From Acetobacterium woodii (lineage in GTDB: Bacteria; Bacillota; Clostridia; Eubacteriales; Eubacteriaceae), in NCBI GenBank assembly GCA_016213825.1, contig JACQZP010000016.1, positions 62,001 through 126,000 of the forward strand: DNA of 64,000 bases. The letters run 5' to 3'. Both the position numbers and the translations under genes were made by a program. This document shows, in pieces, positions 1 through 64,000 of the stretch; positions within the stretch are counted from its first letter, which is position 1; each line of letters opens with the position of its first letter. Below the pieces are notes generated by a model that was given only the letters and a program-made list of their open reading frames with translations, did no database searches and had not been told where the DNA came from.

Positions 1-206
1 TGCCAGAGTTCCATCATATAATCTAATGTAAAATTCTTTTTAAGATCCAACTTATACCGCTCAAAATCAATGCGCTGATTGTCCGCCAGATATTTTAGCA
101 CAAAGCACTTTAATAAAAAAATGACATTAGCACTTCGATCTTCGGCAAGATAATTGTATTTTTTAATAAAACGGATTAGCTTTTCTGAAATCTCCTGAAA
201 CTTCAT
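1..206 (-). CDS. Hypothetical protein, N-terminal fragment (runs off left edge)
   Basis: An open reading frame begins with ATG at 206 on the minus strand, about 6 nt after an AGAGG ribosome binding site, and stays open to the window edge (68 codons). The visible part begins MKFQEISEKLIRF, is soluble and helix-rich, and has many Lys, Phe and Leu residues. I see no signal peptide, membrane segment or family motif. The gene lies downstream of the zinc-ribbon protein and is separated from it by a hairpin terminator, so it is probably transcribed on its own. Function cannot be assigned from this fragment. Confidence 0.6.
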   Translation of the reverse strand, partial: MKFQEISEKLIRFIKKYNYLAEDRSANVIFLLKCFVLKYLADNQRIDFERYKLDLKKNFTLDYMMELW

Positions 207-314
207 TAAGACCTCTTTCACTTCATTTCTGTAGTTTGTCACCAGATTATTATAACATTATTTGAGCAGAAAAGATAAAGAAAAGGCGAAATAACCAGTT
301 CACTATTCACACTC

Positions 315-346
315 AAAAATCCAGGAATTCAATCCCTGGATTTTTT
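315..346 (-). terminator. Rho-independent terminator of the zinc-ribbon gene
   Basis: An 11-bp stem (arms 315-325 and 335-345) is followed by a T-run on the minus strand. It lies about 40 nt past the stop codon at 388. The plus strand also ends in T6, so the hairpin could work in both directions. Confidence 0.75.
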
Positions 347-387
347 ATTTTAACTTATTGCTAACTTGTCTTTTTCAAACCCGCCAA

Positions 388-1749
388 TCAGAACAATTTG
401 ATCTCAGAGATAGCCGTGTCGTGTTCTCCATCTGCTGGTCCCGGAACCACACTGTCGATCATAAAAACGAGCGAATCTCCGGGATTAATGGTGGTAGGAC
501 TAATTGAAACCGTCTGTTCATCACGAATGCGTTCGAGCATCGCATTTGCGATGGGATTAGTGTTCAAGTAAACCACTAAACCGCGCACGCTGCCGTTTTC
601 AGCAAAGTTCGTGGAACTCTTAACATAACCAGTTTTTATGGCGAGTCCATGGATGGTCAGCGGTCCGGTTCCATTATAAACACATTGAATATATTCTCCC
701 ACACCATCTCCTGCAACACCTTCAACCCAGGCCGTGTTGTTATTGCCATCCATGACATTGCCAACATAATAACTGATGCCAGACATATTTGGTAAGGTCG
801 AAGAAGCAACTAAACTGAAATTATAATAATCCGCAGCGTCAGACATATCACCTCCAGACACTGTTCCTCCAGTTGTCGTTGGGACATCCACGATGGTATA
901 CTTTCCTTCAATTGTTTTACTGGAAAATCCGCTGCTGCCCACTTCGATGGCTTTGATAATGTGCTCACCTTTTTGCAGTGAAATCGGAGCGGTATATTCG
1001 AATGATCCAACCGTAGGCTGTGAACCATCGGTGGTGTAATAGACCTTATCATTTACATCGCCCTTGATGATTTCCAGGGATTGGGTTCCCTGGTAGCTTC
1101 CCGGGTTAAGCTTAAACGAAGGCACTTTTACCGCATAATCACTTTTTTGATTGCTATATTTTTCATCGCCCGTCGCCGCAGCGGCCCGATCAAGCAAGGC
1201 AAAAAGATCATTTTCCGATACCTTGGCCATTATCTCTGAAGCAATGTAGGCATCATAAATTTGTTTTAGTTTTTCTTTATTCTTTTCTTTTAACAACGCA
1301 TCTTCATAAAAGGTCTTGGCCATTACAAAATTTGACAATCCTGTATAGGCCTTCGCTTTTCCAAAAATCGCGTCGGCGTTACTAGAATCAATCTTTAGCA
1401 CATCATCAAAAACCGTTAATGCTTCGGTGTAGTTGATATCCGCTAATAAACTCTCGCCATTTTTTATCCCGTCGTTAATGGTATTTACCTTCTGGGAATT
1501 TAAAAATCCCAGAACCCCACCAATGACCAAAATCAAACCAAGCACGGCTGCTGAGACTATCAGAATTACTTTTTTGGTTGAATTCTTTTCCGGCTTAACT
1601 ACTGCCGTTTGACCCGCCTTTTCTTCCTTAACTGTCGCATTATTATCCTTATCAGTCTCCCAATTCGCCAAACTTCTTAATGGACTACCACAATTCTCGC
1701 AAAACAAACTGGATGCTTCATTTTCAGCTCCGCATTTTTCACACTTTAT
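388..1749 (-). CDS. Membrane-anchored zinc-ribbon / TPR protein with C-terminal glycan-binding-like domain
   Basis: About 453 aa if translation starts at an ATA codon at 1749. That codon lies 7 nt after a strong GGGGGAGG ribosome binding site. Starting there gives a complete zinc ribbon (C3, C6, C17, C20). A start at the TTG at 1707 would lose the first CxxC pair and has no good ribosome binding site. Order of parts: zinc ribbon; charged linker; one transmembrane helix near residues 60-80; TPR-like helices (DYTEALTVFDDVLK type repeats); a chitobiase/FN3-like segment (YYTTDGSQPT motif); and a C-terminal discoidin-like region (AWVEGVAGDGVGEY) typical of NADase-type glycan-binding domains. The last two would lie outside the cell. 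It appears monocistronic. The substrate is unknown; domain calls are by eye. Confidence 0.7.
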   Translation of the reverse strand: MKCEKCGAENEASSLFCENCGSPLRSLANWETDKDNNATVKEEKAGQTAVVKPEKNSTKKVILIVSAAVLGLILVIGGVLGFLNSQKVNTINDGIKNGESLLADINYTEALTVFDDVLKIDSSNADAIFGKAKAYTGLSNFVMAKTFYEDALLKEKNKEKLKQIYDAYIASEIMAKVSENDLFALLDRAAAATGDEKYSNQKSDYAVKVPSFKLNPGSYQGTQSLEIIKGDVNDKVYYTTDGSQPTVGSFEYTAPISLQKGEHIIKAIEVGSSGFSSKTIEGKYTIVDVPTTTGGTVSGGDMSDAADYYNFSLVASSTLPNMSGISYYVGNVMDGNNNTAWVEGVAGDGVGEYIQCVYNGTGPLTIHGLAIKTGYVKSSTNFAENGSVRGLVVYLNTNPIANAMLERIRDEQTVSISPTTINPGDSLVFMIDSVVPGPADGEHDTAISEIKLF

Positions 1750-1870
1750 ATTAACACCTCCCCCTTTTGCAATAACGATGTTTTAATTCTCTACTTGAAG
1801 CTTCATAGAGAATTAACCTTTTTTTATTAACAATTTTACCCTTTTTCACGCTGATTAACCCCAAATGAAA

Positions 1871-1909
1871 AAAACCAGACAAAATCATTAATCGATTTTG
1901 TCTGGTTTT
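1871..1909 (-). terminator. Terminator of tRNA-Leu
   Basis: A perfect 12-bp stem (1875-1886 with 1894-1905), extended by A-T pairs, is followed on the minus strand by a run of seven T. It begins about 11 nt past the tRNA CCA end. Confidence 0.85.
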
Positions 1910-1919
1910 AAAGTTCACA

Positions 1920-2004
1920 TGGTGCGAGAAACGGGGGTCGAACCCGTACGCCTTTCGGCACACGCCTCTGAAACGTGCTTGTCTGCCAGTTCCAACACTC
2001 TCGC
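1920..2004 (-). tRNA. tRNA-Leu (anticodon CAG)
   Basis: A minus-strand cloverleaf. The acceptor stem pairs GCGAGAG with TTCTCGC (one G-U), and the CCA end is encoded at 1920-1922. The anticodon stem is CACGT/GCGTG with loop TTCAGAG, giving anticodon CAG for leucine codon CTG. A long variable arm (TGCCGAAAGGCG) marks it as class II, as expected for Leu, and the T-loop has GGGTTCGACCCC. It has its own promoter upstream and terminator downstream. Confidence 0.95.
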
Positions 2005-2028
2005 AAGTATCATTTTGAACACCACTAT

Positions 2029-2057
2029 AGATTACTCTTTTTTTATCAACTTGTCAA
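2029..2057 (-). promoter_or_regulatory. Sigma-A promoter of tRNA-Leu
   Basis: A consensus -35 TTGACA (plus-strand 2052-2057) and a -10 TAATCT (2029-2034) are separated by exactly 17 nt, upstream of the tRNA gene. Confidence 0.75.
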
Positions 2058-2088
2058 GATCTTCTGACTCTTTTTTGATCTTTTTTTG

Positions 2089-2370
2089 TCAAAAACTTCT
2101 CATGAAGAGAAAAATAAACAATCCCACTTGAAGAATAAGAATAATTGGCATGCCCACTGAAAATTGAAGATGCTTTGTTTTATGGTGAAAAACACGCATA
2201 CCCAAGATGCCTCCTACTGATCCACCAACGACACATAATCCTAACAGGGTTTTTTCGGGAATTCGCCAACCGGCCTTTTTTGATCGTCTTTTATCGTTCC
2301 AAAATAAGAAAAAAGTAATTAAATTAATGATGACTAAATAAAGTGCGAAATATATAATTAAGTTATCCAT
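2089..2370 (-). CDS. DUF1294 family small membrane protein
   Basis: 93 aa. The start ATG at 2370 follows an AAAAGGAA ribosome binding site. There are two or three hydrophobic helices: an N-terminal one (residues 4-22), a glycine-rich middle stretch (LLGLCVVGGSVGGILGM) and a C-terminal one. The central pattern with KRRS, GWRIPE and HHKTKHLQF is characteristic of the DUF1294 family (YbaN/YdzK-like inner membrane proteins), whose role is unknown. It lies downstream of glyA on the same strand. A hairpin without a T-run lies between them, so cotranscription is possible but not shown. Confidence 0.8.
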   Translation of the reverse strand: MDNLIIYFALYLVIINLITFFLFWNDKRRSKKAGWRIPEKTLLGLCVVGGSVGGILGMRVFHHKTKHLQFSVGMPIILILQVGLFIFLFMRSF

Positions 2371-2519
2371 CTTTTTCCTTTTCTCTTTATTTTAAATAAA
2401 ATGCTATAATAAAATATTACAAATTTGATCTTCTTACTGTAACATAGCAGGGGCTTGAAATTCAAGCCCCTGCTTATTTGTTTACAAAGTTTTTTTTAAT
2501 TTCTTGTCAAACTTTTTGT

Positions 2520-3761
<1,242 letters not shown>

Positions 3762-3783
3762 ACTTTCCTCCATAAAACTCTTT

Positions 3784-3972
3784 CTAATAGTCGTTTCGCC
3801 GATTTGACAGCCTTTCTAAAGAGGCAGCAATACTTTTTAAATAGATCGATATTTCTTCAACTTTTACCTTAAAATAAAAGACAAACATAATACCTGACAT
3901 CAAAAAAAAGATCAATAATATCGGGATAATACTCCAGGCCACTCCGGCCATGTTATTAATAAACTCATTCAT
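3784..3972 (-). CDS. Small single-pass membrane protein
   Basis: 62 aa, beginning [13 protein letters not shown]. One hydrophobic helix (roughly residues 12-36, [20 protein letters not shown]) is followed by a charged, amphipathic tail ([21 protein letters not shown]) that could form a coiled coil. The start at 3972 follows GGAGGACAAT; the in-frame ATG at 3984 overlaps that site. It sits directly upstream of glyA and probably heads that transcript. I do not recognise a named family. Confidence 0.6.
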
Positions 3973-4034
3973 ATTGTCCTCCATTAGGCGAGTGTCTTCC
4001 TACAGGCGACACTTGTACGGCAATAACATTTACT

Positions 4035-4062
4035 ATTGTAACACTTTATTCTAACAATGCAA
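4035..4062 (-). promoter_or_regulatory. Probable promoter of the small membrane protein-glyA unit
   Basis: On the minus strand a -35 TTGCAT (4057-4062) and a -10 TACAAT (4035-4040) are 16 nt apart, about 60 nt before the start codon. Confidence 0.45.
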
Positions 4063-4158
4063 TACACTTAGAAATATTTTTTGTGATTTGTTGATTCTCT
4101 TAAGAATTTTAGCGGAAATAACTGAACTCTTGAATTTTTAGAATTGCTCAAAAAACAG

Positions 4159-4225
4159 ATAACGACAATTATTTACCAGATTTTCACCCAATCGGGCTAC
4201 TGTATCATCCAATAATTGTCGTTAT
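4159..4225. repeat. Short palindromic element, class B-like
   Basis: Two perfect 15-bp inverted arms (4159-4173 and 4211-4225, ATAACGACAATTATT) flank a 37-nt centre. The arm shares CGACAATTATT with the ends of the two larger class B elements at 42681-42779 and 62751-62882. It lies just past the MOSC gene stop and could also act as a 3' hairpin. Confidence 0.65.
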
Positions 4226-4255
4226 TTGGGTGTTTGATAATAAATGATAATTGAC

Positions 4256-4693
4256 TTATTCTACAATTTCAACGCTGTCTCCGGCTTTAATCGTACCGCC
4301 TTTTAGCACAATGGTAAAAATACCTTCTCTTGGCATAATGCAGTCGCCGACCTTTTGAGCAATTTCACAGCCGGCATGACATTCTTTGCCAATCTGTGTC
4401 ACTTCCTGAATTGTTTCGCCAATTTTTAACTTTGTTCCTACTGGTAATTCGTACACACAGATTCCTTCGGTGGTGATGTTCTCGGCAAAATTCCCGGCAC
4501 ATAGTCCGGCTGCACCCATTTCAATCATTTTGTCGATGCTTTCTTGACCTAACAGACTGACTTGACGATGCCATTTGCCGGCGTGGGCATCTCCTTCTAA
4601 ACCAAAATCTTCAATAAAATTTCCTACTGGAATTGGTTTTTTCATTTCACCTTTTTTTTCACTGATATTAACTGCGATAACTTTTCCACTCAT
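4256..4693 (-). CDS. MOSC domain protein
   Basis: 145 aa. MOSC domains occur in molybdenum-cofactor sulfurases and related proteins that bind the cofactor or transfer sulfur. Visible features are the N-terminal beta strand (SGKVIAVNIS), GLEGDAHAGKWHRQVSLL, the conserved ENITTEG stretch and a cysteine-containing GKECHAGC segment. The start at 4693 follows a GGAGAAATACA site. Reading further upstream would enter the repeat at 4719-4804, which is not coding. It is stand-alone, without the NifS-like domain of large sulfurases. Its place after moaA and moaC supports a role in Mo/W cofactor maturation; the exact substrate is not known. Confidence 0.85.
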   Translation of the reverse strand: MSGKVIAVNISEKKGEMKKPIPVGNFIEDFGLEGDAHAGKWHRQVSLLGQESIDKMIEMGAAGLCAGNFAENITTEGICVYELPVGTKLKIGETIQEVTQIGKECHAGCEIAQKVGDCIMPREGIFTIVLKGGTIKAGDSVEIVE

Positions 4694-4718
4694 TGTATTT
4701 CTCCTCAATTTTATAATT

Positions 4719-4804
4719 CCGTGAGCTTCGCTGTCTGTTTGCCTAAAACAATTATTACACTGTACGGCGTACATAATTGATTATGAAAACAGACATCAAA
4801 GCAA
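4719..4804 (+). repeat. Palindromic repeat class A, copy 1 (short form)
   Basis: It shares ends and inner blocks with the copies at 35402, 39775 and 55869: CCGTGAGC at one end, then TACACTGTACGGCGTAC, and CAAAGCAA at the other. The outer arms are complementary (GCT..GCTGTCTGTTT against AAACAGACATCAAAGC). The central part present in the other three is missing. It lies between moaC and the MOSC gene. Confidence 0.8.
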
Positions 4805-4824
4805 TCAACGTTTAATTTTTAGTT

Positions 4825-5322
4825 CTATTTCTGATTTGGATTAATAAATACCCCAGATTTGCCTCCGGTTTTTTTAGCCAGAAAAATATTTTCAATGATC
4901 ATTTCTTTGTCAACTGCTTTACACATGTCATAAATGGTCAAAGCGGCTACAGAAACAGCGGTTAATGCTTCCATTTCCACTCCGGTTTGCCCGGTATTTT
5001 TAACGGTTGCCTCAATTAAAATTCTGGAGTTAGCTTCATCGATTTCAAAATTGATATCACTGCCGGAAATAAATATATTATGACACATCGGAATCAAATC
5101 AGCAGTCCGCTTAACCCCCATAATCCCGGCAATCTGGGCTACGCCCAATACATCGCCTTTTTTCATCTGTCCGTCAATCACCTTTTGGAGAGTTTCTTTT
5201 TTCATCGCGATTGACCCTTTGGCAATCGCCACCCGTTCAGTGCTTTTTTTCTCAGTGACGTCGACCATTTTACTCCGTCCCGCTTCATTAAAGTGGGTGA
5301 ATTCTAAATCTTCCTTATCCAT
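4825..5322 (-). CDS. moaC: Cyclic pyranopterin monophosphate synthase
   Basis: 165 aa. It converts the MoaA product to cyclic pyranopterin monophosphate, the second half of step one of molybdopterin synthesis, in the cytoplasm. Family motifs are present: [15 protein letters not shown] near the N-terminus, [48 protein letters not shown] and a C-terminal KTGGKSG. I chose ATG 5322 because the GGAGG (with CTGAC spacing) lies inside the last codons of moaA. The two genes are therefore tightly coupled, about one nucleotide apart. Confidence 0.95.
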
Positions 5323-5323
5323 G

Positions 5324-6283
5324 TCAGCCTCCAATCTCGTTCATATTTCTCCGCAACTGCTTTTCATGCTCGTTAATGTGATGCTTCTCCGGTTTTTCAT
5401 TGATAGCCTGCAGTAAAATTTCCTGATAACTTTTTCCTTCTTTATGCAGTGCCACCAGGTCAATTTCATAATCCGAATGGAGACAGGGTTTGATCTTGCC
5501 ATCGGTGGTTACCCGGATCCGATTGCATTCACTGCAAAAATGCTTGCTGATGGGATTAATCAGCCCGACTCGGCCTTTGGCTCCCGGCAATTGATAATAT
5601 TCCGCTGGTCCCGTTTTATCTGGCTCAAGCAATGGGGTCAACGCCGGCATCTGTTTTAACACCTCGTTATTGGAAAGATATTTATTTTCAGCAAAACCGC
5701 TGGACTCACCCAAAGGCATCAGTTCAATAAAACGCACATAAACATCTTCCTCTTTGGTATAATTCACAAAAGCTTCGATTTCATTGTCATTAAAATCCTT
5801 AATCAACACAGTATTAATTTTTATCGGATGCATTCCTACTGCTTTGGCTGCTGCAATCCCTGCAAAAACATCTTCAAGATGGCCCCAGCGGGTAATCTTG
5901 TGAAATTTCTCGGGATCAAAGGTATCCAGACTGATATTTACCCGTGTTAAACCGGCTTCTTTTAAATCTTTGGCATATTTAGGCAACAGGATGCCATTAG
6001 TCGTCATGGTCAAATCCTTGATGCCAGGAATCTTACCAATTTCTCGTACTAAATCGACAATTCCATGGCGTACCAGCGGTTCCCCGCCAGTTAGCCGAAT
6101 CTTATCAACCCCTAAAGAAACACCTGCTTTAATCAGATCGAGAATTTCTTCAAACGAGAGATTCTTCTGATGCTGATGTTTTTCAATTCCCTCTTCCGGC
6201 ATACAGTAGACACATCTTAAATTGCATAAATCGGTGATGGAGATACGCATATAATTTATTTTTCTTCCATAATGATCGTTCAT
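5324..6283 (-). CDS. moaA: GTP 3',8-cyclase (radical SAM)
   Basis: 319 aa. It is a radical SAM enzyme that rearranges GTP in the first step of molybdopterin synthesis. The N-terminal CX3CX2C cluster is C20, C24 and C27 (CNLRCVYC). The second Fe-S site (CX2CX13C) is in the [10 protein letters not shown]...KPCLH region near residues 245-265. [10 protein letters not shown] and MTTNG are the usual SAM-barrel motifs, and the protein ends in Gly-Gly, which the family needs for activity. It heads a moaA-moaC-MOSC unit. A leader of about 350 nt lies upstream, shared with the divergent E1-like gene. Confidence 0.95.
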
Positions 6284-6630
6284 CTGCTTCCTGCTTTCTC
6301 CCCTGTGACGTCGAGGGTGCTACTACACTTTCCAGCTTTTCTAACCCATATTCTGCCATCCGGGTCATTCTGACTCAATCGTTTTCAGCCATAGTCTTAC
6401 TATTAATTTCACAACACGATGAGCCCAAAACTCTGGGCTATCAATAAACGCTATTCAAATCGCTAGCGCTTCGATTATAAAAAGCAGATTTTTTCTCTTT
6501 GCCAGCTAAATTTTTTCTTTTTTATTACCATAACTCTATTTTAACGATTTTCACCAGAAAAAACAATATTAATTCCTGACTTTAATTATTTGTTAAAAAT
6601 TGTTATACTGTATCAAAAGGAGGCGATACT
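6284..6630. other. Divergent intergenic region between moaA and the E1-like gene
   Basis: 347 nt without a convincing gene. On the moaA side there is a small hairpin (AGCCCA 6422-6427 with TGGGCT 6434-6439) and a 60-codon frame overlapping the start of moaA that has no ribosome binding site. Next to the plus-strand gene is a TATACT box near 6604. A long untranslated moaA leader could hold a cofactor riboswitch, but I cannot fit the known Moco motif to it by eye. Confidence 0.4.
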
Positions 6631-7305
6631 ATGTCACGCTATGAACGAAACTTCCCAGCCTTTTCTCAAGAAGAATTTGACCGGATTCAAAACGCCTCAA
6701 TTTGTGTGGTGGGTTGTGGTGGTTTAGGCGGCTATATTATTGAAATGCTGGCCCGGATCGGAATTGGATCACTCATCCTGATTGATGGCGATGTTTTTGA
6801 AGAATCCAATCAGAATCGGCAAATATTTTCCACTGAAAAAAATCTTGGCACCCCCAAAGCCAAAGCAGCAGCGGCACGAGTAAAGCTGATTAATAAAGAG
6901 GTCAATGTCACTTACTATCATGATTTTCTGGATGAAGAAAACGGCGCATCCCTGATCGGCGATGCCAATCTTGTGGTGGATGCGCTGGATAATGTTCCCG
7001 CCCGGATGATCGTCCAGACGCTTTGCAAGCAGAAAAACATCCCCCTGATCCATGGGGCTATTGGCGGCTGGTTTGCCCAAATAACCACGGTCTTCCCCGA
7101 AGATGACACGCTTTCCCGACTTTACGCTGGCGAGAAAGAACATGATTCCAAAGCATTGGGGAACCCATCTTTTACGCCGGCGCTGGCTGCATCACTGGAA
7201 GTATCCGAGGCTTTAAAAGTAATCACTGGCAAGGAAGAGCTTTTGCGCAACAAACTTTTATATATTGATTTATTATCCAACGATTTTTTTACGTTTAATA
7301 TTTAG
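6631..7305 (+). CDS. MoeB/HesA/ThiF family adenylyltransferase
   Basis: 224 aa, start after AAGGAGGCGATACT. E1-like enzymes adenylate the C-terminal glycine of a small sulfur carrier such as MoaD or ThiS. The nucleotide-binding loop GCGGLGG is at residues 28-34, followed by LIDGDVFEESNQNRQ and DALDNVPAR (ATP/Mg contacts), and GAIGGWFAQ. The two CxxC zinc pairs common in MoeB are missing, so this is a short HesA/ThiF-like form. It is followed after 9 nt by mogA and is divergent from moaA, so a role in molybdopterin synthesis is likely. No MoaD or MoaE gene is seen in the window. Confidence 0.85.
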   Translation: MSRYERNFPAFSQEEFDRIQNASICVVGCGGLGGYIIEMLARIGIGSLILIDGDVFEESNQNRQIFSTEKNLGTPKAKAAAARVKLINKEVNVTYYHDFLDEENGASLIGDANLVVDALDNVPARMIVQTLCKQKNIPLIHGAIGGWFAQITTVFPEDDTLSRLYAGEKEHDSKALGNPSFTPALAASLEVSEALKVITGKEELLRNKLLYIDLLSNDFFTFNI

Positions 7306-7314
7306 GAGGAACAT

Positions 7315-7818
7315 ATGTATCGAACTGGAATAATGACCTTAAGCGATAAAGGCTCTACGGGCCAACGCGAAGACAAAAGCGGTCCCATGATTCAAACCCT
7401 GTTAGCAGAGACAGATCTTTATGATGTCGTTAAAACCGTTATTCTGCCGGATGATCTGGAAACCATCAAGGAAGCCCTAATTGCCTGGGCTGACGAAGAT
7501 CACCTTGATTTAATTCTGACCACCGGCGGCACCGGCTTTTCCCAGCGGGACTGGACGCCCGAAGCCACAATTGCCGTTTGTGATCGCATGACCCCAGGTA
7601 TTCCTGAAGCCATGCGCTATCACAGTCTCCAAATTACCCCAAAAGCGATGCTCAGCCGAAGCGCCGCCGGTATCCGGAAGCAAACCCTGATTATTAACCT
7701 TCCCGGCAGCCCCAAAGCGGTCAAAGAAAATCTGGAAGCGATTTTACCGGCGCTTGATCATGGTCTGGAGATGCTGTTAAGCTCTGGCTCCGCAAATTGC
7801 GCGGAACCCATCAAATAA
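7315..7818 (+). CDS. mogA: Molybdopterin adenylyltransferase
   Basis: 167 aa. It adenylates molybdopterin before metal insertion. The start at 7315 follows AGGAGGAACAT. Family motifs are SDKGSTGQREDKSGP at the N-terminus, LTTGGTGFSQRDWTPEAT (MPT-binding) near residue 70, and INLPGSPKAVKENL near residue 130. Length fits MogA (about 160-195 aa). MoaB proteins are close relatives, so that name is possible. It is cotranscribed with the E1-like gene and ended by a hairpin. Confidence 0.88.
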   Translation: MYRTGIMTLSDKGSTGQREDKSGPMIQTLLAETDLYDVVKTVILPDDLETIKEALIAWADEDHLDLILTTGGTGFSQRDWTPEATIAVCDRMTPGIPEAMRYHSLQITPKAMLSRSAAGIRKQTLIINLPGSPKAVKENLEAILPALDHGLEMLLSSGSANCAEPIK

Positions 7819-7836
7819 ATATGCATAAAACCAATT

Positions 7837-7879
7837 AAAAACAGCGTACCCCACCAAATAGTGAGGTACGCTGTTTATT
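7837..7879. terminator. Bidirectional terminator between mogA and the PC4-like gene
   Basis: A perfect 12-bp stem (AAACAGCGTACC, 7839-7850, with 7865-7876) lies between two convergent genes. T-rich sequence follows on both strands. Confidence 0.75.
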
Positions 7880-7890
7880 AATTCATTTTA

Positions 7891-8112
7891 CTAAAGTTCC
7901 ATCCCATTCAGGATATCGCGTAATTGGACTAATTCATCAGCAGTTAATGTGATTCCCTTACGCATTTTTTCGTGATCAGCATTCCAGTCTCTCAGATCAT
8001 ACTTAGGATCCCGTTCATTCCAGCTGACCAGATTCAACTCTTTTTGCCACCCGCTTGGTAATTCACTGAGGACACCAATTTCTTCTACAACTTTAAATGT
8101 AATCGCAGCCAT
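7891..8112 (-). CDS. PC4/YdbC-like ssDNA-binding protein
   Basis: 73 aa. The sequence carries the YdbC-type PC4 fold signature: GWQKELNLVSWNERDPKYDLRDW in two adjoining strands, then HEKMRKGITLTADEL and a short C-terminal helix. PC4/YdbC proteins bind single-stranded DNA as dimers, with possible roles in transcription or repair. The ribosome binding site is weak (GCGAGG). It lies 12 nt downstream of the glutaredoxin gene and is probably cotranscribed with it. Confidence 0.8.
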   Translation of the reverse strand: MAAITFKVVEEIGVLSELPSGWQKELNLVSWNERDPKYDLRDWNADHEKMRKGITLTADELVQLRDILNGMEL

Positions 8113-8124
8113 ACTAACCTCGCC

Positions 8125-8373
8125 TTATAATAATTCGTCAAGTTTACCACTAAACTCGATTTCTTTCAGTTCTGAAAAACCGCCAATAAATGTCTCTCCA
8201 ATAAAGACAAAAGGCACTGTGTAATGACCTGTCTGATCTTGTAGTTGGCGACGTGTTTGCTCGTCATTATAAATATCAATATCGGTGTACTTCAATCCTT
8301 TTTCTTCCAGAAGTTCTCTTGCTGCTCTGCAATATGGGCAGTGGGCCCAAGTATATAACTTTATTTCTTTCAT
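8125..8373 (-). CDS. Glutaredoxin (GrxC type)
   Basis: 82 aa, a single-domain glutaredoxin. The active-site CPYC is at residues 12-15. The cis-proline motif TVPFVFIG and the GGFSELKE glutathione-contact segment follow at normal spacing. It reduces disulfides or mixed disulfides in the cytoplasm. GrxC is a reasonable name, but small NrdH-like proteins look similar. Probable two-gene unit with the PC4-like gene. Confidence 0.88.
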   Translation of the reverse strand: MKEIKLYTWAHCPYCRAARELLEEKGLKYTDIDIYNDEQTRRQLQDQTGHYTVPFVFIGETFIGGFSELKEIEFSGKLDELL

Positions 8374-8462
8374 TTTAATCGGTCACCTTTCTTTTTTTTA
8401 TTTCCAAGTCTTTTAATTTCGTAGTATTCTTTCATTTTAACCCTTATTTCCCAAGTGTCAAC

Positions 8463-8528
8463 AAATAATTCTTAAATAATTGTAGAATTATTTAGTCAAT
8501 TATCGTATTATTAATCTAATAACGATAA
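8463..8528. promoter_or_regulatory. Two inverted repeats upstream of upp
   Basis: A perfect 10-bp inverted repeat (AAATAATTCT 8463-8472 with AGAATTATTT 8484-8493) is followed by a second one (TTATCG 8500-8505 with CGATAA 8523-8528, extended by ATT/AAT pairs). The second ends just before the upp ribosome binding site. They could be operator sites or an AU-rich leader hairpin. Confidence 0.4.
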
Positions 8529-8541
8529 AAGGAGATTACCC

Positions 8542-9171
8542 ATGCAAAATGTAACCATAGTGGATCATCCACTAGTCATGCACAAATTAACCCATCTGCG
8601 AAAGATGGAAACCCCTTCTCGAGAATTCCGAGAATTGGTAAAAGAACTGTCCAGCCTGATGGCCTGGGAAGTTACTAAACATTTTCCACTAAAAGAAATT
8701 GACATTGAAACCCCCATCTGTAAAACGACCCAAAAAGTTCTGGCCGAAAAAGATGTGGTCATTGTCCCTATTCTACGGGCAGGTTTAGGCATGGTTGAAG
8801 GTTTTACCAATATTATCCCCAAGGCAAAAATTGGCCACATCGGTCTGTATCGTGATCCTGAAACGCTTCAGGCCGTGGAATATTATAAAAAACTGCCTTC
8901 GGACATCGCCGAAAGAGAAGCCATTATTGTTGACCCCATGCTTGCCACCGGCGTTTCTGTGATTCATACGATCCGACTTTTAAAAGAAGCCAACTGCCCG
9001 AACATTAAAGTAGTGCACATTCTTGCCTGTCCCGAAGGTATTAAAGCCGTCACCACCGCTTATCCCGATGTTCCTATTTTTTGTGCCGCCATTGATGATC
9101 ACTTGAACGAACATGCCTACATTGTTCCTGGCTTAGGAGATGCCGGCGATCGACTCTTTGGAACAAAATAA
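8542..9171 (+). CDS. upp: Uracil phosphoribosyltransferase
   Basis: 209 aa. It makes UMP from uracil and PRPP (pyrimidine salvage) in the cytoplasm. N-terminal HPLVMHKLTHLR, the REFRELVKELSSLMAWE segment, the PRPP loop DPMLATGVS near residue 132, and the uracil-binding C-terminus GLGDAGDRLFGT are all present. Length is typical (208-209). The start follows AAGGAGATTACCC. An APC permease gene follows after 35 nt. Confidence 0.96.
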   Translation: MQNVTIVDHPLVMHKLTHLRKMETPSREFRELVKELSSLMAWEVTKHFPLKEIDIETPICKTTQKVLAEKDVVIVPILRAGLGMVEGFTNIIPKAKIGHIGLYRDPETLQAVEYYKKLPSDIAEREAIIVDPMLATGVSVIHTIRLLKEANCPNIKVVHILACPEGIKAVTTAYPDVPIFCAAIDDHLNEHAYIVPGLGDAGDRLFGTK

Positions 9172-9206
9172 CTCCAAATTAGAATCCAATACCCCTGGAG
9201 GTTGCC

Positions 9207-10541
9207 ATGCAACAATCACGTTATAACTTATTTACCGCTATTGCTCTTATTGTTGGCGTTGTTGTTGGTTCCGGTATTTTTTTCAAAAGCGATAATATTC
9301 TCGTCGCAACCGGTGGAAGTGTTGCATTAGGTGTTCTGGTCTTTGTTATTGCTGCCATCAGTATTGTTTTTGGCTGTCTAACCATCGCTGAACTTGCTGC
9401 CCGAACCGATCACCCCGGCGGGGTTCTTTCCTATGCCAAAGAGTTTATCAGCCCCAGCATGGGGGCCGCCTATGGCTGGTTTCAAACCTTTATTTACTTG
9501 CCAACCATTACTGCCATTTTAGCCTGGGTTTCCGGCATCTATTTCTGTATCCTCTTTAATGTGGAGCAAACTCTGGAAATTCAAATTTTGGCTGGAATTG
9601 GCTGTTTTTTTATTCTATACGCAACAAATATTTTTTCAGCCAAAATCGGCGGTTATTTTCAAAGTGGCGCCATGGTGATCAAGCTGATTCCGCTGGTGAT
9701 CATCGGTGTTGCTGGCCTGATTTTTGGTGGCAGCGGGGAATACTTCACCACTGCGGCCATCTCAGAAGTTAGCTCCACTGGCTGGATTGCTGCCATTGCA
9801 CCGATTGCTTTTTCATTTGATGGATGGATCATTTCCACCTCAGTCGCCTATGAAATTAAAAACAGCAAACGTAATTTACCACTCGCCTTAGCAATCAGTC
9901 CGCTGATTATTCTGGTTCTTTATATTATTTATTTTGTGGGAATTTCCAATTTGGTCGGTCCCACCGAAATTATGAAGACTGGTGATGCCCATCTGGATTT
10001 TGCTGCTAATATGATTTTTGGCCCCAGCGGCGCAAAAATATTGATGCTGTTTGTGTTTATTTCTGTTCTTGGTACCCTTAATGGTTTGGTAATGGCCATG
10101 ACAAGAATGCCTTACGCTTTAGGATTGGATCAAATGATGCCTAAGTCGAAGGCGATGACCCAAATCTCAAAGAAATTTGATTTTCCAGTGAACTCAGCAC
10201 TGTTCGCGCTGATTATCATTTCTTTTTGGTTGCTGATCCATTATTTTTCTCAGAAATATAACCTGTTCCCGAATTCTGACATTTCAGAAATTGCCATTGT
10301 AACCAGTTATCTCTTGTATCTGGGGCTGTATTATAAGGTATTTACATTATGGAAAAAGAAAGAAATCAAAAGTCTCTTCAGAGGTCTTATTTGCCCTATT
10401 CTGGCTTCGATTGGCTCATTGATTATTTTCTCAGGCGGCATTCAAAATCCTTTATTCGGTCTCTATTTTGTGATTTGCGCTGTTGTTTTTGGTGCCGGTT
10501 ATGCTTACTACCGTTTTGGAGTCTTAAAAAAACTTAATTAA
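9207..10541 (+). CDS. APC family amino acid permease
   Basis: 444 aa, start after GGAGGTTGCC. About 12 membrane helices are visible. The first contains the APC signature GVVVGSGIFFKSDNIL, and the FSFDGWIISTSVAYEIKNSKRNLP loop near residue 205-230 is typical of the LAT/YjeM branch of basic or neutral amino acid exchangers. Substrate cannot be told from sequence. It may be cotranscribed with upp. The C-terminus is a short charged tail. A GC-rich hairpin lies about 90 nt downstream. Confidence 0.85.
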   Translation: MQQSRYNLFTAIALIVGVVVGSGIFFKSDNILVATGGSVALGVLVFVIAAISIVFGCLTIAELAARTDHPGGVLSYAKEFISPSMGAAYGWFQTFIYLPTITAILAWVSGIYFCILFNVEQTLEIQILAGIGCFFILYATNIFSAKIGGYFQSGAMVIKLIPLVIIGVAGLIFGGSGEYFTTAAISEVSSTGWIAAIAPIAFSFDGWIISTSVAYEIKNSKRNLPLALAISPLIILVLYIIYFVGISNLVGPTEIMKTGDAHLDFAANMIFGPSGAKILMLFVFISVLGTLNGLVMAMTRMPYALGLDQMMPKSKAMTQISKKFDFPVNSALFALIIISFWLLIHYFSQKYNLFPNSDISEIAIVTSYLLYLGLYYKVFTLWKKKEIKSLFRGLICPILASIGSLIIFSGGIQNPLFGLYFVICAVVFGAGYAYYRFGVLKKLN

Positions 10542-10628
10542 TTTAAGAAATTATTTAAATTTGCGTTTGATTAAACAATTTGGGTAAATAGCATATATAG
10601 CTTTTCTCCTCAAAGCATATAATTTTAG

Positions 10629-10660
10629 AAGCGGAACACCCTCACCGGGGTGTTCCGCTT
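10629..10660. terminator. Hairpin terminator between convergent genes
   Basis: A perfect 13-bp stem (AAGCGGAACACCC, 10629-10641, with 10648-10660) lies between the permease and the SpoIIE-type phosphatase. The T-tracts on both sides are weak, so efficiency is uncertain. Confidence 0.65.
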
Positions 10661-10704
10661 CATTTTGAACTAAGTATTATATTCTAAGTATATTATTCAG
10701 ACAT

Positions 10705-11868
10705 TTATACATAAATAATGTTTACTTCTTTATTAAAGTAACGCAGCATATCAATCAGTTTTTGGGTCACCCGCCATTTGGTTGTGAGTTCTTCGGGAAA
10801 ATCCGGGTTTTGATGAGCCGGATTAATTGAATTTCCCATGATTAGATCAATGGTAGTGGCTTCATTAAATAACAGATTAGCCAACATCGACGCCCCGTTG
10901 TTTTCCTGAAATATTTCCCGACCAACCCGGTTATGAATGTAGTCATCACAGATGCGAATGGTTTCCTGCATGGTTAGTACCCCTTCGGTGACTAAATCAA
11001 TCCCTTTGATCCGGGCAATCGGTGGCACTCGATCCGACATGGTTTTAAAATCAACCACGATTTCTTCCCCGAATTCTCTGGCGATAATATTAGCGGCCGT
11101 TCCGCCACAAATAACCTTCTTGCCCCGGCCCCGTTCCATTAACCGCTTAATTTCAGCATCTTTATCCATATCCAGTGGGGGACCGGAAAACATTGTGACA
11201 TATTTCCGTTCTTCGACCTTAATCACTGCGACGGTGGTATCATCCCCTGGTTCTTCGCCATAAAGATTATAACAGGTATCCACCAGAGACATGGAAATAT
11301 CCTTAGCTTTTTTATTCTCATAAGATCGCGCTAACAGATAATCGGCTGCTTCTTCCCATTGCCAGCCAAAATTCAAAATACTGCCGATCCCGGCATGAAT
11401 AACCCCGTCACTGAAAAAAGCCATAATGTCACCTTTTTCAATCTCCATACTGGTCTCATAAACAGATTTTCCCTGAAATTCGATTGCCTGACGATCCAGT
11501 TCAATAATCTCGCCATCCCGGATAAACACCAGCGGGGGATTATCAAATTCCAGAATATAGGCCATCCGGTTTCTAAACACCTGGACAATCGTAAAAGTGG
11601 AATAAGCCAATTTACGGACACTGCACTTCGGCAGGGTCGCTTCCAGGGTTTCCAGCACATCCATAATTCCCATTTTTTCTTCCAGCATGGTCGCCGCAAT
11701 GGTGGATGTCAGAGTTGCCAGAATATTGGCCTTGACCCCGCTCCCCAAACCATCAGCCAGCACCACAATGACGCTTTCGTCATTAATCCGAACTTCAACA
11801 TTATCGCCGCAAAGCTCCTCATGAACCTTATTGACACTATCACTGGCAATATCCATAAATAAAGGCAT
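10705..11868 (-). CDS. SpoIIE-type PP2C protein phosphatase of the sensory hydrogenase operon
   Basis: 387 aa. The N-terminal 215 residues form a SpoIIE/PP2C phosphatase domain: CGDNVEV, ADGLGSGVKAN, MAFFSDGV and EPGDDTTVAVI carry the metal-binding aspartates. The rest (about 170 residues) contains CGGTAANIIARE, which is found in the C-terminal region of similar hydrogenase-linked phosphatases and is of unknown role. The start ATG overlaps the hydrogenase stop codon at 11868, which implies translational coupling. No membrane segment is seen. By context it is probably the output of an H2 or redox sensor. The phosphoprotein substrate is not in the window. Confidence 0.88.
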   Translation of the reverse strand: MPLFMDIASDSVNKVHEELCGDNVEVRINDESVIVVLADGLGSGVKANILATLTSTIAATMLEEKMGIMDVLETLEATLPKCSVRKLAYSTFTIVQVFRNRMAYILEFDNPPLVFIRDGEIIELDRQAIEFQGKSVYETSMEIEKGDIMAFFSDGVIHAGIGSILNFGWQWEEAADYLLARSYENKKAKDISMSLVDTCYNLYGEEPGDDTTVAVIKVEERKYVTMFSGPPLDMDKDAEIKRLMERGRGKKVICGGTAANIIAREFGEEIVVDFKTMSDRVPPIARIKGIDLVTEGVLTMQETIRICDDYIHNRVGREIFQENNGASMLANLLFNEATTIDLIMGNSINPAHQNPDFPEELTTKWRVTQKLIDMLRYFNKEVNIIYV

Positions 11869-13571
11869 TAAAGTTCAACCTCCCGACTGGTCACAACTTT
11901 CTGGAGTTTGGTTAAGGTCACCTTTGTTTCAGCCGTTGTTTCTCCCAGCAATCCGGCGATTTCATGGGCAACCCGCATTTGTTTGTCAATAACTCGCTGC
12001 GCCATCTTCAAGGTTTCCTCCTGCATCTTCAGCAAGTCCTGTTCCTGTTTTTCCTGTTTGGTAATATCGATAAAAATACCCATATATAATTCCTGTTCAG
12101 GAATATATGTCAGGATTTCCATGAAAGTTCGGTTCTCTCGTTCATAATGGCCTTTTCCAGTATAGATATAATGCTTCTCATAGTTTAACTTCTTAAACGG
12201 ATTATAATCCAGGGCATCGATGAAATTGTAACGCATCACGTCCTCCCGTTTCATATTAAAGAGCCGTTCAGCGGCAGCGTTGAATTCAATGATCCGGAAC
12301 TTTTTATCCAGTACTGCAATGGCGTTGGGCGTGGTGGTAATAATCAGATTTGAAATGGCTTCGCTCTTGCTGGAAATCAATGGCAGACACATATCCAGTT
12401 CCGCCATATTCCAATAAACAGCTCTAGCCTTATCCCGACAGGTTTCATAACCGCAGGTACCACAATTGAGCTCATCTCGTTCGGTGAATTTTGACATTTG
12501 ATTCAGAATATTTACAATTTCTTCTTCCGGTACTTCCCCCAAATGATGAACCGGCCGTTTACGGAACGAACGTTTGGTATCAATTTCAGGAATCGCTTCG
12601 TTAGGCTGCTTTTTACTGTTCATATCAATATACGTTTGGAGCATTTCGACCTTTTCATATTTAGATAAAGGACTGTGCAGATTACCCGGTCCATTAACAC
12701 AGCCTTCTTCGCAGGTATTCATTTCAATCCAGTATTTTTTATCCAACTGATGTATTTCATCTAAAAACTGCATACAGTTTTTAACCCCATCGATGCGCAG
12801 AATTTTCCGGCTACCATCTAAATTTTCGACACTATTCCTAGCCAGTCCACCGGTTATCGGATAGAGCCGTCCCGTATTGGTTCCGATGGCATTGAAATCT
12901 TCCGCCGGCATTTTTTTGGGAATAATATTTTCTTCTTTGATCCAGGCATCAATTTCATCAAAGGTCAGCACACCATCAATGACACCGCGGACATCCTTGT
13001 CATGCACTTCCATTTTTTTTGCCAGACAGGAACCGGCATAAACGATTTTTGCATTCGGGTATTTTTCCCGCAAAATTTTTCCATGCGCAATCATTGGTGA
13101 CACTTCCCGGCTCAGTGACGATACATACTGCGGATAATAGATTTCAATCAGATTTTTAATACCCGCACAGGATGAGGAAATCACAAACTTTTTGTCACTG
13201 TAATATTCCTTAGCATAGGCATTCGCCACAATTTCCGCACCAATTGATGTTTCTTCAATGATATCAAATCCCAGTTCCCGCAGAATCCCCAGATATTGTC
13301 TGGGATGATCCAGGTAATACGCCGTTGGAAAAACAGCGGATAAGCTCAAAACAACCTGTTCTGTTTTTAGCCATTCCTTGATTGTTTTAACATCACTGTG
13401 AATTTCTTTAGCATTATGGGGACAGGTGGCAATACAAATACCACAGCCAATACACATCAATTGGATAATTTGAGCATGCTTGTCCTTTAACTTAATCGCC
13501 TTGACCGGACAATTTCGAATACATTTATAACAATTACGACATTTCTCTTTTGAAAAATTGATGATACTCAA
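11868..13571 (-). CDS. Putative H2-sensing [FeFe]-hydrogenase with PAS domain (group C-like)
   Basis: 567 aa. Domains in order: two 4Fe-4S ferredoxin motifs (C11/14/17/21 and C40/43/46/50); H-cluster domain (about 75-320) with ligands C135 (motif SSSCAG), C182 (GSCLAKKME), C287 and C291 (MNTCEEGC); an extra 4Fe-4S module (C370, C373, C378, C395); a PAS domain (about 405-500, NAIAVLDKKFRIIEFN); and a coiled-coil tail. The proton-relay cysteine of catalytic enzymes (TSCCP) is replaced by serine, and the usual MPCxxKKxE is GSCLAKKME. Both changes fit sensory rather than catalytic hydrogenases. It lies between a 2Fe-2S protein gene and a SpoIIE phosphatase, the context described for putative H2 sensors such as HydS of Ruminococcus albus. 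Function is inferred. Confidence 0.88.
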   Translation of the reverse strand: MSIINFSKEKCRNCYKCIRNCPVKAIKLKDKHAQIIQLMCIGCGICIATCPHNAKEIHSDVKTIKEWLKTEQVVLSLSAVFPTAYYLDHPRQYLGILRELGFDIIEETSIGAEIVANAYAKEYYSDKKFVISSSCAGIKNLIEIYYPQYVSSLSREVSPMIAHGKILREKYPNAKIVYAGSCLAKKMEVHDKDVRGVIDGVLTFDEIDAWIKEENIIPKKMPAEDFNAIGTNTGRLYPITGGLARNSVENLDGSRKILRIDGVKNCMQFLDEIHQLDKKYWIEMNTCEEGCVNGPGNLHSPLSKYEKVEMLQTYIDMNSKKQPNEAIPEIDTKRSFRKRPVHHLGEVPEEEIVNILNQMSKFTERDELNCGTCGYETCRDKARAVYWNMAELDMCLPLISSKSEAISNLIITTTPNAIAVLDKKFRIIEFNAAAERLFNMKREDVMRYNFIDALDYNPFKKLNYEKHYIYTGKGHYERENRTFMEILTYIPEQELYMGIFIDITKQEKQEQDLLKMQEETLKMAQRVIDKQMRVAHEIAGLLGETTAETKVTLTKLQKVVTSREVEL

Positions 13572-13810
13572 TTAGTTTTCCCCCAAATTTTTTCGAAAAT
13601 TTCTTCCACATTTTCAGCTGAAACGGCATAGATGATGTCATCACATTCGACAGCAACCCCCTCTGTGCATTTTCCCATGCAAAATGATCCGACCAATTCA
13701 ACATCATTCTTAAGTCCCCGTTGGTCAATGATCTGATTTAATGCTTGAACTACCTTATAAGATCCATTCACATGACAGGAACTGCCAACACATACTCTTA
13801 TTGTCTTCAT
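13568..13810 (-). CDS. Thioredoxin-like [2Fe-2S] ferredoxin (NuoE-like)
   Basis: 80 aa. The four cluster cysteines are arranged as CX4C (CVGSSC, near residues 7-12) and CX3C (CMGKC, near residues 44-48), as in NuoE/HndA-type thioredoxin-like 2Fe-2S domains. This is a stand-alone domain without the N-terminal helical bundle of full NuoE. The start at 13810 follows GAGGAATATGTG. The stop overlaps the hydrogenase start. It probably passes electrons to or from the sensory hydrogenase. Confidence 0.85.
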   Translation of the reverse strand: MKTIRVCVGSSCHVNGSYKVVQALNQIIDQRGLKNDVELVGSFCMGKCTEGVAVECDDIIYAVSAENVEEIFEKIWGKTN

Positions 13811-14013
13811 CACATATTCCTCTTTAAAATATTCTATTTGTTTCATGGTATCATCACATTTTTTGTCTGTCAACGCCTGAGCAAAAATGTCATGGTATAA
13901 ATAAGAATAACCGAATTCCTCCAAAATAAGGATAAAATTCTGAATAAAAATTATAATACCCTTAATTTTTTTAAATTACCGCTCTTTTATCATCTTCTAC
14001 CAATAAATTTCCA

Positions 14014-14043
14014 TTGCCAATGGTGCCGTCTTATAGGTATAAT
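14014..14043 (+). promoter_or_regulatory. Sigma-A-like promoter of the HD-GYP gene
   Basis: -35 TTGCCA (14014-14019) and -10 TATAAT (14038-14043) are 18 nt apart, about 50 nt before the start codon. Confidence 0.6.
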
Positions 14044-14094
14044 AAATACTTAAGTTCAGACCAAATAGAGGTCAATTTTTCGGGAGGAAGCACC

Positions 14095-15156
14095 ATGAGA
14101 TATGTACCATTATTTTGCCTGCGTGAAGGAATGATGTTAGGCAATAACCTTTGGGGGGAACATGGCGAATTAATATTGGCCAAAAACACCGTTCTCACCA
14201 GAGAATATATAAAAAGCATTGAAAAACTCAACTTTAATGGTATTTATGTAGAAGATGACTTATCGAAAGATATTCAGATAATCGGCATCATTACTGACCG
14301 GGTGCGGGCTAAAACAGTAAAATGCATAAAAAATGTGTTCATTTCTACTGAACACCAGCGAGGCATAAAAGATTTTAAAGAAATGCAGCAACAGATCGAG
14401 TCCATCGTCGAGGAGATATTGAATAATAGCAGTATGGTAATCAATATGGTTGACTTGAAAGTTTTTGACGACTATACTTACTACCATTCTGTCAATGTAG
14501 CTGTTTTATCAATTGTTCTTGGCTCCGCCCTGGGGCTTCGTAAAGAACAACTATGTGAATTGGGCTTTGGTGCCATTCTTCATGATATTGGAAAGGTCTT
14601 TGTAAAAAAAGACATCCTATGTAAAGAGGCTGTCCTATCCGAGGATGAATCCGAAGAAATGCAAAACCACTCCATTTTGGGGTATGAGTATATTAAAAAG
14701 GTTTCTAACGTTAATATGTCTTCTCGTATTGGCATCCTCGAACATCATGAAAAGTTCGGCGGTGGCGGTTATCCCAATAATTTAAAGGAAGAAGAGATTT
14801 CACTTTTCGGCAGAATTATCTCAATCGCTGACGTTTATGATGCCATGACTTCGGATCGTCCCTATCGCAAGGCCATTATTCCCTCTGAAGTCATTGAGTA
14901 TATCATGGGCTGCTCCCATTCGCTTTTCGACCCGGATCTCGTTAATGTTTTTGTTCGAAAAATCGCGCCTTATCCGATTGGCACCTGTGTTTTATTAAGC
15001 AATGGGCTTTCTGGCATCGTCCTAAAAAATTACGAAAGCTTTTCGATGCGGCCCACCGTTCGGATCTTTAAAAAAGATGATCTTGAAATCCCGCCTTATG
15101 AAATCTGTCTCAGTGATCGTGAATTTCTCAATGTGACAATTACCGGAGTTTTTTAA
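14095..15156 (+). CDS. HD-GYP domain protein (putative c-di-GMP phosphodiesterase)
   Basis: 353 aa. The start at 14095 follows CGGGAGGAAGCACC; an earlier in-frame ATG at 14014 lies inside the promoter. The N-terminal 110 residues form a DUF3391-like or unknown sensor part. The HD-GYP domain (about 120-300) has HDIGKVFVKKDIL, HHEKFGGGGYP (the GYP motif), and SIADVYDAMTSDRPYR. Such enzymes hydrolyse c-di-GMP to GMP. The C-terminal 60 residues (GTCVLLSNGLSGIVL) form the small beta domain often found after HD-GYP. It lies upstream of motAB, so a role in the motile/sessile switch is plausible. Confidence 0.88.
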   Translation: MRYVPLFCLREGMMLGNNLWGEHGELILAKNTVLTREYIKSIEKLNFNGIYVEDDLSKDIQIIGIITDRVRAKTVKCIKNVFISTEHQRGIKDFKEMQQQIESIVEEILNNSSMVINMVDLKVFDDYTYYHSVNVAVLSIVLGSALGLRKEQLCELGFGAILHDIGKVFVKKDILCKEAVLSEDESEEMQNHSILGYEYIKKVSNVNMSSRIGILEHHEKFGGGGYPNNLKEEEISLFGRIISIADVYDAMTSDRPYRKAIIPSEVIEYIMGCSHSLFDPDLVNVFVRKIAPYPIGTCVLLSNGLSGIVLKNYESFSMRPTVRIFKKDDLEIPPYEICLSDREFLNVTITGVF

Positions 15157-15330
15157 GGGTATCATGTTTGCTAGTCCATTTTTTCATTCCCTGTCTTTTT
15201 AGTTCAGTTTAATTGACTTAAAACTTTAGTTTTGCCAAATCTAACTTGACCATATTCTTAATTAAAGGTAAGATAAGAATAGTTGCAGCTTTGCTTCAAT
15301 AATTTATTTTAATTAAGTTTTAGATTTTTC

Positions 15331-15357
15331 TAAAACAACGTTTAAATTTGTCGATAT
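15331..15357 (+). promoter_or_regulatory. Sigma-D (sigma-28) promoter of motAB
   Basis: TAAA (15331-15334) and GTCGATAT (15350-15357) are separated by exactly 15 nt. This is one base off the flagellar consensus TAAA-N15-GCCGATAT, about 100 nt before motA. The rest of the gap 15157-15455 is AT-rich and holds no other gene. Confidence 0.65.
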
Positions 15358-15455
15358 AAACTATGTGCAATACACAATGAAACATAACAGCAATCATTGA
15401 CATGACGCGTTAATCAAAAGCAACTATTTTTATTTGCAATTTAGGAGGATTTTTT

Positions 15456-16274
15456 TTGGATATATTTGTCATCATTTTTTCTATTGGTGGGCTAACTTCA
15501 ATTATCGTTGCCTTTTGGCTTGAAGGGGGTGCCCCACTCCACCTTTTGTCGCCAACCGCATTTATGATCGTTATACTCGGAACAATTGGGGCAACCGGGA
15601 TGTCTTTTCCGATGTCCGAAATTAAAAAAATACCCAAATTTTTTAAAGTCGCTTTTACCAACAAAAAATACGATTATCCCGGACTGATTGAAAATATGAA
15701 AGCCATGTCAAAAACGGCTCGTACCAAAGGGATTCTGAGTCTTGAAAAAGAAGTACTGGAAAACAACGAAATCGATGCATTTACCAAACGTGGCCTCCAG
15801 TTTATTCTTGATGGTCTTGATCCGGTCAAAACTCGTGAAGCTCTGGAATCCGATCTTGAGATGATCGAGCACCGTCATCATGGCGGTGCGGCCATCTTTG
15901 AAGCAGCCGGCGGCTTTGCGCCAACTTTAGGGATCATCGGTACCTGCTTGGGACTGATCAATGTATTGGGAAATTTATCTGAACCAGATAAATTGGGTGA
16001 ATCCATTGCCGTCGCTTTTATTTGTACGCTCTACGGCCTTGCTACGGCCAACCTGTTTTGGCTTCCGATCGGCACTAATTTAAAGAATAAGAGTAAAAAA
16101 GAAATTGTCTACAATTCGATGATTATTGAAGGGTTGATCCTGATTCAGGAAGGTGCCAACCCTAATTTTGTTGAAGAAAAGCTGAAGGGCTATCTGTCCA
16201 TGAAGGAACTGGAAGGCGGCGGTGGAAAGAGCGAAGGTAAGCCGGCTAAGGGTAAGGGGAAAAAAGGTAAATAA
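15456..16274 (+). CDS. motA: Flagellar motor stator protein MotA
   Basis: 272 aa, with a TTG start 7 nt after AGGAGGA. Four membrane helices are visible: residues 1-22, 30-50, and two near 150-175 and 182-205. The MotA signature EAAGGFAPTLGIIGTCLGLINVL carries the conserved prolines facing the proton or sodium channel. The cytoplasmic loop has the conserved charged segment (ESDLEMIEHRHHGG). The C-terminus is unusually rich in Lys, Gly and Ala (GGGGKSEGKPAKGKGKKGK). It forms the stator with MotB, encoded 24 nt downstream. The closest relatives could be MotA or the sodium type PomA; ion type is not certain. Confidence 0.93.
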   Translation: MDIFVIIFSIGGLTSIIVAFWLEGGAPLHLLSPTAFMIVILGTIGATGMSFPMSEIKKIPKFFKVAFTNKKYDYPGLIENMKAMSKTARTKGILSLEKEVLENNEIDAFTKRGLQFILDGLDPVKTREALESDLEMIEHRHHGGAAIFEAAGGFAPTLGIIGTCLGLINVLGNLSEPDKLGESIAVAFICTLYGLATANLFWLPIGTNLKNKSKKEIVYNSMIIEGLILIQEGANPNFVEEKLKGYLSMKELEGGGGKSEGKPAKGKGKKGK

Positions 16275-16298
16275 GTTCCGAAAAGGAGTTAACACACT

Positions 16299-17039
16299 AT
16301 GAAACGTAAACCAGAAGCCGAAAAGGACAACAGTGAGCGATGGTTGTTAAGCTACGCCGACTTTATTACACTGCTGATGATTTTCTTTGTCGTAATGTAT
16401 GCGATGAGCGCTGTCGATGCCGATAAATATAAGGAATTATCCAGTTCTTTAAACTCGGCACTGGCCGGTGATCAGCAGAAAGTTGATGGTGGCGATCAAG
16501 GTAGTCCGGTAGAAGATGTCAAACTGAATGAAGTCAAACCCACAGACGGAAATGTAACTGAAGAAGACCTGAAAAAAATCGTTGAACAGGTTCAATCACT
16601 GATTAATGAAAAAGGTTTGCAAAATCAGGTAACCGTTAACCTTGGCGATATTGGTGTGTGGATCACCTTTAAAGATTATGTCCTCTTCGATTCGGGAAGT
16701 CCGGCTGTTAAGCCGGAAACCGTGGGAACTTTAGTTGAACTGGGAAATATTTTGAAAGTTGTCGATAACTACGTTCGAATTGAAGGTTATACGGATAATG
16801 TCCCGATCAACAACAGTATGTATAGTAATAATTGGGATTTATCGGTTATGCGTGCCTCAAAGGTACTTAATATCATTGTGTCCCAATCTGGTTTTCCGGC
16901 TGACAAAATCAGTGCCGTGGGATACGGGGAATATCGGCCCATTGCTCCCAATGACACTGATGAAGGCAAAGCCAAAAATCGTCGTGTTGATATTGTCATC
17001 TTAAGAACCGATTTCAATGCTACCGAAAAGTCACAATAG
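16299..17039 (+). CDS. motB: Flagellar motor protein MotB
   Basis: 246 aa, start after AAAAGGAGTTAACACACT. One N-terminal membrane helix (about 18-38) has the ion-carrying aspartate in LLSYADFITLLM. A plug/linker region follows. The C-terminal OmpA/MotB peptidoglycan-binding domain (about 120-240) contains RIEGYTDNVPI, SVMRASKVL and VGYGEYRPIAPN...KNRRVDIVI. It anchors the stator to the cell wall. It is translated from the same message as motA. Confidence 0.94.
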   Translation: MKRKPEAEKDNSERWLLSYADFITLLMIFFVVMYAMSAVDADKYKELSSSLNSALAGDQQKVDGGDQGSPVEDVKLNEVKPTDGNVTEEDLKKIVEQVQSLINEKGLQNQVTVNLGDIGVWITFKDYVLFDSGSPAVKPETVGTLVELGNILKVVDNYVRIEGYTDNVPINNSMYSNNWDLSVMRASKVLNIIVSQSGFPADKISAVGYGEYRPIAPNDTDEGKAKNRRVDIVILRTDFNATEKSQ

Positions 17040-17075
17040 AAAAATGTCTCAATAAAAATCAATCCGCTTAAAGCC

Positions 17076-17110
17076 ATGCCCGTATGACAGTCAATCAGTC
17101 ATGCGGGCAT
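17076..17110 (+). terminator. Hairpin after motB
   Basis: A 13-bp stem with one G-U pair (ATGCCCGTATGAC 17076-17088 with 17098-17110) is followed by a T-poor tail. It is a likely but weak terminator. Confidence 0.55.
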
Positions 17111-17176
17111 ATCTTGTCTATAACAGCAGACTCTGCTGATTATTATAAAATCACAGTCATTCGTGTTGTAATTTTA

Positions 17177-17205
17177 TTGCAACACAGACAATTCCATGAT
17201 AGAAT
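17177..17205 (+). promoter_or_regulatory. Probable promoter of potABCD
   Basis: -35 TTGCAA (17177-17182) and -10 TAGAAT (17200-17205) with a 17-nt spacer. The leader up to 17310 contains two CCTGGGGA copies and a T7 run whose meaning is unclear. Confidence 0.5.
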
Positions 17206-17310
17206 AAAAGAAATTATACAAGCAACGAATCGCTTAATTACCCTGGGGAAAGCCTGGGGATTTTTTTGCTTAAATTTATCAACTTGATAAAGCTTCGGAG
17301 GATTTATGAA

Positions 17311-18378
17311 TTGAAAAAAAATGCAACTGAAAAAATAATTCAAGTCAACAATTTAGTAAAATTCTATGGGGATAAAAAAATTATCGATGAAATCAATTTT
17401 CATATTCGCCCTAACGAATTCTTAACCATTCTTGGCCCCAGCGGATGTGGGAAAACAACCCTTTTACGGATGATTGGCGGCTTTGAAACCCCAGATGGCG
17501 GCGATATTCTTTTTGAAGGAAAGTCACTGGTCAATGTACCAGCTAACAAACGCCCCATTAACACAGTCTTTCAAAAGTATGCACTGTTCCCCCATTTAAA
17601 TGTCTATGATAACGTCGCCTTTGGTCTGAAAATTCAAAAAAAGCCAAAGGAAGAAATAGAAAACATGGTTCAGGAAATGCTACGAATGGTCAATTTACAG
17701 GGTCATGAACAACGGGATGTCAATTCCTTAAGCGGCGGCGAGCAGCAACGGGTGGCAATTGCCAGAGCTCTGGTCAATCACCCCCAAGTGCTGCTGCTGG
17801 ACGAACCCCTGGGGGCTCTGGATCTCAAACTCCGTAAAAATATGCAGCTGGAACTGAAAAAACTCCAGAAAAAAACCGGGATCACCTTTATTTATGTCAC
17901 CCACGATCAGGAAGAAGCCATGACTATGTCTGACACCATTATCATCATGAACCATGGCCGGATACAACAAATCGGATCCCCGGTAGATATTTACAACGAA
18001 CCTCGCAACGCCTTTGCTGCGGATTTTATCGGTGAAAGCAATATTCTCGATTCGATTATGTTAAAAGATTGCCTGGTCAAGATTCAGGGCGTCGATTTTA
18101 AATGTGTGGACAAGGGCTTCAGTGAAAATGAAAATGTTCTCACTGTTATTCGCCCAGAAGACATCGAAATCGTCAAGCCTGGCGACGGTCTGTTGGATGG
18201 GGTCATTGAATCGGTCACCTTCCTCGGTATGCACTATGAAATTTTGATGAAATGCGGCAAAATCCACTGGTTGATTCACACCACCCGGGAGTTTTTCCCC
18301 GACGACGAGATCAGTATCTGGGTCGATCCCAACAATATCCATATCATGAAAAAGGAATCGGACCATGAAGACATTTAA
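17311..18378 (+). CDS. potA: Spermidine/putrescine ABC transporter ATP-binding protein
   Basis: 355 aa. The start is TTG 17311, 9 nt after CGGAGG; an ATG at 17307 is in another frame and stops at once. ABC motifs are Walker A GPSGCGKTT (near residue 42), Q-loop, signature LSGGEQQR, Walker B LLLDEPLGALD and H-loop VTHDQEEA. A C-terminal TOBE domain (about 270-350) fits PotA. It couples ATP hydrolysis to polyamine uptake with PotBCD. It overlaps potB by 14 nt. Confidence 0.93.
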   Translation: MKKNATEKIIQVNNLVKFYGDKKIIDEINFHIRPNEFLTILGPSGCGKTTLLRMIGGFETPDGGDILFEGKSLVNVPANKRPINTVFQKYALFPHLNVYDNVAFGLKIQKKPKEEIENMVQEMLRMVNLQGHEQRDVNSLSGGEQQRVAIARALVNHPQVLLLDEPLGALDLKLRKNMQLELKKLQKKTGITFIYVTHDQEEAMTMSDTIIIMNHGRIQQIGSPVDIYNEPRNAFAADFIGESNILDSIMLKDCLVKIQGVDFKCVDKGFSENENVLTVIRPEDIEIVKPGDGLLDGVIESVTFLGMHYEILMKCGKIHWLIHTTREFFPDDEISIWVDPNNIHIMKKESDHEDI

Positions 18379-19210
18379 GGAGTACATCGCTTATCCCTAT
18401 GGTCTGTGGATGATCATTTTTATTGCGGTTCCGCTGTTGGTGGTGATCTGGTTCAGCTTTTTATCCAACCCCGATTTTAAAATGGGCGAATACACCTTTA
18501 CGCTTGATAACTACAAGGAATTTCTTGATCCGGTTTATCTGGAACTCTTGTATCGTTCCTTTGTCTATGCCGTAATTGCGACCCTGATTTCTTTTATGAT
18601 TGCCTACCCGTTAGGTAATCTGATTGTTTCACTGCCGGAACATCGACAAAATCTGATGATCGTGCTAATGATTCTGCCAATGTGGGTAAACTTTCTGCTG
18701 CGAACCTATGCCTGGATGGTGCTGCTCAGCGGCAGCGGTTTGGTGGTAAAATTTCTGGGTTTATTGGGTTTTACCGATGCAACCTTACTTTATACCCAAT
18801 CGGCAGTTATTCTGGGAATGGTTTATAACTTTTTCCCCTATATGCTGCTGCCGATTTACACCTCACTTAAAAAAATCGATCCGGATTTGTTACGGGCCGC
18901 TACCGATCTGGGGGCCAACCATTTTCAAATGTTTGTGAAAGTCAAATTTCCACTCAGTTTACCGGGAATTGTATCCGGATGTATGATGGTCTTTATGCCA
19001 GCGGTGAGTACCTTTGTTATTTCCAACCTCTTAGGTGGGGGAAAATACATGCTGATTGGAAACCTCATTGAGCAGCAATTCTTAACCGCCAATAACTGGA
19101 ATTTTGGATCCGCCATTTCGATGGTCCTGATGACCATTATTTTTCTGGTTCTGGGTATTGCCCGTCTAATCGCCGGAAAAGAAATTGATACCGGAGGTCA
19201 AATCTTATGA
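18365..19210 (+). CDS. potB: Spermidine/putrescine ABC transporter permease PotB
   Basis: 281 aa with six membrane helices. The EAA loop that docks the ATPase is DLLRAATDLGANHFQMFVKVKFPLS-like (around residues 178-202). It starts inside the 3' end of potA and overlaps potC by 4 nt, so the four genes are translationally linked. Family and operon order identify it as the first permease of the Pot system. Confidence 0.92.
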   Translation: MKTFKEYIAYPYGLWMIIFIAVPLLVVIWFSFLSNPDFKMGEYTFTLDNYKEFLDPVYLELLYRSFVYAVIATLISFMIAYPLGNLIVSLPEHRQNLMIVLMILPMWVNFLLRTYAWMVLLSGSGLVVKFLGLLGFTDATLLYTQSAVILGMVYNFFPYMLLPIYTSLKKIDPDLLRAATDLGANHFQMFVKVKFPLSLPGIVSGCMMVFMPAVSTFVISNLLGGGKYMLIGNLIEQQFLTANNWNFGSAISMVLMTIIFLVLGIARLIAGKEIDTGGQIL

Positions 19211-19983
19211 GAAAGCTGTTTAAGAATCTCGCCTTTGGTCTCATTCTGCTGTTTTTATATGCGCCGATTTTCGTGCTGATTATTTACTCTTTTAACGATT
19301 CAAAAATTATGGGTTCCTGGTCCGGTTTTACCTTAAAATGGTATGTCATGCTTTTTCAGGATCGTTATATCCTGCAAGCGCTGTACTATACCATCATCAT
19401 TGCCGTGGTGGCCACCGCCGTCTCCACTTTTGTCGGCACCCTATCAGCTTTGGGTATTTATCAAATGCGTTCCCGACTCAAAAAACCCTATCTGTTTATG
19501 AATAATATTCCCGTACTGGTGCCAGATATTGTCATGGGTATCACCCTGATGTCCTTGTTTATTTTTACCGGCATGAAAATGGGACTAACCACTGTCATCA
19601 TTGCCCATATCACCTTTTGTATTCCCTATGTGATTTTATCCGTCATGCCCCGGTTCAGCCGGTTACCGGAGAACATCTTTGATGCTGCCCTTGATTTGGG
19701 GGCCACCCCCAGGTATGCTTTCTGGAAGGTTCTCTTCCCAGAAATTCTGCCCGGCGTCACCTCTGGCGCACTGATCGCCTTTACCCTGTCTATTGATGAT
19801 TTTGTAATCAGTTTTTTTACCACCGGCAATGGGGTGAGTAACTTATCGATCACCATTTATTCCATGGCCAAGGCCGGTATCAATCCCAAAATTAACGCCC
19901 TGTCCACCATTATGTTTGGCAGCATCATGCTTTTATTGATTATTATCAATTTCCGCAGCGAAAAAGGGATTAAACAAATTTAA
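19207..19983 (+). CDS. potC: Spermidine/putrescine ABC transporter permease PotC
   Basis: 258 aa with six membrane helices. It begins MRKLFKNLAFGLILL, has the family motif YAPIFVLIIYSFNDS, and the EAA loop AALDLGATPRYAFWKVLFPEI near residue 160-180, with SIDDFVISFFTTGNG after it. Together with PotB it forms the polyamine channel. It is followed by potD after 27 nt. Confidence 0.93.
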   Translation: MRKLFKNLAFGLILLFLYAPIFVLIIYSFNDSKIMGSWSGFTLKWYVMLFQDRYILQALYYTIIIAVVATAVSTFVGTLSALGIYQMRSRLKKPYLFMNNIPVLVPDIVMGITLMSLFIFTGMKMGLTTVIIAHITFCIPYVILSVMPRFSRLPENIFDAALDLGATPRYAFWKVLFPEILPGVTSGALIAFTLSIDDFVISFFTTGNGVSNLSITIYSMAKAGINPKINALSTIMFGSIMLLLIIINFRSEKGIKQI

Positions 19984-20010
19984 AAGTCATAAACTTAAAA
20001 GGAGAATGGA

Positions 20011-21051
20011 ATGAAAAAAATCTTACTAATCTTAGCTGTTCTATGCCTGCCGCTGATGCTTGGTGGCTGTGCATCGGATGATCGAGCGGTGCTTAATGTC
20101 TACAATTGGGGCGATTATATGGATCCCGCGATTATTGCCCAGTTTGAAAAGGAATATAACTGTCGAGTTAATTATGAAACCTATACCTCCAATGAAGATA
20201 TGTATGTCAAGGTTAAGAATTCATCAGATACCTATGATGTGTTAGTTCCATCCGATTACATGATTGAACGTCTCATTAAAGAAGATATGCTACGTCTGAT
20301 TAACAAGGAAAATATCACCAACCTTGCCAATATTGACAGCACTGCATTAAACCTCCCCTTTGATCCCGGCAATCAATATTCGATTCCCTATTTCTATGGG
20401 GTATTAGGGATCATTTATAACACCGATCTGGTGACCGACCCGGTCGATAGCTGGAATATTTTATGGAATGATAAATATGCTTCCAAAATTTTAATGTATG
20501 ACAGTATTCGGGACAGCATGGGTGTTTCCCTTTCCCGACTTGGCTTTTCCATGAACGAAACCAATGAAGCCAATATCAACGCCGCCCGGGACGCCCTTAT
20601 TGCCCAAAAGCCCCTGGTAATGGCATATGTGACCGACAACGTTAAAAACCTGATGGCAACCAAAGATGCAGCCATGGCAGTGGTCTACTCCGGGGACGCA
20701 TCGATTATTATAAGTGATAATGACTCCCTTGCTTTTGCTGTTCCCAAAGAAGGTTCCAACGCTTTTTATGATAATTTTGTTATTCCCAAAAATGCACAGA
20801 ACCCGGAACTGGCAGAGAAATTCATTAATTATATGCTAACGCCTGAAGTAGCCGCCAAAAATGTTGAATACGTCGGTTACTCGACCCCTGTTACTCAGGC
20901 AGTTGGCTTACTTGATGAAAGCTGGCAAAAAAACTCAGCCTTTAACATCAGTAAAGAAGATCTGGCCCGCTGTGAAATTTTCAAAGATTTGCCCAGTGAT
21001 ATTCTAGAAATTTACAACCGTGCCTGGACTGAAGTAAATGTTTCAAAATAA
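20011..21051 (+). CDS. potD: Spermidine/putrescine-binding lipoprotein PotD
   Basis: 346 aa. A lipoprotein signal peptide ends in LGGC with Cys20 as the lipid anchor. The mature protein has the PotD/PotF pattern: VYNWGDYMDP at its start, VLVPSDYMIERLI, IPYFYGVLGIIYNTDLV, and FYDNFVIPKNAQNPELAEKFINY. It captures polyamines outside the membrane for PotABC. The start follows AAAAGGAGAATGGA. A strong terminator follows. Confidence 0.94.
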   Translation: MKKILLILAVLCLPLMLGGCASDDRAVLNVYNWGDYMDPAIIAQFEKEYNCRVNYETYTSNEDMYVKVKNSSDTYDVLVPSDYMIERLIKEDMLRLINKENITNLANIDSTALNLPFDPGNQYSIPYFYGVLGIIYNTDLVTDPVDSWNILWNDKYASKILMYDSIRDSMGVSLSRLGFSMNETNEANINAARDALIAQKPLVMAYVTDNVKNLMATKDAAMAVVYSGDASIIISDNDSLAFAVPKEGSNAFYDNFVIPKNAQNPELAEKFINYMLTPEVAAKNVEYVGYSTPVTQAVGLLDESWQKNSAFNISKEDLARCEIFKDLPSDILEIYNRAWTEVNVSK

Positions 21052-21055
21052 ACCT

Positions 21056-21085
21056 AAAAAACAAGACTTAGCGTCTTGTTTTTTT
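21056..21085 (+). terminator. Terminator of potABCD
   Basis: A 10-bp stem (AAAACAAGAC 21058-21067 with GTCTTGTTTT 21073-21082) runs into seven T. The A-rich 5' arm could also end the convergent antiporter transcript. Confidence 0.85.
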
Positions 21086-21128
21086 AATTTCAATTTTTAT
21101 TTTTATTTTCATTTTTACTACAACTCTG

Positions 21129-22424
21129 CTACTTTAATTTCTGATAGGCTTTTCCCACTGTCAGTCCCTGGACGACAGTGGTGAAAAATACAATGGCGTA
21201 GGTAGCAATCAGAAAGACATTATAGGTTGCCGATGACAAAGAAGTCCCGGTTCCCATGACTAATGCCAGACAAAGCCCACCTTTGAGACCGGCCCAGGTG
21301 AAAAAAATGGTAAAGCGTGATTTTGTCATCTCCAGCGGCAGCTTTTTTTCAAAAACAACGTTCCCGAAGACCCCTGCGGCTCGGGAAATCGTGTTGATGA
21401 GAATCGCCCCCACCACAATCCCCAAAATACCAGCAGTCGTGAAGCCTGCCAAACTTCTGAGATCCACAAATAAAAGGCCCACCAGCAGAAATAGGATACC
21501 ATTCAAAAGATTATCGATCACGCTCCAGAAGGCGTAAAATAAATCATGGACTTCCCTGGTTTCCTGATCCAGGCCTTTTTTCTGCTGTCTGGCAATTCCG
21601 GTCGCATAAAAGAGTCCGCAGATGACTGCCGCAATTGGTCCCGAAAATTCAAGATGCTCACAAATCAGATAAGCTAACATCACCGTTAAAATACTGGTTA
21701 ACACTTTGATATAACGATTTTTGGCATATTTGAAAATCTGAAACAACAAAAAAGATACAATTAAACCAACACCGATGGCACCTAGTATGTCAGTGGTCAA
21801 TCCCCAGACAAATCCGCCCAGCGAAAGATCCTCGGCGGTCTTTTCTAAAATGCTCATCAGGGTGGCAAAAATGGCTACTGCCACGCCATCGTTAAACAGC
21901 GATTCGCCTTCAATAATCAGCGACAATCGATGGGGCAATCCCACTTTGTTGAGGATACTCATGGCCGAGATGGGGTCCGAAGGAGCTACAATGGAACCCA
22001 AAATGAGGGCTTCCAAAAAACTCATCTTCAATTGGAATAAATAACCCAATCCATAGAAAAGCACCCCATAAACCAGAATCGACAGCAATGTTCCTAATAT
22101 CGCCATTCTTCCGATCAGAAATTTATCCTCATTAAAATCACTGAATTTAATGAGGGATGCTCCACTGAATAACATAAAACACAAAACCCCATGAATTAGA
22201 AAATCATTGAAATTGAATTGCATGAGCAGATCCAGTATTTCTTTTGGAATGGTAATGACATTCAATTTTTGAATTAGAATCATAATTAGTGAAAATCCCA
22301 ATCCAAACACAACCAAACCAATTTCATAAGGAAGTTTCACCGTTTTTTCATTAACAAAGCTTAAAACCACCACCAGGAACAGGATTACTGTAAATAGAAT
22401 CAGCAGCTCATTAAAATTAAACAT
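21129..22424 (-). CDS. CPA1-type Na+(K+)/H+ antiporter
   Basis: 431 aa with about 12 membrane helices. The signature GSIVAPSDPISAMSIL near residue 150 carries the ion-binding aspartate. SLIIEGESLFNDGVAVAIF and FFTWAGLKGGLCLAL are typical of NhaP-like CPA1 antiporters. It exchanges cytoplasmic sodium or potassium for protons. There is no cytoplasmic regulatory domain. The ribosome binding site is weak (GGAATC). It follows two small genes (SHOCT and DUF6325) on the same strand with short gaps, so the three are probably an operon. Confidence 0.88.
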   Translation of the reverse strand: MFNFNELLILFTVILFLVVVLSFVNEKTVKLPYEIGLVVFGLGFSLIMILIQKLNVITIPKEILDLLMQFNFNDFLIHGVLCFMLFSGASLIKFSDFNEDKFLIGRMAILGTLLSILVYGVLFYGLGYLFQLKMSFLEALILGSIVAPSDPISAMSILNKVGLPHRLSLIIEGESLFNDGVAVAIFATLMSILEKTAEDLSLGGFVWGLTTDILGAIGVGLIVSFLLFQIFKYAKNRYIKVLTSILTVMLAYLICEHLEFSGPIAAVICGLFYATGIARQQKKGLDQETREVHDLFYAFWSVIDNLLNGILFLLVGLLFVDLRSLAGFTTAGILGIVVGAILINTISRAAGVFGNVVFEKKLPLEMTKSRFTIFFTWAGLKGGLCLALVMGTGTSLSSATYNVFLIATYAIVFFTTVVQGLTVGKAYQKLK

Positions 22425-22439
22425 GAACGTAGATTCCGT

Positions 22440-22736
22440 TTATAATCCCAGAATTTGTCTCTTTTTGGCATCAAATTCCTGCTGGGTTAAGATTCCCTGA
22501 TCCCGCAACTGGCCTAGCTTAGTCAATTGAGCCAATTGTTCATCAACATTTACATCCTCCTGGTAACCTTGTGATTGATTCGCCTGTTGTGGTATTGTTT
22601 GAGCCTGCTGCGCATAGGCCTGTTGGTCTTTTTCCGCAAATCGTTGCGCCTGACGGCGACTGACATTGTTTGATACCGCTGTAGCGGTTCCTGCTATAAC
22701 TGCGGTTCGTGCCATTCCTCTTAGTAATCCAGCCAT
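22440..22736 (-). CDS. SHOCT domain-containing protein
   Basis: 98 aa. The C-terminal 30 residues (LTKLGQLRDQGILTQQEFDAKKRQIL) are a typical SHOCT motif, a short helical module found at protein ends and of unknown role. The N-terminus has a short Ala/Val-rich stretch (TAVIAGTATAVSNNVSRR), and the middle is rich in Gln and Ala. It starts immediately after the DUF6325 gene stop. No catalytic role is visible. Confidence 0.8.
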   Translation of the reverse strand: MAGLLRGMARTAVIAGTATAVSNNVSRRQAQRFAEKDQQAYAQQAQTIPQQANQSQGYQEDVNVDEQLAQLTKLGQLRDQGILTQQEFDAKKRQILGL

Positions 22737-23156
22737 TTAATTTTCCTCCTCATCATCGAGTTCTGCTGCGGCATCTGGATGGATCCGGCCTTCAGATACC
22801 AGTTTTCCATTGGCATTCAGCAGCGCTTTTTTTAGATCCTTTGCCCACAATTGTTCAATAATCAGTATCCCCGCCGAATTGTTTAAATCCAATAATTCGC
22901 CCACTTCCTCTTCATCATCCAAGGTAATCAACCCTGCTTTATTTTTGTGCAGTTCATCGATTGCACAGGCAATTTCATTGTCCACATTGCTCAATTCCAT
23001 GGTCGTGACATTGCCTTCATTATCTTTGTGAATCAGGGCAATATCCAATACATCGATAATCTTTTTGTTGACTGCTTCTGTTAAGGCGTCCAGCACCTCG
23101 CCTTTAAATTGGTTTCCAACAAACTCCATTACAATATAATCAATGGGACCACGCAT
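22737..23156 (-). CDS. DUF6325 family protein
   Basis: 139 aa, starting at ATG 23156 after GGGAGAAAAAT. The N-terminal MRGPIDYIVMEFVGNQFKGEVLDAL and the middle VLDIALIHKDNEGNV resemble the DUF6325/DUF1269-like stress proteins, often found beside SHOCT proteins. It ends in a strongly acidic tail (ELDDEEEN). It has no signal or membrane segment. Function is unknown; context with an antiporter and an HdeD-like gene suggests stress response. Confidence 0.7.
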   Translation of the reverse strand: MRGPIDYIVMEFVGNQFKGEVLDALTEAVNKKIIDVLDIALIHKDNEGNVTTMELSNVDNEIACAIDELHKNKAGLITLDDEEEVGELLDLNNSAGILIIEQLWAKDLKKALLNANGKLVSEGRIHPDAAAELDDEEEN

Positions 23157-23373
23157 ATTTTTCTCCCTTCTGTATATCACTGCTGATATACCATGCTTTT
23201 TTTATTCTCGTTTCTCGCAAAGCTTTTGTCTATGTGAACTATTTACCCACTTCTTCGTTGATTCAACGTAAAAATAAATTTCTTGTTTAAACATCTAATA
23301 ATTGGGAATTAAATTAAAAGAACAATTATTGTGATTGTTCAGTATCAATATTTCAAAATTAGGAGGTAACAAA

Positions 23374-23913
23374 ATGGACGATGTTGTCGGTAATGTAACT
23401 AAGGGTCACAAAGGATTAGGTATTGCGGCATCCATAATTATGGTTCTATTAGGCATCGGGGTGTTTATCGCTCCTCAGTTTTTCGTATCCATGATGATCT
23501 GGATTTTTGTCATTGGTCTGATGGTTTATGGTGTGTTCATTATTTTTGACTATGCAAAAAGTGAGATTAAAAACGGCTGGCATCTTACCTCAGGGATTAT
23601 GGCCATAATTCTTGGATTTATGCTGATTTTCGCACCCGCTTTAGCCCGAGCCGAAACCTTCGGTTTTATGCTGGCGTTTATGACTTTGTTCACTGGTATT
23701 AATCAGATTACTGCTTCTTCACTCTTAAAAAAACAAGGAGGTGATGGCACCGGATGGCTTCTGGCGGCAGGGATTATTAATACTATTCTTGGATTTTTCT
23801 TTCTTTTTAACCCATACGTCATGCTATTCGCGTTCTCAATCATTGCCGGGATTTACTTAATCGTCGGTGGTATTGCCCTTTTTGCATCCACCATGTCAAC
23901 CCAGCCTAGGTAA
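23374..23913 (+). CDS. HdeD-like (DUF308) membrane protein
   Basis: 179 aa, start after AGGAGGTAACAAA. Six hydrophobic helices in three repeated hairpin pairs give the DUF308/HdeD pattern, with the motifs GIAASIIMVLLGIGVF, LTSGIMAIILGFMLIF and AAGIINTILGFFFLFNP. HdeD proteins are linked to acid or membrane stress in E. coli. It is divergent from the DUF6325-SHOCT-antiporter unit. A terminator follows. Confidence 0.85.
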   Translation: MDDVVGNVTKGHKGLGIAASIIMVLLGIGVFIAPQFFVSMMIWIFVIGLMVYGVFIIFDYAKSEIKNGWHLTSGIMAIILGFMLIFAPALARAETFGFMLAFMTLFTGINQITASSLLKKQGGDGTGWLLAAGIINTILGFFFLFNPYVMLFAFSIIAGIYLIVGGIALFASTMSTQPR

Positions 23914-23941
23914 TAATTCATTAAACTAATTTTCCCCTATT

Positions 23942-23976
23942 AAAAAAGATGCCTCCCCAAAAGCGGCATCTTTTTT
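23942..23976. terminator. Bidirectional terminator between the HdeD-like gene and a ClC gene
   Basis: A perfect 12-bp stem (AAAAAAGATGCC 23942-23953 with 23965-23976) with A6 and T6 at its ends lies between convergent genes. Confidence 0.85.
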
Positions 23977-23999
23977 GTTGGTCTCAAATTTTTTGATAT

Positions 24000-25232
24000 T
24001 TATTCATCTGTTCTAAGTCCTGCAAATTTTGGGATGGGAATAGCACCGCCGATGACCGCTCCGATAGCCATCGGAATAACGGCACTAACCGGAAACATAA
24101 TCAATAACAGCAGAATAACAGCCAGCGGCTTTCGCAAGATAGCGCTGGTCAGCGCTGCGGTCACTACCGCTACGCAAAAGATCGGATCAATAGGCAGTAA
24201 AATTGCCAAAGCATAACCGATGGCCGATCCGGCAAATATCACTGGAAAAATATGTCCGCCCCGCCAGCCCATTTCCAGACAGACATTGGTGATTAATAAC
24301 TTGGCTACTGCAGTCACAAAGAGTAATGCCACCCCAACCGTTTTCCAACCGTCGATCAGTCCTTCCATTTGGTGTTCCCCAGAAAACATGGTATAAGGCA
24401 ATAACATCCCCATCCCACCAAGAACTACACCAGCAAGAACAGCTTTCAAAACAACTTTATTTTTAAACGGACGAACCGCAAATTTTACTATTCCTTTGAA
24501 AACAAAATAAAGCATTCCCAGTAGACTCCCAATCAAAGCCAAAGGGATAACCAGTGCCCACTCAGTGGTCCCCAGAGTTTCGATAGCGGGAAAATTTCCC
24601 AAACCCGATCCCGCAGCAATCATGTTTGATAAAAACCGGAAAGCCCCAAAGCCACCGATAATCCCAACGAAATATAACAACATTTTTGTGTTTTTGGGAA
24701 TCTGACTCAAGCTATTATCATCTTCAATCTGATTGACAAAACCAAATAATGGTGAATTAAAAATTACTCCAATGGTGGCGGCCATTCCAATTTCGGCAAT
24801 TTCCTCAACCTCCTGGATGGTGTATTTAAATTTATCAGCAAACCAATAGCACAAACCGACAATAATCCCTGAAAGCCCCGCTTCCGGGCCAAGGCTCCCG
24901 CCAAAAATCAGTGGCAGCAAGGCAGCCACCCCAATAATATGCAAATTATTATAGGGGATTTTTTTACCGCTTTTAATTTCAGCCACAATTTCCGAAAGTT
25001 CTCTGGGATAGGGACCAAACTTCTTTTCCCAGAGGCCAACTAAAAATCCACCAATAGCACAGATCATCAGCGGATAAAAAGTAAAATCAATGCGTTCGGG
25101 CAAAAATGACCATAAGAAATCAATGCCCAAGTTCAAAAGAAACAGCAACAACCAGGTAATCCCACCGATAACCCCACCTAAAAATGCAACAACCAAGATC
25201 ATTACCAGGTTCTTTTTTAATTTGAGCCACAT
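24000..25232 (-). CDS. ClC family chloride channel/transporter, copy 1
   Basis: 410 aa with about 10-12 membrane helices. ClC motifs are GGSLGPEAGL (variant of GREGP) near residue 114 and GWRGGHIFPVIFAG (variant of GxFxP) near residue 320. The glutamate in GPEAG matches the gating position of ClC exchangers. There is no CBS domain. Start after GCGGAGGTGAAATT. It follows a close paralogue by 45 nt on the same strand. Confidence 0.9.
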   Translation of the reverse strand: MWLKLKKNLVMILVVAFLGGVIGGITWLLLFLLNLGIDFLWSFLPERIDFTFYPLMICAIGGFLVGLWEKKFGPYPRELSEIVAEIKSGKKIPYNNLHIIGVAALLPLIFGGSLGPEAGLSGIIVGLCYWFADKFKYTIQEVEEIAEIGMAATIGVIFNSPLFGFVNQIEDDNSLSQIPKNTKMLLYFVGIIGGFGAFRFLSNMIAAGSGLGNFPAIETLGTTEWALVIPLALIGSLLGMLYFVFKGIVKFAVRPFKNKVVLKAVLAGVVLGGMGMLLPYTMFSGEHQMEGLIDGWKTVGVALLFVTAVAKLLITNVCLEMGWRGGHIFPVIFAGSAIGYALAILLPIDPIFCVAVVTAALTSAILRKPLAVILLLLIMFPVSAVIPMAIGAVIGGAIPIPKFAGLRTDE

Positions 25233-25277
25233 AATTTCACCTCCGCTTTTTCACCGTTATTAATGAAACAATTTCTT

Positions 25278-26510
25278 CTAAGCCTCTTCTGAAAGTCCAA
25301 TCCATTTAGGAATCGGGAGCGCCCCACCAATGACTGCACCAATGGTCATAGGAATAATCCCATTAATCGGAAAGCAAATCAGCAGTAGTAAAATAACGGC
25401 CAATGGCTTTCGCATGACGGTGGCTGTCAGCGCTGCAGTCACTACGGCGACACAGAATATTGGGTCAATTGGAAGTAGCAACGCACAAGCATAACCAATA
25501 GAGACTCCCGAAAAAATCGTCGGAAAGATGTTACCACCCCGCCAGCCCATTTCATGACAGATATTTCCCATTAAGAGTTTTATCATACCAGTTAAAAGCA
25601 GCACCGCAAAGCCCATGCCCTGCCAGGCGTTCATGACCTCAACCATTTCGTGTTCACCAGAAAACATCGTGTAGGGTAGAAAGATTCCCACTGCGCCAAG
25701 AATAATTCCGCCAATAATGCCTCGGGTGACGATGTTCTTTGCCAATGGTTTTACCGCTGCTTTAGTCATTTTCATAAATAGATAGTAAAGCATTCCTGCT
25801 GCCACGCCGATAAGCGCCAAGGGAATGACTGCTGCCCATTCGACACCTGTTATCTTTTCGATGGCTGGAAAACGCCCTAAACCCAATCGTCCGCCCAAGA
25901 AATTCTGTAATAGTGTTAATACCCCATATCCGCTGATAATCCCAACAAAATACATCATCATTTTCATATTTTTGGGAATAATCGTCGGTTTGTTTTCATC
26001 TTCAATCTGGTTGATAAAGGCAAAAAGAGGGGAACCGAAGATGACCCCGATGGTTGCCGCCATTCCAATCTGCGGTAATTCCTGCATTTCTGCAGAAATA
26101 AATTTAAAACGATCCGAAAACCAGAAACATAAGCCAACAATCACGCCGGTTAATCCGGCTTCCGGCCCCAGACTGCCACCAAAAATTAGCGGTAACAATG
26201 CCGAAATCCCAATAATATGCAAATTATTGTAAGGAATCTTTTTGCCCTTTTTTACGTCCTTCAAAATCTCAGCCATTTCTCGGGGATAAGGACCAAAGCG
26301 TTTCTCCCAAAGACCAATAATCAAACCGCCAAAAGCACAAACAACTATTGGGTATAAGGTAAAATCGATTAGCTTCCTGACGTCCGTCCAAAGAAAATTA
26401 ATGCCAATATTCATAATATAAAGCAGCGCCCAGGTTATCCCGCCAATGGTTCCGCCCAACAAGGCGACAAACAAGGTCATCACGACCATCTCTTTAAATT
26501 TAATCCCCAC
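25278..26510 (-). CDS. ClC family chloride channel/transporter, copy 2
   Basis: 410 aa, the same length as its downstream paralogue, and similar over its whole length (IPYNNLHIIG, LLPLIFGGSLGPEAGL, MGWRGG and PMTIGAVIGGA are shared). I chose GTG 26510 because GGAGGGCAGT precedes it, which gives an N-terminus that aligns with copy 1. A TTG at 26522 overlaps that site. It probably heads a two-gene unit. Substrate could be chloride or fluoride; no CLC-F signature is clear. Confidence 0.88.
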   Translation of the reverse strand: MGIKFKEMVVMTLFVALLGGTIGGITWALLYIMNIGINFLWTDVRKLIDFTLYPIVVCAFGGLIIGLWEKRFGPYPREMAEILKDVKKGKKIPYNNLHIIGISALLPLIFGGSLGPEAGLTGVIVGLCFWFSDRFKFISAEMQELPQIGMAATIGVIFGSPLFAFINQIEDENKPTIIPKNMKMMMYFVGIISGYGVLTLLQNFLGGRLGLGRFPAIEKITGVEWAAVIPLALIGVAAGMLYYLFMKMTKAAVKPLAKNIVTRGIIGGIILGAVGIFLPYTMFSGEHEMVEVMNAWQGMGFAVLLLTGMIKLLMGNICHEMGWRGGNIFPTIFSGVSIGYACALLLPIDPIFCVAVVTAALTATVMRKPLAVILLLLICFPINGIIPMTIGAVIGGALPIPKWIGLSEEA

Positions 26511-26622
26511 ACTGCCCTCCAAAAATTAATGCCTTAGCAATTTGTTCACTTTAATGACGATTATATCATATCGATCGATTTTTTAGAATCATTACAACAT
26601 CAGCTGCTTCTGGTATAATCAT

Positions 26623-26668
26623 AAAAAAAGCCCTGCAGTAACCAATTCTTGGTTCAACCTGCAAGACT
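26623..26668 (-). terminator. Terminator of the GGDEF-aldolase unit
   Basis: On the minus strand an interrupted stem (GTCTTGCAG with CTGCAGGGC, and an inner AACCAA/TTGGTT) ends in seven T, right after the aldolase stop. Confidence 0.7.
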
Positions 26669-26684
26669 CTCGCTTATATATTTT

Positions 26685-27344
26685 TTATTCTGTTTTAACT
26701 GTTTTCTGGCCATAGGAACTGTTAAACCTAACAATCATCCGTTTCATTTCTGCTTCATCTAAAATCACCGGCTGACCGATTGACCTTGCCTTAACATAAA
26801 CTTCAGCACAGTGTTCAATCTGCTCGGCGATATTAAACGCGTTAAGGATATCTTGGCTCCCCGTTAGCAAACCATGATTGGCCATTAATACGGCGTAGCG
26901 GTCAACCATTGCCTGATAGGTCACTTGTGCCAGTTCATCGGTTCCAAAAGAAGCATAGTCGGCACACTGTACATCCAGACCTGAATAAGCAACGAGGTAA
27001 CTGGATGCTGGAAGTGGCTGTCTCAAGGTTGCCAGAACGGTTGAATAAACAGAGTGGGTGTGTACCACAGCGTTAATATCATTCCGTTTGACATAAAAAA
27101 TCCGATGCAACGCCTGTTCACTGGACGGTTTTCGCTCACCGTCGATAATTCTCCCATTCAGATCCATTACTACAACATCTTCCGGTTCAGTTTCAAAATA
27201 GTCAATCCCACTGGGGCTGATTGCCATCAGACTCAATTCCCGATTGTAAATACTAATGTTCCCACCGGTACCTTTGGTCAAACCAGTTGTAATCATTTTT
27301 CGACAGTATTTGACCACATCTTGACGCTCTTTTTTCAATATCAT
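26685..27344 (-). CDS. Class II aldolase/adducin family protein (fuculose-phosphate aldolase-like)
   Basis: 219 aa, starting MILKKERQDVVKY at 27344 after GAAGGTAG. Class II motifs are GTGGNISIY near residue 30, SPSGIDYFE, the zinc histidines in VVHTHSVYS (near residue 92), MANHGLL (near 152) and the helix EQIEHCAEVY. Enzymes of this family cleave sugar phosphates such as L-fuculose-1-P into DHAP and an aldehyde. Some relatives handle 5-deoxy sugars from SAM metabolism. Substrate is not decided by sequence. It follows the GGDEF gene with almost no gap. Confidence 0.85.
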   Translation of the reverse strand: MILKKERQDVVKYCRKMITTGLTKGTGGNISIYNRELSLMAISPSGIDYFETEPEDVVVMDLNGRIIDGERKPSSEQALHRIFYVKRNDINAVVHTHSVYSTVLATLRQPLPASSYLVAYSGLDVQCADYASFGTDELAQVTYQAMVDRYAVLMANHGLLTGSQDILNAFNIAEQIEHCAEVYVKARSIGQPVILDEAEMKRMIVRFNSSYGQKTVKTE

Positions 27345-27348
27345 GTTT

Positions 27349-28368
27349 CTACCTTCGGTTTTCTTTCGCTTTACACATTGCCGTATCAGCATAGTTTAAT
27401 ATTTCTTCCGAGTTAGTCCCATCACGGGGGAAAATAGAAATTCCAAAACTTGCCTTAATATTAAATTCTATATTTTCGATCGTAAAACACTCCAACAATG
27501 CTAGTCTGATCCTTTCCACATATTCATAGATTTCTGCTTCGGTCAGATCATGTTGAATGATTAACGCAAATTCATCGCTGCCTAGACGCCCCAGTGTATC
27601 TTCTTCATAAATGATCCCTTTAATTTTTGCAACAATCGCTTTTAATAATAAATCGCCTATATGATAACCATTAGCGGTATTGATCCGTTTAAAATTATCT
27701 AAATCCATAAAAACGACGGCAAAACTCATTTCTTCATTGCAAGCAAGCATCACCAAATGGTCCAGTTTTTCAATGATCATTTTACGATTGGGAATCTCGG
27801 TTAAAATATCAATATAGGCAAAATAATTTTGTCTGATCTCTTTTTTCTTCATTTCATTATTGTATTCCGTCAGCTGAATGTTCTGTTTGATAATTTCTTT
27901 TTCTGAGGTTGCCAGTTCCTCATATAAGACTGCAAGTTCTTCTTTTTGTTTTGAAACCTCTTCCAGCTTAGCATCCAGCCCCTTCTGATAGTAAAAAATA
28001 ATGCTGATTGTGATAATTGTACAGATTGGGACGATAATACCTGGTACAGCATTCATGTTTCCGTTACCAAAAACAAGAATTGCTACCATTAAAGTGACCA
28101 CCATATTCATCGCAATAGCAATCGGATACCCGTGTTTTTTTACCGAAATAACCAAATAGGTTGAAACGATTACCTGCAACTGGGCCGCCACGCCACTCAT
28201 GTTTATATCAAATAATGATCGAAATTTAAATTGTATTAACATCGTAATTCCATATAAAAATAGACATACGCCAATTTTTATCCATGCAGCGGACTGCTTT
28301 TCCAAGGCCGACATTTCTTTATTGCCATAACGTTCAATAAATTCGGTGTTAATTCTATTCGTATCCAT
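27349..28368 (-). CDS. Membrane-bound diguanylate cyclase (GGDEF protein)
   Basis: 339 aa. The N-terminal 130 residues contain about four membrane helices, followed by a coiled coil (about 130-175) and a GGDEF domain (about 175-339). The active-site motif reads GSDEF (in LGRLGSDEFALII), an accepted active variant. DLDNFKRINTANGYHIGD and ASFGISIFP are also typical. It would make c-di-GMP. No RxxD I-site is seen ahead of the motif. It is cotranscribed with the aldolase. Confidence 0.88.
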   Translation of the reverse strand: MDTNRINTEFIERYGNKEMSALEKQSAAWIKIGVCLFLYGITMLIQFKFRSLFDINMSGVAAQLQVIVSTYLVISVKKHGYPIAIAMNMVVTLMVAILVFGNGNMNAVPGIIVPICTIITISIIFYYQKGLDAKLEEVSKQKEELAVLYEELATSEKEIIKQNIQLTEYNNEMKKKEIRQNYFAYIDILTEIPNRKMIIEKLDHLVMLACNEEMSFAVVFMDLDNFKRINTANGYHIGDLLLKAIVAKIKGIIYEEDTLGRLGSDEFALIIQHDLTEAEIYEYVERIRLALLECFTIENIEFNIKASFGISIFPRDGTNSEEILNYADTAMCKAKENRR

Positions 28369-28537
28369 GCAAATCCCTTCTCAACAGTTAATAAGATTTG
28401 TATTTAGATGTTTAATTCTATTCATTTTAACACAGAAAGGTATCCTGTTCAACGTGTGGCAAGTGATGTGACAGAATTTTTGTAAATATTTAAATTTAAC
28501 CCATCGCTTCAATCTATACTGTCTTAACCTATTTCCA

Positions 28538-28592
28538 TAAAAAAACTTCGCAGCCACACCTTATCAAAGACTAATGATTGCAAAGTTTTTTA
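28538..28592 (-). terminator. Terminator of the chemoreceptor gene
   Basis: A 13-bp interrupted stem (AAAAAACTTCGCA with TGCAAAGTTTTTT, 28540-28591) with T6 on the minus strand, about 75 nt past the stop at 28668. The rest of 28369-28667 is AT-rich with no gene. Confidence 0.7.
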
Positions 28593-28667
28593 TCTAATTT
28601 TGGAAAAATCAAGTAGCATCCGCCGCGATCATCTGCCAAAATCTAATTCTAATTGTCGCTTAATTAC

Positions 28668-31400
28668 TTAATATTTGTCGTTATCATCCAAAACAATTCT
28701 GGGTTCAAATGAAATATCCGTAGCTATTTTTACAGTTTTCTTATCTTCAAATCGATTCTCAGCTCTTTTGGAATCCCCGACACTTTTTAATTCAAAGGCA
28801 CCTACCATTTGTTTGAGCATCTCGGCCTGACCTGATAATTCTTCGCTGGCGGCGGCACTTTCTTCTGCGGTAGCAGAATTGGTTTGCACCACCTGAGAAA
28901 CCTGTTCAATGCCCTGGGTGATTTGAGCAATTTCAGAAGCTTGATCATTGGACGCCTGAGCAATGCTACCAACGAGACCGGTTACCTGCTCAATTTCATT
29001 TAGTATTTCTTTAAGACTTTCGGCAGTTTCATCTGCGATTTTGGTTCCCACTGCCACCTTGTCAATGGAGCCCTCAATTAAACCAGTGGTTTCCTTTGCT
29101 GCTTCGGCACTTCTGGCGGCTAGCGTTCTGACCTCTTCCGCTACCACCGCAAAGCCTTTACCATGCTGACCTGCCCGAGCTGCTTCCACCGCGGCATTCA
29201 GCGCCAGAATATTCGTCTGGAAGGCAATGTCATCAATTACTTTAATAATTTTGGAAATATTATTCGATGAGTCGCTGATTTCATCCATCGCTGTAACCAT
29301 ATTTTCCATCTGAGCATTTCCAACTTCAGCATTTTTTCCCACTCTGACAGCTAACTCGTTAGCCTGATTAGCATTCATGGCATTTCGCTTGGTTTCTGCG
29401 GCCACCTCTTCAATGGAAGCCGTTAATTCCTGAATTGAACTTGCCTGCTCGGTGGTTCCCTGTGACAGGTTCTGTCCTCCATCCGAAATTTGTTTTGCGC
29501 CCATCTCAACCTGGCCAGCAGCGTCATTAATTTCTTTCATGGTTTGGCTGAGTTTATCATTAATTGCATTGAGTGATATTTTAATTGGCAGAAAATCACC
29601 AAGATATTCAGTGGTAATTTCCTGATTTAAACTTCCCTGACCCATGGCTTCCAACGTTTCCGAAATTTCGTCGACATAGCGTTTCAAAAAGACGACCGTT
29701 TTATTCAAAGCATTCTTGATTTTAGCATGATCCCCCTGATAATTACCTTCCATCGTAATTTTCAGATTTCCTGTCGATAATAAATCCAGAATGCTGGCGG
29801 CTTCAACCAATGGCTGAATAATGGCATCCAGTGTTTGATTAAATCCATCGATGACCTTCGCAAATTCTCCCTGAAATCTGGATGCGTCGCCCCGATTTGC
29901 CAAATTCCCTTCTACAGCAATACTGGCCATGCTTTCAGTTTCCTGAACCAGACTTAGAATATTTTCAATCATAGCCATCAAGCTTGGGTTTAAGCTATCA
30001 TTTTCGCTTCGCTTGCCAATCTGTTTCAATGTTTCCAGGTCACTCATGTCCCCTGCGGCAATATGAGTAGCAACATTGACAACCCGGATGAAACGCTCAT
30101 GAACAGCATTAATGGCTTTTGCGATATCCGCGTAAATTCCCAGATACTGACCCGTCATTACTTCTGAAAAATCGTTGACACTCATCTTTTCAAGAATGTG
30201 CTGTCCTTCTGATAATGCGCTTAAACCGTCAATACAGGTATTTATATTATTTTTAATAATGTTAAAATCGCCATTATAGGTATCTGTGATCTTTTCTGGA
30301 ATAATCCCTCGACTGATCTGTTCAACATAATCGGCGGCTACATTCAGCGGACCGACCACCGCATCCAGAGTCGCATTAACCCCTTCAACAATTTGTCGGT
30401 AACCACCGGCAAAGGCAGTTGTATCGCCTCTGGTGTTCAGTTTTCCTGCCACAGCAGCGGCTGAAAGCATGTTCGCTTCATCAATTAACGCCCGGATGGT
30501 TTCAATGATCTGTTTAAGGGCTGGTGCCAATTCGTCCTGATCATCTCGAGGAACAATATCAGCGCTGACATCCCCAGCCGATACATCATTTAAAGTACCA
30601 ACAATCACCGTCTGGATACTCTCTGAGAAGGTATCCAATGCATCTGCCATCTCTCCGATTTCATCTTTTCGGTCCATCTTTAGACGGATAACAAAATGAC
30701 CCCGATTCATCTCTTGCAGCCCCTCTGAAACCTTTTGTATGGGTTTCCCGATAATTCTGCTTAAAAAGATTCCCAGGGCAATGGCAAAAACCATACCTAA
30801 AAGCGTAACCACCGACATCAGCGCAACCGATGCATTGGTGTTAGCGGTATTTTCGCTGATTTGTGATTCTCCTGAAGCAACTTTCATTTTTATTAGTTCG
30901 CCCATTTGAGAAGAAGCTGTTTCAAAAGAAGTCGTTAATGCTCCACCTTCATCCAGCATCGCCAGGGCTTCCGAATCTTTGTTTTCCATTGCCAAGTTAG
31001 CTGTGGTATCAATCTGTTTTTCAACTTCGTTAATGGTTGCTTTAAGCTTGGCAAACTCTGCCCGTACTTCTTCTCTAACAATTGTCGCTTCAAATTTATC
31101 CATCGATGAACTAATCATTTCCTTGTCGGTTTTAATCTCTTCAGCATCTTTTTTGATCGCGTTAGGATCTGATTCCACAACCATATCCAATAATTGATAT
31201 CTCATTTTTTCCAGGCTTGAAAGTAAATTTCCGGTACTCATATGGGCGGTGGTAACATTGTTATAAGTATCAATGTAGGAATCATTAATTTTATTAAGAT
31301 TAAGAACCCCGATTAATCCGACAATACCCGCTACTAGAGACACAAGTATAAAACTGATTACCAGTTTCCGGGTAATCTTCATATCATAAATCCATTTCAT
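28668..31400 (-). CDS. Methyl-accepting chemotaxis protein with repeated linker modules
   Basis: 910 aa. TM1 is at about 11-31, a four-helix-bundle sensor at 35-190, TM2 near 190-212 and HAMP at 215-265. About 330 residues follow with repeated modules (GKLNTRGD and GNLANRGD copies; recurring YxGDF/IK..N segments). The signaling domain (about 620-880) has the highly conserved hairpin tip [21 protein letters not shown] and [19 protein letters not shown]. It senses a ligand at the membrane and controls CheA. The C-terminus has no NWETF-type CheR tether. It starts after AAAGGAGCGAAGCTTAT. The linker between HAMP and signaling domain is much longer than usual. Confidence 0.93.
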
Positions 31401-31886
31401 ATAAGCTTCGCTCCTTTGTTGAAGTATTATGTTGATATTTTTCTAAACGCCTTAGTGAAATTTTATTTTAGTCATTGCTAATTTTGGGGGTTGTTTGAAA
31501 CGGTTCCGCTCTCCTTTCAGAATCAAGTAATTATTTTGTCTCTTTACCCCTACTTTCAAGTAAACAAGTCACTATTGCATTCATCATTCTAACCAGTATT
31601 ATACAATTTTTATTTCCAAAATACTATCAACATTTACTAAGAATTAATATTTATCAACAAATTTATAATCAGATTATTGGAGCTGTCAATATGTTTTCGA
31701 TTGGTATCTTAATAACCTTTATAAAGTCTAATTTAAAAGAAATAACTGCGGGCATTTCCAAATCATGTTGGTTAAGTTCGATTTAAATCATCACTAAAAT
31801 GCAAAGAAAACGGCCTTTTTACTCTTTCAATATTAGTTCGTCGGTGTCTAGGCGACTACGGTTCATCTGCATGATAATAGATCGAC
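31401..31886. other. Intergenic region upstream of the chemoreceptor gene
   Basis: About 490 nt. It is AT-rich, with a TATAAT box near 31600 on the minus strand but no well-spaced -35. The last 100 nt before the gene contain GGGG- and CCCCC-rich spots that could pair as a leader structure. I see no gene or known riboswitch. Confidence 0.35.
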
Positions 31887-31926
31887 AAAAAAATCACCGT
31901 GATCTTTTCAATCACGGTGATTTTTT
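31887..31926 (-). terminator. Terminator of the branched-chain amino acid block
   Basis: A perfect 15-bp stem (31888-31902 with 31912-31926, core ATCACCGTGA) with T6-7 on both strands, 25 nt past the ilvB stop. Confidence 0.9.
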
Positions 31927-31950
31927 GTTTATCATTGTTTTTATCTCTGT

Positions 31951-33612
31951 CTATTCGTAATAAATCTCATCAATGGCACAGCCAGCCGGGACGATGGGGT
32001 AAACCCCTTCTTCATTGGAAATTTTAACATGAACCAGTAGTGGTCCCTGTTGGTCTTTAATTTCTTCGAGAGTGTTTTCCAGTTCTTCCATGTTAGTGAC
32101 CTTGTAACCGGGAATCCCGCTGGCGGCGGCCAGCATGATATAGTCGGTACATTGAACGATATCGGTTTGAGCATAGCGTTTGTCATTGAACAGCTTTTGC
32201 CATTGTCGCACCATCCCCAGTGCTTCGTTGTCAAAGAGGAAGATTTTTAAAGGAATCTTATATTTACTGACGGTGATCAGCTCCTGACAGTTCATCCGGA
32301 AGCTGCCATCTCCGGCTACCAGCAGCACATCGGCATCGGGATTAGCCAGTTTGACTCCGATAGAAGCACCCAGTCCGTAGCCCATGGTACCTAAACCACC
32401 GGAGGTAATAAATTGAGCCGGACGCTTGACGTTCCAGTATTGTCCTACCCACATTTGATGCTGACCAACCTCGGTGACCACAAAGGCTTCCGGGTAGGCA
32501 GCGTTGATGGTGTTAAGAATGTTCTTCGGATGATAGTCCCCTTTTTCGGCACAGGGAATAATCCAGCCTTTTATTTTTTCATACCATTCGGGATGAGATT
32601 TTTCTTCAATCCCTTCAGTCAAAAGTGGCAGAACATCTTTGATGTTTCCCTGAATCTGAATTTCGGCCGGAATGTTCTTGGCGAATTCGGTGGGATCCAC
32701 ATCGATGTGAATAATTTTTTTGTCACGGACGAAGGCGTCGCAGTTGCCGGTGACCCGATCGCTGAAGCGGGCACCAATGGCGATCAGCAAATCTGAATTG
32801 ATGACGGCCAGATTGGTTTCCTGGAAACCGTGCATCCCGACCAATCCCATGGACAGTTCGTGATCTCGGGGAATGCCCCCTAATCCCATTAATGAATTAG
32901 CCACCGGGATTCCCGATTTTTCTGCGAAAGCCAGCAATTCTTCGTGAGCTTTGGATTTAAGCACCCCACCCCCGGCATAGATCATTGGCCGTTCAGCAGC
33001 GTTGATGGCAGCAATCGCTTCAAAGACCCGAGAGCCCATAATTTCCGGGTAGATCTGTCGCAATTTGGGAATATACATCTTTTCGTAATGCGTTTTGGCC
33101 AAAAATATGTCTTTGGGGATATCGATTACAACTGGGCCAGGTCGTCCGGATTGGGCTATGATAAAGGCCTCCCGAATGGTGTCGGCCAGATCTTCAACTT
33201 TAGTGACCAAATAGTTATGTTTGGTTATCTGCATGGTTACGCTGGTAATGTCAATTTCCTGGAAGGAATCCTTGCCAAGTAGTGGTGAAGCCACCTGACC
33301 GGTGATAACAACCAGTGGTACCGAGTCCAGGTAAGCATTGGCAATTCCGGTAATGGCATTGGTTGCTCCCGGGCCGGAGGTGGTAATGGCGACCCCCACC
33401 GTGTCGCTTGTTCTAGCATAACCATCGGCAGCATGCACACCGTTTTGTTCGTGGCAGGGGCCAATTTCAGTAATATCGTGATCCAATCGGTAAAAAGCAT
33501 CGAATAATGGAATAACCACACCGCCGGGGAATGAAAAAACGTGTTTGATACCTTGTTCTTCTAAACAACGTACTGTGATCTCCGAACCTAATAATAAATT
33601 TTTGTTTTCCAA
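31951..33612 (-). CDS. ilvB: Acetolactate synthase large subunit
   Basis: 553 aa. A ThDP enzyme that joins two pyruvates, or pyruvate and 2-oxobutyrate, in Val/Leu/Ile synthesis. ThDP glutamate region GPCHEQNGVHAADGYAR, FAD-binding middle domain, and the ThDP motif GDGSFRMNCQEL...NEALGMVRQWQ are present. It starts with MENKNLLLGSEI after GGAAGTGAAG. The small regulatory subunit (ilvN/ilvH) is not next to it. It is the last gene of the minus-strand block, after ilvD. Confidence 0.93.
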   Translation of the reverse strand: MENKNLLLGSEITVRCLEEQGIKHVFSFPGGVVIPLFDAFYRLDHDITEIGPCHEQNGVHAADGYARTSDTVGVAITTSGPGATNAITGIANAYLDSVPLVVITGQVASPLLGKDSFQEIDITSVTMQITKHNYLVTKVEDLADTIREAFIIAQSGRPGPVVIDIPKDIFLAKTHYEKMYIPKLRQIYPEIMGSRVFEAIAAINAAERPMIYAGGGVLKSKAHEELLAFAEKSGIPVANSLMGLGGIPRDHELSMGLVGMHGFQETNLAVINSDLLIAIGARFSDRVTGNCDAFVRDKKIIHIDVDPTEFAKNIPAEIQIQGNIKDVLPLLTEGIEEKSHPEWYEKIKGWIIPCAEKGDYHPKNILNTINAAYPEAFVVTEVGQHQMWVGQYWNVKRPAQFITSGGLGTMGYGLGASIGVKLANPDADVLLVAGDGSFRMNCQELITVSKYKIPLKIFLFDNEALGMVRQWQKLFNDKRYAQTDIVQCTDYIMLAAASGIPGYKVTNMEELENTLEEIKDQQGPLLVHVKISNEEGVYPIVPAGCAIDEIYYE

Positions 33613-33645
33613 ATCTTCACTTCCTTTCTGCTGTTATATTGAGAC

Positions 33646-33674
33646 AATTGCGAAATGCAATGCATTTCGCAATT
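33646..33674. repeat. Perfect hairpin between ilvD and ilvB
   Basis: A 13-bp perfect stem (AATTGCGAAATGC / GCATTTCGCAATT) with a 3-nt loop lies in the 78-nt gap between the two genes. There is no T-run, so it looks like an mRNA stability or processing hairpin rather than a terminator. Confidence 0.7.
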
Positions 33675-33690
33675 TCTAAATTTTTATAAT

Positions 33691-35355
33691 CTATTTTTCA
33701 AATACGGCTCCGGTGGACGCCGAGGTTACCAGTTTGGCATAGCGAGACAGGTAGCCAGTTTTGATTTTTGGTTCAATAGGAACCCAGTTAGCTTTTCGTT
33801 CAGCCAAAACGGTATCATCTACCTTTACTGCCAGGGAACGGTTGACAATATCAATGGCAATAATGTCGCCTTCTTCAATCAGGCCGATGGTTCCGCCGGC
33901 GGCGGCTTCTGGAGATACATGCCCGATACAAGCACCACGGGTAGCTCCGGAAAAACGACCGTCAGTGATAAGGGCCACATCTTTATCCAAACCCATACCA
34001 GCAATGGCAGAGGTTGGGAAAAGCATTTCCCGCATCCCGGGGCCACCTTTGGGACCTTCATAACGGATGACAACGACGTCGCCAGCCACAATTTTACCGG
34101 CTTTAATGGCTGCAGTGGCTTCCTCTTCAGAGTTAAACACTCGGGCCGGACCTTCATGTTTTAACATTTCCGGTGCCACGGCTCCCTGTTTAACCACGCC
34201 GCCGTCTGGGGCCAGGTTTCCGAACAGCACCGCTAAACCACCGGTTTTGCTGTAGGGATTGTCCAGTGGCCGGATGACTTCTGGATTTTTATTGGTCACA
34301 CAGGTCAGATTTTCGGCAATGGTTTTTCCAGTTACCGTCATTAAACTGGTATCAATCAACTTGGCATCAGCCAATGTTTTCATGACTGCCTGAATCCCGC
34401 CGGCATAGTAGAGATCTTCCAGATGGTGGTTTCCGGCTGGGGCCAGCTTACACAAATGCGGTGTTTTGGCAGAAATCTCGTTGACTTCTTGTAAGTCAAT
34501 GCAGACCCCGGCTTCATTGGCAATGGCAGGTAAGTGAAGAATACTGTTGGTGGAACAACCCAGCGCCATATCGCAGGCCAGGGCATTTCTGAAGTTGGCA
34601 TCGGTCATGATATCCCGAGGTTTGATGTCCTTTTTCCACATTTCCATAACCTGAATGCCAGCTTTTTTAGCCAATCGGATTCGTTCAGCAAAAACAGCTG
34701 GGACGGTACCATTACCAGGCAATCCCATACCCAACACTTCAGTTAAACAGTTCATGCTGTTGGCGGTAAACATTCCCGAGCAGGAACCACAGCCAGGGCA
34801 AACGGAATCTTCAAAAGACTTGAGCTCTTTTTCATCGATTTTTCCGGCATTGAAAGCACCAACGGCTTCAAAGGCGGTGTTTAAATCGGTATCTTTTTGT
34901 CCAACAGCTTTACCAGTGAGCATTGGTCCGCCGCTGACAACTACGGCAGGAATATTCAATCGGGCTGCTGCCATCAGCATCCCGGGGACAATTTTATCGC
35001 AGTTGGGAATCAAAACCAGGGCATCAAGGGAATGGGCAGTGGCCATGATTTCGATGGAATCGGCAATGATTTCCCGGGAAGCCAGAGAATACTTCATCCC
35101 CACATGGCCCATGGCGATACCGTCACAGACGCCAATGGCTGGGAATTCAATGGGCGTTCCACCCGCCATGCGGATACCTTCTTTAACCGCTTTGGTGATG
35201 GTATTTAAATGAATATGGCCGGGGATAATTTCATTAAAAGAATTGACTACGCCGATTAATGGTTGCTCCAGTTCTTCGTCAATATAGCCCATGGCTTTGA
35301 ATAAAGAACGCTGGGGCGTTGTTTCTACACCTTTTTTTACACGATCACTTTTCAT
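33691..35355 (-). CDS. ilvD: Dihydroxy-acid dehydratase
   Basis: 554 aa. It dehydrates dihydroxyacids to the 2-oxoacids of Val, Leu and Ile. Fe-S cysteines are in NCDKIVPG (near residue 117), [21 protein letters not shown] (near 190) and further on. [19 protein letters not shown] near 470 is the C-terminal signature. Length is typical (about 555). It lies between leuB and ilvB, with a class A repeat upstream. Confidence 0.95.
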
Positions 35356-35401
35356 TTGATTTCCTTTCGTTTGTGGTTTTGATTATGTTATTTCTTAAGT
35401 A

Positions 35402-35518
35402 CCGTGAGCTCTGCAATCAGTTTCGCACGAAACAATTTTTACACTGTACGTCGTACAGGCTACCGCCTGTTCGCCTACACGTTACAAAATTGTTTGTGGA
35501 AACTGACTGCAAAGCAAT
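35402..35518 (+). repeat. Palindromic repeat class A, copy 2
   Basis: 117 nt. The outer arms match after one or two changes (GCTCTGCAATCAGTTTC against the complement of GAAACTGACTGCAAAGC), then AAACAATT..TTAC against GTTACAAAATTGTTT. The centre ACAGGC-TACC-GCCTGT forms its own hairpin. Lies between leuB and ilvD, in the same orientation as copy 1. Confidence 0.9.
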
Positions 35519-35580
35519 AATTGCTCATTTCTATTAATTGCTAATTATTAGATATTTATAAAGTATTGACTTAAATAATT

Positions 35581-36642
35581 CTATAAATTTCCGATAATTT
35601 TTTCACCCATTTCAACGGTGCCAACTAAAGTCATGCCCTCGCTGAAAATGTCGCCGGTACGGTAGCCTTGAGCCAGTGTTTTCTGCACAGCGGCTTCAAT
35701 GACGTCGGCTTCTTCAATCAGATCCAGCGAATAACGCAACATCATCGCAACCGAAACGATAGTCGCAATCGGGTTGGCTTTGTTCTGGTTGGCAATGTCT
35801 GGTGCCGAACCATGGATTGGTTCAAACATTCCAAATTTGCCGTCGGCCATACTGGCTGATGGCAACATTCCGATAGAACCAGTAATCATGCTGGCTTCGT
35901 CGGATAAGATATCGCCGAATAGGTTTCCGGTGACAATGACATCAAACTGTTTAGGGTTAATGACCAGTTGCATAGCGGCATTATCAACATACAGATGGTT
36001 CAGTTCGACTTCTGGATAGTCTTTGGCGACTTCTTCCACACAACTTCTCCAGAAGCGTGATACTTCCAGAACATTGGCTTTATCCACGTTGGTGACTTTT
36101 TTGTTGCGCTTCATAGCGATTTCAAAGGCTTTTTTAGCAATCCGCAGCACTTCTGGTCGGGTGTATTTCATAATATCCCAGGCAGCGAAGTCGCCATCCC
36201 GGCCTTTTTCGCCGAAATAAACATCACCAGTCAGTTCACGAACAACCATGATATCCAGTCCGTCGCCAATAATTTCAGGTTTTAAGGGACAAGCGGCTTT
36301 TAATTCATCATAAAGAATGGCTGGTCTCAGGTTGGCATACAGACCCAGGGCTTTTCGCAGACCCAACAGGCCGGCTTCTGGTCGTTTATCGCCAGGTAAA
36401 TTGTCCCATTTTGGTCCGCCCAGGGCGCCGAGTAACACGGCATCGCTGGCTAAACAGACGTCAACGGTTTCCTGAGGCAGGGGGTTGTCACAGGCATCAA
36501 TGGCGGCACCACCGGCCAGCACTTCGGTATAGTTAAAGGTATGGTTATATTTTTCGGCAATTTTATCAAGGACTTTAATACTGGCTCCGACAATTTCGGG
36601 ACCGATGCCGTCTCCGGGGATTACTGCTATTTTATAATTCAT
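35581..36642 (-). CDS. leuB: 3-Isopropylmalate dehydrogenase
   Basis: 353 aa. It oxidatively decarboxylates 3-isopropylmalate (Leu) and, in the citramalate route, 3-methylmalate (Ile). [10 protein letters not shown] is at the N-terminus. [14 protein letters not shown] near residue 140, [10 protein letters not shown], and [26 protein letters not shown] near 240-265 are conserved. It starts after GAGGAGAACACC. It follows leuC with a 137-nt gap. Confidence 0.95.
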
Positions 36643-36779
36643 GGTGTTCTCCTCTTTAAGTTATATTGTGGTTTTGTTTTTATTATAATGAATACTCCGA
36701 ATGAATGACTCCGGTGTCAACAAATTAATGACGTCGGAATCAACGTTGCTTCCATATCTGAATATGCTTTCTTGTGCTA

Positions 36780-38072
36780 TCAGCTCTTACCGCTTTCCGA
36801 TAACTCGGTGGGATCGGCGATCCGGCCTAAAATAGCAGTTGCTGCTGCAACTTCAGGGTTGGCCAGATAAACTTCGGAGTCGATATGACCCATTCGTCCG
36901 ACAAAGTTACGGTTGGTCGTGGCCAGACATCGCTCGCCAGCGGCCAGGATTCCCATATGTCCACCCTGACAAGGTCCACAGGTCGGGGCGCTGATGGTGG
37001 CTCCGGCTTCCACAAAGGTTTTGAAGTAACCCAGTTCCATGCACTGGAGATAAATCTTCTGGGTAGCGGGAATAATCAGCACCCGAACCCCTTTAGCGAC
37101 GTGATGGCCTTCGAATATTTTGGCCGCTTTTGAAAAATCGGACAGGCGTCCGTTGGTACAGGAGCCGATGACCACCTGATCGATGATAATCGGTTCGGTG
37201 ATTTTGATTTCGTCGGTGGTTTTGGTGTTTTCCGGCAACGATGGAAAAGCCACGGTCGGCTTGATGGTTGACAAATCGATTGAAATGGTGCGAACATATT
37301 CAGCGTCCTCATCGGCGCTATAAACCGTGAATTCTTTTTGGGAATGATCTTTGACGTATTCCAGGGTTCGATCATCGACCATGAAGATGCCGTTTTTGGC
37401 ACCGGCTTCAACGGCCATGTTGGCAATGGTAAAGCGATCGTCAATGGTCAGGTTGGCAATCCCGTCGCCGACAAATTCCATCGACTGATAAAGAGCCCCC
37501 TCCACACCGATCATGCCGATAATATGGAGGATCACATCTTTCCCGGAGACGTATTTATTGAGCTTTCCGGTTAAGACAAGCTTAATGGCGGTTGGCACTT
37601 TGAACCAGGCTTTGCCGGTGGCCATGCCAGTAGCCATATCGGTACTGTCAACGCCGGTTGAAAAGGCCCCCAAGGCCCCGTAGGTACAGGTATGGGAATC
37701 GGCGCCGATAACTAAATCGCCGCTGACCACCAATCCTTTTTCCGGGAGCAGGGTATGCTCAATCCCCATTTGGCCAATTTCAAAGTAATTGGTAATCTGA
37801 TGCTCGCTGGCAAAGGTTCTCATTTTCTTGCACTGTTCGGCGGCTTCGATGTCTTTATTGTGGGCGAAGTGGTCTGGCACCAGCACCACCTTATCTTTAT
37901 CAAACACGGTTTTTGCATCAATGCCTTTAAAGACATCAATCGCTACCGGTGCGGTTATATCATTTCCAAGGACGAGGTCCAAGTCGGCCATGATTAAATC
38001 GCCTGGCTTTACCTCTGTTAATCCTGCATGGGCTGCTAAAATTTTCTGAGTCATTGTCATACCCAATGCCAC
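36780..38072 (-). CDS. leuC: 3-Isopropylmalate dehydratase large subunit
   Basis: 430 aa, HacA/archaeal-like short LeuC. Fe-S cysteines are in GSCTNGRL (near residue 310) and [13 protein letters not shown] (near 370). [24 protein letters not shown] is near residue 125. The start is GTG 38072 or the TTG two codons on, after AAGGAG; the true N-terminus has [14 protein letters not shown]. It needs a small subunit (LeuD), which is not encoded next to it or anywhere in this window. Confidence 0.93.
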
Positions 38073-38128
38073 TCATCTCCTTCCGAGTTAAAAACATTTC
38101 ATTTATCTAATTTATTATTTTCCCCGTC

Positions 38129-39709
38129 TTATTTTTCACGTTCCTCGTCACTTAAGAGCTTGTATTCAATGGAGTCGATCAGGGCGATCAGGCTGGCTTC
38201 GATGATATCGGTGGAAACGCCGACGTTGGTCCAGATGTCGATGCCGTCGGAGCTTTCAATCAGTACCCGAACCTTAGAGGCGGTGGCCGATTTGGAATCG
38301 ATGACCCTCACCTTGAAGTCAGTCAGGCGGACTTCGCTGATTTTGGGATAAAAGACTTCCAGGGCTTTTCTGAGCGCCTTATCCAAGGCGTTAACCGGTC
38401 CGTCGCCTTCGGCGGCATTGATTTCTGATTGACCATCGACATTGATCTTTACTACAGCCGAAGAACTAAGAGCTTCCTTGGTATGGGTTTGCTCGCCAAT
38501 GGTTTTGAAATCTTCCAAGGTAAAGAAGGGTTTATGCAAGCCTAGTTCCTTACGGATCAGTAGCTTAACACTGCTTTCAGCGCCTTCAAACTGATAACCC
38601 TGGTATTCCAGCTCTTTGATGCGATCCATCACCCGGGTGGTTTCTTCGGATTTCTTGGTCAGACTTGGATCCACCTCATTAATCAACTGGATAATGGTGC
38701 TGCGACCAGAAACCTCAGACATTAAAATCCGTCGTTCGTTGCCAACAGTTTCTGGGGAGACATGTTCAAAGGACGCTGGATTTTTCATCACCGCATCAAT
38801 GTGCATGCCGCCCTTATGGGCAAAGGCTGATTTTCCGACAAAGGGTTCTCGTCCGGTCAGAGCGTAATTGGAAATTTCGGCAATTCGGATCGCCGAAGAT
38901 GTGAGTTTTTGCAGTTCTTCATCAGCCAGACAGTGGAATCCCATTTTCAATTGGAGATTAGGAATAATCGTGGCCAGATTGGCATTGCCGCAGCGTTCCC
39001 CATAGCCCAGGAAGGTTCCCTGAACCTGCCGGGCACCGGCATGAACAGCCATCAGCGAATTAGCCACGGCCAGCCCGCTATCATTATGGCAATGGATTCC
39101 CAGAGGGATTTTCAGTTTGTTTCGCACATCGGTGACGATCTCCTGAATTTCAAAAGGCAGGGTGCCGCCATTGGTATCGCAAAGTGCTAAACAATCTGCC
39201 CCGCCCTGCTGGGCTGCCAGTAAGGCTTCAATAGCATAAGATGGATCATTCTTGTAACCGTCAAAGAAGTGTTCCGCATCAAAGGTGACATCTTTGCCTT
39301 GGGCTTTGAGATAAGCCATGGTTTCCTCGATCATTTTCAGGTTTTCTTCAAGTGTCGTTTTAATAATGTCGGTAATATGAAAGGTCCAGCTTTTTCCGAA
39401 GATGGCGACTCCTGGAGTCCCGGTTTCAAGAATGGCTTTTAAATTAGCGTCGTCCTCAACGGCGATGCCTCCCCGACGGGTGCTGCCAAAGGCAACCAGT
39501 TTGGCATGGTTAAGCTGCACGCCTTTGATCCGATTAAAAAACTCGATGTCCTTCGGGTTCGAACCGGGATTGCCGGCTTCGATATAATCAACCCCCATTT
39601 TATCCAGGGTTTCCATCACTCGGATCTTGTCTTCAACCGAGAACGAAATCCCCTCCGCCTGGGCTCCATCTCTTAAGGTTGAATCAAAAACTAATATTTT
39701 TTCTGACAT
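38129..39709 (-). CDS. cimA: (R)-Citramalate synthase
   Basis: 526 aa, belonging to the 2-isopropylmalate/homocitrate synthase family. N-terminal DSTLRDGAQAEGISFSVEDK, then GNPGSNPKD, AEHFFDGYK, LCDTNGGTLP and HCHNDSGLAVANS are as in CimA. Making citramalate from pyruvate and acetyl-CoA gives isoleucine without threonine deaminase, and the product continues through LeuCD and LeuB. The C-terminal LeuA dimer/regulatory domain (about 370-520) is present. Leucine- versus isoleucine-type regulation is not decided by eye. Confidence 0.9.
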   Translation of the reverse strand: MSEKILVFDSTLRDGAQAEGISFSVEDKIRVMETLDKMGVDYIEAGNPGSNPKDIEFFNRIKGVQLNHAKLVAFGSTRRGGIAVEDDANLKAILETGTPGVAIFGKSWTFHITDIIKTTLEENLKMIEETMAYLKAQGKDVTFDAEHFFDGYKNDPSYAIEALLAAQQGGADCLALCDTNGGTLPFEIQEIVTDVRNKLKIPLGIHCHNDSGLAVANSLMAVHAGARQVQGTFLGYGERCGNANLATIIPNLQLKMGFHCLADEELQKLTSSAIRIAEISNYALTGREPFVGKSAFAHKGGMHIDAVMKNPASFEHVSPETVGNERRILMSEVSGRSTIIQLINEVDPSLTKKSEETTRVMDRIKELEYQGYQFEGAESSVKLLIRKELGLHKPFFTLEDFKTIGEQTHTKEALSSSAVVKINVDGQSEINAAEGDGPVNALDKALRKALEVFYPKISEVRLTDFKVRVIDSKSATASKVRVLIESSDGIDIWTNVGVSTDIIEASLIALIDSIEYKLLSDEEREK

Positions 39710-39774
39710 CCCAAGTCCTCCCTTGTTATGGATTTAAATGTAATTGCAAAATTTATTCGCACAACCAACTATGG

Positions 39775-39889
39775 TTGCTTTGATGTCGGTTTCCGCAAAC
39801 CATTGTGTAGCGTGTAGGCGAACAGGCGGTAGCCTGTACGACGTGCAGTGTAACAATTGTTTGGCGCAAACCGACAGCAAAGCTCACGA
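39775..39889 (-). repeat. Palindromic repeat class A, copy 3 (inverted)
   Basis: 115 nt, in opposite orientation to copies 1 and 2. Read on the minus strand it gives TCGTGAGCTTTGCTGTCGG, then the CGTCGTACAGGC-TACC-GCCTGTTCG core and AAACCGACATCAAAGC. It lies between leuA and cimA. Confidence 0.9.
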
Positions 39890-39925
39890 CACCTTCGCAA
39901 TTTTTGATACAGTTTTTAACTGCTG

Positions 39926-41461
39926 TTACTGGGCTTCGCTTGTTTGGGTTTCTTGTATATAAAGCATTTGGTTTACTGCGTCAACATAAGCTTTTAAACT
40001 GGCATCAATGATATCGGTGCTCAGTCCCCGACCATGGTACACATGGGTGCCATCCGAAATTTTTACTTGCGCTTCACCCTGAGCATCGGTGCCATCGGTG
40101 ACTGCTGTAACCCCATAATCGATCAGAGTCAGTTCACCACAATCAACCAGTTCGCCGATGGCTTTAAACCCAGCTGAGATCGGTCCATCTGCCAGGGATA
40201 CGCCTTCAATCAGATCGCCATTTTTTCTTAAGCGAATTGTCGCGGCAGTAGAAATGGTGTTCCCGGTGCTGATGACAAAACGATCGAGGGAATAGACTTC
40301 TGGAATCGCCAATTGTTTTTGTTCAACCAATGCTAAAATGTCTTTATCAGAAATGACTTTTTTCTTGTCAGCCAATACCTTGAACTGATCAAATAAATCC
40401 AGGACCTCATCATCACTTAAGGTATAACCCAGAGATGCGAGCTTATCGACAAATGCGTGTTTACCGGAATGTTTTCCCAGCACCATCTTGTTTTCTTTTA
40501 AACCAATCGATTCGGGCGTCATGATTTCATAGGTTTCCTTATTGGCCATCATGCCATGCTGATGAATACCAGACTCGTGGGCAAAGGCGTTCTCGCCGAC
40601 AATGGCTTTATTGGGCTGTACCCGAACCCCAGTCAACTTAGATAACAAGCGGCTGGAGCGATAGATCTGAGTTGTATCGATGTTGGTATCTACCTGGTAA
40701 ACATCATAACGAGTTTTGAGTGCCATGACAATTTCTTCCAGCGCCGCATTACCAGCCCGTTCACCGATCCCGTTAACCGTACATTCCACCTGACCAGCAC
40801 CAGCCTGAACGGCTGCTAATGAGTTGGCCACACCCAGTCCCAAATCGTCATGAACATGAACCGAGATGGTCGCCTTGTCAATGTTTGGCACGTTATTGCG
40901 AATCCCTTCAATAAATTTAAAATATTCACCAGGGGTGGTATATCCTACTGTATCCGGCACATTAACAATGGTAACACCTTCATTAATAACCCCTTCTAGC
41001 ACCTGATATAAAAATTCTGGTCGAGTTCGGGAAGCATCTTCGGCAGAAAATTCAACCTCACCGCAAAGGTTTCTGGCAAATTTCGCCATCGCAATGGCTT
41101 TTTCCAGAACCGCTTCCGGGGACATCCGCAACTTGTACTCCATATGAATATCCGAAGTTGCCAAAAAGTAATGAATTCGGGGATTAACCGCTCCTTTTAA
41201 GGCTTCATAGGCGGTAGTAATGTCTTTTTCAGTGCTTCTGGCCAGGCTAGCCACGGTAGCATTTTTAATTTCATTGGCAACCAGTTGAACTGACTCAAAG
41301 TCGCCAGGAGATGCAATGGCAAAGCCTGCTTCAATGACATCAATTCTCAAGCGTTCGAGTTGTTTCGCCATCTCTAATTTTTCTTTCAGGTTCATACTGC
41401 AACCCGGTGACTGTTCCCCATCTCGAAGGGTGGTATCAAATATTTTTACTATTCTGCTCAT
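39926..41461 (-). CDS. leuA: 2-Isopropylmalate synthase
   Basis: 511 aa. First committed step of leucine synthesis. IFDTTLRDGEQSPGCSMN at the N-terminus, FSAEDASRT, HVHDDLGLGVANSLAAV and GIGERAGNAALEE are conserved. GENAFAHESGIHQHG near 300 closes the catalytic part. The C-terminal LeuA regulatory domain (about 370-505) is complete, so leucine feedback is expected. Start after GGAGGAGATGC. Follows ilvC, with a weak terminator and an AT-rich 12-bp tandem repeat in between. Confidence 0.95.
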   Translation of the reverse strand: MSRIVKIFDTTLRDGEQSPGCSMNLKEKLEMAKQLERLRIDVIEAGFAIASPGDFESVQLVANEIKNATVASLARSTEKDITTAYEALKGAVNPRIHYFLATSDIHMEYKLRMSPEAVLEKAIAMAKFARNLCGEVEFSAEDASRTRPEFLYQVLEGVINEGVTIVNVPDTVGYTTPGEYFKFIEGIRNNVPNIDKATISVHVHDDLGLGVANSLAAVQAGAGQVECTVNGIGERAGNAALEEIVMALKTRYDVYQVDTNIDTTQIYRSSRLLSKLTGVRVQPNKAIVGENAFAHESGIHQHGMMANKETYEIMTPESIGLKENKMVLGKHSGKHAFVDKLASLGYTLSDDEVLDLFDQFKVLADKKKVISDKDILALVEQKQLAIPEVYSLDRFVISTGNTISTAATIRLRKNGDLIEGVSLADGPISAGFKAIGELVDCGELTLIDYGVTAVTDGTDAQGEAQVKISDGTHVYHGRGLSTDIIDASLKAYVDAVNQMLYIQETQTSEAQ

Positions 41462-41492
41462 TGCATCTCCTCCTAATTATTTTGCTTTTCTA

Positions 41493-41528
41493 TATTAATT
41501 TTCGTATTAATTTTCGTATTAATTTTCG
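41493..41528. repeat. Three perfect 12-bp tandem repeats upstream of leuA
   Basis: TATTAATTTTCG occurs three times without gap (41493, 41505, 41517), just upstream of the leuA ribosome binding site, which is in the gap after ilvC. Confidence 0.85.
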
Positions 41529-41540
41529 TTTTTGTGTTTT

Positions 41541-41569
41541 AAAAAAAGGCAGAAGGACTTCTGCCTTTT
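41541..41569 (-). terminator. Terminator after ilvC
   Basis: An 8-bp GC-rich stem (GGCAGAAG 41548-41555 with 41558-41565) and a two-base loop, extended by four A-T pairs, is followed by T7 on the minus strand. It may end or attenuate the ilvC message before leuA. Confidence 0.75.
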
Positions 41570-41593
41570 AATATGTCTGATATGTTGAAATGT

Positions 41594-42589
<996 letters not shown>

Positions 42590-42680
42590 TTAATTTCCTC
42601 CTTGAAATGTTTTAATAATTTAATTTTCTAATTATATAAATTCACTTGATGTGACCATTATATACTGTATCGTGTATATC

Positions 42681-42779
42681 GTACCGACCAATTGTTAATC
42701 TGTTGTTTGCTACAGAATCGGACAGGCTATCGCCGTGTCCGCTCTGATGCAAACAACATGATGTAACAATTGTCGGCAC
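42681..42779. repeat. Palindromic repeat class B, copy 1
   Basis: 99 nt. Inverted ends GTACCGACCAATTGTTA (42681-42697) and TAACAATTGTCGGCAC (42764-42779). Inner GTTTGC/GCAAAC arms, and a central hairpin in CGGACAGGC-TAT-CGCCGTGTCCG. It sits between the T-box terminator and ilvC, so it is inside the ilvC leader mRNA. Confidence 0.8.
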
Positions 42780-42811
42780 TTACTTTTTGTTTGTTTTATA
42801 ACTTTATAAAT

Positions 42812-43066
42812 AAAAAAATCCGCCTCTGTATAACAACAGAGGCGGATATAAGTATCCACGGTACCACTCTAAATTTAAAATAGTTTTACAACTATTTCCT
42901 CTTCTGGTCTGATCGTAAGACGAACCTAACCATAGTCATTTAACGTTGACATCCTAATGGATTACGGCCGTCCCTACTAATTGGGTAAATTTTCAGGTTG
43001 GCAGCTCGCAAGTGAGTATTACATACCATCGTATTATTGGAATCACACCATTCTCCAACTCTCTTA
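42812..43066 (-). promoter_or_regulatory. T-box leader controlling ilvC (branched-chain amino acid, probably leucine)
   Basis: Minus-strand leader RNA. Stem I base pairs GTTGG with CCAAC, starting near 43065 with GAGAGTTGG. The T-box sequence AGAGTGGTACCGTGG is at 42856-42870. The terminator stem ATCCGCCTCTG/CAGAGGCGGAT with T7 ends at 42812. A candidate specifier CTC (Leu) lies in AATACTCACTTG on the 3' side of stem I, but I have not proved the register. Uncharged tRNA would bind and let transcription reach ilvC and possibly leuA onwards. Confidence 0.9.
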
Positions 43067-43149
43067 AATACAATTTTTGGCATCTTTCTCTTGGTCATAG
43101 CAGTTGTTTTATTCTATTTTCTAAGCTTGCTAGGCTTACTATTTGAGTC

Positions 43150-43178
43150 ATTATATCTATTTATTTTATCTTTGTCAA
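43150..43178 (-). promoter_or_regulatory. Consensus sigma-A promoter of the T-box/ilvC transcript
   Basis: Perfect -35 TTGACA (43173-43178) and perfect -10 TATAAT (43150-43155) with a 17-nt spacer, about 80 nt before stem I. Confidence 0.85.
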
Positions 43179-43240
43179 TCACTAAATATGAAAGAAATCA
43201 TGATATCGGTTTCTAGTTTGCAACCATATCAAAACCGCAT

Positions 43241-44377
43241 TTAAACTTCGGTAATTTCATATTCCTTGTTACCAAGACCCAGCTTAACGGCATGATCGAC
43301 ACAGACCTTCCAGTTTGTATCCGGGTGAACCAATGTGAAGACATCCAGATCTGACAGATCCTGGACTTCATTTTCGACTATCCGTTCTTCAGCACAGCTG
43401 CCCCGGAGAATCCGGGCATTGTTACAGGCGTCAGCACAGGCCATATCCAGCGCAACCGGGTCCACGGATGCAAAAATTCCGACGTCCTGGATGATTGGCA
43501 GATCATTTTCCACGTGACAATCACAGTTGGGTGAAACATCGATGACAAAACTGATGTGGAATTGGGGACGACCCGTTACTACTGCCTTGGTATATTCAGC
43601 AATTTTTTTGTTGAGAATATCATTGCTTTCATCATATTTTGGCGAAATGGCATCAAAGGGACAAACCCCAATACAGCGACCACAACCGACACAAGTATCC
43701 GGCTTGATACGTGCTTTCCCATCTTCGACCCGATAGGAAATGGCGCTAAAAGCGCAGATTTTTGAACACATTTTACAACTGCGACATTTTTTCTCTTTGA
43801 CAAAGGGTTTGCTGTTTGAATGCATCTCCATTTTTCCTCGCCGGGAACCACAGCCCATCCCAATGTTTTTTAAGACGCCACCAAAACCAGTGTTTTCATG
43901 TCCTTTGAAATGCGTCATCGAAACAAACACATCAGCATCCATTATCGCCCGACCGATTTTTGCACTTTTGACACATTCGCCACCTTCTAATGGCACTTCA
44001 ATATCGTCAGTCCCCTTTAAGCCGTCGCCAATGATTACATGGCACCCAGTGACAAACGGATTATAACCATTTTCATAGGCGGCATCCAAATGCTCCAGTG
44101 CATCTTTTCGGCGACCAACGTAAAGGGTATTGCAGTCAGTAAGAAATGGCTTCCCGCCTTTTTCTTTGATCATATCAACGATTACCTTTGAATAGTTAGG
44201 GCGTAAATAAGCCAGATTTCCCGGTTCGCCCAGATGGATTTTAATAGCGGCAAATTTGTTTTCAAAATCAATATCGGTCATTCCAGCGGCCGTGACCAGT
44301 TTTTCCAATTTTTTTAATATATTATTGGAACCGGTTGTTCGTAATGTTGTAAAATATACCTTAGATTTCTGATTCAT
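43241..44377 (-). CDS. DUF362 protein with two 4Fe-4S motifs
   Basis: 378 aa. The DUF362 part (residues 1-185, KIHLGEPGNLAYLRP...SMTHFKGHENTGFGGVLKNIGMGCG) is followed by two ferredoxin motifs, CRSCKMCSKIC (near 195) and CVGCGRCIGVCPFDAI (near 225), and a C-terminal half (CHVENDLPIIQDVGIFASVDPVALDMACADAC). DUF362 proteins are common in anaerobes; they are thought to be redox or maturation proteins, but the reaction is unknown. Cytoplasmic. It lies upstream of the T-box promoter, on the same strand, and is separately controlled. Confidence 0.9.
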   Translation of the reverse strand: MNQKSKVYFTTLRTTGSNNILKKLEKLVTAAGMTDIDFENKFAAIKIHLGEPGNLAYLRPNYSKVIVDMIKEKGGKPFLTDCNTLYVGRRKDALEHLDAAYENGYNPFVTGCHVIIGDGLKGTDDIEVPLEGGECVKSAKIGRAIMDADVFVSMTHFKGHENTGFGGVLKNIGMGCGSRRGKMEMHSNSKPFVKEKKCRSCKMCSKICAFSAISYRVEDGKARIKPDTCVGCGRCIGVCPFDAISPKYDESNDILNKKIAEYTKAVVTGRPQFHISFVIDVSPNCDCHVENDLPIIQDVGIFASVDPVALDMACADACNNARILRGSCAEERIVENEVQDLSDLDVFTLVHPDTNWKVCVDHAVKLGLGNKEYEITEV

Positions 44378-44564
44378 TCGTATTTCTCCTATTCTAAATC
44401 ATTTTAGTCGAACCAAGTATTGTTCAGACAATCGCTTCATTGTTGTTCTTATTTTAGATACACATGTTTCTCTATGAAGAACATATTATCACATACTACG
44501 CCTTAATTCAATACCCAATTAAACGGCTTATTTCACAGATCTTTTTAAACTTCTGAATACTTAT

Positions 44565-45044
44565 TCAAATTCTCTTTTTCTCAAAAAAATCTTTCAGTAA
44601 ATCTTCACATTCTTTTTCACAGATACCAGCATAGATTTCCATCTTTTTGGGGAGCATCGGGTGTTGACCTAAAAAAGCGGTCGACTCTACGCCGCCAAAT
44701 TTCTTTTCAGCCACCCCATAGACCAGCATCGGGATTCGCGCCTGAATAATGGCTCCCATACACATCACACAGGGTTCGGCGGTAACGTACAGCTGGCAGT
44801 CATCCAGCCGCCAGCGTCCTAATTTTTGGGCAGCTTCCCGAATTACCAACATTTCGGCATGAGCGGTCGGATCGGCCAGAATTTCTTTCTGATTATAGGC
44901 CTTGGCGATGATCTCGCCATCACAAACGATGACCGCGCCGATGGGTACCTCTCCGTTTGTTTCGCCCAGCCTGGCCACTTCAATGGCAAGGGACATCATT
45001 TCCTGGAGATTGTTATTTTTTTTGATAATGGCAACGCCCTTCAT
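44565..45044 (-). CDS. tadA: tRNA-specific adenosine deaminase
   Basis: About 159 aa if it starts at ATG 45044. It deaminates A34 to inosine in tRNA-Arg. The zinc/catalytic motifs are HAE (in PTAHAEMLVIREA) and PCVMC (in TAEPCVMCMGAI). EVPIGAVIV, and the C-terminal FGGVESTAF and EKECEDLLKDFF are normal. The start is uncertain. ATG 44999 has an AGGA nearby but would cut the first helix; an ATG at 45071 starts with residues that look like the membrane anchor of the upstream nucleotidase, not like TadA. It overlaps that gene by 4 nt. Confidence 0.88.
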   Translation of the reverse strand: MKGVAIIKKNNNLQEMMSLAIEVARLGETNGEVPIGAVIVCDGEIIAKAYNQKEILADPTAHAEMLVIREAAQKLGRWRLDDCQLYVTAEPCVMCMGAIIQARIPMLVYGVAEKKFGGVESTAFLGQHPMLPKKMEIYAGICEKECEDLLKDFFEKKRI

Positions 45045-46990
45045 CGAACTAATGCCAAATACCAGTGCCATTGGCCATAGCCGGTTCGGGGGTTGTCGGT
45101 TGACTGCTTTTGTACTGGCTGCGGATTAGGCACCGGCTGGGGATTGGGTACTGGTTGTGGTGTCGTTCCAACCGTGACGTTAGGGGTGTTAATGGCCGTT
45201 AAAAAACGATCATTTCCGGCAGTCTGCAGATAGCTGATAAAGGATTCATCACAGGCTGAATACTCATTGATAATGGCCGTTGCTTTTAGACTCGGGTAGT
45301 CACTGCTGGTGGCCAGATAATTGTTGCAGGCTACGGTATACATCTGATTCGGATCCAGATTTGCTCCCCCGACGGTCGCCGAGAATACCCGTTCGCCTTT
45401 GAGTTTGGATAAATCATATTGGGCGGTGATACCACTCCACTGCAGGTAGCTGCCACTATTGCTGGGCCAGGAGTTGTCATTTTTATCTTTAGCAATTTGG
45501 TTGTTGACTCCAATTTCAATGCTCGTCTCCAACATATTTTTGATGTCTGCTCCGGAAACTTGCTTGGTGACCAGATAATTTCCAAAGGGGAGCACATCAA
45601 TGACCTGCCCTTTGTTAATCTCTCCAGCCGGAATCTGAGCGCGGATTCCGCCGGCATTTTCAACAGCAATATCGGCGCCCGTTACAAAACGATAACTGTC
45701 AGCTAAAGCTCTGCCCAGATTCAGCTCTCCCAACCGCACATCCTGCCAGATGTTATCCGTTGGTCCCCCTAATTTCACTGGGGTGTTGCCGACCACCTGT
45801 TTTTTGATCGGATCTTCCCGGGCTTCTATCGCTGCGGTTAAGGCGGCAACTGTTGGATCCGCTGGTATAACATCATCAGTAGCCTGGGCGGCGGTTGTCA
45901 GAGCCGCGGTTTTATTTTCTACTACATAAGTGGTTTCAATGGCACTGGTATTAAGCGTTTCTGCTTTTGGGGCAGGAACAGCTGCTTCAGTTAACGTTTC
46001 TGTTTCAATCACATCCGCTGGATTTAATTGCTCAGACACTGCTGCTTCATTTGTTACTTCTACGGTTGGTAATGCTTCTTCTGTTAACGCATCCGTCACA
46101 GTTTCCCCAGGACTTTCTACCCGGGCAACCAGGGCCACTACCTTTTTCAGGGTAATATCCACTTCGCCCACGGCACTGGAATAGCAACCGGTTTGGACGA
46201 TCAGGGTGCCATTAACTTCACGGTCTTCCACATCATGGGTGTGCCCATCCACAATCACATCAATACCCGGAGCACCTTCGGCAATGGCATCGCTGCGCAT
46301 CAGGGTACCGTTATCTGAATCGCCAATGTGGGTCAGGGCGACAATCACATCACAGCCCTGGGCCTCCAGGGCCGCCACGGATTGCTTAGCAGTTTCAATG
46401 GTGGATTCCCGGGTACCAAAGGAAAGTCCCACCACATTGGCTGGTGCTGTATCAGAATAAATGTCTGGGCTGATCAGTCCAAACACGCCGATTTTGATGA
46501 CCTCACCATTAACATCAATTTCTTTTATTAAATAGTTATCACTAAAAAAGGAGTTTCCGGAATCGTCGTAGACCACGTTGTTTCCCAGTATTTTGGTATT
46601 GGCCATGGTACCCAGTTCCAGCAACCGGGCACTGCCGTAATTAAAATCGTGGTTTCCCGGGGCAATGGCATCAAAACCCACGGCGGCCACGAGTTCAGCA
46701 ACGCTGCCTCCCTGTTCAATGGTGGCAAAGGACTGTCCATGAAAAATATCGCCGGCATCCACCGTCAAATCAGGATTTTTCTGATTGATGATGGTTTTTA
46801 GTTTGGCATAACCGATGGTATTATTTTTGGCACTATAGGTATAACGGGAATGCGTGTCATTGGTATGAATGATCTTCAGGGTAATGGTTTGGTCATCGTT
46901 TACGGTTGCCCCAAAAACTGAGGATCCCCAAACTCCTGATACCAAAAACACCATCAGCACAATACTCAAACTCTTTTTCCAATTTTTCAT
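45041..46990 (-). CDS. Secreted 5'-nucleotidase/UshA-like metallophosphoesterase
   Basis: 649 aa with signal peptide (KKSLSIVLMVFLVSGVWGSSVFGA). The metallophosphoesterase domain (about 35-270) has HTNDTHSRY, DAGDIFHG, GNHDFNYG and VDGHTHDVE. An Ala/Thr/Glu-rich insert of about 100 residues (about 285-390) divides it from the 5'-nucleotidase C-terminal domain (NAGGIRAQIP, DVLPFGNYLV). A repeat of PQPVPN precedes an NPRTG sorting-type motif. The expected membrane anchor after NPRTG is broken in this frame, but a fitting hydrophobic and KK-ending segment is found in another frame (see findings). Start ATG 46990 after GAGGAGCAAAACG; an earlier ATG overlaps that site. It releases phosphate and nucleosides outside the cell. 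Confidence 0.88.
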   Translation of the reverse strand: MKNWKKSLSIVLMVFLVSGVWGSSVFGATVNDDQTITLKIIHTNDTHSRYTYSAKNNTIGYAKLKTIINQKNPDLTVDAGDIFHGQSFATIEQGGSVAELVAAVGFDAIAPGNHDFNYGSARLLELGTMANTKILGNNVVYDDSGNSFFSDNYLIKEIDVNGEVIKIGVFGLISPDIYSDTAPANVVGLSFGTRESTIETAKQSVAALEAQGCDVIVALTHIGDSDNGTLMRSDAIAEGAPGIDVIVDGHTHDVEDREVNGTLIVQTGCYSSAVGEVDITLKKVVALVARVESPGETVTDALTEEALPTVEVTNEAAVSEQLNPADVIETETLTEAAVPAPKAETLNTSAIETTYVVENKTAALTTAAQATDDVIPADPTVAALTAAIEAREDPIKKQVVGNTPVKLGGPTDNIWQDVRLGELNLGRALADSYRFVTGADIAVENAGGIRAQIPAGEINKGQVIDVLPFGNYLVTKQVSGADIKNMLETSIEIGVNNQIAKDKNDNSWPSNSGSYLQWSGITAQYDLSKLKGERVFSATVGGANLDPNQMYTVACNNYLATSSDYPSLKATAIINEYSACDESFISYLQTAGNDRFLTAINTPNVTVGTTPQPVPNPQPVPNPQPVQKQSTDNPRTGYGQWHWYLALVR

Positions 46991-47116
46991 CGTTTTGCTC
47001 CTCATTCCTTAATTGTTCGATTCTTCAGATATTAAAATTCTTTTTGGTTTCTTTCATTTGATAATCATTATATATTCTTTCAGAAAGATTTCAAAGCAAT
47101 AAAAAGTAAAATCAAT

Positions 47117-47156
47117 AAAAAAACTGCCTCGGGAATTTCATCCGAAACAGTTTTAT
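47117..47156 (-). terminator. Terminator after the ECF transporter gene
   Basis: Interrupted stem (AAAACTG..CGG 47120-47132 with CCG..CAGTTTT 47142-47154) followed by T7 on the minus strand. Confidence 0.75.
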
Positions 47157-47199
47157 TTGCTTTAATCAATTTTAAATTATTGTATTTTATACCTGCACC

Positions 47200-47829
47200 T
47201 TATTGGAGTGCCGCTTTGTTGGTATACCTCAGTAAGGCCTTACATATTGCGGCGGTGAGGATTCCGGCGACAATGGCTTCGGGAATGCCGTTGATGGCAA
47301 TGACCGATAGGATTACGCCGTACAGGGTAGACAAGGCCACGTTCTTTGCTTCGGCATAGCTTTGGCCGAAAAACAGATAGATAAAATTCATAACCAACAG
47401 AGTATTCGTAAGCGATCCGCCGACACCGGCAACCGTCAATGCCAAAGCATCATTATTTTTGACTTTTTTCATGCCTTTATAAATATAATGCGGTACCACG
47501 CCGACCAGAATTCTTGGCACAAAACAGATGACCAAACTCCAAAAATTACCGGAATAGGTTCCCAGCGAATAAAAAGGGGTGAAAACAAAAGATGTCACTG
47601 TGGGATTAAAGGTGTTATTGATCAGACTTGTGAGACCAAAAACAAATCCCAAAAAAGCACCATAGAATGGTCCCAGAAGAATACTGCCAATAATGACGGG
47701 GATGTGGATAATGGTAGCTCGGGTAAATCCCAGTGGTATATAACCCAAAAACGGTGTCGCTGCCAACAAAATAATGATCGCCACAAAAAAAGATAGTTTG
47801 ACCAGGTCATTGGTCTTGGTATTTTTCAT
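47200..47829 (-). CDS. ECF transporter S component, probably pantothenate
   Basis: 209 aa with five or six membrane helices. The N-terminal ATIIHIPVIIGSILLGPFYGAFLGFVFGLTS-type sequence (about residues 38-68) and FNPTVTSFVFTPF are characteristic of one group of ECF substrate-binding subunits. ECF S components bind a vitamin and pair with a shared energy module (EcfAA'T) encoded elsewhere. It is divergent from coaBC, which uses pantothenate downstream, so PanT is a reasonable inference. Starts after GCAGGAGGTTAAGAA. Confidence 0.75.
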   Translation of the reverse strand: MKNTKTNDLVKLSFFVAIIILLAATPFLGYIPLGFTRATIIHIPVIIGSILLGPFYGAFLGFVFGLTSLINNTFNPTVTSFVFTPFYSLGTYSGNFWSLVICFVPRILVGVVPHYIYKGMKKVKNNDALALTVAGVGGSLTNTLLVMNFIYLFFGQSYAEAKNVALSTLYGVILSVIAINGIPEAIVAGILTAAICKALLRYTNKAALQ

Positions 47830-47920
47830 TTCTTAACCTCCTGCTATCGTTCCAGTCACGCCGGATACAATGCACCTATATTTTAACGCCTTTTTTATTT
47901 AATTACAATAAAAACTTGTA

Positions 47921-47950
47921 TTTACTCCTTGCCCCCGGGTTTGGTATAAT
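47921..47950 (+). promoter_or_regulatory. Promoter of coaBC
   Basis: -35 TTTACT (47921-47926), 18-nt spacer, -10 TATAAT (47945-47950) about 40 nt before coaBC. Confidence 0.55.
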
Positions 47951-47992
47951 GATTATGAAAATAAATGAAAAAAAGTTCGTAAAGGAAAGCCA

Positions 47993-49192
47993 ATGAAAAA
48001 TTTATTAAAAAATAAAACCGTTGTTTTGGGTATTACCGGAAGCATCGCTGCTTATAAAATGGCCAATGTGGCCAGCAGTCTGGCAAAAATGGGCTGTGAT
48101 GTCCAGGTTATTATGACAAAAAACGCTCAGGAATTTATTTCACCCCTCGTCTTTGAAAGCCTAACTGGCAATAAATGTATTGTGGATACCTTTGATCGCA
48201 ATATTTCATATGATGTGGCCCATATCAGTCTGGCCAAAAGAGCCGATCTTTTTATGGTGGCTCCGGCCTCGGCCAATGTTATTGGCAAAATCAACGCCGG
48301 TATTGCCGACGATATGCTGACCACCACCATCATGGCCTGTCGCTGTCCCAAGCTGATTGCCCCAGCCATGAATACTGCCATGTACGAAAACCCGATTGTT
48401 CAGAATAATTTAAAGAAACTCAAGAGCCTGGGTTACAAAATTATCGATCCGGCTGTTGGTATGCTGGCCTGTAAGGATGTTGGTGCTGGTAAACTGCCAG
48501 ATGAAGAACTGCTGATTAATCATATTCTCCATGAAATTGCCTTTCATCATGACCTGACTGGAAAAAGCATTCTAGTTACTGCTGGTCCCACCGGCGAGGC
48601 CATTGACCCGGTTCGCTATATTACCAATCATTCCAGCGGCAAAATGGGTTATGCCTTGGCTAATGCCGCTATGCTCCGGGGTGCAGATGTCACCCTGATC
48701 AGCGGAAAAACTGCTTTAGCGCCACCAGCCTTCGTCAAGTTTGTACCGATTTTTTCTGCCAGTGAAATGTGTTCCGAGGTAATGGATCATTTCGAAAAGA
48801 CGGATATCGTGATCAAAGCCGCTGCCGTTGCCGACTTCAAGCCAAAGAAATACGCTATTGAAAAGCTGAAAAAACGTGATGGAAAGCCAGAAATCTTGCT
48901 AACACCAACCATTGATATTCTAAAAACAATTGGCGAAAAGAAACGACCGGATCAGTTTATTTGCGGTTTTTCCATGGAAACAGAAAATATGATTGAAAAT
49001 TCCAGGGAAAAGCTCTATTTAAAAAATGTGAATATGATGGTGGCTAATAATTTAAAGGAAAAAGGTGCCGGTTTTAACACTTCCACCAACCGGGTGACGA
49101 TCATTACGATTGAAAAAACCGAAGCGCTTCCGCTTTTATCCAAGGATGCAGTCGCCCATCGAATTCTTGACGCCATCCTGGATGAACTGTAA
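47993..49192 (+). CDS. coaBC: Bifunctional phosphopantothenoylcysteine synthetase/decarboxylase
   Basis: 399 aa. The N-terminal CoaC flavoprotein (1-180) has GITGSIAAYKM, PASANVIGKINAGIADDMLTT-like residues and APAMNTAMYENP. The C-terminal CoaB domain (185-399) has VTAGPTGEAIDPVRYITNHSSGKMG and AAAVADFKPK. It makes 4'-phosphopantetheine in CoA synthesis. Starts after AAAGGAAAGCC. The stop overlaps the next gene (TAATG). Confidence 0.96.
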   Translation: MKNLLKNKTVVLGITGSIAAYKMANVASSLAKMGCDVQVIMTKNAQEFISPLVFESLTGNKCIVDTFDRNISYDVAHISLAKRADLFMVAPASANVIGKINAGIADDMLTTTIMACRCPKLIAPAMNTAMYENPIVQNNLKKLKSLGYKIIDPAVGMLACKDVGAGKLPDEELLINHILHEIAFHHDLTGKSILVTAGPTGEAIDPVRYITNHSSGKMGYALANAAMLRGADVTLISGKTALAPPAFVKFVPIFSASEMCSEVMDHFEKTDIVIKAAAVADFKPKKYAIEKLKKRDGKPEILLTPTIDILKTIGEKKRPDQFICGFSMETENMIENSREKLYLKNVNMMVANNLKEKGAGFNTSTNRVTIITIEKTEALPLLSKDAVAHRILDAILDEL

Positions 49193-49956
49193 TGACTGGT
49201 TCCCAGCTGAGTCATGTAGCCATGGAAATGGGGATCATCCTCCTTTCCAATGGTGCTGAAACCTACCGGGTAGAAGAATCAATGCAGCGGATTTGTTTTG
49301 CTCTGGGAGCCCGGGAAGCCGAAATTTTTGTTGTCCCCTCGACCATCATTATTACCATTACGATGCCAAATGAAATCCCCCTAACCCTAACCCGACGGAT
49401 TCACTCCCGCAAAACCGATTTGCACAAAGTGGCCGATATGAATCATTTATCCCGACAGATTTGCTATGAATCCCTATCCTATGATGAACTGATCAGCGAA
49501 ATTGATCGCATCAATGCCATTCCATCCTATTCCTATCTTCTCCATTTATTGGCATTTGCCTTTATCGCGCAGATGTTCACCCTCTTTTTTGGGGGAAATT
49601 TTCTGGACAGTTGTCTGGGTTTTATTATTGGTTTGGGTATAAAATTGCAAATGGATGTGATGGGCCGCCTGGAAACGAACAGCTTTTTTATCAATATTGT
49701 GGGGGGAATTATTGCCTCTACGGTAGCGGTAATTGCTGCCGGTTTAGGGTTGACGGCTAATATGAACACCATTATCATTGGGTCGATTATGACCTTGGTT
49801 CCCGGTCTTGTCATCACTAATTCGATTCGAGATATTATTGCCGGTGATTATCTTTCCGGTTTAACAAAAGGAGTGGAAGCGCTGTTAATTGGTTCTGCTA
49901 TTGCTACTGGCGTCGCCGTACCACTGAGTTTGCTGCGACCATTCTGGGGAGGTTGA
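49192..49956 (+). CDS. ThrE-type threonine/serine exporter, N-terminal component (DUF1212)
   Basis: 254 aa. An N-terminal cytoplasmic domain (about 1-115; MGIILLSNGAETYRVEESM, IFVVPSTIIITI) has no clear enzyme motif, and it is followed by about five membrane helices (120-250; VPGLVITNSIRDIIAGDYLSG). In Corynebacterium ThrE both halves are one protein; here the second half is a separate gene just downstream. Exports threonine or serine by proton motive force, by family. Confidence 0.87.
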   Translation: MTGSQLSHVAMEMGIILLSNGAETYRVEESMQRICFALGAREAEIFVVPSTIIITITMPNEIPLTLTRRIHSRKTDLHKVADMNHLSRQICYESLSYDELISEIDRINAIPSYSYLLHLLAFAFIAQMFTLFFGGNFLDSCLGFIIGLGIKLQMDVMGRLETNSFFINIVGGIIASTVAVIAAGLGLTANMNTIIIGSIMTLVPGLVITNSIRDIIAGDYLSGLTKGVEALLIGSAIATGVAVPLSLLRPFWGG

Positions 49957-49957
49957 G

Positions 49958-50440
49958 ATGATGAATTATATTTTACCCTGTTTATACGCTTTTGGGGCCT
50001 CCTTCGCATTTGCCATCGTTTTTAATATTCAGCGAAACAAACTGCTCCTTTCTGCCCTTGGCGGCATGCTGGGGCAACTGGCTTTTGTGATATTTTTGAA
50101 TGTCCTTTCCAACCAGGCGGCGTCTTACATGCTGGCAACCATTGCGATTGCCCTTTATGCGGAGGTCATGGCACGATTGACCAAATCCCCCACCACCATT
50201 TATCTGGCGGTGGCCCTGATTCCCCTGGTTCCCGGAGGAGGTATCTACTATACCATGTTGTATTTTATCAATGGAGACATTGAGCTGGGAGCATCCACCG
50301 GCATTGAAACCCTGTTGATTTCCGGAGCCCTGGCCGTCGGAATTATCATGGTCTCTTCCACTGTCAATCTGGTCCGGAAGGTTATGTTAAAACGCAAGGC
50401 CCGGATGGGAAAGAAGTATCATTATGGCCAAAAAAATTAA
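49958..50440 (+). CDS. ThrE-type exporter, C-terminal component (DUF3815)
   Basis: 160 aa with four or five membrane helices. IPLVPGGGIYYTMLYFINGD (near 88) is the mark of the second half of ThrE proteins. It begins just 2 nt after the DUF1212 gene, after GGGGAGGTTGAG. The pair probably acts as one transporter. Its last 17 nt overlap the lipoprotein gene. Confidence 0.87.
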   Translation: MMNYILPCLYAFGASFAFAIVFNIQRNKLLLSALGGMLGQLAFVIFLNVLSNQAASYMLATIAIALYAEVMARLTKSPTTIYLAVALIPLVPGGGIYYTMLYFINGDIELGASTGIETLLISGALAVGIIMVSSTVNLVRKVMLKRKARMGKKYHYGQKN

Positions 50441-51572
50441 CTTCGCCGTTCTTCTCGTCCTAATCGTGTTATCTATGGGGGGATGCTGCGCAAACCAACC
50501 GGAAGATAATTCCGAGCTGGCCAATTACACCACCAGTGATTTGCATACCTTAGCGGTGGCAACCCCGCTATCAAATGAAGCGAGGCTGTGTTTTTCATTT
50601 ATTCAAAATAAATTAAGCTCGCCACTGGGCGGTATTTACACCAATTATCAAAACAATACCCAAACCACCGACTTATCAACCGGTCATGAAATTCTTTCAG
50701 AGTCTATGGGCTTGCAATTAGAATATGCCTGGCTTACCAAGGATCAGCAGTTATTTAATCAAACTGCCGACTATATCGAAAAAAATCTATTGGTTAATGA
50801 TATTCTGCTGTGGCGGATTGTTGAAGAAGAGGCGCCGATTACCGATGTTTCGGCCACCATTGATGATCTGCGGATCTATGAGACCCTGGCTCAGGCTCAA
50901 AAGCTGTGGCCCCTCAACGATTCGGGCAAAAAATTGTTTGAAGCCCTTGAAAGCCAGTTACCCTCCCGGGGCTTTCATGCCAATTACCTGGTCAGCTATT
51001 ACGGAGCCGCCAGTCCCACCCAGGACAACAGTGTGGAAATGGCCTATCTCAACCTCAGTGCTATTAGCACCCTGGCCCAGGCTGAACCTCAAATAACAGC
51101 TGCCCTGGAAGCAAATAAAAAACTGCTGTTAGGCAGCTTTATCAGTGAAACCCTTCCTTTATACCACAAGACCTACAACCCCCAAAAAGGTATTTATGAA
51201 GATGCCGACGGGAAAATCAATATTCTCGACAGCCTGATGGTGATGCTGAATATGGCCCGGCTGGGGATTTATTCGTCAAAGTCACTGGACTGGCTGGAAG
51301 AAAAAGTTGTCAGTGGCACCCTCTATTCTTACTATGATTCCAGCACCGGGGAAGCCCTGGACAAACAGGAATCCTCGGCGGCATATGGTCTTGCCGCCCA
51401 GATCGGAGCGGCCCTGGGAAATGATTTTTTAACCAGCAACGCTTTAACCCAACTGAAAAGTCATCAGAATACCGATAAGCAGAGTCCCTTTTATGGTGGC
51501 TTTGCGTACAACGACAATGCCTATTCCTATGATAATCTGCAGGCTCTTTTGGGTCTGGTTTATCATCACTAA
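50424..51572 (+). CDS. GH8-like lipoprotein (putative exopolysaccharide hydrolase)
   Basis: 382 aa. A lipoprotein signal peptide ends MGGC with Cys22 or 23 as the lipid anchor. The mature part is an all-alpha repeat protein with HEILSESMGLQLEYAW (near 87) and ATIDDLRIYETLAQAQKLWP (near 142), which match the two acidic regions of GH8 enzymes (SExxGYGM, and D-D-L-x-I-A). The family match is by eye and is weak, so it may be a remote (alpha/alpha)6 barrel. Its position, convergent with the EPS cluster, fits a role like Listeria PssZ, a GH8-like protein that degrades the matrix. It overlaps the exporter gene by 17 nt. Confidence 0.65.
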   Translation: MAKKINFAVLLVLIVLSMGGCCANQPEDNSELANYTTSDLHTLAVATPLSNEARLCFSFIQNKLSSPLGGIYTNYQNNTQTTDLSTGHEILSESMGLQLEYAWLTKDQQLFNQTADYIEKNLLVNDILLWRIVEEEAPITDVSATIDDLRIYETLAQAQKLWPLNDSGKKLFEALESQLPSRGFHANYLVSYYGAASPTQDNSVEMAYLNLSAISTLAQAEPQITAALEANKKLLLGSFISETLPLYHKTYNPQKGIYEDADGKINILDSLMVMLNMARLGIYSSKSLDWLEEKVVSGTLYSYYDSSTGEALDKQESSAAYGLAAQIGAALGNDFLTSNALTQLKSHQNTDKQSPFYGGFAYNDNAYSYDNLQALLGLVYHH

Positions 51573-51593
51573 TTAGAGCGCCCCGGTGATATC

Positions 51594-51650
51594 AAAAAAG
51601 CTGTCCCCCCTAATTCAACAATACAATGAATTAGGGGGGACAGCTTTTTT
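51594..51650. terminator. Very long perfect bidirectional terminator
   Basis: 24-bp perfect stem (51594-51617 with 51627-51650), with A6 and T6 at its ends and a 9-nt loop. It ends both the GH8-like gene and the wecB transcript, 5 nt from the wecB stop. Confidence 0.92.
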
Positions 51651-51655
51651 AGAGA

Positions 51656-52786
51656 CTATTGATTTTCAACTGCAAAATAATCTGCCAGGGCTTCACAAAT
51701 CCGCTGCGACGCTTTGCCATCACCATAGGGGTTGACGGCATGAGCCATCACCTGGTAGGCAGCGGGATCATCCAAAAGGTTCTGGGTGACTTTGAGAATG
51801 TTATACTTATCTACGCCACCCATGATCACCGTCCCGACGGCGACGGCCTCTGGCCGCTCGGTTTCCTGGCGCAGTACTACCACTGGCTTTCCTAAAGCTG
51901 GGGCTTCTTCCTGAATCCCACCGGAATCGGTAAGGACCAGATAGACACGCCCCATCAGATTGGATATTTCACTATAATCAAGTGGGGATAAAATATGCAC
52001 CCGATCAAGATCTTTAAGCAACGGCAAGGCTTTTTCGGCAATAGCAGGGTTGGGATGCATCGGAAACACGACCTCAATATCCGGATTGGCCAGCACCAGT
52101 TCCCGTATGGCTGAAAAAATCTGTTTCATCGGTTGCCCCAGATTTTCACGGCGGTGGCAGGTTAACAGAATCACCCGGTGGTTTTGATAGTCAATAGCAT
52201 TAAGCACCGGGTTAGCAAAATGATAATCTACTTTCACCGTCATTAGTAACGCATCAATAACCGTATTACCGGTAATCACAATTTTTTCTGGCGAAATATC
52301 TTCTTTTAAAAGATTGGCTTGATTCCCGATGGTCGGCGCAAAATGCAGATCCCCCAATTGTCCAATCAGGGTACGGTTCATTTCCTCGGGATAGGGGGAA
52401 TATTTATTTTTAGTTCGCAGTCCCGCCTCAATATGTCCAATAGCAATTTGCTGGTAAAAAGCTGAAAGGGCTGAAGCAAAGGCAGTGGTGGTGTCGCCGT
52501 GAACCAGAATCATCTGCGGCTGCTCTTGTTCCAGAATTGGTTTCAACTCTTCCAGAATGCTTGCTGTGATATAAGCAAGGGTTTGACCCGGCTTCATTAA
52601 ATTGAGATCATAGTCCGCCGCAATGGCAAACAGCTCCAGCACCTGATCCAGCATTTCCCGGTGCTGAGCGGTCAGGGTTACCATGGTCTCAAAACGGGGA
52701 TCTTTTTTTAACGCAATCACCAGCGGTGCCATTTTAATCGCCTCCGGCCGGGTCCCAAAAAGAATCATGATTTTATTTTTTTTCAT
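51656..52786 (-). CDS. wecB: UDP-N-acetylglucosamine 2-epimerase (non-hydrolysing)
   Basis: 376 aa. It interconverts UDP-GlcNAc and UDP-ManNAc, giving a donor for surface polysaccharides. N-terminal LFGTRPEAIKMAPL, HGDTTTAFASALSAF, GHIEAGLRT, YPEEMNRTLIG, the UDP site TDSGGIQEEAPALGKPVVVLR, and GDGKAS at the end are all standard. Start at ATG 52786 or the GTG two codons upstream. It is the last gene of the minus-strand EPS cluster, 42 nt after the GGDEF-like gene. MnaA is the Gram-positive name. Confidence 0.94.
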   Translation of the reverse strand: MKKNKIMILFGTRPEAIKMAPLVIALKKDPRFETMVTLTAQHREMLDQVLELFAIAADYDLNLMKPGQTLAYITASILEELKPILEQEQPQMILVHGDTTTAFASALSAFYQQIAIGHIEAGLRTKNKYSPYPEEMNRTLIGQLGDLHFAPTIGNQANLLKEDISPEKIVITGNTVIDALLMTVKVDYHFANPVLNAIDYQNHRVILLTCHRRENLGQPMKQIFSAIRELVLANPDIEVVFPMHPNPAIAEKALPLLKDLDRVHILSPLDYSEISNLMGRVYLVLTDSGGIQEEAPALGKPVVVLRQETERPEAVAVGTVIMGGVDKYNILKVTQNLLDDPAAYQVMAHAVNPYGDGKASQRICEALADYFAVENQ

Positions 52787-52828
52787 CGTCACTCGCTTTC
52801 TCGTTTTAACAACCTCATCCGATGTGGC

Positions 52829-53692
52829 TTACCCCACATCGTATTCCATTTCTTTTCGAGCTCTTTCAATAAATTCCAACGGTGATATCACTTCTCCTTT
52901 TCCACTATCTTCATAATGAAAAACACCGATTTTCAGATCGATATCCACTTCATAAGGAGCCGTGATCGTATAAAAATCTTCATGTTTCATAGAATCTCTA
53001 ATGCGCTGCTCGACAATTTTTGTTCCGGCTGCATCAGTGATTAAAAACAATCCAAAGGTAATGTCATCTTTTTCAATTAGATATAAGGTATCCTCGACTC
53101 TGAGGCTACGATGCATAACCTCGGTCATCTGACGGATAAACAACGGTAGTCGTTCTTCTCCCAGAATTCGCTTGATCTCCTTATAATGTCTGAATTTAAT
53201 CATCATCAGCGATAACTCAATCTGCCCTCGTTTCGACATGCCAATAAAAATTTTCGCATCAGCAATCAAGGTACGCAGGTTTCGTAATCCGGTTTCCGGG
53301 TCAACGGTGGAGAGGCTGACATTTTCATCTTCCAACTCTCTCACCCGTCGCTGAAGCGCCAGATTTCCCCCAGTCATTAAGGTAACAACGTAGGTATACA
53401 GGGGCAATGCCACAATCCAAAAATAGTTTTTTGCCTCGATCGGTTCCCCGTAACCCAGGGTCAGAAAAATTGTGTAGGAAATATAAGCAAAAATCACAAT
53501 TCCATTGGTCACCAGACCCAGGGTAATATTGCTAAAATAGGTAATAATAATTACCACAAAGGTGACATTGAGCATCACCAAATTCAAAATATAATTGGCC
53601 GAATCCGAGGCGGTAAAAACAATGGTAACAAAGGACAACACCAGAAAAAAGACGATGCCAAGGTCTGACAAAACCTGATCTTTATTTTTCAT
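52829..53692 (-). CDS. Membrane protein with degenerate GGDEF domain and intact I-site (PssE-like c-di-GMP receptor)
   Basis: 287 aa. There are about four membrane helices (residues 10-110), a short coiled coil (112-126), and a GGDEF-like domain (about 130-287). The active-site position reads EKDDI (207-211), so it is almost certainly inactive. RVED (198-201) lies exactly five residues before it, as the RxxD inhibitory site does in real GGDEF proteins (RxxD-x5-GGDEF). Binding c-di-GMP to switch on the neighbouring synthase is therefore likely, as described for Listeria PssE. Overlaps the BcsB-like gene by 4 nt. Confidence 0.85.
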   Translation of the reverse strand: MKNKDQVLSDLGIVFFLVLSFVTIVFTASDSANYILNLVMLNVTFVVIIITYFSNITLGLVTNGIVIFAYISYTIFLTLGYGEPIEAKNYFWIVALPLYTYVVTLMTGGNLALQRRVRELEDENVSLSTVDPETGLRNLRTLIADAKIFIGMSKRGQIELSLMMIKFRHYKEIKRILGEERLPLFIRQMTEVMHRSLRVEDTLYLIEKDDITFGLFLITDAAGTKIVEQRIRDSMKHEDFYTITAPYEVDIDLKIGVFHYEDSGKGEVISPLEFIERARKEMEYDVG

Positions 53693-55803
53693 TTCCGCCA
53701 GCCTCCCTTCTTCAGTTGAATGCCATTCTTACGAATAACAAAGGCGACGCCCACTGCCAGCAGAATCAGGAACATAACGCTGACCAGAATAAAAATCTGG
53801 GCATCCTGTCGCAAGGCAACTTGTTTAACCACCGCAACGGTGGGGTTTTGAATGGCTTTGAATCGATAGGTCATCACATTTCCGTTGGTGTCTGCCAGGA
53901 CGGCGTCACCGGTCAATCTGCCAAGATTTTTCAACTCACCGAGATTATTGCCAATGGCTGTTAAACCAATATTTTGGGGGGCTGTGACCATCAAGGCGGC
54001 CCGACCCGGTTTGCTGTAAAGCGAGTTCAGCAGCTGAACTGACCCCAGCGTTTCACCATAAACTGGGTCAATGATGAGTTTTTCATTGGTTTCAAAGGTT
54101 GTGCCCTCGGCATTGAATTTGAAATACAGCTTATCGTTACTGTTTTTAATAAAACTGTTATTTTGATCGGTACCCAGGGCAATAATATTGGAAGACACAG
54201 CGGTTTCATTCATCCCATCCGGGTGGATCACCGTCAATTCGCCGTTATTGCCTTTTGTATAACGCCCTAATACCCGGAACATTTTGGCCAACGTATTGCT
54301 GGTGTCTTTATCCAATTGATCGGGCACCACCATGGTCACCGCATTAAAATTGTAATCCGATACAAACGGTGACGGATAATTTTCAAAAATCAAATCATCG
54401 CTGGCCACCGAATTTATTTTGAGCATCGTCTCCTGGGTAAGATAGGCCCAGGGCATGTCGCCCTGGCGCAAGCTGCACCAGAGATCTTTGATTTCAAGAT
54501 CAAAGGCAATCTTTACCTGAAAGGCACCACCAATGTCAATGTCGGTGGGGATGGCAATAGTGGCTTCATCGCCGCCGGCCTTTTCTAAGAAAAGCTTTCG
54601 GCTTCCCACCGGAATATCATTGATATAAACCGTCATCAACGACCGTTCAAAATCAAGGTTTTCAGAATACCGATAATTTAAATAAAACTCGCTGGCGTCG
54701 GAAAGACTCCGGTTGGCCGGATAGTTAATGGTAAATTCTTTGACCTGCCGAAAGGCACCCTTAAAATACGTGCCATCATTGCCAGCAAAATTGATGTACG
54801 TTTCCGGTTCAACTACCGGAGTTTTGACATCTTCATTTTTTCCCAACACTTTTGTGTTTGCTTTGAGCTGGTTCATTAACGAGGGATTCCCCAGCATCTC
54901 ACCTGCATTGATTAAAGCGACATCATTTTTTGCAGTTACGACAAGCGTATTGGTTCCGATGCCTTCATTGACAAGCACCAGCAGTGCATCTTCATCATTA
55001 AGCCCAATCTGATCAACCACACTGCGATAATTGGCGGTCAGCTGGTCGTACTTTGATATCACAATTCTGTTTTTGGCCTGATTGGCGGCGGGATCACTGC
55101 TGGTCAAAATGGGAAAATAACCGTCGGTATAGATGGTTTGATTGGATAAACCAGCGACACCCCTAAGGGCCGCATTAAGTTCCCCTGTATTATTGGTATC
55201 TGAAACAACAAATACCGATTCACCATATCGTAATGAATCGACCTCAAAAAAACGATTATAAAAGGATTCAATACTGGTGGTAAAGGCATTCTTGTCATAT
55301 TGAACAAAGATCGCCGATTCTTTAAAAACATCCAACCAATTGGCTTCACTGACATCATCTACACAGGGCAGGGCGTCCTGGGTTCGCATGTAACCGTCAA
55401 TTCGGATATTATTATAGCCAACCTTTAAAAACTCCAGCGGCACATAAATATCAATGCCATGACGACCGCCGGTGTTGTCCGCCGGACGGAAGGAATAAAA
55501 ATAGGAATCATTAATAGCCACCGTCAGACTGGATAATTGGGTGTCCGCCAAAGGCGTCGCCCGATATTCCAGATGAAGCAACACACTTTGGACATTCCAG
55601 TCTTTTGCCACCCAAAAGGTTTGTTCCACTGTTGAAAACAGCCCCTTCATGGAATGATCTGTAAAGTTGGTCGTAAAAGTCTGGGGGGCTGTTCGCAAAT
55701 CGGTTTGCGCTTCCCCACCATAATTGGCCGCAGCTACCGGCTGAATCAGCATCACCAGCAGACTTGCCATCAGGATCAGCGTCATAGTCAATCTCTTTTT
55801 CAT
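53689..55803 (-). CDS. BcsB-like exopolysaccharide synthase partner
   Basis: 704 aa. Signal peptide (residues 1-25), a large beta-rich extracellular part, and one C-terminal membrane helix (about 675-697) with a basic tail. Segments such as HLEYRATPLADTQLSSLTVAIND and YVPLEFLKVGYNNIRID, and the CVDD region near residue 130 are like BcsB (LEL.YSpSP..., LpfG.N.l). BcsB-type proteins guide the polymer from the glycosyltransferase across the envelope. Start ATG 55803 after AAAGGAGGATAAT. Extension upstream would run into repeat copy 4. It lies downstream of the glycosyltransferase gene. Confidence 0.8.
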   Translation of the reverse strand: MKKRLTMTLILMASLLVMLIQPVAAANYGGEAQTDLRTAPQTFTTNFTDHSMKGLFSTVEQTFWVAKDWNVQSVLLHLEYRATPLADTQLSSLTVAINDSYFYSFRPADNTGGRHGIDIYVPLEFLKVGYNNIRIDGYMRTQDALPCVDDVSEANWLDVFKESAIFVQYDKNAFTTSIESFYNRFFEVDSLRYGESVFVVSDTNNTGELNAALRGVAGLSNQTIYTDGYFPILTSSDPAANQAKNRIVISKYDQLTANYRSVVDQIGLNDEDALLVLVNEGIGTNTLVVTAKNDVALINAGEMLGNPSLMNQLKANTKVLGKNEDVKTPVVEPETYINFAGNDGTYFKGAFRQVKEFTINYPANRSLSDASEFYLNYRYSENLDFERSLMTVYINDIPVGSRKLFLEKAGGDEATIAIPTDIDIGGAFQVKIAFDLEIKDLWCSLRQGDMPWAYLTQETMLKINSVASDDLIFENYPSPFVSDYNFNAVTMVVPDQLDKDTSNTLAKMFRVLGRYTKGNNGELTVIHPDGMNETAVSSNIIALGTDQNNSFIKNSNDKLYFKFNAEGTTFETNEKLIIDPVYGETLGSVQLLNSLYSKPGRAALMVTAPQNIGLTAIGNNLGELKNLGRLTGDAVLADTNGNVMTYRFKAIQNPTVAVVKQVALRQDAQIFILVSVMFLILLAVGVAFVIRKNGIQLKKGGWRK

Positions 55804-55868
55804 ATTATCCTCCTTTGTCTGTCTAATCAAGAAATAATTTCGAAATTTTATCAAATGTCGAACACTTA

Positions 55869-55984
55869 TTGCTTTGTGTTCAGTTTCCACAAATAATTTC
55901 GTAACGTGTAGACGAACTGTCGGTAGCCTGTACGCCATACAGTTTAGAAATTGTTTCGTGCGAAATTAAGCATAAAGCTCACGG
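55869..55984 (-). repeat. Palindromic repeat class A, copy 4 (inverted)
   Basis: 116 nt, inverted like copy 3. Read on the minus strand: CCGTGAGCTTTATGCTTAAT, then GCGTACAGGCTACCGACAGT and AACTGAACACAAAGCAAT. Lies between the glycosyltransferase and BcsB-like genes, inside the EPS operon. Confidence 0.85.
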
Positions 55985-56010
55985 CAGTTTCGCTATTGTC
56001 TGCTGTTGTT

Positions 56011-57267
56011 CTAGCCCTGGAAGCGTTCGGTTTTATACCATTTGCTGTCCTGCTTTTTAATGCGGTCTTTAAAATATTGAAATACGCCATAGACAGTTAC
56101 GATGATCCATAACTGACAATAAGTAAAATACATTAGGGCAATGACAAAGAAATTCGAAACAGACATTTCCCCTTTTTCAGTGGTCAGGGAAATAAATACC
56201 CCCAAGACAAACATGATAAAGGCAGTAAACCACAGTAGGTTACTAAATCCCTGGATGGAGGTGGATACCAGTCCCGCCATATTCATGATGAAAATAATAT
56301 CCGATACCACCAGTGCCGTTAATAACAGAAAGTAAGTTGATAAAAAGTAAAAAATATCGAAACGAATTTTTTTTGCTTTAGGGTCCACCAGATAACCGAT
56401 ATTTTTGATGAGCACATAAACATTTCCTTTTACCCAACGAGTTCGCTGTCGGAACCAAACCGCCAGCGTTTGCGGCTCCTGCTCCCAGGTGACCGCCTTA
56501 GGTTGAAATTTGATCTTATAACCCATTAAATAAATCCGAAAACTGATCTCGGTATCTTCAGCCACGGCCTTTTCGTCCCAACCGCCAATAGCCTCGATGA
56601 TGGTTCGGCGGAGAATAAAATTGGTACCCGGAATCGTACACAGCTTCATCAACTGCCAGCGGCCCGCTTGAGCCATCCACTGAAAGGACAAGGTTTCAAT
56701 ATTAATAAACCGAGTCAGCAGATTTACTTCCTTATTTCGGGTTCGGAATTTTCCAATCACTGCCCCCAGGGAATCATCAGCTTTCAGTTCCGCTGCCAGA
56801 TACGAAAGGGCCTTTCGTTCCGGGGTATTGTCGGCATCGTAGATAGCGATGAATTCGCCGCTGCTTTGCCGATAGCCGATATTAAGGGCATTGGATTTTC
56901 CCTTTCCTCCGGTAATCTTATCGGTATTGATAACAATCAGCTTCCTGGTTGGATTTTCATCCTGGATTTTTTTTAACAACTCGGCACTGTTATCGGTGGA
57001 ATTATCATTGATGACAATGATTTCGTATCGATCTTCCGGATAATCAAAATTCAGCAAGGCCGCCACGGTTTTCACAATAACAACCCCTTCATTATGGGCT
57101 GGTACCATAATCGACACAAACGGATAATCACCAATAACCTCCGGCGACGGCTCATTTTCAACCTTGATGTAATAAATATAGCCCCCAACAATCAGGACAA
57201 TATTCACAAACAGCAGGCTCCAGATCAGAATGATGTTGATCACCATTAAATAGTCGAATACATTCAT
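56011..57267 (-). CDS. Family 2 processive glycosyltransferase (BcsA/PssC-like)
   Basis: 418 aa. One N-terminal helix (about 10-30), the GT2 domain (45-280), then three or four membrane helices (285-400). Motifs: VPAHNEGVVIVKT, IYDADNTPERKAL (DxD), AEDTEISFRIYLMG (TED-like), and RQRTRWVKG (QxxRW-like). These mark processive synthases of beta-linked polymers such as cellulose or poly-GlcNAc. There is no PilZ domain, so c-di-GMP would have to be sensed by a partner such as the degenerate GGDEF protein. The start overlaps the upstream gene stop (ATGA). Confidence 0.9.
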   Translation of the reverse strand: MNVFDYLMVINIILIWSLLFVNIVLIVGGYIYYIKVENEPSPEVIGDYPFVSIMVPAHNEGVVIVKTVAALLNFDYPEDRYEIIVINDNSTDNSAELLKKIQDENPTRKLIVINTDKITGGKGKSNALNIGYRQSSGEFIAIYDADNTPERKALSYLAAELKADDSLGAVIGKFRTRNKEVNLLTRFINIETLSFQWMAQAGRWQLMKLCTIPGTNFILRRTIIEAIGGWDEKAVAEDTEISFRIYLMGYKIKFQPKAVTWEQEPQTLAVWFRQRTRWVKGNVYVLIKNIGYLVDPKAKKIRFDIFYFLSTYFLLLTALVVSDIIFIMNMAGLVSTSIQGFSNLLWFTAFIMFVLGVFISLTTEKGEMSVSNFFVIALMYFTYCQLWIIVTVYGVFQYFKDRIKKQDSKWYKTERFQG

Positions 57268-58898
57268 TGCGGTTTGTCCTCCTCGCTTACGGGCTTTTTG
57301 TGCTCATCCTGATCAACAATTTTTCGAAACTTATTTAAATAAATTCGCCTGCTGAATATAACAATAATGATAAAAACGATAATAATGATCCCAACGACGG
57401 TTAACAGAAACACATTCCCTGCCGTAAACAACTTTGCCAGATTATATTCCGGTGGTTTCTGGTAGGCGTACTGATCATCCACCGGTTCTTCATTATAAGC
57501 CAATGAAACCGGCATCCCATTGAGACGAATTTCCCCTGATCCGCTTTGAATGGTATTCTGTCCGATGCTCCAGTAATTCTCCAGATTTTTATAATCGGTT
57601 AACGACAGCCATTTATTGTTGATCACTTCAACCTGGTCAGTTAAAGCCGCCTCATCTTTCGGCAAAGATAAAACAATGGCGGTGCTGATGGGATAATTTC
57701 TAAAATTCCGGGGTTGACTTTGAGTATTCACCACCGTTTCCAGATCAATCCCCAGACTGGCTCGATTGAGCGCCCAGGTTTCATTTCCAGCGGGGATGAT
57801 TTGCGTAGCTTGAACTGGATCCGATATAATAATGCCTGATGAGAATGCATTGAGCGGGGTAAGTGAATTGAAATCATCAAAAAAAAGATCTTCTCCAGTT
57901 ACCAAACCCAATGGGTAAATTCTATTTTCCACCATTTTATTCATCATGGCATACATTTTCTCGGCCAAAGCCGTATCACTGTCAGAGACGGTTTCCGGGC
58001 TGGGACGATGAATGAGAATGGTACCATTTCGCGATTGAACATAACGTAGCACCTGGTAAAACCGTGCCATTGCCGGATAATCCATATTGTCATCAATGAG
58101 CACCACACCTAAAGCAAAGGGAATCCCACTGGCATAAAAAGCATCACTCATGGCAACCACCTGATTCAAGTCTGAAAAGGGATAAATTCCCGGAACCAGT
58201 ACGAGCATGCTGACAGCAGCACTGGGTGTGAGCCAATTTTTAAGAAGATCCCCGAGACAAAGTTGAAAACTTTGATTGCCAATATAGGTGGGGACAACGG
58301 TTATGTTATTAAGCTTTACCGAAAAGGGATACCGCTTTTCGCCCGCCACAATGGTTGCTTCTCCAATACTGGGTAACTGGTTAATTACCCGTAAATCCTC
58401 CACCCAGATGCTGTTGATGGTCATCTCGCCTTTGTTCAAAGACACCGTTCGCCCCATCTGGCATTCTATTGAAAGCCCCTCCAGTCCGGGCAGCAATCCG
58501 GTTGAGATAAAACCGATATATACTATTTCCCCGGAAAATTTCTGACAATCCAATCGGAAGGATTCATTGTCGATGGCATTCTCGGAATTTTTTAAGATAA
58601 TCACTTTTTGATAATCCATCATCCGCCCCGCCTGATAATCATCAATCATTGTTATTTCCGCTGTCTGGGTTAGGTCTGAAAGTAGGGTTTCCAACGAATT
58701 AAGATTATTGCTGTTGGCGGTACCAATGCCCAAGTTATCAAAGATGACCAGTACCTCCTTTGGTTCCATCATATTATTCCCGGTTATCTCATTTTGCGCC
58801 GCATTTACTTGAATCATATTTTCCTGGTCATTTAGCCCAGTCATTGGCACCAGAATGAAAACCAGCACCAAAAAGATCAACTTTTTTCGTTTCATCAT
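57264..58898 (-). CDS. Secreted membrane-anchored protein of the EPS cluster (DUF2334-like, putative)
   Basis: 544 aa. Signal peptide (residues 1-25), a long extracellular part, one C-terminal membrane helix (about 500-522) and a charged tail. The middle (about 230-400: VPGIYPFSDLNQVVAM, SGIPFALGVVLIDDN, NGTILIHRPS) resembles deacetylase-like DUF2334/NodB-fold barrels, with HRPS in place of the usual zinc residues, but this match is weak. It may modify or bind the nascent polysaccharide. Overlaps the neighbours on both sides by 4 nt. I do not recognise it with certainty. Confidence 0.65.
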   Translation of the reverse strand: MMKRKKLIFLVLVFILVPMTGLNDQENMIQVNAAQNEITGNNMMEPKEVLVIFDNLGIGTANSNNLNSLETLLSDLTQTAEITMIDDYQAGRMMDYQKVIILKNSENAIDNESFRLDCQKFSGEIVYIGFISTGLLPGLEGLSIECQMGRTVSLNKGEMTINSIWVEDLRVINQLPSIGEATIVAGEKRYPFSVKLNNITVVPTYIGNQSFQLCLGDLLKNWLTPSAAVSMLVLVPGIYPFSDLNQVVAMSDAFYASGIPFALGVVLIDDNMDYPAMARFYQVLRYVQSRNGTILIHRPSPETVSDSDTALAEKMYAMMNKMVENRIYPLGLVTGEDLFFDDFNSLTPLNAFSSGIIISDPVQATQIIPAGNETWALNRASLGIDLETVVNTQSQPRNFRNYPISTAIVLSLPKDEAALTDQVEVINNKWLSLTDYKNLENYWSIGQNTIQSGSGEIRLNGMPVSLAYNEEPVDDQYAYQKPPEYNLAKLFTAGNVFLLTVVGIIIIVFIIIVIFSRRIYLNKFRKIVDQDEHKKPVSEEDKPQ

Positions 58899-60502
58899 CT
58901 GTAGCCTCCCTGATCATCCTGATTGCCTTTATTAAAGAAGATCTTCTTCTGAGCTTCCCAATCCACTTTTCGCAATTTTTTTTCAAACCAGTGAATCAGT
59001 TTTCCTAAAACGACAAATGAAACCAGATCAAAGGTAAGGGAGAAAATAAATAGTCGTCCCAGAGAATCCATGTCTCCAGAAGTGATGATTGAAAAATATA
59101 ATTGCCAGAGACCGATAAAGAGCCAGGTCATCAGTCCGATAAACCGCAGTGTGTTTCGTTCATTTTTTTCAATAATACCGGTTCGGAAATTTCGCACATA
59201 GACGACGATAATCATACCCATCCAGATGGTCACAAATCCAAAATTTCCAGGCATTATCTCCGACTTGAAGGTACTCCAGATCGTAAAAAATTTGGTTTGT
59301 GTTCCCGGCGGATAGCCCTGGGCGATTTCATAATTACCGAGCCAGGAAGGCCGGATATTAAAACTGCTGTCAACGGCTTGATTGAGCATGCTATATAATT
59401 GATTGGGATTGCCCGCATAATAAACGGCAACACTCACCGGATTAAATTTCTTGAAAAAATTATTTTGCATTTCAGAACTATTCATGGTTGCTGGAGAAAT
59501 CGCCTCATAGTAAGAACTTCCAGTTAAGACTGCATATTGAGGATTGATTCCAAAATATTCCAGAGCTGTTTCCGGATTCTCAGCAGTCATCAAAACGCCG
59601 CGGGTCATACTGTGATATTTACTGAGGTTTGTCAAACCATTGGGCATAAAAATCCAGCCCGCCAGTGATACCACAATCAACAAACTACCACAAATCCGAC
59701 AAAGATCTTTGTATCGCTTTCGGGGATTCACATATTTCAGGTTGAATCCCAAAATCCCCAGACAAACACCCAAAAAAGCATACTGCTGATTGAGCAAACA
59801 AAAAAGCAAGCTGCTTAAAAAAAATAAGCTGACCAGCAGAAAATCATTGAGTTTTTCCTGCCCCATTACAATGAGGGAGGTTCCCAGAATGATGATCAAA
59901 AAAAAGCTGAGGGCCTGGGTATAAAAGGAATTGATCCAGACCGTATAGGCGGTATCCCCAAAAATAACAACCCCCAAAGCGACAACTGCATAGGTCCATT
60001 TTGAACGCTTGCCATAGGTTACTGTTTCGAATAATAAATACATGGCCAGAAGATAAAATATTGTAATTACAGCGGCGTAAAACCGCATATCAAACAGCCA
60101 GTCCCAAGTAAAGGCCATGTCCAGTCTCTTTCCCGTGAGAATAAAGGGCGTCTGAGCGGTGATCTGGATATTGGTGGCATCGTTATAATACTGCCTGATC
60201 CCCCAGTCCTTTTGAAAATACGCCATCGATTCTTGGGGACTCAATTCTCCCAGATCATATAAATCACTTCCAGCAATAACCCCAGCAGTGCTGCCATCAT
60301 CGCCCATTCCAATAACCGGATTAAGATATAAAACAAAACAGAGCAGTCCAAATAAAACAAGAATACCCAACACCGAAGGTCTTAGGAGGTAGGTAAAAAT
60401 CCAGATACCGATTTTTTCATGCATCTTTTTTGAATCCACAGGGATTTTCCTTGAATCGATTACATTATTGTTATTATTTTTGCCGTTGATGTCTTTATCC
60501 AT
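58895..60502 (-). CDS. Multi-pass membrane protein of the EPS cluster
   Basis: 535 aa, starting at ATG 60502 after GGGAAGGGATC. The N-terminus is rich in Asn (KNNNNN). There are about ten to twelve membrane helices (for example near 35-55, 125-150, 160-185, 190-250 and 410-500) and an extracellular region (about 55-115, and 300-400). It has no glycosyltransferase motif that I can see. It could be a flippase, polymerase or modifying protein. First gene of the cluster; a probable promoter is TTGGGT-17-TATACA just upstream. Confidence 0.65.
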   Translation of the reverse strand: MDKDINGKNNNNNVIDSRKIPVDSKKMHEKIGIWIFTYLLRPSVLGILVLFGLLCFVLYLNPVIGMGDDGSTAGVIAGSDLYDLGELSPQESMAYFQKDWGIRQYYNDATNIQITAQTPFILTGKRLDMAFTWDWLFDMRFYAAVITIFYLLAMYLLFETVTYGKRSKWTYAVVALGVVIFGDTAYTVWINSFYTQALSFFLIIILGTSLIVMGQEKLNDFLLVSLFFLSSLLFCLLNQQYAFLGVCLGILGFNLKYVNPRKRYKDLCRICGSLLIVVSLAGWIFMPNGLTNLSKYHSMTRGVLMTAENPETALEYFGINPQYAVLTGSSYYEAISPATMNSSEMQNNFFKKFNPVSVAVYYAGNPNQLYSMLNQAVDSSFNIRPSWLGNYEIAQGYPPGTQTKFFTIWSTFKSEIMPGNFGFVTIWMGMIIVVYVRNFRTGIIEKNERNTLRFIGLMTWLFIGLWQLYFSIITSGDMDSLGRLFIFSLTFDLVSFVVLGKLIHWFEKKLRKVDWEAQKKIFFNKGNQDDQGGYR

Positions 60503-60671
60503 GATCCCTTCCCCCTGTTTTATAAAAGCACCATCAGCCAGGAGCTTTTGTTTGTTAAATTCTGTATAGTATATCATAGTGTTTTACCCAATACACCTCT
60601 ATAAAATCATTTAGTTACCGGACAACCGCTATTTCCTTTCGTATATTCACAGTTGTTTCAGGAAAACGCCA

Positions 60672-60700
60672 TTGCTTTTGAAGATTCAATTGATTATAAT
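60672..60700 (+). promoter_or_regulatory. Promoter of the CoA-disulfide reductase gene
   Basis: -35 TTGCTT (60672-60677), 17-nt spacer, perfect -10 TATAAT (60695-60700). Downstream, AATCG (60718-60722) and CGATT (60739-60743) form an inverted pair that could be an ArsR operator. Confidence 0.6.
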
Positions 60701-60761
60701 GTATTTAATGCGGATCGAATCGTTTCGCAAAACTAAAGCGATTTAAATAAAGGAGAAAACC

Positions 60762-62138
60762 ATGAAAATAATCGTCATAGGTGCAGTTGCGGGTGGCACG
60801 TCTGCGGCGGCCAAGGCACGTCGAAACAATGATTCTGCAGAAATTACTATCTATGAAAAAGATCAGGATATTTCCTATTCCGGGTGTGGTCTTCCTTATT
60901 TTATCGGGGGCAAGGTTTCTTCCATTATGGAATTAACACCCCGTACAACCGAGTTTTTTAAATCTAAATATAATATCGACATTCATATCCGCCATGAGGT
61001 ATTAAAAATTGATATTCCCACTAAAACTTTAGTGATTAAAAATCTGGAATCCGGTGCGGTTTTTAACGATCGTTATGATAAGCTGATCATCAGTACCGGC
61101 GCTCAGGCTTTTGTCCCACCAATCAAAGGAATTGACAATGACAACGTCTTTTTTCTGAGAAATGTTCAAGATGCCCTCGCCATAAAATCCTTTATCGACA
61201 ACCATCATCCTCAGACTGCCGTTGTCGTGGGGACAGGGTTTATTGGCTTTGAAGTGATGGAAAGTCTGATGGAAAACAACATCAAGGTAACATTGGTTGA
61301 ACGGGCAGGGAAACTCACGCCAAACCTGGATGAAGATATGTCCCAATATCTTGAAACGATGTTAATCAAAAAAGAAATCCCGGTTCTCAAGAATGCCAAT
61401 GTGGTTGAGGCCACAAATACCGGTGTCGTTTTAGAAGATGGTACCGTTATCGATAGTGATATGATTATTGTGGCCACTGGCGTTAAACCCAATGTCGCCC
61501 TGGCCAAGGAAGCCGGACTCCTTTTGGGCGTAACCGGTGCCATCCGGGTGGACGAACGGATGATGACCATTGATACGGATATCTATGCCTGTGGCGACTG
61601 TATCGAAACCTGGTCAGCGATTACGAAGCGACCACATTATCGACCATTGGGATCAACCGCCAATAAAACCGGCCGAATCTGCGGCGATAACATCACGGGG
61701 GGTAATGTGCTGTATCCTGGCAACCTGAGTACCGGCATTTTTAAAGTGTTTGATATCAGTGTGGCCAGCACTGGTCTCTCAGAAACTGAAGCAATAAATT
61801 TAGGCTTTGATATTGAAATTTCTCACAATATCAAACCGAATCTCCCTGGCTATTTGGGCGGCCAGGAAATGTTAATTAAAGGCATCGCCGACCGGACAAC
61901 CAAAAAAATTCTGGGAGTCCAAATCATTGGCCATGAAGGTGTGGATAAACGCTTGGATGTATTTGTCACGCTGATCACCTATGGTGCCACAGTGGATGAG
62001 ATCTTCAATCTGGATTTGGGTTATGCCCCACCATTTTCAACCACCAAGGATCCCGTTCACTATACTGGGATGATTTTAGACAATGCCATCAACAAGGGAC
62101 GAAAACTGATAACGCCCCAGAGCTTAAAAAAAAACTGA
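60762..62138 (+). CDS. CoA-disulfide reductase / NADH oxidase-like flavoprotein
   Basis: 458 aa in this frame. FAD site VIGAVAGGTSAAAKARR (residue 5 on), single active-site cysteine in SYSGCGLPYFIGG (Cys43 region), NAD(P)H site VVGTGFIGFEVMESL, and second FAD contact IYACGDCIE. Enzymes of this type reduce CoA disulfide or per- and polysulfides with NAD(P)H. The C-terminal dimer domain ends with LGYAPPFSTTKDPVHYTGM. Full-length CoADR-Rhd proteins carry a C-terminal rhodanese domain; here the frame stops after A9, and the rhodanese follows in the -1 frame. An ArsR gene follows. Confidence 0.9.
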   Translation: MKIIVIGAVAGGTSAAAKARRNNDSAEITIYEKDQDISYSGCGLPYFIGGKVSSIMELTPRTTEFFKSKYNIDIHIRHEVLKIDIPTKTLVIKNLESGAVFNDRYDKLIISTGAQAFVPPIKGIDNDNVFFLRNVQDALAIKSFIDNHHPQTAVVVGTGFIGFEVMESLMENNIKVTLVERAGKLTPNLDEDMSQYLETMLIKKEIPVLKNANVVEATNTGVVLEDGTVIDSDMIIVATGVKPNVALAKEAGLLLGVTGAIRVDERMMTIDTDIYACGDCIETWSAITKRPHYRPLGSTANKTGRICGDNITGGNVLYPGNLSTGIFKVFDISVASTGLSETEAINLGFDIEISHNIKPNLPGYLGGQEMLIKGIADRTTKKILGVQIIGHEGVDKRLDVFVTLITYGATVDEIFNLDLGYAPPFSTTKDPVHYTGMILDNAINKGRKLITPQSLKKN

Positions 62139-62398
62139 TCTCAGGGAAATCCTACCAGATCATCGACACCCGGGTCCCTGAACAGTATGCGGCCGGGCAT
62201 TTACCTGATGCAATCAACCTGCCTCATGAGTTGCTCCGGGAAAAGCTTGATCAGCTAGATCCCACCCGGCCCATCGTTACTTATTGCAATAAAGGGGTGA
62301 CCGGCAATGCCACCCAGAATATTTTACTCAACCATAATTTTAAAAACGTTTATAATCTTTCCGGTGGCTATCAGTTTTATGATGCCACCGGGAATTAA
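62132..62398 (+). CDS. Rhodanese domain continued in the -1 frame
   Basis: About 88 codons that read KLISGKSYQIIDTRVPEQYA, then GHLPDAINLPHELL, the active-site loop YCNKGVTGN with the catalytic Cys, and NLSGGYQFYD, ending TAA at 62398. This is a complete small rhodanese domain. It has no start codon with a ribosome binding site. It is joined to the flavoprotein by the A9 run at 62126-62134. A -1 slip there gives a continuous fusion like known CoADR-Rhd proteins. Rhodanese domains carry persulfide sulfur. Alternatives are a real frameshift mutation or a homopolymer error. Confidence 0.8.
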   Translation, partial: KLISGKSYQIIDTRVPEQYAAGHLPDAINLPHELLREKLDQLDPTRPIVTYCNKGVTGNATQNILLNHNFKNVYNLSGGYQFYDATGN

Positions 62399-62414
62399 CA
62401 GAAAGAGGCTATTT

Positions 62415-62711
62415 ATGAATGCTGATGATGTTTCAGTAAAAATCTTCAAAGCGTTGGGACATCCGGTTCGCTTACAAATCGTGAAATTTCTTTTAATTGA
62501 GCCCCAATGTGTATGCGTACTCAATCAGTTGTTTGATTACAGTCAGGCGAATCTCTCCCAACATTTAAAAATACTCCGGGAAGCCGGCGTATTGGACAAT
62601 CAAAAAATTGGAGTGGAGATGCATTATCGGGTAAAATTAAAAGGTATTGAAAAACTCCTCGCGGCCATGGATCTAACCGCCGCTGAGTATTTCAACACCC
62701 TAGAATTTTAA
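62415..62711 (+). CDS. ArsR family transcriptional regulator
   Basis: 98 aa, starting at ATG 62415 after AAAGAGGCTATTT. Winged-helix regulator with IFKALGHPVRLQIVKFL, then ECVCxL-like QCVCVLNQLF (CxC near residue 29-31), and the recognition helix YSQANLSQHLKILREAGVL. The CxC is the usual metal or thiol sensing place in helix 3. Because it follows a CoADR-rhodanese gene by 16 nt, sensing of persulfide or thiol stress is a plausible inference; arsenic or other metals are an alternative. Confidence 0.9.
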   Translation: MNADDVSVKIFKALGHPVRLQIVKFLLIEPQCVCVLNQLFDYSQANLSQHLKILREAGVLDNQKIGVEMHYRVKLKGIEKLLAAMDLTAAEYFNTLEF

Positions 62712-62750
62712 TTTATGTCGTTTTTACCTAAGATTGCTTGTTAGACACCA

Positions 62751-62882
62751 TACCGATCAATTATTAATCGGTTGTTTGCGCGCAATTCGTACAACTGCGA
62801 AGTAAGTGCTATCAAATACGCTAGCTTTTGACCGCAACTGTTCGCCTTGAAGCAAACATCAGGATCTAATAATTGTCGGTAC
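62751..62882. repeat. Palindromic repeat class B, copy 2
   Basis: 132 nt. Ends TACCGATCAATTATTA (62751-62766) and TAATAATTGTCGGTA (62868-62882) are near-perfect inverted copies. Inner GTTGTTTGC/GCAAACA arms. It lies between the convergent arsR-like and galE genes, 23 nt from the galE stop; a long hairpin could act as a terminator. Confidence 0.8.
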
Positions 62883-62905
62883 TACTTTTATTCTTCTATG
62901 TTTTT

Positions 62906-63895
62906 TTAAACTTCATAGCCCTGGGGATGGTTTAAATGCCATTTCCAGGCTGTTTTTATGATATTGTCTAAATCAGAATGTTCGGGTGACCAGCTCAGTT
63001 CTTGCTTGGCTTTTTCTGATGAAGCAATCAGCGTTGCCGGATCGCCGGGACGACGCTCGGCCATCGCTACTTTAAATTCTCGGCCAGTGAGTTCCTTTGT
63101 CTTTTCAATAACTTCCTTCACTGAAAAACCCTTGCCATCACCTAGATTATAAATATTACTGTCACCACCGGACATCAGTTTTTCCATTCCTAAAATGTGG
63201 GCCGAGGCAATGTCCAGTACGTGGATATAATCTCGGACACAACTGCCATCTGGGGTATTGTAGTCTTCACCAAAAATGCTGATCTTTTCCCGGAGTCCCA
63301 AAGCAGTCTGTAAAATCAGCGGAATCAAATGGGTTTCCGGATCATGATCCTCACCGATTTCTCCGGTCGAGTGGGCTCCGGCGGCATTAAAATAACGGAA
63401 GACCATAGACTTTAAGCCGTAGGCCACATCCATCCATTTCAGCATTTTTTCCACGGTCAGCTTTGTTTCTCCATAGGTATTGGTTGGATTTTTTTCAGTT
63501 TCTTCAGTGATCGGCAGGATCTTCGGCTCGCCATAAACAGCTGCTGAGGATGAAAAAACAAACTTTTTAATATTATATTCAACCATGGTTTCCAACAGAC
63601 ATAAGGTACCATAGACATTATTATGGTAGTATTTAATTGGCTGTTCCATCGATTCGCCAACCAACGAATTGGCACAAAAATGCATGACGCAGCCAATGGT
63701 GTGTTCTTCAAAAACTCTTTTCAATAAAATCTGATCCCGGATATCCCCTTCAATAACTGTCACATTTTCAGGTACTGCTCCCCCATGTCCGGTTGAGAAA
63801 TTATCCACTACAACCACATCGTATTGACGCTCCACTAGGGCTCTGACCACGTGTGAGCCAATATATCCTGCGCCTCCGCAGACGAGTATTTTCAT
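62906..63895 (-). CDS. galE: UDP-glucose 4-epimerase
   Basis: 329 aa. Extended short-chain dehydrogenase. NAD loop GGAGYIGSHVVRAL at residue 7, SSSAAVYGE (near 115), catalytic YGETK (YxxxK, near 141), and RYFNAAGA, GSCVRDYIHV and RRPGDP are all typical. It makes UDP-galactose from UDP-glucose. Start ATG 63895. It lies on the same strand as and about 2.4 kb from the EPS cluster, separated by plus-strand genes. Confidence 0.95.
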   Translation of the reverse strand: MKILVCGGAGYIGSHVVRALVERQYDVVVVDNFSTGHGGAVPENVTVIEGDIRDQILLKRVFEEHTIGCVMHFCANSLVGESMEQPIKYYHNNVYGTLCLLETMVEYNIKKFVFSSSAAVYGEPKILPITEETEKNPTNTYGETKLTVEKMLKWMDVAYGLKSMVFRYFNAAGAHSTGEIGEDHDPETHLIPLILQTALGLREKISIFGEDYNTPDGSCVRDYIHVLDIASAHILGMEKLMSGGDSNIYNLGDGKGFSVKEVIEKTKELTGREFKVAMAERRPGDPATLIASSEKAKQELSWSPEHSDLDNIIKTAWKWHLNHPQGYEV

Positions 63896-63957
63896 CGCTA
63901 TTCCTCGATTCTATTTTTATTAACAAATTATCTTTATTATAGATCTTTTTTCAAAAA

Positions 63958-63983
63958 AAAGAAACCCCGAAGGGTTTCTGATA
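63958..63983. terminator. Hairpin at the right edge
   Basis: GAAACCC/GGGTTTC stem (63961-63978) with a CGAA loop and A-rich 5' side. It probably ends a gene beyond the window. Confidence 0.6.
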
Positions 63984-64000
63984 ATTTATTTGTCAGTAAA

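Follow-up and report, generated by a model that had tools for sequence, protein, structure and literature searches.

A probable C3-type sensory [FeFe]-hydrogenase unit of Acetobacterium with a near-invariant sensor tail and a PP2C phosphatase

Does an [FeFe]-hydrogenase that carries a PAS domain and is encoded together with a protein phosphatase make H2 or sense it, and how would its state reach the phosphatase? This question is raised by a three-gene locus in Acetobacterium woodii, found on the minus strand at positions 10705-13810 of the window (the whole 64,000-nucleotide stretch of DNA that was analysed). It encodes a [2Fe-2S] protein, a PAS-[FeFe]-hydrogenase and a SpoIIE-type PP2C phosphatase. 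Modules of this kind are already named as HydDB [FeFe] group C3, "phosphatase-linked (putative)" (PMC5037454). Our analysis suggested that the hydrogenase probably senses H2 rather than makes it. It also added two conserved elements without a Pfam family to the known C3 picture, which are a tail of the sensor and a C-terminal domain of the phosphatase.

Layout of the locus

The three open reading frames and their overlapping stop and start codons were as given in a preliminary description of this DNA. The TTG start of the hydrogenase overlaps the stop of the [2Fe-2S] gene in TTGA, and one base is common to the phosphatase ATG and the hydrogenase stop. The features are as follows.

13845..13873, minus strand: weak promoter-like site, TTGACA-17-TACCAT (promoter scan)
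13568..13810, minus strand: thioredoxin-like [2Fe-2S] protein (NuoE/HydC-like), 80 aa (PF01257, four-Cys pattern, AAAGAGG)
11868..13571, minus strand: group C3-type sensory [FeFe]-hydrogenase, 567 aa, TTG start (PF02906, tree, residues)
12672..13358, minus strand: its H-domain, residues ~72-300, with ligands C135, C182, C287 and C291 (alignment of 151 hydrogenases)
12387..12464, minus strand: its C-terminal [4Fe-4S] motif Cx2Cx4Cx16C, residues 370-395 (91/91 sequences; PF04060, 6.2e-8)
12063..12359, minus strand: its PAS domain, residues ~405-503 (PF00989, 2.2e-7, matched residues 410-455)
11904..12002, minus strand: its near-invariant tail, residues 524-556, core QMxVAxEIAxLLGETTAETK, a proposed phosphatase-docking element (conservation)
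10705..11868, minus strand: PP2C (SpoIIE-type) phosphatase, 387 aa, ATG start (PF07228, predicted fold, Asp residues)
10708..11205, minus strand: its C-terminal domain, residues ~222-387 (~165 aa), predicted Rossmann-like (conservation, no Pfam family)

The N-terminal and C-terminal [4Fe-4S] motifs, the tail and the phosphatase C-terminal domain were absent from the preliminary description.

The [2Fe-2S] protein matched 2Fe-2S_thioredx in Pfam (3.8e-7, on the longer frame), and its four-Cys pattern (cysteines 7, 12, 44 and 48) was found in 58 of 59 related proteins. A plausible ribosome site, AAAGAGG, lies upstream of its ATG at 13810; translation might alternatively begin at a TTG at 13924, giving a longer protein. 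Promoter-like sites were not in excess in the region (13 versus 10.9, sd 3.4, in shuffled sequence), and the promoter and terminator scan of the region gave nothing beyond the shuffles. In the window the module is flanked by an HD-domain gene and an amino-acid permease gene (Pfam), and the latter is downstream and convergent.

Class of the hydrogenase

The window hydrogenase matched Fe_hyd_lg_C (PF02906) with 4.3e-45. The H-cluster ligands C135, C182, C287 and C291 had been named correctly, and all 91 aligned sequences of the sensory type, that of the window among them, keep them (hydrogenase frames longer than 380 aa were aligned). The region corresponding to TSCCP reads SSSCA, with Ser134 at the relay position and Cys135 as ligand, and GSCLAKKM was also confirmed. 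Ser134, Gly180 and Asn285 occupy the positions of C299, M353 and M497 of CpI in the alignment of 151 hydrogenases, using the equivalence in the available text of PMC8163306 and PMC10055695. Loss of the relay cysteine, stressed in the preliminary description, does not mark the family: 51 of the 91 sensory-type sequences keep it. Two N-terminal [4Fe-4S] motifs (C11-C50) were also recognised.

In a tree built from the loci sequences alone, with the short fragment L095 left out, the window hydrogenase fell among 98 sensory-type sequences that form one clade (support 0.999). This clade contained 0/26 group B and 0/26 group A-type sequences. The 26 group B sequences formed one clade (0.986), and group A did not come out as a single clade under the chosen rooting (0.265). 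The window hydrogenase lies outside groups A and B, and its description as a group C-type sensory hydrogenase with PAS was supported. Group C (M2f) is defined, in the part of PMC8163306 available, by the C-terminal Cx2Cx4Cx16C cluster together with PAS. The window protein has both, along with the H-cluster cysteines and replacements at C299, M353 and M497. Group D (M2e) proteins of the TamHydS type share the C-terminal cluster motif, and group D-like proteins form the sister clade in our tree, but group D has no PAS domain and carries Ser or Thr at the M353 position, whereas the window protein has PAS and Gly180. TmHydS of Thermotoga maritima (group C, M2f), as far as its available descriptions go, resembles the window protein in the PAS domain, Cx2Cx4Cx16C and the altered C299, M353 (Gly in both) and M497; it differs in having Ala instead of Ser at the relay position and Ser instead of Asn at M497. 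The sensory M2f genes TM1420-1422 are listed, in the source text available, beside the TM1424-1426 hydrogenase.

The phosphatase gene overlaps that of the hydrogenase. By description rather than by classifier, the module thus appears to match HydDB C3, a sensory-type hydrogenase encoded with a Ser/Thr phosphatase. The C3 descriptions available to us mention neither such a tail nor such a phosphatase C-terminal domain.

The sensor tail and the phosphatase

The 33-residue tail was the most conserved part of the sensor, with a mean column identity of 0.87 versus 0.44 for PAS and 0.52 for the H-domain. A constraint from RNA or from an overlapping frame was ruled out as the cause, because synonymous codons vary freely in the tail (0.938 versus 0.897-0.928 elsewhere) and the last 11 residues of the sensor, which adjoin the gene overlap, are not conserved (0.37). 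One tail alignment was made from 41 of the 89 rows together with the window sequence. The tail matched no Pfam family (best E 0.014, in 2/42 members), its best E in a profile search of the PDB was 0.97, and two tail strings found no match in a literature text search.

The tail was found in 31 of the 67 genomes of the order, all 31 of which have the phosphatase. Among 398 genomes of the phylum, 135 of 140 tails are followed, 677-875 bp further on, by a phosphatase C-terminal domain; for four of the other five the contig ends first, and the fifth comes first in a tandem. These results suggest that the tail is the likely link between sensor and phosphatase, by docking. It might instead serve folding or dimerisation.

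The phosphatase matched SpoIIE (PF07228) with 4.3e-17, and its predicted fold matched 3pu9, SpoIIE and RsbX structures. Asp 22, 39, 154, 209 and 210 were kept in at least 97% of 81 sequences. A phosphatase alignment drew on 67 of the 80 loci, with the contig-end-cut L087 and near-identical ones left out. It has the PP2C fold and metal-binding aspartates of a SpoIIE/RsbU-type PP2C phosphatase. Its C-terminal domain, which in one genus also stands alone beside hydrogenase genes, in a form of 156-159 aa, had no family in Pfam, nothing at E 0.001 or better in Foldseek and a best E of 0.068 in a profile search of the PDB. A second structure search gave best Z scores of 8.7 (NuoG, 7awt), 8.2 (a formyltransferase/hydrolase complex, 6s6y) and 8.0 (formylmethanofuran dehydrogenase, 5t5m), which are close to the range common for models without a clear match.

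The phosphatase directly follows a sensor-type hydrogenase in 80/80 named loci, the best 80 of at least 572 confirmed. This pairing, noted before, was seen in every relative examined and agrees with the available descriptions of HydDB C3 and R. albus HydS. Within the order, a close phosphatase is present in 30 genomes, that of the window among them, and in each the sensor stands directly before it. Two genomes go against the explanation given below: G071, where the phosphatase is retained although no sensor precedes it, and a metagenome-assembled close relative (G031 = L074), where the sensor frame is split.

Signal and target of the unit

Taken as a whole, our explanation is a C3-type sensor whose tail docks on and switches a PP2C phosphatase, the unit acting in trans on a distant target; we consider it fairly likely. 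The hydrogenase carries ligands for an H-cluster and FeS relay clusters, and H2 or the ferredoxin/redox state would alter the state of the H-cluster centre, with the [2Fe-2S] protein probably trading electrons with the hydrogenase. The change would travel through the C-terminal [4Fe-4S]/PAS/coil region to the tail, which would dock on the separately encoded phosphatase and switch it. The phosphatase would then dephosphorylate Ser/Thr of a target that controls how strongly catalytic hydrogenases and redox genes are expressed, or how active they are; the phosphatase C-terminal domain probably deals with this target or with a ligand. What was observed is the order of the genes, their domains and ligands, and their conservation, pairing and surroundings. 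H2 as the signal (as against general redox state), PAS as its passage, docking by the tail, the direction of control and the target are inferences. According to the available text on the group D protein TamHydS, H2 does not reduce its C-terminal cluster, and this makes a plain electron wire to PAS less convincing. A bolder version, which we hold only tentatively, is a split H2-gated phosphatase with the tail and the C-terminal domain as its own signalling interface. The docking peptide would convey the hydrogenase state to PP2C in trans, and the Rossmann-like domain would read a ligand or target and could act alone beside bifurcating hydrogenases.

The unit may instead be a redox or ferredoxin sensor. 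Electron pressure in the cell would then be read by the FeS chain together with the [2Fe-2S] protein, and the H-cluster would do no more than equilibrate with H2. The two N-terminal [4Fe-4S] motifs, the C-terminal cluster motif and the co-encoded [2Fe-2S] protein, with its gene identified ahead of the sensor in 57 of the best 80 of at least 572 loci, are in line with this. We consider it rather unlikely, as a pure FeS redox sensor would not need the four H-cluster ligands that every aligned sequence keeps.

The neighbourhood gives evidence both for and against the main explanation. In its favour, among the best 80 of at least 572 loci, 50 have a catalytic hydrogenase (group B or HydBA) no more than 10 kb away: a group B gene starts at most 300 bp downstream in 24, and at most 10 kb to each side 4 more have group B and 22 have HydBA. 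Against it, in the other 30 no catalytic hydrogenase was found within at most 10 kb each side; three of these are Acetobacterium-like, and 15 of the other 27 have at least 8 kb on both sides. Again in its favour, each of the 30 module genomes has at least three PF02906 matches, leaving two besides the sensor; two or more were found in 14/33 phosphatase-less genomes (hand count). Setting aside the genes of the module itself and those for hydrogenase subunits, no neighbour cluster recurred in more than 14 of these best 80 loci. Twelve unlabelled clusters occurred in 5 or more loci and five of them were annotated, one as an ECF-type sigma factor (6 of the best 80 loci). Rex was found in 6 of the same 80, and a PAS-sigma54 activator in 7 loci, directly downstream of the phosphatase in one, and also in L208 outside the 80.

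The usual targets of SpoIIE-type PP2C domains are STAS proteins. The phosphatase might accordingly work in a SigB-type partner switch, dephosphorylating an RsbV-like STAS protein, so that H2 or redox state would control the release of a SigB-like sigma factor. The genome has an RsbV-RsbW-SigB-like operon, and STAS families occur in all but one of 9 module genomes tested, the exception being 80% complete. However, RsbW relatives (E <= 1e-6; 49/67 genomes of the order) occur in 26/30 genomes with a close module, thus being absent in four, and in 23/37 others; no STAS family is among the five annotated of the 12 recurring clusters, and the genome encodes four other SpoIIE-domain proteins. We judge this switch improbable. 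Co-occurrence was rejected as a route to the phosphatase target, as the RsbW and STAS distributions name none and leave STAS proteins as candidates.

A further reading takes the protein for a slow catalyst and the neighbouring phosphatase gene for a bystander. The relay cysteine kept by 51/91 sequences and the slow H2 turnover given for TmHydS and TamHydS in the available text would fit this reading, but it is very improbable, given the near-fixed spacing to the phosphatase across the phylum, the presence of PAS and tail, and the replaced relay cysteine and both methionines in the window protein.

The closest described systems, to the extent of the available text of PMC5707799, PMC11837493, PMC8924675 and PMC6776011, are hfsABCD of Thermoanaerobacterium and the hydS cluster of Ruminococcus albus, with a PAS-hydrogenase (hfsB), a serine-phosphatase-like protein (hfsC) and a group B hydrogenase (hfsD). 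There, ethanol yield and adhE expression both go up when hfsA or hfsB is deleted, the high yield needs hfsC and hfsD, and the genetics of hfsB point to regulation. This likeness is one of description, not sequence, and the window has no hfsD-like catalytic hydrogenase downstream of the module. HfsA, which is described there as unlike known proteins, is at most a possible counterpart of the [2Fe-2S] gene product. The R. albus group C hydrogenase HydS is described with a phosphatase, its partner being a kinase in one paper's citation and a phosphatase in another's. In Vallitalea guaymasensis the available text of PMC6163223 gives C3 as peg.96 and group B as peg.98. The one gene number between them fits the order hydrogenase-phosphatase-group B in our Vallitalea sp. 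locus (L080).

The Acetobacterium module is an orphan, without a catalytic hydrogenase neighbour, and would act in trans on a distant target. The preliminary description had suggested that the unit could set hydrogenase or Wood-Ljungdahl gene expression through an unseen regulator. The flanking genes name no target, and the bifurcating hydrogenase (HydABC) cluster of this genome has its own group D-like candidate sensor. Overall, the interpretation in that description was partly supported. The orphan position means that the target must come from experiment. The tail is a small and cheap target for binding and mutation tests, and it bears on how sensory [FeFe]-hydrogenases, as described in the sources available, pass on their signal. 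H2 is a main substrate of acetogens, and this module could set their hydrogenase use.

Module genes and class of the hydrogenase

The module consists of three genes whose stop and start codons overlap throughout. They were assigned by ORF reading and Pfam.

start ATG 13810, minus strand: thioredoxin-like [2Fe-2S] protein
start TTG 13571, minus strand: hydrogenase, 567 aa (the sensor)
start ATG 11868, minus strand: phosphatase, 387 aa

In the hydrogenase, an H-domain is preceded by two [4Fe-4S] motifs and followed by a Cx2Cx4Cx16C motif at 370-395 and a PAS domain; the C-terminal end reads in sequence like a coil plus a tail. The preliminary description had proposed an H2-sensing module that could act on hydrogenase or Wood-Ljungdahl genes. 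Its outline was correct, but the argument from the relay serine and the acetogen target were overstated. The four H-cluster cysteines that it listed (C135, C182, C287, C291) are all present and were kept in 91/91 aligned sensory-type sequences, the window's included, as were the four cysteines of the C-terminal cluster. At the positions of C299, M353 and M497 of the reference hydrogenase CpI, the window hydrogenase aligned with Ser, Gly and Asn. The group C hydrogenase TmHydS is described as having Gly and Ser at the two methionine positions (PMC8163306). PMC10055695 reports Ala at its relay position, and cysteine at that position in 17% of HydDB sensory sequences. Of our 91 sequences, 51 have Cys at the relay position, 23 have Ser and 9 have Ala; with near-duplicates removed, 38/73 have Cys. 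Since so many sensors keep this cysteine, its loss is a trait of some branches rather than of the family, and does not serve as the sensory mark it was taken for. Ser at the Cys135 position, invariant in the sensory family, together with Cys at the relay was observed in a bifurcating-type hydrogenase (L049:12985-14805) and in 8 of 24 group A3 sequences aligned.

The preliminary description had taken placement within catalytic group A or B as evidence against its reading. In a FastTree of 150 sequences, which took in no TmHydS or HydDB reference, the window hydrogenase fell inside a clade of 95 sensors (support 0.934). Three group D-like proteins joined it to give a clade of 98 sequences (support 0.999), and all 26 group B and all 26 group A-type sequences lay outside it. 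Group B formed one clade of 26 (0.986), and group A was not a single clade in the rooting used (node support 0.265). The HydDB entry for group C3 describes it as phosphatase-linked and putative, with an undetermined role. The module in the window is real and intact, and belongs to a type that is known but little understood.

Other genes of the window's genome were also recorded. Its bifurcating HydA shares a cluster with a group D-like hydrogenase and HATPase genes.

G000:C20 (L049:7004-8347): group D-like [FeFe]-hydrogenase with a C-terminal cluster, Thr at the M353 position and Leu at the M497 position

No PAS was found in this protein, and HATPase and DRTGG-like genes adjoin it. The same genome carries an operon like RsbV-RsbW-SigB and a row of STAS/HATPase/PP2C genes that resembles a stressosome, at G000:C2 (L156:4841-6338) and G000:C10 (L154:5694-7961).

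The sensor tail and its pairing with the phosphatase

The phosphatase was present in 34/67 genomes of the order, in 30 of them at ≥49% identity. A hydrogenase lay immediately before it in 30/30 of these close genomes, the window's own included; in one MAG (G031, L074) the sensor frame was split. A scan of named genomes confirmed at least 572 relatives. In the best 80, kept as named loci that are not independent because several are closely related species, the sensor preceded the phosphatase in 80/80 and the [2Fe-2S] gene was recognised in 57/80. Two tandem sensory hydrogenases before one phosphatase were seen at L083, L089 and G425:C124.

The tail (residues 524-556) was the best-conserved stretch of the sensor, with a mean column identity of 0.87 in 73 non-redundant sequences (Fer4 region 0.65, H-domain 0.52, C-terminal cluster 0.74, PAS 0.44). 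Exact GETTAETK occurred in 84/91 sensors. Synonymous codons are free in the tail, therefore the constraint acts on the protein. The tail was found in 31/67 genomes of the order, namely the 30 with the close phosphatase and G001, whose phosphatase is distant. At E 0.01 the search gave none in G002, G063 and G066, all with a distant phosphatase; their aligned sensor ends retain part of the pattern.

Across 398 genomes of the phylum, there were 140 matches to the tail, spread over 117 genomes, and 147 to the phosphatase C-terminal domain (residues ~222-387), spread over 122. After 135 of the 140 tails, this domain followed on the same strand, 677-875 bp away. Of the five unpaired tails, one belonged to the leading sensor of a tandem pair (G425); for the other four (G223, G315, G440, G454), the contig ended <700 bp away in the direction of the phosphatase. 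The domain lacked a tail match in five genomes. Sensors of G138 and G420 had weak tails (E 4.5e-4 and 6.7e-5), the G459 match was at a contig end, the G096 match was short and partial, and in G071 a DUF3810 gene, not a hydrogenase, preceded the phosphatase. This sensorless G071 phosphatase (L202:7587-8726, 42% identity) keeps the conserved C-terminal domain, and the single PF02906 match of that genome lies elsewhere.

The phosphatase C-terminal domain

The PP2C part of the phosphatase matched SpoIIE, RsbX and similar structures, and its aspartates are conserved. In the alignment of the C-terminal domain, the GPP, GG, PP, TEG, N and H positions were invariant or nearly so. No Pfam family was found for the domain, and a structural search with its confident model (mean pLDDT 90.5) gave no clear match. 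In G185, G217 and G269, all from a single genus, the domain stands alone, with 156-159 aa, between HydCBA genes and a second HydCBA set; the complete module is also present elsewhere in each.

L199:8623-9102: stand-alone domain, directly after HydCBA genes
L200:6945-7415: stand-alone domain, directly after HydCBA genes
L201:7599-8075: stand-alone domain, directly after HydCBA genes

Neighbouring hydrogenases and the proposed mechanism

Within the same best 80 of at least 572 loci, a group B hydrogenase started ≤300 bp downstream in 24 and lay elsewhere in the stretch examined in 4 more, HydBA was found within that stretch in 22, and no catalytic hydrogenase was seen there in 30, 3 of which are Acetobacterium-like. 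Genomes of 1-4 Mb had about two or three PF02906 matches by Pfam search, from which we estimate a chance expectation of roughly 2% for a hydrogenase within 10 kb. Counted by hand, all 30 close module genomes had at least three matches each, the sensor being one, and 14/33 genomes of the order without the phosphatase had at least two. No second hydrogenase was recognised in the stretches from the window's genus (L035-L037, L051, L052) or from three sister genera (L038-L040); in the latter three loci, RNase Y comes after the module. A group B hydrogenase comes directly after it in L043, which belongs to a different family of the order. By Pfam, a PAS-sigma54 activator gene, a candidate regulator, lies directly 3' of the phosphatase at L137:11286-12734 and L208:8255-9703. 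In L102, L121, L127, L135, L136 and L143, a Rex-like redox repressor gene, annotated on one member (L127), lies close to the module or to the HydCBA genes beside it, with the same orientation.

Probably, the H-cluster and FeS clusters would sense H2 or electron pressure, and the coil after PAS would present the tail, which would dock on the phosphatase and switch its action on a phosphoprotein target. The C-terminal cluster of TamHydS is reported not to be reduced by H2 (PMC13104023), an argument against a simple route for electrons to PAS.

Published genetics agree with the sensor and phosphatase as a regulatory pair. In Thermoanaerobacterium saccharolyticum, PMC5707799 reports increased ethanol yield and higher adhE expression on deletion of hfsA or hfsB (the PAS-hydrogenase), and no rise in yield on deletion of hfsC or hfsD (group B hydrogenase); its authors concluded that high yield requires hfsC and hfsD. 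HfsC is termed homologous to serine phosphatases (PMC11837493). In R. albus, a cluster in which a PAS-containing group C hydrogenase occurs together with a putative phosphatase is described as down 111-fold in co-culture (PMC6776011). New here are the tail, the way it pairs with the phosphatase, and the uncharacterised C-terminal domain of that enzyme.
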